Of a stretch of 17,706 nt of DNA, positions 1 through 17,706 are shown in pieces. The notes beneath the pieces were generated by a model. The model did no database searches and was not told where the DNA came from. It worked only from the letters and a program-made list of their open reading frames with translations. Origin of the DNA: an uncultured Eubacteriales bacterium (GTDB lineage: Bacteria > Bacillota > Clostridia > Oscillospirales > Oscillospiraceae). The stretch lies in contig URNZ01000041.1 of NCBI GenBank assembly GCA_900549405.1, positions 1 through 17,706 on the forward strand, read 5' to 3'. How positions within the stretch are numbered: the stretch's first letter is position 1; each line of letters starts with the position of its first letter. The position numbers were made by a program, and so were the translations under genes.

Positions 1-1
1 G

Positions 2-745
2 AAGCTCTATGCGAATGGCGTGATCGCAAAGGATGAGCCGGTGAATGTCGTTGTTCCTACCGGCAACTTCGGCAACATTCTGGCCGCCTACTACGCCCGG
101 GAGATGGGCGTGCCCATCGACAAGCTCATCTGCGCCTCCAACAGCAACAACGTCCTCACCGACTTTATCCGCACCGGCGTGTATGACCGCAACCGCAAGT
201 TCTATAACACCGAGTCCCCCTCCATGGACATCCTGATCTCCTCCAACCTGGAGCGGCTGCTGCTGACCCTGACCCAGGACGTGGATGAGGTGAAGGGCTA
301 CATGCAGCAGCTGAACGCCACCGGGCGCTATCAGGTCAGCGACAAGGTGAAAGAGAAGCTCCAGCAGCGCTTCTTCGGCTATTGCTGCGATGACGCCGAG
401 ACCGAGAAGGTCATTGGCCGCATCTATGCCAAGGACCACTATCTGGTGGACCCCCACACCGCCGTGGCCTTCTCCGCCCTGGAGCAGTACCGCGCCGAGA
501 CGGGGGACGAGACCCCCTGCGTGGTGGTCTCCACCGCCAGCCCCTTCAAGTTCTGCGGCAGCGTCCTGTCCGCCCTGGGGGAGAAGGACATCGCCAGCGG
601 TCTGGACGTGCTGGATCAGCTCTCCGAGAAGACCGGCCTGGCCGCCCCCGCCCCTCTGGCCGGGCTGCGCGGCAAGGAAGTCCGCTTTACGACCACCGTG
701 GAGAAGGAGCACATGGTGGACGCGGTGCTGTCCATGTTGGAGTGA
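2..745 (+). CDS. thrC: Threonine synthase, C-terminal part (5' end outside window)
   Basis: This pyridoxal-phosphate enzyme makes L-threonine from O-phospho-L-homoserine, the last step of threonine synthesis, in the cytoplasm. The reading frame is open from base 2, so the N-terminal half, including the PLP lysine, lies left of the window; about 247 C-terminal residues are visible. The motif PTGNFGNILA matches the glycine/asparagine-rich loop that holds the PLP phosphate in this family. It is followed by the typical ASNSNNVLTDF and a STASPFKF segment near the end. The GTG at 20 is internal and not a real start. The next gene begins 3 bases after the stop, so the two are probably cotranscribed. 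Nothing looks broken in the visible part. A threonine dehydratase or other fold-type II enzyme is less likely because the NSNNVLTDF region and the C-terminal layout are those of ThrC. Confidence 0.93.
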   Translation, partial: KLYANGVIAKDEPVNVVVPTGNFGNILAAYYAREMGVPIDKLICASNSNNVLTDFIRTGVYDRNRKFYNTESPSMDILISSNLERLLLTLTQDVDEVKGYMQQLNATGRYQVSDKVKEKLQQRFFGYCCDDAETEKVIGRIYAKDHYLVDPHTAVAFSALEQYRAETGDETPCVVVSTASPFKFCGSVLSALGEKDIASGLDVLDQLSEKTGLAAPAPLAGLRGKEVRFTTTVEKEHMVDAVLSMLE

Positions 746-748
746 TCC

Positions 749-1435
749 ATGGCCCTTTATGCGATTGGAGACACCCATCTGTCCCTGACCAGCAACAAGC
801 CAATGGACGTGTTCGGCGGCGGCTGGACCGGGTATGTAGACAAGCTGCGTCAGGGCTTTGCCTGCGTTGGGCCGGAGGACACCGTGGTCCTGTGCGGTGA
901 CCTGTCCTGGGGCATGAGCCTGCAGGAGGCGCGGGAGGACTTCGCCTTTCTGGACGCCCTGCCCGGGAAAAAGCTGCTGATGAAGGGCAACCACGACTAC
1001 TGGTGGACCACCGTGTCCAAGATGAACCAGTTTTTTCAGGAGAACAACTTTACCACCTTTGAAATATTGCACAACAACTGCGCCCTCTATGGGGACGTGG
1101 CGTTGTGCGGCACCCGGGGGTGGTTTTATGAGGAGGACCGGGGGGAACACAGCGCCAAGATCTTCAATCGGGAGCTGATCCGCCTGGAGACCTCTCTGAA
1201 GGCGGCGGGAGAGCGGGAGAAGTTCTGCTTTCTCCACTATCCGCCCCTGTATCAGGGCTATCGCTGTCAGGAGATCATCGACCTGATGAAGCGGTATGGC
1301 GTGACCCGGTGTTACTATGGCCATCTCCACGGCGGCAGCCACCGCCTGGCGGTGTCAGGGGACCAGGACGGGGTGGAATACCACCTGGTCGCCGCCGATT
1401 ATCTGGGCTTCAAGCCGGAATTGATCCTGCCCTGA
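749..1435 (+). CDS. Calcineurin-like metallophosphoesterase
   Basis: This is a 228-residue predicted phosphohydrolase of the calcineurin-like superfamily; the substrate is unknown. The metal-binding motifs appear in order: GDTH (Asp8, His10), GDLSWG (Asp51), GNHD (Asn81, His82, Asp83), an HYPP segment (His163) and GHLHG (His192, His194). These are the residues expected to hold two divalent metals. No signal peptide or membrane segment is visible, so it should be cytoplasmic. The ATG at 749 follows a GGAGTGA ribosome site that overlaps the end of thrC. With a 3-base gap the two genes probably share a transcript, although no functional link to threonine synthesis is apparent. The fold assignment is secure; the reaction (protein phosphatase, nucleotidase or phosphodiesterase) cannot be read from the sequence. 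Confidence 0.88.
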   Translation: MALYAIGDTHLSLTSNKPMDVFGGGWTGYVDKLRQGFACVGPEDTVVLCGDLSWGMSLQEAREDFAFLDALPGKKLLMKGNHDYWWTTVSKMNQFFQENNFTTFEILHNNCALYGDVALCGTRGWFYEEDRGEHSAKIFNRELIRLETSLKAAGEREKFCFLHYPPLYQGYRCQEIIDLMKRYGVTRCYYGHLHGGSHRLAVSGDQDGVEYHLVAADYLGFKPELILP

Positions 1436-1467
1436 TGAAAAAATATCGAAATTTCTAAAAAATAGTC

Positions 1468-1496
1468 TGGTCAAACGATAGGATATCTGATAGAAT
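1468..1496 (+). promoter_or_regulatory. Candidate sigma-A promoter for tig
   Basis: TGGTCA (1468-1473) and TAGAAT (1491-1496) are separated by exactly 17 bases. TG one base before the -10 (1488-1489) makes it an extended -10 element. The surrounding gap is strikingly AT-rich next to its neighbours. Transcription would start near 1503, giving a leader of about 70 bases. GGTCAAA at 1469-1475 resembles one half of a CtsR operator, but the second half is missing. Confidence 0.6.
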
Positions 1497-1555
1497 ATCG
1501 TGACGAAAGTAAAAAGGCGATGTCGTTCCGCCGTTGGAGCGTATGACACGCCGAC

Positions 1556-1561
1556 AGGAGG
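1556..1561 (+). promoter_or_regulatory. Ribosome binding site fixing the tig start
   Basis: A perfect AGGAGG lies 11 bases before the ATG at 1573. It rules out the in-frame TTG at 1534, which would add 13 residues with no trigger-factor character. Confidence 0.85.
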
Positions 1562-1572
1562 AATTTGACAAA

Positions 1573-2964
1573 ATGAAGGTCACCAGTGTTGAGAAGAAAG
1601 AGAAGAGCACCGTCGAGCTGACCATCCAGGTGGAGGCCGACGCGTTTGAGGCTGCCGTTCAGAAGGCCTATGAGAAGGACCGCAAGAGCATCAGCGTCCC
1701 CGGCTTCCGCAAGGGCAAGGCCCCCCGGAAGATCATCGAGGGCATGTATGGCACCGGCGTGTTCTATGAAGAGGCCATCAACCAGGTCTATCCCGGCGCC
1801 TATGCCCAGGCCGTGGAGGAGCAGAAGCTGGATGACGTGGGTTACCCCAAGATCGAGATCGTTGAGGTGGGCAAGGACGGCCTGACCTTTAAGGCTCTGG
1901 TCTCTGTCCGCCCCGAGGTGAAGCTGGGCACCTATAAGGGCCTGACCGCCGCCAAGGACGTGGCCAAGGTCACCGAGAAGGACGTGGATGAGGAACTCAA
2001 GCCCTACATCGACCGGGCCACCCGTCTGGTCAGCGTGGACCGCGCCGCCCAGAACGGCGACACCGTGGTCATCGACTTTGAGGGCTTTGACAATGGCGAG
2101 GCCTTTGAGGGCGGCAAGGGCGAGAACTATGACCTGAAGCTGGGTTCCGGTTCCTTTGTCCCCGGCTTCGAGGAGCAGCTGGTGGGCACCAAGGCCGGCG
2201 ACGAGAAGGACCTGGACATCACCTTCCCCGAGAACTATCACCCCGGTCTGGCCGGCAAGGCCGTTGTGTTCCACGTGAAGGTCAAGGAGGTCAAGGAGCC
2301 TCAGGCCCCCGTGGTGGACGACGAGTTTGCCAAGGACGTGTCCGAGTATGAGAACCTGGCCGACTTCCGCAAGAGCCTGGCTGACCGCATCACCGAGCGC
2401 CGCACCAAGCAGGCTGAGGCTGATTTCGACAATCAGATCATGGAGCAGCTGGTGGAGAACATGGAGTGCGAGATCCCCGACGGCATGGTGGACGTGCAGC
2501 TGGACCGCATGATGGAGAACTATGCCATGGAGCTGCAGAGCCAGGGCTTCTCCATGGAGGACTATCAGAAGATGATGGGCGTCAGCGGCGACGTCATCCG
2601 TGACTCCGCCCGTCCCTCTGCCCTGCGCCAGGTCCAGATGCAGCTGGCTCTGACCGCCGTGGCCGACGCCGAGAACATCGAGATCAGCGACGACGAGCTG
2701 GAGGCCGAGGTGAACCGCCTGGCCGAGCAGTATAAGATCAAGCCCGAGCAGGTGAAGGCCGCCGTGAACGACGCCGACCTGATCCGCGACCTGCGCCTGA
2801 GAAAGGCCAGCGACCTGGTCATCGCCGAGGCCAAGGTGGGCAAGGCCAAGAAGAAGGCCGCCGCCAAGAAGACCGAGAAGGCTGAGGAGGCCGAGGGCGA
2901 GGAGAAGCCTAAGCGCACCCGCAAGAAGAAGACCGAGGAGACCGAGGAGCCCAAGGCCGAGTAA
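1573..2964 (+). CDS. tig: Trigger factor (ribosome-associated chaperone and prolyl isomerase)
   Basis: Trigger factor binds beside the ribosomal exit tunnel through protein L23 and shields nascent chains; its FKBP-type domain isomerises prolyl bonds. The 463-residue product has the ribosome-docking signature GFRKGKAP at residues 44-51 in the N-terminal domain. An FKBP-like domain follows at roughly 150-245 (DTVVIDFEGF, then GSGSFVPGFEEQL). The rest is the long helical C-terminal chaperone domain. The last 40 or so residues are a Lys/Glu/Ala-rich tail (KKKAAAKK, KRTRKKK, EETEEPKAE) that goes beyond the roughly 425-residue length of Bacillus subtilis trigger factor. The start at 1573 is set by AGGAGG. 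The gene opens the tig-clpP-clpX-lon block, a classic arrangement linking folding and proteolysis. It carries its own upstream promoter and is separated from clpP by a GC-rich hairpin. Confidence 0.97.
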   Translation: MKVTSVEKKEKSTVELTIQVEADAFEAAVQKAYEKDRKSISVPGFRKGKAPRKIIEGMYGTGVFYEEAINQVYPGAYAQAVEEQKLDDVGYPKIEIVEVGKDGLTFKALVSVRPEVKLGTYKGLTAAKDVAKVTEKDVDEELKPYIDRATRLVSVDRAAQNGDTVVIDFEGFDNGEAFEGGKGENYDLKLGSGSFVPGFEEQLVGTKAGDEKDLDITFPENYHPGLAGKAVVFHVKVKEVKEPQAPVVDDEFAKDVSEYENLADFRKSLADRITERRTKQAEADFDNQIMEQLVENMECEIPDGMVDVQLDRMMENYAMELQSQGFSMEDYQKMMGVSGDVIRDSARPSALRQVQMQLALTAVADAENIEISDDELEAEVNRLAEQYKIKPEQVKAAVNDADLIRDLRLRKASDLVIAEAKVGKAKKKAAAKKTEKAEEAEGEEKPKRTRKKKTEETEEPKAE

Positions 2965-3002
2965 GCGCAGCTTACCCAGTCTCAAGCGTAACATGATCAC
3001 GT

Positions 3003-3029
3003 CCCGGGGCGGCCCTGCACCGCCCCGGG
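3003..3029 (+). other. GC-rich hairpin between tig and clpP
   Basis: A perfect 10-bp stem, CCCGGGGCGG / CCGCCCCGGG, with a 7-base loop lies 38 bases after tig. No T-run follows directly (the next bases are CGCGTGCGTATTTACATATTG), so it is not a standard intrinsic terminator. It could be a weak terminator, an RNA-processing or 3'-end-protecting structure. Confidence 0.6.
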
Positions 3030-3087
3030 CGCGTGCGTATTTACATATTGACGGGCACAGGGAGGAATCAACGGCTCTCGCCGGGGG

Positions 3088-3093
3088 TATACT
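3088..3093 (+). promoter_or_regulatory. Candidate -10 element upstream of clpP
   Basis: TATACT matches the sigma-A -10 at five of six positions and sits 33 bases before the clpP ATG. No good -35 is found at 16-18 bases; TTGACG at 3048-3053 is too far away. The promoter is therefore only tentative, but it would allow clpP-clpX to be expressed apart from tig. Confidence 0.35.
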
Positions 3094-3110
3094 TTGGTAT
3101 CACGACCCAA

Positions 3111-3117
3111 AAAGGAG
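3111..3117 (+). promoter_or_regulatory. Ribosome binding site fixing the clpP start
   Basis: AAAGGAG lies 8 bases before the ATG at 3126. The frame is open further upstream, to a GTG at 3033, but that extension has no ClpP character and runs through the promoter-like region. Confidence 0.8.
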
Positions 3118-3125
3118 TAAAAATT

Positions 3126-3707
3126 ATGAGTTTAGTTCCCTATGTAGTAGAGCAGACCAACCGGGGCGAGCGCTCTTACGACATTTTTTCCCGGCTGCTG
3201 AACGACCGGATCATTATGCTGTCTGAGGAGGTCAACGACACCACCGCCTCTCTCGTTGTGGCCCAGCTGCTGTATCTGGAGGCCCAGGACCCCGACAAGG
3301 ACATCCAGTTCTACATCAATAGCCCCGGCGGCTCCGTCACCGCCGGCATGGCCATTTACGACACCATGCAGTATATCAAGTGCGACGTATCCACCATCTG
3401 CATCGGCATGGCCGCCTCCATGGGCGCGTTCCTGCTGTCCTCCGGGACCAAGGGCAAGCGCCTGGCCCTGCCCAACGCGGAGATCATGATCCACCAGCCC
3501 TCCGCCGGGACCCAGGGCCAGATCACCGACATGGCCATCCACCTGAAGCGGCTGGAGATCGTCAAGACCCGCCTGACCGGCATCCTGGCCGCCAACACCG
3601 GCAAGCCCCTGGACGTGGTGCGGGCCGACTGCGAGCGGGACAACTTTATGACCGCCCAGGAGGCCATGGAGTATGGCCTGATCGACAAGGTGATCGACCA
3701 CCGCTAA
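3126..3707 (+). CDS. clpP: ATP-dependent Clp protease proteolytic subunit
   Basis: ClpP forms the double seven-membered barrel that cuts proteins unfolded and fed in by ClpX or ClpC. The 193-residue product is of normal length. The serine-protease triad is complete: Ser98 in [11 protein letters not shown], His123 in MIHQPSAG and Asp172 in CERDNFM. The oxyanion region [18 protein letters not shown] is also intact. There is essentially no propeptide, as expected for a Firmicute ClpP starting [11 protein letters not shown]. The AAAGGAG site fixes the start. clpX follows 89 bases later, its gap filled by a strong hairpin, so the protease and its unfoldase are likely coexpressed but perhaps not at equal level. 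No CtsR operator pair is recognisable upstream. Identification is secure. Confidence 0.98.
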
Positions 3708-3720
3708 AAGAACAGCGGCA

Positions 3721-3764
3721 CGCTGCGGCGTGGGGGAGGGGGTAGCTCCCCCGCGCCCGCAGCG
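3721..3764 (+). other. Long GC-rich hairpin between clpP and clpX
   Basis: The arms 3721-3738 (CGCTGCGGCGTGGGGGAG) and 3746-3764 pair almost completely, with one bulge and one G-T pair, around a 7-base loop. No T-run follows directly. It occupies half of the clpP-clpX gap. It may partly terminate transcription or protect the clpP 3' end, setting the clpP:clpX ratio; this is inferred from structure only. Confidence 0.6.
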
Positions 3765-3796
3765 ATCTCTCATAGGAATTTTTAAGAGGTGTATCC

Positions 3797-5119
3797 ATGG
3801 CACGTAACGACGAGAAGAAAAACATCCGCTGTTCCTTTTGCGGCAAGCATCAGGATCAGGTCCGGCGGCTGATCGCCGGGCCGGGGGTCTATATCTGCAA
3901 CGAGTGTGTGCAGCTGTGCATGGGCATTCTGGACGACAACTACGAGCCGGTGGACGAACCCGGCAGCAGCGGAATGCCCGACGTGATCCCCACGCCCCAG
4001 GAGATCCACACCGTTTTGGATCAGTATATCATCGGCCAGGAGCAGGCCAAGATCGCCCTGTCCGTGGCCGTATATAACCACTATAAGCGCATCTACTTCG
4101 GCGACGCCGAGGGGGTGGAGCTGCAAAAGAGCAACATCCTGCTCATGGGCCCCACCGGCTGCGGCAAGACTCTGTTCGCCCAGACCCTGGCCCGGGTGCT
4201 GAAGGTGCCCTTCGCCATTGCCGACGCCACCACCCTCACCGAGGCTGGCTATGTGGGCGACGACGTGGAGAATATCCTGCTGCGACTGGTCCAGGCCGCC
4301 GACTATGACATCGAGCTGGCCGAGCGGGGCATCATCTACATCGACGAGATGGACAAGATCGCCCGGAAGAGTGAGAATACCTCCATCACCCGGGACGTCT
4401 CCGGCGAGGGCGTGCAGCAGGCTCTGCTGAAGATCCTGGAGGGCACCGTGGCCAATGTGCCGCCTCAGGGCGGGCGGAAGCACCCCCACCAGGAGTTCAT
4501 CCAGATCGACACCAAGAACATCCTGTTCATCTGCGGCGGCGCCTTCGACGGCATCGACAAGATCATCGAGAACCGCCTGGATAAGCGATCCATGGGCTTC
4601 GGCGCCGAGATCCAGAGCAAGAAGGAGCGGAACGTGGGCCAGCTGATGAAGGAGATCCAGCCCCAGGACCTGCTGAAGTTCGGCATCATCCCCGAACTGG
4701 TGGGCCGTCTGCCCGTCATCACCACCCTGGAGTCTTTGGACCGGGACATGATGGTCCAGATCCTCACCGAGCCCAAGAACGCCCTGGTGAAGCAGTATCA
4801 GAAGCTGATGGAGTATGACCAGGTGGAGCTGGACTTTGACGCCGAGGCCCTGAAGGCTGCGGCAGACCGGGCGGTGGAGCGCGGCATCGGAGCCCGTGGC
4901 CTGCGGGCCGTGCTGGAGGAGGTCATGACGAAGGTGATGTATGAGGTCCCCTCTGACCCCACCATCACCAAGGTGACCGTCCACGCCGACTGCTTTACCG
5001 GCCACGCCGCCCCCGAGCTCACCCACGACCCGGAGCGCACCCAGCGCCCCCGGCTGGGCCGGGCGGCCCTGATGGCCAAAAACGGCGGGACCGGCATCCC
5101 CGGCTCCAACGTGGGCTGA
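3797..5119 (+). CDS. clpX: ClpX, AAA+ unfoldase of the ClpXP protease
   Basis: ClpX recognises tagged or damaged proteins, unfolds them with ATP and threads them into ClpP. The 440-residue product begins with a four-cysteine zinc-binding domain (Cys12, Cys15, Cys34, Cys37). The AAA+ core has Walker A GPTGCGKT at 118-125, the pore-1 loop GYVGDD at 151-156 (GYVGED in the usual form), Walker [10 protein letters not shown] with Asp183/Glu184, the RKH pore loop at 227-229 and the sensor-2 stretch GARGLR. The ClpP-docking loop reads MGF (266-268) where the well-studied proteins have IGF. The C-terminus ends in a Gly/Arg-rich tail. The ATG at 3797 is preceded by AAGAGGTG. A strong terminator follows. 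All catalytic motifs are intact, so ClpXP should be functional. Confidence 0.98.
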
Positions 5120-5150
5120 TCGGGCTGACAGAAGCGCAAACAAGCAGAAG

Positions 5151-5197
5151 AGACGTCCCGCAGCGCCCCCGGTACGGCGGGCCCGGGACGTCTTTTT
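5151..5197 (+). terminator. Intrinsic terminator/attenuator between clpX and lon
   Basis: AGACGTCCCG (5151-5160) pairs perfectly with CGGGACGTCT (5184-5193). Additional GC pairing is possible in the intervening bases, and TTTTT covers 5193-5197. This is the only hairpin in the window with a T-run directly at its base. It ends only 30 bases before the lon ATG, leaving space for the lon ribosome site but not for a promoter. Confidence 0.85.
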
Positions 5198-5227
5198 GCC
5201 ATACCCCTGAAGGGAAGTGAATCGACA

Positions 5228-7651
5228 ATGAGTCAAGAATTTGAATTATCCAACGTGTCCACCATGCCGGTCATCGCGCTGCGGGGCATCACCGTCTTCC
5301 CCAATGTGATGATCCACTTTGAGGTGGCCCGGGAGATCTCCGTAAAAGCCCTGGAGGACGCCATGTCCGCCGGGCAGCCGGTGTTCCTGGTGGCCCAGAA
5401 GGACATCTCGGTGGAGGAGCCCTCCAGCCGGGACCTGTACACCGTGGGCACCATCTCCAACATCCGGCAGATCCTGCGGATGCCCGGGGACAACATGCGG
5501 GTGATGGTGGAGGGACACAGCCGCGGGCGGCTCATCCAGCTCACGGAATCCGTCCCCTATTTAAAGGCCCAGGTGCAGGAGATCCCGGAGGAGGAGGCCC
5601 CTGCGCGGCCCACCCCCCGGCAGGAGGCCCTGATGCGGGCCACCTATGACCTGTTCCAGGAGTACAGCGAGTTGGCCCCGAAAGTTTCCCCCGACCTGAT
5701 CGTCCACCTGCTGGCCAGCCAGGAGCCGGGCTATATCGCCGACTATATCGCACAGAACATCGCCATGCGCAGCGACGACAAGCAGAAGATCCTGGAGGAG
5801 CTGCACCCGGTGCGCCGGTTGGAGAAGCTGTATAAGCTGCTCCAGCGGGAGGTGGACATCCTGTCCCTGGACGCGGAGATCCAGAGCAAGGCCCGGGAGC
5901 AGATGGCCGAGCAGCAGCGGGACTATTTCCTGCGGGAGCAGATGAAGGCCATCCAGAACGAGCTGGGCGAGGGGGAGGGCGGCGACGAGATCGCCGAGTA
6001 CCGGCAGAAGATCGCCAAGGCCAAGCTCCCCGACCCGGTGCGGGAGAAGCTGAACAAGGAGCTGGGCCGCCTGGCTAAGCAGCCCTTCGGCAGCTCGGAG
6101 TCCAGCGTGCTCCACAGCTATCTGGACGTGTGCCTGGAGCTGCCCTGGGGCAAGACCACGAAAGAAAAGGTCAGCGTGGCCGCCGTGAAGAAGGCCCTGG
6201 ACCGGGACCACTATGGTCTGGACAAGGTGAAGGAGCGCATTCTGGAGTTTGTGGCCGTCAAGCAGCTGGCCCCGGAGCTGAAGGGCCAGGTGCTGTGTCT
6301 GGTGGGTCCCCCCGGCGTGGGCAAGACGTCCATCGCCATGTCCATGGCGAAAGCCATGAACCGCAAGCTGGCCCGCATCTCTCTGGGCGGCGTCAGCGAC
6401 GAGGCGGACATCCGCGGCCACCGGAAGACCTATGTGGGGGCCATGCCCGGGCGGATCATCAACGCCATCAGCCAGGCGGGCAGCTGCAACCCCCTGATCC
6501 TGCTGGACGAGATCGACAAGCTGGGCCACGACCACCGGGGCGACCCCTCCTCGGCATTGCTGGAGGTGCTGGACGGGGAGCAGAACGCCACCTTCCGAGA
6601 TCACTTCTTAGAGGTGCCCTTCGACCTGTCCGACGTGCTGTTCATTACCACAGCCAACACCCTGGACACCATCCCCCGGCCCCTGCTGGACCGGATGGAG
6701 GTCATCGAGCTGCCCAGCTATACCGATGAGGAGAAGCTGCAGATCGCCAAGCACCACCTGCTGCCCAAGGAGCTCAAGCGCCACGGGCTGACCCACGCCC
6801 AGCTGAAGGTGTCGGACGGGGCGGTGCGGGAGATCGTGGCCGCCTACACCCGAGAGTCGGGCGTCCGCGTGCTGGAGCGCAAGCTGGCCGCCATCTGCCG
6901 CAAGGCCGCCATGAAGATCGTGGACGGGGAGAAGACGGTCAAGATCACGGAGAAGGACCTGCACGAGTATCTGGGCGCGCCCCGGTATTTCCCGGAGCGC
7001 CAGGCCCTGGAGGAGCGGGTAGGCGTGGTCAACGGCCTGGCCTGGACCTCCGTGGGCGGCGAGCTGCTGGAGGTGGAGGTGAACGTGGTCCCCGGCTCCG
7101 GCAAGGTGGAGCTGACGGGCAACCTGGGGGACGTGATGAAGGAGTCCGCCCACGCGGCATTGAGCTTTATCCGCAGCCAGGCCGAGCGCCTGGGCATCCC
7201 CCAGAACTTCTATAAGGAGAAGGACATCCACGTCCACTTCCCGGAGGGGGCCGTGCCCAAGGACGGGCCTTCCGCCGGTATTGCCATCACCACCGCCATC
7301 GTCTCCGCCCTCACCGGGACCCCGGTGCGCCGGGGGCTGGCTATGACGGGAGAGGTCACTCTGAGAGGCCGGGTGCTGCCCATCGGCGGCCTGAAGGAGA
7401 AGACCATGGCCGCGTTCCGAAACGGCATCCGCACGGTCATCATCCCGGCGGATAACGGCAAGGACCTGGAGGAGATCGACCAGACGGTGCGGGGCGCCCT
7501 GCAATTCCATCTGGTGGAGCAGGCCGACCAGGTGCTGGCCATCGCCCTGCCCACCCTGATGGCGGGGGAGAAGGAGAACACGCCCAAGGCGGAGCCCGAG
7601 GCCATGCTGCCCCCGGAGCGGGGGAGCGCGGCCTCCCGCCTGCGCCAGTAA
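5228..7651 (+). CDS. lon: ATP-dependent protease Lon (LonA type)
   Basis: Lon degrades misfolded and short-lived regulatory proteins in the cytoplasm as a hexamer. The 807-residue product has normal LonA architecture. An N-terminal substrate-binding domain spans about 10-205, followed by a helical region containing RDYFLREQMKAIQNELGEGE. The AAA+ module has Walker A GPPGVGKTS at 360-368 and Walker B LLDEID with Asp427/Glu428. The C-terminal protease domain has the Ser-Lys dyad: Ser682 in PKDGPSAG and Lys725 in GGLKEK. A short non-conserved tail follows. The ATG at 5228 has a GAAGGGAAGTGA ribosome site. An intrinsic terminator ends 30 bases upstream, so transcription must read through it or start before it. 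engB follows 9 bases after the stop. All active-site residues are present. Confidence 0.98.
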   Translation: MSQEFELSNVSTMPVIALRGITVFPNVMIHFEVAREISVKALEDAMSAGQPVFLVAQKDISVEEPSSRDLYTVGTISNIRQILRMPGDNMRVMVEGHSRGRLIQLTESVPYLKAQVQEIPEEEAPARPTPRQEALMRATYDLFQEYSELAPKVSPDLIVHLLASQEPGYIADYIAQNIAMRSDDKQKILEELHPVRRLEKLYKLLQREVDILSLDAEIQSKAREQMAEQQRDYFLREQMKAIQNELGEGEGGDEIAEYRQKIAKAKLPDPVREKLNKELGRLAKQPFGSSESSVLHSYLDVCLELPWGKTTKEKVSVAAVKKALDRDHYGLDKVKERILEFVAVKQLAPELKGQVLCLVGPPGVGKTSIAMSMAKAMNRKLARISLGGVSDEADIRGHRKTYVGAMPGRIINAISQAGSCNPLILLDEIDKLGHDHRGDPSSALLEVLDGEQNATFRDHFLEVPFDLSDVLFITTANTLDTIPRPLLDRMEVIELPSYTDEEKLQIAKHHLLPKELKRHGLTHAQLKVSDGAVREIVAAYTRESGVRVLERKLAAICRKAAMKIVDGEKTVKITEKDLHEYLGAPRYFPERQALEERVGVVNGLAWTSVGGELLEVEVNVVPGSGKVELTGNLGDVMKESAHAALSFIRSQAERLGIPQNFYKEKDIHVHFPEGAVPKDGPSAGIAITTAIVSALTGTPVRRGLAMTGEVTLRGRVLPIGGLKEKTMAAFRNGIRTVIIPADNGKDLEEIDQTVRGALQFHLVEQADQVLAIALPTLMAGEKENTPKAEPEAMLPPERGSAASRLRQ

Positions 7652-7660
7652 GGAGGAGCC

Positions 7661-8257
7661 ATGGCTGTCAATTTACAAAAGACGGAGTTTATTCTCTCCG
7701 CCGCCTCCCCCAAGGACTTCCTGCGGGACGGACTGCCCCAGATCGCCTTTGCCGGGCGGTCTAACGTGGGCAAGTCGTCGGTGATCAACCGGCTGCTGAA
7801 CCGGAAGAACTTCGCCCGGGTGGGGGCCGCCCCCGGCAAGACCATCCACATCAACTATTTCAAGATCGACGGGGCCTTCTATCTGGTGGACCTGCCCGGC
7901 TATGGCTATGCCAAGGTGTCCAAAAGCGAGCGGGATCGGTGGGGCAAGCTGATGGAGACCTATTTCGCCCACCCGGAGCTGATGACCATGGGCGTGATGA
8001 TCGTGGATTCCCGGCACAAGCCCACGGCGGACGACTGCACCATGGCCCAGTGGTTCAAGGACACGGGCCGCCCCATGGTGGTGGTGGCCAACAAGCTGGA
8101 CAAGCTGAAAAAGAGCGAGATCCAGCCCAACCTGGACCAGATCCGTCTGACCCTGGAGCTGGAGGAAGATGTGCCCGTCATTCCCTTCTCCGCCGAGAAG
8201 GGGGACGGACGGCAGGACCTGCTGAGCGCCATCTTCGCCGCCGCTGAAGTGAACTGA
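7661..8257 (+). CDS. engB: Ribosome biogenesis GTP-binding protein EngB (YsxC/YihA)
   Basis: EngB is a small GTPase needed for late assembly of the 50S ribosomal subunit and is essential in Bacillus subtilis. The 198-residue product carries the full set of G motifs: G1 GRSNVGKSS at 32-40, the PGKT switch near 58-61, G3 DLPGYGYAK at 77-85, G4 NKLDK at 144-148 and G5 SAEK at 177-180. Length and motif order are those of the single-domain TrmE-Era-EngA-EngB-Septin branch. The ribosome site AAGGAGGA overlaps the lon stop codon, so it is almost certainly cotranscribed with lon. The same lon-engB adjacency occurs in Bacillus subtilis. A GC-rich hairpin after the stop probably marks the end of this block. 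Confidence 0.97.
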   Translation: MAVNLQKTEFILSAASPKDFLRDGLPQIAFAGRSNVGKSSVINRLLNRKNFARVGAAPGKTIHINYFKIDGAFYLVDLPGYGYAKVSKSERDRWGKLMETYFAHPELMTMGVMIVDSRHKPTADDCTMAQWFKDTGRPMVVVANKLDKLKKSEIQPNLDQIRLTLELEEDVPVIPFSAEKGDGRQDLLSAIFAAAEVN

Positions 8258-8270
8258 GCAAAAAGAGATC

Positions 8271-8310
8271 GCGCCGCCCCGGCGTCTGGAAGCAGATACC
8301 GGGGCGGCGC
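8271..8310 (+). terminator. Candidate terminator hairpin after engB
   Basis: A perfect 12-bp stem, GCGCCGCCCCGG / CCGGGGCGGCGC, has a 16-base loop and starts 13 bases after the engB stop. TTGCCG rather than a T-run follows on the plus strand, while an A-run (AAAAAGAGA) precedes it. Read from the minus strand, the A-run becomes a T-run a few bases past the stem. It fits the operon boundary before the scpA promoter, but its strength as a plus-strand terminator is doubtful. Confidence 0.5.
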
Positions 8311-8332
8311 TTGCCGCCTGGAGAAATGATTC

Positions 8333-8361
8333 TTGTGTTCAGCGGCGGTTTCTGGTATACT
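8333..8361 (+). promoter_or_regulatory. Sigma-A-like promoter for the scpA operon
   Basis: TTGTGT (8333-8338) is followed after exactly 17 bases by TATACT (8356-8361), with TG at 8353-8354 forming an extended -10. Transcription would begin near 8368, about 43 bases before the scpA start, within an AT-rich leader. This is one of the best promoter matches in the window. Confidence 0.75.
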
Positions 8362-8398
8362 ATTTTGTGATTTATCCGCTGTTTTTGCGTTTTGCGCT

Positions 8399-8406
8399 GG
8401 AGGTGA
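8399..8406 (+). promoter_or_regulatory. Ribosome binding site selecting the TTG start of scpA
   Basis: GGAGGTGA ends 4 bases before TTG at 8411. The longer frame starting at 8333 would begin inside the promoter, so the TTG is the likely start. Confidence 0.75.
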
Positions 8407-8410
8407 GCCG

Positions 8411-9199
8411 TTGGACGGACCGGTCTACCACCTGGAAGGGGTGGTGAAGGCGAAGGAAGCCGGGATGGAGGACTTTGTGGGCCCCCTGGACCTGATCCTC
8501 CATCTGCTGACCAAGAACAAAATGGAGATACAGGACATTCAGCTCTCCCTGATCCTGGACCAATATCTGGCCTGGATGGACCGGCGGCGGGAGCTGGACC
8601 TGGAGGTGGCCAGCGAGTTTGTGGCCATGGCCTCTCACCTGGTGTATATCAAGACCCGGATGCTGCTGTCCATCCACGACGAGGAGGCTCTGTCCGAGCT
8701 GGAACAGCTCATTGCGACCCTCCAGGCCCACCAGCGGCAGGAGGACTATTTCCGCCTGCGAAAGGTCCTGCCCCAGCTGGAGGAGGACTTTCAGCGGGGC
8801 CAAGACTATCTGACCAAGACGCCGGAGGTGCTGACGCCGGACCGGAACGTGCGCTATGGCCACTCCGGGCAGGACCTATATCGGATCATGGTGAATATCC
8901 TCCGCCGGGGCGGGGATAAAGTGCCCCCCATGAACGCCTTTCAGGGCATCGTGGGCCGGGAACCCTATCCTGTGGCCCAGAAGGCGGGGGAGGTGCTCCG
9001 CCGGTTGCTGGAGCTGGGCTCGGCGGGCCTGCGGGCCCTGTTTCGCCAGGCCCGCAGCCGCACAGAGGTGGTGGCCACCTTTTTGGCGGTGCTGGAGCTG
9101 TGCAAAAACCACCGGCTCCATCTGTCCGGCGACGGGGCGGACTGCACCGTGACCTATGTGGAAGACCAGCCGCCGGAGGAGCCGGAGAACCCCGGCTGA
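8411..9199 (+). CDS. scpA: Segregation and condensation protein A (kleisin partner of SMC)
   Basis: ScpA is the kleisin that bridges the SMC dimer heads and, with ScpB, helps compact and separate chromosomes. The 262-residue product (from TTG at 8411) has the family's N-terminal signature FVGPLDLILHLL at residues 22-33 (FEGPLDLLLHL in most members). The helical segment EVASEFVAMASHLVYIKTRMLL follows, and the C-terminal winged-helix region includes RTEVVATFLAVLELCKNH. The first 20 or so residues (MDGPVYHLEGVVKAKEAG) are longer than in many homologues; an internal start at the ATG of Met19 (8465) is possible but lacks a comparable ribosome site. scpB follows after 22 bases, as in most Firmicutes. 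The identity is secure; the exact start is moderately so. Confidence 0.93.
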   Translation: MDGPVYHLEGVVKAKEAGMEDFVGPLDLILHLLTKNKMEIQDIQLSLILDQYLAWMDRRRELDLEVASEFVAMASHLVYIKTRMLLSIHDEEALSELEQLIATLQAHQRQEDYFRLRKVLPQLEEDFQRGQDYLTKTPEVLTPDRNVRYGHSGQDLYRIMVNILRRGGDKVPPMNAFQGIVGREPYPVAQKAGEVLRRLLELGSAGLRALFRQARSRTEVVATFLAVLELCKNHRLHLSGDGADCTVTYVEDQPPEEPENPG

Positions 9200-9221
9200 C
9201 CGAAGAGAGGAGGCCGCCTGA

Positions 9222-9836
9222 ATGGAATACGGACAACTGAAGCGCGCCCTGGAGGGCGTCCTCTTTGCCGCCGGGGAGCCGGTGACCGCCCAGCGGCTGT
9301 GCCTGGGGCTGGAGACGGACAGGACCACCCTGGACCAGGCGGCCCGGGAGCTGGCGGAGGAGTATGAGCGGGAGAAGCGGGGCGTCCGACTGCTGCGGCT
9401 GGAGCACAGCTATCAGCTCTGTTCCGCCCCGGAACAGGCCGCTATTATCCGCCGGACATTGGAGAGCCGAAAGCCCCCCAAGCTGTCTCAGCCCGCCCTG
9501 GAGGTGCTGGCGGTGGTGGCCTATTTCCAGCCGGTGACCCGGGCCTATATCGACCAGATCCGGGGGGTGGACAGCGCCTACACCGTGGGCCTGCTGCTGG
9601 AACGGGAGCTGATCGAGGAGGCGGGGCGGCTGTCCGTCCCCGGGCGGCCCGTGCTGCTGCGCACCACCAAGACCTTTTTGCGCTCCTTCGGGCTGAGCGA
9701 TCTGGATGAGCTGCCCACCCTGCCTGACCTGTCCAAAGAGGGGGAGCAGACCACCCTGGACCTGAAGGCAGCCATCCACCGCCTGGAGGAGGAGCAGGAG
9801 CTGGAGGCGGGGGCGTCCCCCGGACAGGACCCGTGA
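9222..9836 (+). CDS. scpB: Segregation and condensation protein B
   Basis: ScpB binds the middle of ScpA as a dimer and completes the SMC-ScpAB complex. The 204-residue product has the two winged-helix domains of the family. The best-conserved part is the second: LEVLAVVAYFQPVTRAYID, then IRGVDSAYTVG, LIEEAGRL, PGRPVLLRTTKTFL and FGLSDLDELPTLP at about residues 88-167. The C-terminal 35 residues are acidic and probably flexible. The ATG at 9222 is preceded by GAGAGGAGG. The stop codon overlaps the GTG of the next gene in a GTGA, so translation of the membrane protein downstream is probably coupled to scpB. Confidence 0.96.
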   Translation: MEYGQLKRALEGVLFAAGEPVTAQRLCLGLETDRTTLDQAARELAEEYEREKRGVRLLRLEHSYQLCSAPEQAAIIRRTLESRKPPKLSQPALEVLAVVAYFQPVTRAYIDQIRGVDSAYTVGLLLERELIEEAGRLSVPGRPVLLRTTKTFLRSFGLSDLDELPTLPDLSKEGEQTTLDLKAAIHRLEEEQELEAGASPGQDP

Positions 9837-10465
9837 GGGGGCTGGCCATCGCCGCCGTCATCCTGGCGTTGCTGCTGCTGATCGGGTTCATCCCCCTGGG
9901 CGGCGGCGGGACATATGACAGCGGGGGAGCTACGTTGTGGCTGCGGCTTGGCCCAGTGCGGGTGACGCTGCTGCCCCGAAAGCCCAAAAAGCAGAAGAAA
10001 GCAAAGCCCAAAAAGACGAAGCAAGAGCCGGAACAGCCCAAGCAGGCACAGTCGGAGAAACAAAAGCTCACCCTGGGCGGCAGCCTGGCCTATGCCAAGG
10101 CCCTGCTGCCCCTGGCCCTGGAGTGTGCCCGGCGGGTGTGGGGGGCCATCTATCTGAACACCCTGTATCTGGAGCTTCAGGTGGGGGCGGAGGACCCAGG
10201 GGAGGCCGCCATGGCCTATGGCCGGGCCAACGCCGCCCTGGGGGCCATTTGGACGCCCTTGGTCCGGGCCTTTCATGTAAAGGACGGCCACGCCCGGGTG
10301 AATCTGGATTTTGACCGGAAAGAGCCCGCCCTGTACGCCAGGGCGGAGCTGTCCATCCGGCTGGGCCAGGCCCTGTGGCTGGGGCTGTATTTCGGCCTGA
10401 AGGCCCTGAGAGCGCTCCTGCGGGTGAAAAACGAGAAAAAACAGCAGCAGAGAAAGGCGGCTTAA
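9833..10465 (+). CDS. DUF2953 (YtfI-like) membrane-anchored protein
   Basis: This 210-residue protein of unknown function matches what I recognise as DUF2953, the YtfI family of spore-formers. A single N-terminal membrane segment covers about residues 3-21 (rich in Leu, Ile and Ala). A short stretch typical of the family follows (LWLRLGPVRVTLLP). Next is a strongly basic, low-complexity linker at about 49-80 (KPKKQKKAKPKKTKQ), then a mixed domain with a Leu/Ala-rich, possibly membrane-associated helix near residues 176-198. The GTG start overlaps the scpB stop by four bases. In other Firmicutes the family sits beside gerW/ytfJ, exactly as here, suggesting the two work together at a membrane during sporulation; this is inference from gene pairing. 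The basic linker is longer than I would expect. Confidence 0.8.
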   Translation: MRGLAIAAVILALLLLIGFIPLGGGGTYDSGGATLWLRLGPVRVTLLPRKPKKQKKAKPKKTKQEPEQPKQAQSEKQKLTLGGSLAYAKALLPLALECARRVWGAIYLNTLYLELQVGAEDPGEAAMAYGRANAALGAIWTPLVRAFHVKDGHARVNLDFDRKEPALYARAELSIRLGQALWLGLYFGLKALRALLRVKNEKKQQQRKAA

Positions 10466-10467
10466 AC

Positions 10468-10881
10468 ATGGAAAACAACCATCCTCTAAGCGAACTGATG
10501 CGCACCACCCTGGACAGCGTCCGGGCTATGGCCGACGCCAACACCATTGTGGGCGCGCCCATCCAGGCGGACGGGGTGACGCTGATCCCCGTGTCTAAGC
10601 TGTCCTTCGGCGTGGCCGGGGGCGGCACGGAGTTCACCACCAAAAAGCAGCCCGCCGGAGACAACTCCTTCGGCGGCGGCAGCGGAGCCAGCGCCAAGCT
10701 GGAGCCGGTGGCCTTTCTGGTGGTGCGGGAGGGCGGCGTGAAGCTGCTGCCCGTGGCCCCGCCCCCCGCCACCACGGCGGACCGGGTCATCGAAGCGGTA
10801 CCCGAGGTGGTGGACAAAGTGACCAGCTTTATCAAGGACCAGCAGGACCGCAAGGACAAGGCGGCGGACCTGGCCGACTGA
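10468..10881 (+). CDS. GerW family sporulation protein (YtfJ-like)
   Basis: The 137-residue product belongs to the GerW/YtfJ sporulation family, known from Bacillus as a spore protein linked to lysozyme-sensitive or L-alanine-dependent germination. Visible family features are an N-terminal helix (HPLSELMRTTLDSVRAMADA) followed by NTIVGAPIQADGVTLIPVSKLSFGV. A Gly/Ser-rich segment around residues 65-74 (FGGGSGASAK) and PVAFLVVREGGVKLLPV come next. The last 20 residues are charged (KDQQDRKDKAADLAD). No signal peptide is seen. It starts 3 bases after the DUF2953 stop with a weak AAAGGCGG site, consistent with coupling. Its presence is the clearest evidence in the window that the organism descends from endospore formers. 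Confidence 0.9.
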   Translation: MENNHPLSELMRTTLDSVRAMADANTIVGAPIQADGVTLIPVSKLSFGVAGGGTEFTTKKQPAGDNSFGGGSGASAKLEPVAFLVVREGGVKLLPVAPPPATTADRVIEAVPEVVDKVTSFIKDQQDRKDKAADLAD

Positions 10882-11008
10882 AACTGCCTGCAATAGAAGA
10901 GCCGCCGCCCCGCCATACTAACCACATCTGGATCGCTCCCAATTTTTTTGGATATCCCGCCCCGCAGGGGAATGGGAAACCAGAGAATATCACGGGAGCT
11001 GGATCGAA

Positions 11009-11018
11009 AAGGATGTGA
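11009..11018 (+). promoter_or_regulatory. Ribosome binding site supporting a TTG start for the carboxypeptidase
   Basis: AAGGATGTGA differs by one base from the ideal AAGGAGGTGA and ends 5 bases before TTG at 11024. The alternative GTG at 11015 lies inside this site and is therefore unlikely to be the start. Confidence 0.65.
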
Positions 11019-11023
11019 GCGCG

Positions 11024-12148
11024 TTGAAGCGATATGTGTATGCCGCGGCGGCCCTTTTGCTGCTGTGGACCGGGGTACCCCAGGCGGGGGCGGTGGATTG
11101 CTCCGCTATATCTGCCGTGGTGATGGAGGCGGAGACCGGGCGGGTGCTGTATGAAAAGCAGGCCCACCAGCGGCGGCCCATCGCCAGCATCACAAAGCTG
11201 ATGACTGCCTTGGTCGCCCTGGACTCGGGGCACGAGCTGGACGAGGAAGTGACCATCCGGCCGGAGTGGACGGGAATCGAGGGGTCCTCCCTCTATCTGG
11301 CTCCGGGGGAGACGGTCCGCCTGGAGACCCTGCTGTATGGGCTGATGCTCCGCTCGGGCAACGACGGGGCGGAGGCCATCGCCGGGTGGTGCGGCGGCAG
11401 CCGGGAGGAATTTATTGCCCGGATGAATCAAAAGGCCGCCCAGCTGGGCATGGGGGACAGCCAGTTTGCCGACCCCAGCGGCCTGTCGGATGAAAACCAC
11501 TGGTCCAGCGCCTATGACATGGCCCTGCTGGCCCGGGCCTGTCTGGCACAGCCGGAGCTTGCCAAGATCGTCGCCACCAAGGCCATCACCCTGGAGGGGC
11601 GGGCTTTTGTAAACCACAACAAGCTGCTGTGGCGCTATCCCGGCTGCGTGGGGATGAAGACGGGCTTTACCAAGCAGGCGGGGCGGACGTTAGTGTCCGC
11701 CGCAGAGCGGGAGGGGATGACCCTCATCTGCGTCACCCTCCACGACCCGGACGACTGGGCCGACCACGCCGCCCTGCTGGACTGGGCCTTTGCCCGCTTC
11801 TCCATGCAGACGGTGGTCCAGGCGGGGGAGACGCTGTGCCGTCTGCCCGTGACCGGCAGTCTGCTGCCCTTTGGTCCCGCCGTGGCGGGGGAGGGGGCGA
11901 TTCTCTGCCTGGCGGAGGGGGAGCAGCCCCGGCTGCGGCTGGAGCTGGACCGGACTACGCTTGCCGCTCCGGTGGCGGCGGGGGAGAGGCTGGGCCGGGC
12001 CATATACGAACTGAACGGCGCGGAGCTTGCCGCCGTCCCTGTGGAGACGGGGTGTGCTCTGCCCGACCTGACCCCGCCCAGGCGGGGGCCGCTGGCCTGG
12101 CTGCAAGGGCGGCTGGGCGGCGCTGGGAAAACAATGACCGGAGGATGA
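11024..12148 (+). CDS. D-alanyl-D-alanine carboxypeptidase (penicillin-binding protein 5 type)
   Basis: This serine peptidase removes the terminal D-Ala from peptidoglycan stem peptides outside the membrane. From the TTG at 11024 the product is 374 residues. It begins with a signal peptide (KRYVYAAAALLLLW, likely cut after QAGA near residue 23). The penicillin-binding motifs are complete: SITK with Ser55 and Lys58, SGN at 111-113 and KTG at 212-214. A smaller C-terminal beta domain follows. The C-terminus (PLAWLQGRLGG) may be a weak amphipathic membrane anchor. It resembles DacF/DacB of spore-formers, and its position after gerW suggests a role in spore cortex or growth-phase wall trimming, but the sequence does not decide between these. 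The gap upstream (10882-11023) holds no promoter I trust. rluB begins 3 bases after the stop. Confidence 0.93.
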   Translation: MKRYVYAAAALLLLWTGVPQAGAVDCSAISAVVMEAETGRVLYEKQAHQRRPIASITKLMTALVALDSGHELDEEVTIRPEWTGIEGSSLYLAPGETVRLETLLYGLMLRSGNDGAEAIAGWCGGSREEFIARMNQKAAQLGMGDSQFADPSGLSDENHWSSAYDMALLARACLAQPELAKIVATKAITLEGRAFVNHNKLLWRYPGCVGMKTGFTKQAGRTLVSAAEREGMTLICVTLHDPDDWADHAALLDWAFARFSMQTVVQAGETLCRLPVTGSLLPFGPAVAGEGAILCLAEGEQPRLRLELDRTTLAAPVAAGERLGRAIYELNGAELAAVPVETGCALPDLTPPRRGPLAWLQGRLGGAGKTMTGG

Positions 12149-12151
12149 ACC

Positions 12152-12862
12152 ATGGAAGAGCGGCTGCAAAAACTGATCTCCGCCAGCGGACTGACCTCCC
12201 GCCGGGGGGCGGAGGACTGGATCACGGCGGGCCGGGTCACGGTGAACGGCCAGGTGGCCGCCCTGGGAGACAAGGCCGACTTAGCCCGCGACCAGGTGCT
12301 GGTGGATGGCCGCCCGCTGCCCCGAAAGCAGGCGGACCGGCGGACCTATCTCATGCTGAACAAGCCCCGGGGCTATGTGTCCACCCTGTCTGACGAGAAG
12401 GGGCGGAGAACGGTGGCCCAGCTGGTGTCCGGCTGCGGCTGCCGGGTGTGGCCTGTGGGGCGGCTGGACATGGACTCGGAGGGTCTGCTGCTGCTCACCG
12501 ACGACGGGGAGCTGACCCACCGTCTCATCCACCCCAGCCACCAGGTGGAGAAGGAATACCTGGTGTGGGTGACGGGGGACGTGGACCGGGCCCTGCCCAT
12601 CCTGTCCGGGCCTATGGAGCTGGACGGGGAGCCTTTGGCCCCCGCCCAGGTGCGCCGGGGCAGGACGGGCGGCGGCGTGAGCCAGCTGTCCATCGTCATC
12701 CACCAGGGGAAGAACCGCCAGGTGCGGCGGATGTGCGCCCAGGCGGGGCTGACGGTGAAGCGGCTCAAGCGGGTGCGGGAGGGCCGGGTGACCCTGGACC
12801 GGACCCTGGCCCCCGGGGCCTGGCGCAGGCTGACGGAGGAGGAGCTTGCGCTGCTGCGGTGA
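12152..12862 (+). CDS. 23S rRNA pseudouridine synthase, RsuA/RluB family
   Basis: The 236-residue enzyme converts a uridine in ribosomal RNA to pseudouridine. An N-terminal S4 RNA-binding domain (about residues 2-60, LQKLISASGLTSRRGAEDWI) precedes the catalytic domain. That domain has the family signature GRLDMDSEGLLLLT, with catalytic Asp106, and the C-terminal block GKNRQVRRMCAQAG. The S4 domain and the RLD motif place it in the RsuA/RluB/RluE/RluF group. RluB (23S rRNA) is likeliest because in spore-formers rluB lies close to dacB and scpAB, as it does here. The ATG at 12152 has GGAGGA overlapping the carboxypeptidase stop, so it is the last gene of this operon. In Bacillus subtilis spmA and spmB lie between dacB and rluB; they are absent here. 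Confidence 0.93.
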   Translation: MEERLQKLISASGLTSRRGAEDWITAGRVTVNGQVAALGDKADLARDQVLVDGRPLPRKQADRRTYLMLNKPRGYVSTLSDEKGRRTVAQLVSGCGCRVWPVGRLDMDSEGLLLLTDDGELTHRLIHPSHQVEKEYLVWVTGDVDRALPILSGPMELDGEPLAPAQVRRGRTGGGVSQLSIVIHQGKNRQVRRMCAQAGLTVKRLKRVREGRVTLDRTLAPGAWRRLTEEELALLR

Positions 12863-12925
12863 AGGCCGGAACGAAATTTTACCGGACACCATGAACAAAA
12901 CAGCGGCCCATTTCGGGCCAAAAGG

Positions 12926-12975
12926 GTGCTTTTTGCAGAGAAGATGGAATTCCTGCAAAAAGCACTTGCATTTTT
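12926..12975 (+). terminator. 13-bp perfect inverted repeat downstream of rluB: candidate terminator or operator
   Basis: GTGCTTTTTGCAG (12926-12938) and CTGCAAAAAGCAC (12953-12965) pair perfectly around a 14-base loop, extendable by two G-T pairs. TTGCA and then TTTTT at 12971-12975 follow. As RNA it can end the scpA-rluB transcript. Its right arm also abuts the -35 of the next promoter, so it could equally be a protein-binding site. A smaller alternative hairpin, TGCAA/TTGCA (12954-12970), sits directly before the T-run. Confidence 0.55.
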
Positions 12976-12994
12976 CTGGGGAACACGGTAAGAT
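12966..12994 (+). promoter_or_regulatory. Candidate promoter for the rpiR-type regulator
   Basis: TTGCAT (12966-12971) and TAAGAT (12989-12994) are spaced by 17 bases. The -35 is weak (three of six), which fits a regulated promoter. The start point would fall near 13001 and the AT-rich leader to the ATG is about 47 bases. Confidence 0.5.
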
Positions 12995-13047
12995 AACAGT
13001 GAGCACTTTTTTGTTTTGTTTTGGAGAAAGTCTGGAGATGATGAAAC

Positions 13048-13911
13048 ATGAATCAAGATATTCTTGCGTTGATTCAGGAAAATATGAACACCTTTTCCAA
13101 GGGCCAGAAGCGCATCGCCGCCTTTATTCTGGACTCCTATGACAAGGCCGCCTTGATGACGGCCAGCCGCCTGGGAAAGAAAGTGGGCGTGAGCGAGTCC
13201 ACCGTGGTGCGTTTTGCCGCCGAGCTGGGCTATGACGGTTACCCGGATATGCAGAAGTCCTTGCAAAAAATGATCCGCAACCGGCTGACCTCCGTCCAGC
13301 GCATCGAGGTGACCAACGACCGCATTGGCGACCAGGACCTGGTGTCCATGGTCCTTCAGTCGGACATGGAGAAGATTCGTCTGACCCTGGAGGAGCTGGA
13401 CCGCAGCGCCTTTGACAACGCGGTGAAGGCCATCGTGTCCGCCAAGCGCATCTACATCATCGGCGTGCGCTCCTCCGCCGCCATCGCCTCCTTCCTGGGC
13501 TTCTATTTCAACCTGATCTTTGACAACGTGGTCAATGTCACCGCCGGCACCGCCAGCGAGATGTTCGAGCATCTGCTGCGGGTGGGGGAGGACGACGTGG
13601 TCATCGGCGTCAGCTTCCCCCGGTATTCCAGCCGCACCGTCCAGGCCATGAGCTTTGCCCGGGACCGGAAGGCCACCACCGTGGCCATCACCGACAGCGA
13701 GGCGTCCCCTCTGGCCCCCATCTGCAAGTATACCCTGAAGGCCCGCAGCGACATGGCCTCCTTCGGCGACTCGTTAGTGGCCCCCCTGTCCCTGGTGAAC
13801 GCCCTGCTGGTGGCGGTGAGCCGGGCGAAGAACGACGACCTGGCCAACACCTTCCAGACCCTGGAGCGCATCTGGGAGGACTATGGCGTGTATGAGAAGG
13901 TGCAGGAGTGA
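13048..13911 (+). CDS. MurR/RpiR family transcriptional regulator
   Basis: The 287-residue protein combines an N-terminal RpiR-type helix-turn-helix domain (about 1-77) with a SIS sugar-isomerase-like domain (about 120-255). The first carries RIAAFILDSYDKAALMTA, then VGVSESTVVRFAAELGYDGY. The second begins SAKRIYIIGVRSSAAIASF and contains SFPRYSSRTVQAM and AITDSEASPLA. RpiR-type proteins sense phosphosugars through the SIS domain and repress or activate sugar genes. No sugar-pathway gene lies in the window, so the ligand is unknown. The ATG at 13048 follows TCTGGAGATGATG. Its stop overlaps the GTG of the flavoprotein gene, so the two are translationally coupled. The perfect inverted repeat just upstream is a possible target for autoregulation. 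Confidence 0.94.
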   Translation: MNQDILALIQENMNTFSKGQKRIAAFILDSYDKAALMTASRLGKKVGVSESTVVRFAAELGYDGYPDMQKSLQKMIRNRLTSVQRIEVTNDRIGDQDLVSMVLQSDMEKIRLTLEELDRSAFDNAVKAIVSAKRIYIIGVRSSAAIASFLGFYFNLIFDNVVNVTAGTASEMFEHLLRVGEDDVVIGVSFPRYSSRTVQAMSFARDRKATTVAITDSEASPLAPICKYTLKARSDMASFGDSLVAPLSLVNALLVAVSRAKNDDLANTFQTLERIWEDYGVYEKVQE

Positions 13912-15161
13912 CGGGCGGACATGATCTGATCGTGGTGGGCGGTGGCGCTGCCGGGATGATGGCCGCCATCTCCGCCGCCCGACTGGGGGCGGACGTGTGC
14001 CTGGTGGAGCGCAACCAAAAGGTGGGGCGCAAGCTGTACATCACCGGCAAGGGCCGCTGCAACGTGACCAACCACTGCACCCCGGAGGAGGCCCTGGCCG
14101 CCACCCCCCGGAACAGCCGCTTTCTGTTCAGCGCCATGAGCCGCACCACCCCCGCCGACGTGGAGCACTTTTTCACCGACCTGGGGGTGAAGCTGAAGGT
14201 GGAGCGGGGAAACCGGGTGTTCCCCGCCTCCGACAAGGCCGCCGACATCATCGACGCGCTGTTTTTCGAGCTGCGGCGGCTGAAGGTCCCCGTGGTCCAG
14301 GCCCGGGCCACCGGCCTGAAAACAGAAGAGGGGAAAGTGACCGCCCTTGTCACCGACCAGGGGGAGTTCCCCTGCCGCGCCCTGATCCTGGCCACCGGCG
14401 GGGCGTCCTATCCCGCCACCGGTTCCACGGGGGACGGCTATGACCTGGCCCGCCAGGCGGGGCACACTGTTGTCCAGCCCGCCCCGTCTCTGGTCCCCCT
14501 GGAGTCTCCCGACCCCTGCTGCGGACAGATGCAGGGCCTGGCCCTGAAAAACGTGGTCTTGACGGTGAAGAACCGGAAAGGTAAAATAGTATACCGTGAG
14601 CTGGGTGAGCTGCTGTTCACCCACTTCGGATTGTCCGGCCCCCTGGTCCTGTCCGCCAGCGCCCACATGCGGAGCTTTGACAAGGACCAGTACACCTGTG
14701 TCATCGACCTGAAACCCGCCCTGGAGGAGTCCGCCCTGGACGCCCGCCTGGTGCGGGAGCTGACGGCCAACGCCAACCGGGACATGGCCAACGTCATGGG
14801 CACGCTGCTGCCCCGGCTGATGATCCCCGTGGTGCTGGAGCGGGCGGAGATTCCCCCGGACCGCAAGGCCCACGACCTGACCAAAGGGGAGCGCCACCAT
14901 CTGCTGGAGACCCTGAAGGGCTTTCGTATTCCCGTGTCCGGCCCCCGGCCCATCACCGAGGCCATCATCACCGCCGGAGGCGTGAAGGTGGGGGAGGTGG
15001 ACCCCAAGACCATGGCGTCGAAAAAGACGGAGGGTCTCTACTTTGCCGGGGAGCTGCTGGACGTGGACGCCTACACCGGGGGCTTTAACCTTCAGATCGC
15101 CTGGGCCACCGGCCGGGCGGCGGGGGAGAGCGCCGCAGAGCGGCTACAGAACGGCCTGTAA
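13908..15161 (+). CDS. NAD(P)/FAD-dependent oxidoreductase, HI0933/YhiN/BaiN-like
   Basis: The 417-residue flavoprotein belongs to the HI0933-like group, which includes the proposed bile-acid enzyme BaiN. The reaction for most members, including this one, is unknown. The FAD-binding Rossmann motif VVGGGAAG (Gly11, Gly13, Gly16) and Glu34 for the ribose are at the N-terminus. The group's hallmark GKGRCNVTN follows near residue 46. The C-terminus carries GLYFAGELLDVDAYTGGFNLQIAWATG, the usual second flavin-contact segment. The GTG start overlaps the regulator's stop (GTGA) with GAAGG a few bases upstream. No signal peptide or membrane segment is seen. Codons near 14575-14600 (AAA GGT AAA ATA GTA) are AT-rich compared with the rest of the gene and coincide with a promoter-like sequence. 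Confidence 0.93.
   Translation: MTGGHDLIVVGGGAAGMMAAISAARLGADVCLVERNQKVGRKLYITGKGRCNVTNHCTPEEALAATPRNSRFLFSAMSRTTPADVEHFFTDLGVKLKVERGNRVFPASDKAADIIDALFFELRRLKVPVVQARATGLKTEEGKVTALVTDQGEFPCRALILATGGASYPATGSTGDGYDLARQAGHTVVQPAPSLVPLESPDPCCGQMQGLALKNVVLTVKNRKGKIVYRELGELLFTHFGLSGPLVLSASAHMRSFDKDQYTCVIDLKPALEESALDARLVRELTANANRDMANVMGTLLPRLMIPVVLERAEIPPDRKAHDLTKGERHHLLETLKGFRIPVSGPRPITEAIITAGGVKVGEVDPKTMASKKTEGLYFAGELLDVDAYTGGFNLQIAWATGRAAGESAAERLQNGL
14559..14587 (+). promoter_or_regulatory. Candidate internal promoter inside the flavoprotein gene
   Basis: TTGACG (14559-14564) and TAAAAT (14582-14587) match the sigma-A consensus at five of six positions each, with an ideal 17-base spacer. The local codons are unusually AT-rich for this gene. 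It reads toward cmk-plsC-ispH-rpsA and could give those essential genes transcription independent of the regulator. Chance occurrence is possible. Confidence 0.4.
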
Positions 15162-15177
15162 ACACAATAAAAGTTTT

Positions 15178-15181
15178 GGAG
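15178..15181 (+). promoter_or_regulatory. Ribosome binding site selecting the cmk start
   Basis: GGAG lies 9 bases before the ATG at 15191. The in-frame TTG at 15176 overlaps this site, so the extra five codons are unlikely to be translated. Confidence 0.65.
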
Positions 15182-15190
15182 CGAAAAGGC

Positions 15191-15868
15191 ATGAAGCATA
15201 TCAGCATCGCCATCGACGGTCCCGCGGGCGCGGGAAAGAGCACCCTGGCCCGCCAGGCGGCCCAGCGGCTGGGGTTTTTATATGTAGACACTGGGGCCAT
15301 CTACCGCACGGTGGCCTTAAAGGCGCTGGAGTCGTCCGCTGATCCCGCAGACCCGGAGCAGGTGGTCCCCCTGCTGGATGGCCTGAACGTGAAGATGGAC
15401 CATGGGCCCGACGGAGGACAGCGGATGTTCCTGGACGGGAAGGACGTATCTGATGCCATCCGGCAGCACCGGGTGTCCGGCGCTGCCTCCCAGGTGGCGG
15501 CCATTCCCCAGGTGCGGGAATTTCTGCTGGACTTTCAGCGCCGCCAGGCCCGGGAGCATGACGTGATCATGGACGGGCGGGACATCGGCACGGTGGTGCT
15601 GCCCAACGCCGACGTGAAGATCTTCCTCACCGCCGCGCCGGAGGCCCGTGCCCACCGCCGGGCCCGGGAGCTGGAGCTGCGGGGGGAGCAGGCCGACTAT
15701 GAGACCATCCTCCACGACATCATCCGCCGGGACGAGCAGGACCGGAACCGCCCTGTGGCCCCCCTGCGCCAGGCGGAGGACGCGGTGCTGGTGGATACCA
15801 CCCGGCTGAACCTGGAGGAGAGCCTGGAGGCCCTGCTGGCCGCCATTAAGGAGCGGACGGACCGATGA
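15191..15868 (+). CDS. cmk: Cytidylate kinase
   Basis: Cmk phosphorylates CMP and dCMP using ATP, recycling pyrimidine nucleotides for RNA, DNA and phospholipid synthesis. The 225-residue product has the P-loop GPAGAGKST at residues 10-18, VDTGAIYRTVALKAL at the substrate pocket, the CMP-binding insert and the signature DGRDIGTVVLPNADVKIFLTA. Then come EARAHRRARE and RDEQDRNRPVAPL with the arginines expected for catalysis. Length and order match bacterial cytidylate kinases. The frame extends back to a TTG at 15176, but GGAG spacing favours the ATG at 15191. The stop overlaps the ATG of plsC in an ATGA, indicating coupling. The cmk-plsC-ispH/rpsA run is a familiar Clostridia arrangement. Confidence 0.97.
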   Translation: MKHISIAIDGPAGAGKSTLARQAAQRLGFLYVDTGAIYRTVALKALESSADPADPEQVVPLLDGLNVKMDHGPDGGQRMFLDGKDVSDAIRQHRVSGAASQVAAIPQVREFLLDFQRRQAREHDVIMDGRDIGTVVLPNADVKIFLTAAPEARAHRRARELELRGEQADYETILHDIIRRDEQDRNRPVAPLRQAEDAVLVDTTRLNLEESLEALLAAIKERTDR

Positions 15869-16494
15869 ACGAGATGGAGAAAAATCCTCAGGACAAGGTC
15901 ACTGACCGCTGGTTCCACTTCCTCTATGCGGTGATCTGGCCCTTCTTCAACCTGTTCCGGCCCCTGAAAGTCATCGGCCGGGAGAATATCCCGGATGGTG
16001 CGGCGGTGCTGTGCCCCAACCACACCACCATCGGCGACCCCTTCTATGTGGTGTTCGCCTTTGGCCGCCGGTACCCCATGCGGGCCATGGCCAAGATACA
16101 GATCATGCGGGTGCCCTTCATCGGATGGATCCTGGGCAAGGGCGGCGTGTTCGGCGTAGACCGGGGACACGCGGATATGCATGCGGTGAAGACCGCCCTG
16201 AAGCTGCTGAAGGACGGAAACAAGCTGCTCATGTTCCCCGAGGGGACCCGGGTCCGGGAGGGGGAGGATGTGGCGGCTAAAACGGGAGCGGCCATGTTTG
16301 CCACCCGCACCGGCGTGCCCCTGGTGCCCATCTATATCCAGCGAAAAAAGCGGCTGTTCGCCCGGAACGCAGTGGTCATCGGCCAGCCCTATCACCCCCA
16401 GTACGCCGGGCGCAAGCCCACGCCGGAGGAGTTGGATGCCATCACCGGGGACCTGATGGACCGGGTCCGCGCCCTGGGGGAGGGACAGCCGTGA
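15865..16494 (+). CDS. plsC: 1-acyl-sn-glycerol-3-phosphate acyltransferase (PlsC family)
   Basis: PlsC transfers an acyl chain to lysophosphatidic acid, making phosphatidic acid for membrane lipids. The 209-residue product has the four acyltransferase motifs. The NHTTIGD block holds the catalytic HX4D pair (His53, Asp58). GGVFGVDRG supplies the second, FPEGTR (124-129) the glycerophosphate-binding third, and VPLVPIYI the fourth. An N-terminal hydrophobic stretch (about 17-32, FHFLYAVIWPFFNLF) probably anchors it to the inner face of the membrane. It overlaps cmk by ATGA and the ispH-rpsA gene by GTGA, so all three are likely translated in a coupled way. Another lysophospholipid acyltransferase of the same fold cannot be excluded. 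Confidence 0.93.
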   Translation: MNEMEKNPQDKVTDRWFHFLYAVIWPFFNLFRPLKVIGRENIPDGAAVLCPNHTTIGDPFYVVFAFGRRYPMRAMAKIQIMRVPFIGWILGKGGVFGVDRGHADMHAVKTALKLLKDGNKLLMFPEGTRVREGEDVAAKTGAAMFATRTGVPLVPIYIQRKKRLFARNAVVIGQPYHPQYAGRKPTPEELDAITGDLMDRVRALGEGQP

Positions 16495-17706
16495 GCGTCG
16501 TGTTAGCCAAATCTGCCGGCTTCTGCTACGGTGTACGCCGGGCGGTGGAGCTGGCGGAGCGGACGGCAGAGGAGGGGCGGCCCTGCGTGATGCTGGGTTC
16601 CATCATCCACAACAAGGATGTCATCGCCCGTCTGGCCGAAAAGGGCCTGACGGCGGTGGAGCGGCCTGAGGACGTGCCCGAGGGCAGCGCCGTGATCATC
16701 CGCTCCCACGGGGAGGGCAGAGCGGTCTATGACCAGCTCCGGGCCCGTGGGGTGGAGATATTGGATGCCACTTGCCCCAACGTCACCCACATCCATCAAA
16801 TCGTGGCTCAGGCTGAAGAAATGGGCCGTCAGCCGGTGATCGTGGGCACGCCGGACCACCCGGAGGTGACGGCCATCGCCGGATGGTGCAGCCACCCAGT
16901 TGTGGTTTCTGGGGCGGAAGAGTTGGAAAAATGGCTGGTTCAGGACGAAAAACGCCGGAATTTGCCCCTTACTTTTGTATCTCAAACAACGTCCACCCGG
17001 AAAATTTGGGATGACTGCGTGAAAAAAGCAAAAAAAGAGTGTACAAACGCAGAATTTTTTGATACAATATGTGGAGCGACATCCAAACGCCAGGAAGAGG
17101 CCCATCGGCTGGCCCAACAATGTAGCCTGATGGTGGTCATTGGCGACGGAAAAAGCTCTAACACCAAGCGTCTGGCAGAGATCTGCAAAGAGGTCTGCCC
17201 GGACGTGCGCCTGATCGAACGGGCGGCGGACTTAGAGCCATCCGCCTTATCCCAGGCGAATGTGGTCGGCATCACGGCGGGCGCCTCGACGCCTGCGTGG
17301 ATAATAAAGGAGGTCTATGACAAAATGAGCGATGAAAACATGGAGATCGAAAAGTCCTTTGCTGAAATGCTGGAGGAGTCGATCAAAACTTTAAATACGG
17401 GGGATAAGGTCAAGGGCAAAGTCGTTGCGATCACTCCCACGGAGATTGAGGTGGAGCTGGGCGTGAAGTACCCCGGCTACATCCCCCTGTCCGAGCTGAG
17501 CGACGATCCCAGCGTGAAGCCCGAGGACGTGGTGAAGGTCGGCGACGAGATCGAGACCTACGTCATGCTGGTCAGCGACCGTGACTGCATGGTCAAGCTG
17601 TCCAAGAAGCGCCTGGACATGGTCAAGGGCTGGGAAGAGATCGAGGCCGCCAAGGACAACGAGACCGTGATGGAAGGCTTCGTCACCGAGGACAACAAGG
17701 GCGGCG
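16491..17706 (+). CDS. ispH: Fusion of IspH (HMBPP reductase) and ribosomal protein S1; 3' end outside window
   Basis: One open frame joins two proteins. Residues 1-278 are IspH, the iron-sulphur enzyme that makes IPP and DMAPP in the MEP isoprenoid pathway. Its cluster cysteines are Cys12 (SAGFCYGV), Cys95 (DATCPNVTHIH) and Cys194 (TICGATSKRQEE), and His40, His73, His123 and Glu125 (HPEV) match the substrate-binding residues. From Met279 the sequence is ribosomal protein S1: an acidic lead-in, then a first S1 RNA-binding domain (GDKVKGKVVAI, GYIPLSEL, VKLSKKR), and a second beginning at the window edge. This fusion is known from Clostridia, where it is annotated as a bifunctional protein. 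The GTG start overlaps plsC. A strong ribosome site and ATG at the junction could also yield free S1. I checked the junction and the frame is continuous; no stop or frameshift separates the parts. Confidence 0.93.
   Translation, partial: MSVVLAKSAGFCYGVRRAVELAERTAEEGRPCVMLGSIIHNKDVIARLAEKGLTAVERPEDVPEGSAVIIRSHGEGRAVYDQLRARGVEILDATCPNVTHIHQIVAQAEEMGRQPVIVGTPDHPEVTAIAGWCSHPVVVSGAEELEKWLVQDEKRRNLPLTFVSQTTSTRKIWDDCVKKAKKECTNAEFFDTICGATSKRQEEAHRLAQQCSLMVVIGDGKSSNTKRLAEICKEVCPDVRLIERAADLEPSALSQANVVGITAGASTPAWIIKEVYDKMSDENMEIEKSFAEMLEESIKTLNTGDKVKGKVVAITPTEIEVELGVKYPGYIPLSELSDDPSVKPEDVVKVGDEIETYVMLVSDRDCMVKLSKKRLDMVKGWEEIEAAKDNETVMEGFVTEDNKGG
17040..17068 (+). promoter_or_regulatory. Candidate internal promoter for the S1 part
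   Basis: TGTACA (17040-17045) and TACAAT (17063-17068) are 17 bases apart, with TG at 17060-17061 making an extended -10. It lies in an AT-rich island (about 16955-17090) within the otherwise GC-rich ispH part and 257 bases before the internal S1 start. It is suggestive but untested. Confidence 0.45.
17306..17327 (+). promoter_or_regulatory. rpsA: Internal ribosome binding site and ATG at the IspH/S1 junction
   Basis: AAAGGAGGT (17306-17314) is a near-perfect Shine-Dalgarno site, 11 bases before an in-frame ATG at 17325. That ATG begins exactly where S1-like sequence starts (MSDENMEIEKSFAEMLEE). It could direct independent translation of S1 from the fused message. Confidence 0.6.

Follow-up and report, generated by a model that had tools for sequence, protein, structure and literature searches.

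The analysed stretch of DNA, referred to as the window, comprises 17,706 nucleotides, and at its end lies, on the forward strand, a fused ispH-rpsA gene (16491..17705), the 3' end of which is beyond the window. Its GTG start codon overlaps the stop codon of an upstream acyltransferase gene (TIGR00530, 90 bits, just below the cut-off of 103), and a frame upstream of the fusion gene, when read by eye, is presumably cmk. From the GTG at 16491 to the end of the window, the frame runs through 405 codons with zero stops and codes for an N-terminal IspH (LytB) domain (residues 3-279, 16497..17327; Pfam PF02401 LYTB, E 3e-91), followed in the same open frame by the first S1 domain (PF00575, residues 301-364), which is the sole S1 repeat inside the window. 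The NF000907 score is 412 bits, against a curated cut-off of 624, for the 405 residues of this incomplete gene that lie in the window. Among the best 120 of the 7999 proteins scored, the full-length relatives are mostly fusions of 643 amino acids with LYTB and S1 domains, and two of these 120 proteins carry a name, bifunctional reductase/S1 protein.

At the junction, a predicted Shine-Dalgarno sequence of S1, AAAGGAGGT (17306..17314, + strand), is spelled mainly by the IspH K-E-V codons. It is followed by an in-frame ATG (17325..17327, + strand), the predicted start of free S1 (MSDENMEIEKSF...), with 10 bases between AAAGGAGGT and the ATG and 11 bases between GGAGG and the ATG. This ATG codes for residue 279 and is located at the IspH/S1 border, since the LYTB match extends to residue 279 and the first S1 domain starts at residue 301. 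The sequence-only reading had described an uninterrupted frame from IspH into S1 with a Shine-Dalgarno sequence and an in-frame ATG at the point where S1 begins, and each of these observations is borne out. At 11 nt, the distance from the Shine-Dalgarno sequence to the ATG is slightly on the long side, which is a point against an internal start. When considering the window only, the sighting is weak in this GC-rich genome, because the 90 coding-strand GGAGG sites in its 17 gene frames (the incomplete first frame being left out) generate 31 site/start pairs with an in-frame ATG, GTG or TTG 4-12 nt downstream, the junction included. The + strand of the window has just two copies of the longer AAGGAGGT (at 2284 and 17307). 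Compared with control stretches of the same genes, the stretch from the Shine-Dalgarno sequence to the start codon is somewhat more open (0.53 versus 0.42, sd 0.12). An out-of-frame ATG ACA AAA TGA (17317..17328, + strand), whose stop codon overlaps the S1 ATG, is probably incidental; 36 of 230 fused loci have an out-of-frame ATG 3 nt past the GGAGG.

The relatives used for comparison come from a genome contig scan (24 loci), from four genomes behind those loci and from further genome searches around a close relative, covering 200 genomes of the family, 147 of the order, 118 of the class and 149 of the phylum. Part of the matches was retrieved, being 30 loci each from the family, order and phylum searches (some overlapping earlier ones) and none automatically from the class search, and 160 more stretches were hand-picked for spread and for broken fusions. 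After removal of four unrelated S1-domain genes and three loci that are too partial, 270 of the 277 loci were judged. These are 237 fused loci, 16 split loci (with adjacent, separate ispH and S1 genes), 15 loci with ispH but without S1, meaning that no S1 is present within the 1.5-2 kb downstream stretch retrieved, and two loci cut by a contig end. Once four repeats and two loci whose junction regions are identical are left out, 231 distinct fused loci remain; one fused locus was misaligned at first, the motif being present on inspection. Of 25 genomes searched for S1 at E 1e-30, 24 give a single match; the remaining one, in which the genes are split, also gives a shorter second match. One genome of the phylum set has a second, unfused IspH relative in addition to its fused gene.

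The GGAGG and an in-frame start codon 8 or 11 nt later are present in 231/231 distinct fused loci, with ATG at 11 nt in 219, ATG at 8 nt only in eight and GTG at 11 nt in four of them. It could be argued that the Shine-Dalgarno-like sequence simply follows from the conserved K/E-E-V residues at the C-terminus of IspH and from GC-rich codon use, such that the fusion is the only product. The motif is indeed coded by conserved residues, similar site/start pairs are not rare in the window, as described above, and one unfused ispH (L210) has CAGGAGG with no S1 nearby. This explanation is contradicted by the synonymous null, in which each gene's own codon usage is used. In the first set of 199 fused loci, and with related loci treated as independent, the codon at the site is GAG in 199/199 versus 106.9 expected (sd 6.3), and a codon ending in G followed by GAG is found in 197/197 versus 69.1 expected (sd 6.0). 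The GAG codon is kept also in all 57 genes that disfavour it (GAG below 0.4 of the Glu codons, mean 0.24), and in the same-gene control, which covers 899 further [KEQR]E[VA] triplets, GGAGG occurs in 153.

The loci in which S1 starts elsewhere or is absent are natural controls, and in these the motif is mostly gone. It is present in one of the 15 ispH genes without S1 in the retrieved downstream stretch, being L210, and in one of the seven split loci with an S1 start elsewhere (L169, L212, L230, L231, L258, L261 and L262). The latter is L261, where the GGAGG is retained though S1 apparently starts elsewhere, which is a point against the internal start. In nine of these 22 control loci x-E-V is still coded, with GGAGG in two and GAA in seven, which also argues against a mere by-product of the protein sequence, an explanation that we consider very improbable. 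The ribosome-binding site and the start codon inside the frame are conserved beyond amino-acid need, and it is this conservation across relatives that, at the level of the sequences compared, lifts the junction signal far above chance. The conservation of the Shine-Dalgarno sequence at synonymous positions, by which the sequence-only reading had proposed to judge its suggestion of dual translation, is therefore found.

The dual-translation suggestion is supported by this conservation and also by the split loci. In seven of the 16 (L168, L171, L172, L208, L209, L259 and L260) S1 starts at the junction in another frame, 9-10 nt past the same GGAGG and inside the end of ispH. Two further split loci are ambiguous (L170 and L174), with the GGAGG kept and the S1 frame opening further downstream. 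In L170 a run of A precedes the first start codon of the S1 frame, which is 46 nt downstream of the junction motif, and this late start may be due to a frameshift, slippage or a sequencing error. The breaks of L168, L169, L170 and L174 are isolated, single-assembly breaks that could include sequencing errors; an identical break is found in two genomes each for L171/L172 and L259/L260, and L208 and L209 are close relatives that are both broken. In a tree of the IspH domain (FastTree, 265 rows) the split loci sit in clades with fused relatives, with mixed support for the nearest nodes. Parsimony on this quick tree gives 13-18 losses versus 0-4 gains of the fused state, when S1 relocation is counted as a loss, and the break-up of an old fusion is therefore more frequent here than a fresh fusion. 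As the seven split loci start S1 at the junction and lie among fused relatives, S1 seems to have stood alone on the internal start more than once. These loci bear also on the possibility that the Shine-Dalgarno-like site is a programmed pause that aids the folding of IspH before S1 is made, without any new start, as its location at the domain border might suggest. A pause needs no start codon, whereas one is found 8 or 11 nt away in every distinct fused locus, and the seven split loci use the same place as their S1 start; such a pause is hardly credible as the explanation.

The sequence-only reading missed a second signal, which is a promoter-like site within ispH. This predicted sigma-A-type promoter (17040..17068, + strand) has the -35 hexamer TGTACA (17040-17045) and the -10 hexamer TACAAT (17063-17068), with 9/12 matches, a spacing of 17 nt, which is within the 16-18 nt range of this promoter type, and an extended -10 TG at 17060-17061. 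From the promoter geometry, transcription is predicted to start at 17074..17078 (+ strand), about 7 nt past the -10 hexamer. The site is in an AT-rich dip (GC 0.38 versus about 0.65), about 260 nt upstream of the S1 start, and TGTACA-17-TACAAT is the sole promoter-like match in 15000-17706, with 0.5 expected in shuffles. In E. coli the rpsA promoters lie inside the upstream cmk gene, and the predicted site is similar in that an S1 promoter would lie within an upstream coding sequence; in E. coli, however, cmk and rpsA are separate genes, whereas here the promoter is in the same open frame as S1.

The promoter pattern is conserved within a part of the relatives. The full pattern, TNTACA-N17-TACAAT, is present in 75/77 loci of the family-dominated batch, where the misses are two Sedimentibacter loci from the four-genome sampling, and in 62/82 loci of the order batch, where the misses include a family genome whose -35 hexamer reads TTTACT. 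It is also present in 14/22 loci of the contig-scan batch, the eight misses being distant loci. The class batch has the full pattern in 2/40 loci, with TGnTACAAT kept in 17/40, and the phylum batch in 0/50. The codons of D-T-I read GATACAATA in 168/184 sites (166/182 once four repeated loci are removed) versus 4.9 expected from codon usage, an expectation that again treats related loci as independent, and the promoter is kept across genes of GC 0.37-0.66. When 12 genomes are searched for TACA-N17-TACAATATG, it is found at ispH in all of them and at two other places in total, the reversed control giving none. The fused loci L142, L144 and L184-L187, for instance, retain the junction Shine-Dalgarno sequence and ATG and have no ispH-internal promoter. 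Among the split loci the promoter is retained in six, all of the order batch (L168-L172 and L174), and ten are without it. A scan for a replacement promoter in 90 loci of the promoter-less lineages gives no clear excess (mean best score 9.28 versus 8.68, with 42% of the synonymous shuffles as good). Since, in addition, the pattern is mostly absent outside the order, independent transcription is not universal.

It is possible, though unlikely, that only translation starts internally and that the promoter-like site is some other DNA or RNA element or is inactive. This would be in agreement with the Shine-Dalgarno sequence and start codon being present in all distinct fused loci and the promoter in some lineages only. 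It is less easily reconciled with the hexamers, the spacing and the TG extension, which fit sigma-A, or with the retention of the pattern at such different GC contents and its being almost unique in the 12 genomes. The leader, moreover, shows little conserved RNA structure. When 97 thinned leaders are compared with RNAalifold, one stem of four pairs is found, with an energy of -1.9 kcal/mol versus -0.2 (sd 0.5) for 30 codon-column shuffles; this energy is below that of the shuffles, but there is almost no covariation (0.1). For the shorter region around the ribosome-binding site (68 rows) RNAalifold gives no structure, and an Rfam scan of 16300-17706 gives no match up to E 1. A structured or autoregulatory S1 leader RNA is rejected on these grounds.

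Both signals are also seen in a scan for synonymous constraint over the 405 codons in 126 fused rows, which comprise the window and those relatives whose alignment score is at least 900. There are three clear peaks, against a median z of 3.0 over the 246 scorable columns, and two of these coincide with the promoter (codons 181-193, z up to 29) and with the ribosome-binding site and start codon (codons ~265-282, z up to 17). The third peak, at codons 297-305 (z up to 25), is in S1.

The fused protein is probably not the sole form of S1 of the cell, because a conserved start signal, and often a promoter, is present within the enzyme part. The preferred reading, to which we assign a probability of about 0.88, is that the locus generates a minor IspH-S1 fusion and, in addition, free S1 from its own internal promoter and ribosome-binding site. 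Only ribosomes that begin at the ispH start would then read the gene as a fusion, their translation running on into S1. Transcription from upstream would give a long mRNA, from which the IspH-S1 fusion and some free S1 are made, and every mRNA on which the internal ribosome-binding site is present would allow free S1 to be made. An S1-only mRNA would arise in this lineage from the internal promoter and would have a leader of about 250 nt that consists of the 3' codons of ispH. Having its own promoter and start signal, free S1 would be separable from IspH in amount and in regulation, and its output could exceed that of IspH and be regulated separately; it is plausible that S1 is required in ribosomal amounts in these Clostridia. 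The comparison shows that the elements are there, that they are conserved more than the protein demands and that they persist at loci with a broken fusion; from the sequences we infer the use of these elements by RNA polymerase and ribosomes in the fused genes, as well as the ratio of the products. Whether the fusion is largely a side effect of two expression units that overlap in one frame, with free S1 as the working S1 and the tail of IspH as tolerated read-through, is a matter on which we see the odds as even.

The fusion itself is already known as the IspH-RPS1 'Rosetta stone' fusion (Rao et al. 2015, PMC4746011; NCBIfam NF000907). Of the papers that the literature search yielded, PMC4746011 is the only one with the fusion as its subject. 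In the parts of PMC4746011 considered here, 447 IspH-RPS1 sequences are described, the majority from Firmicutes and mainly from anaerobes, with carriers having no other ispH or rps1 gene. One fusion, when expressed, is an active enzyme for which the S1 repeats are unneeded in catalysis, and the authors propose that the fusion is connected with the stringent response or with the sensing of iron or oxygen. The same fused gene is thus concerned, seen in that paper as one polypeptide with possibly linked functions, whereas separate S1 expression is indicated here. Its main text does not contain the terms promoter, start codon or Shine. The fusion is mentioned once in the part seen of PMC12605070, and the part seen of PMC8336468 holds nothing relevant to S1 expression from the fusion. 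A literature search, with subscription papers mostly outside its range, found no account of separate S1 expression from it. A comparable case is Cas11, which is an internal in-frame translation product of cas8/cas10 (McBride 2020, cited in PMC11899642). As described in the part of PMC11899642 considered, one frame there too yields a long protein and, by means of an internal start, the C-terminal part of that protein, the ratio of the two being different. The internal start of Cas11 is shown by experiment, whereas the one described here is predicted from sequence; in the present case an internal promoter is also indicated, and the products would be an enzyme fusion and a ribosomal protein.

So far, the fusion has been taken to suggest a link between isoprenoid synthesis and the ribosome in anaerobes. 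If the fusion is largely a side effect of overlapping expression units, the 'Rosetta stone' inference of a functional link between IspH and the ribosome would fall. If S1 is made separately, annotations as a single bifunctional protein miss a main product, a promoter concealed within ispH would determine the dosage of S1, and the reason for the existence of the fusion becomes testable by silent mutations alone.

The locus is also a clear case of a promoter and a ribosome-binding site apparently constraining the codons, and even residues, of an enzyme. Residue 185, which is spelled by the -35 hexamer, is Thr in 142/142 fused rows with the promoter and varies among the remaining rows, such that DNA signals may shape the enzyme. 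For the third peak of synonymous constraint, which covers S1 codons 19-27 (17379..17407, + strand), a structure or role was looked for and none was found; a AAAACTTTAAATACAGGAGAT-like stretch with at most four mismatches is present there in 97/237 fused and 4/16 split loci, being patchy among the relatives. Single columns also stand out beyond the three peaks, and foremost of these is the codon of Ser222 (17154-17156), between the promoter and the ribosome-binding site, which is AGC in 103 of 126 rows versus 30 expected (z 15.5).
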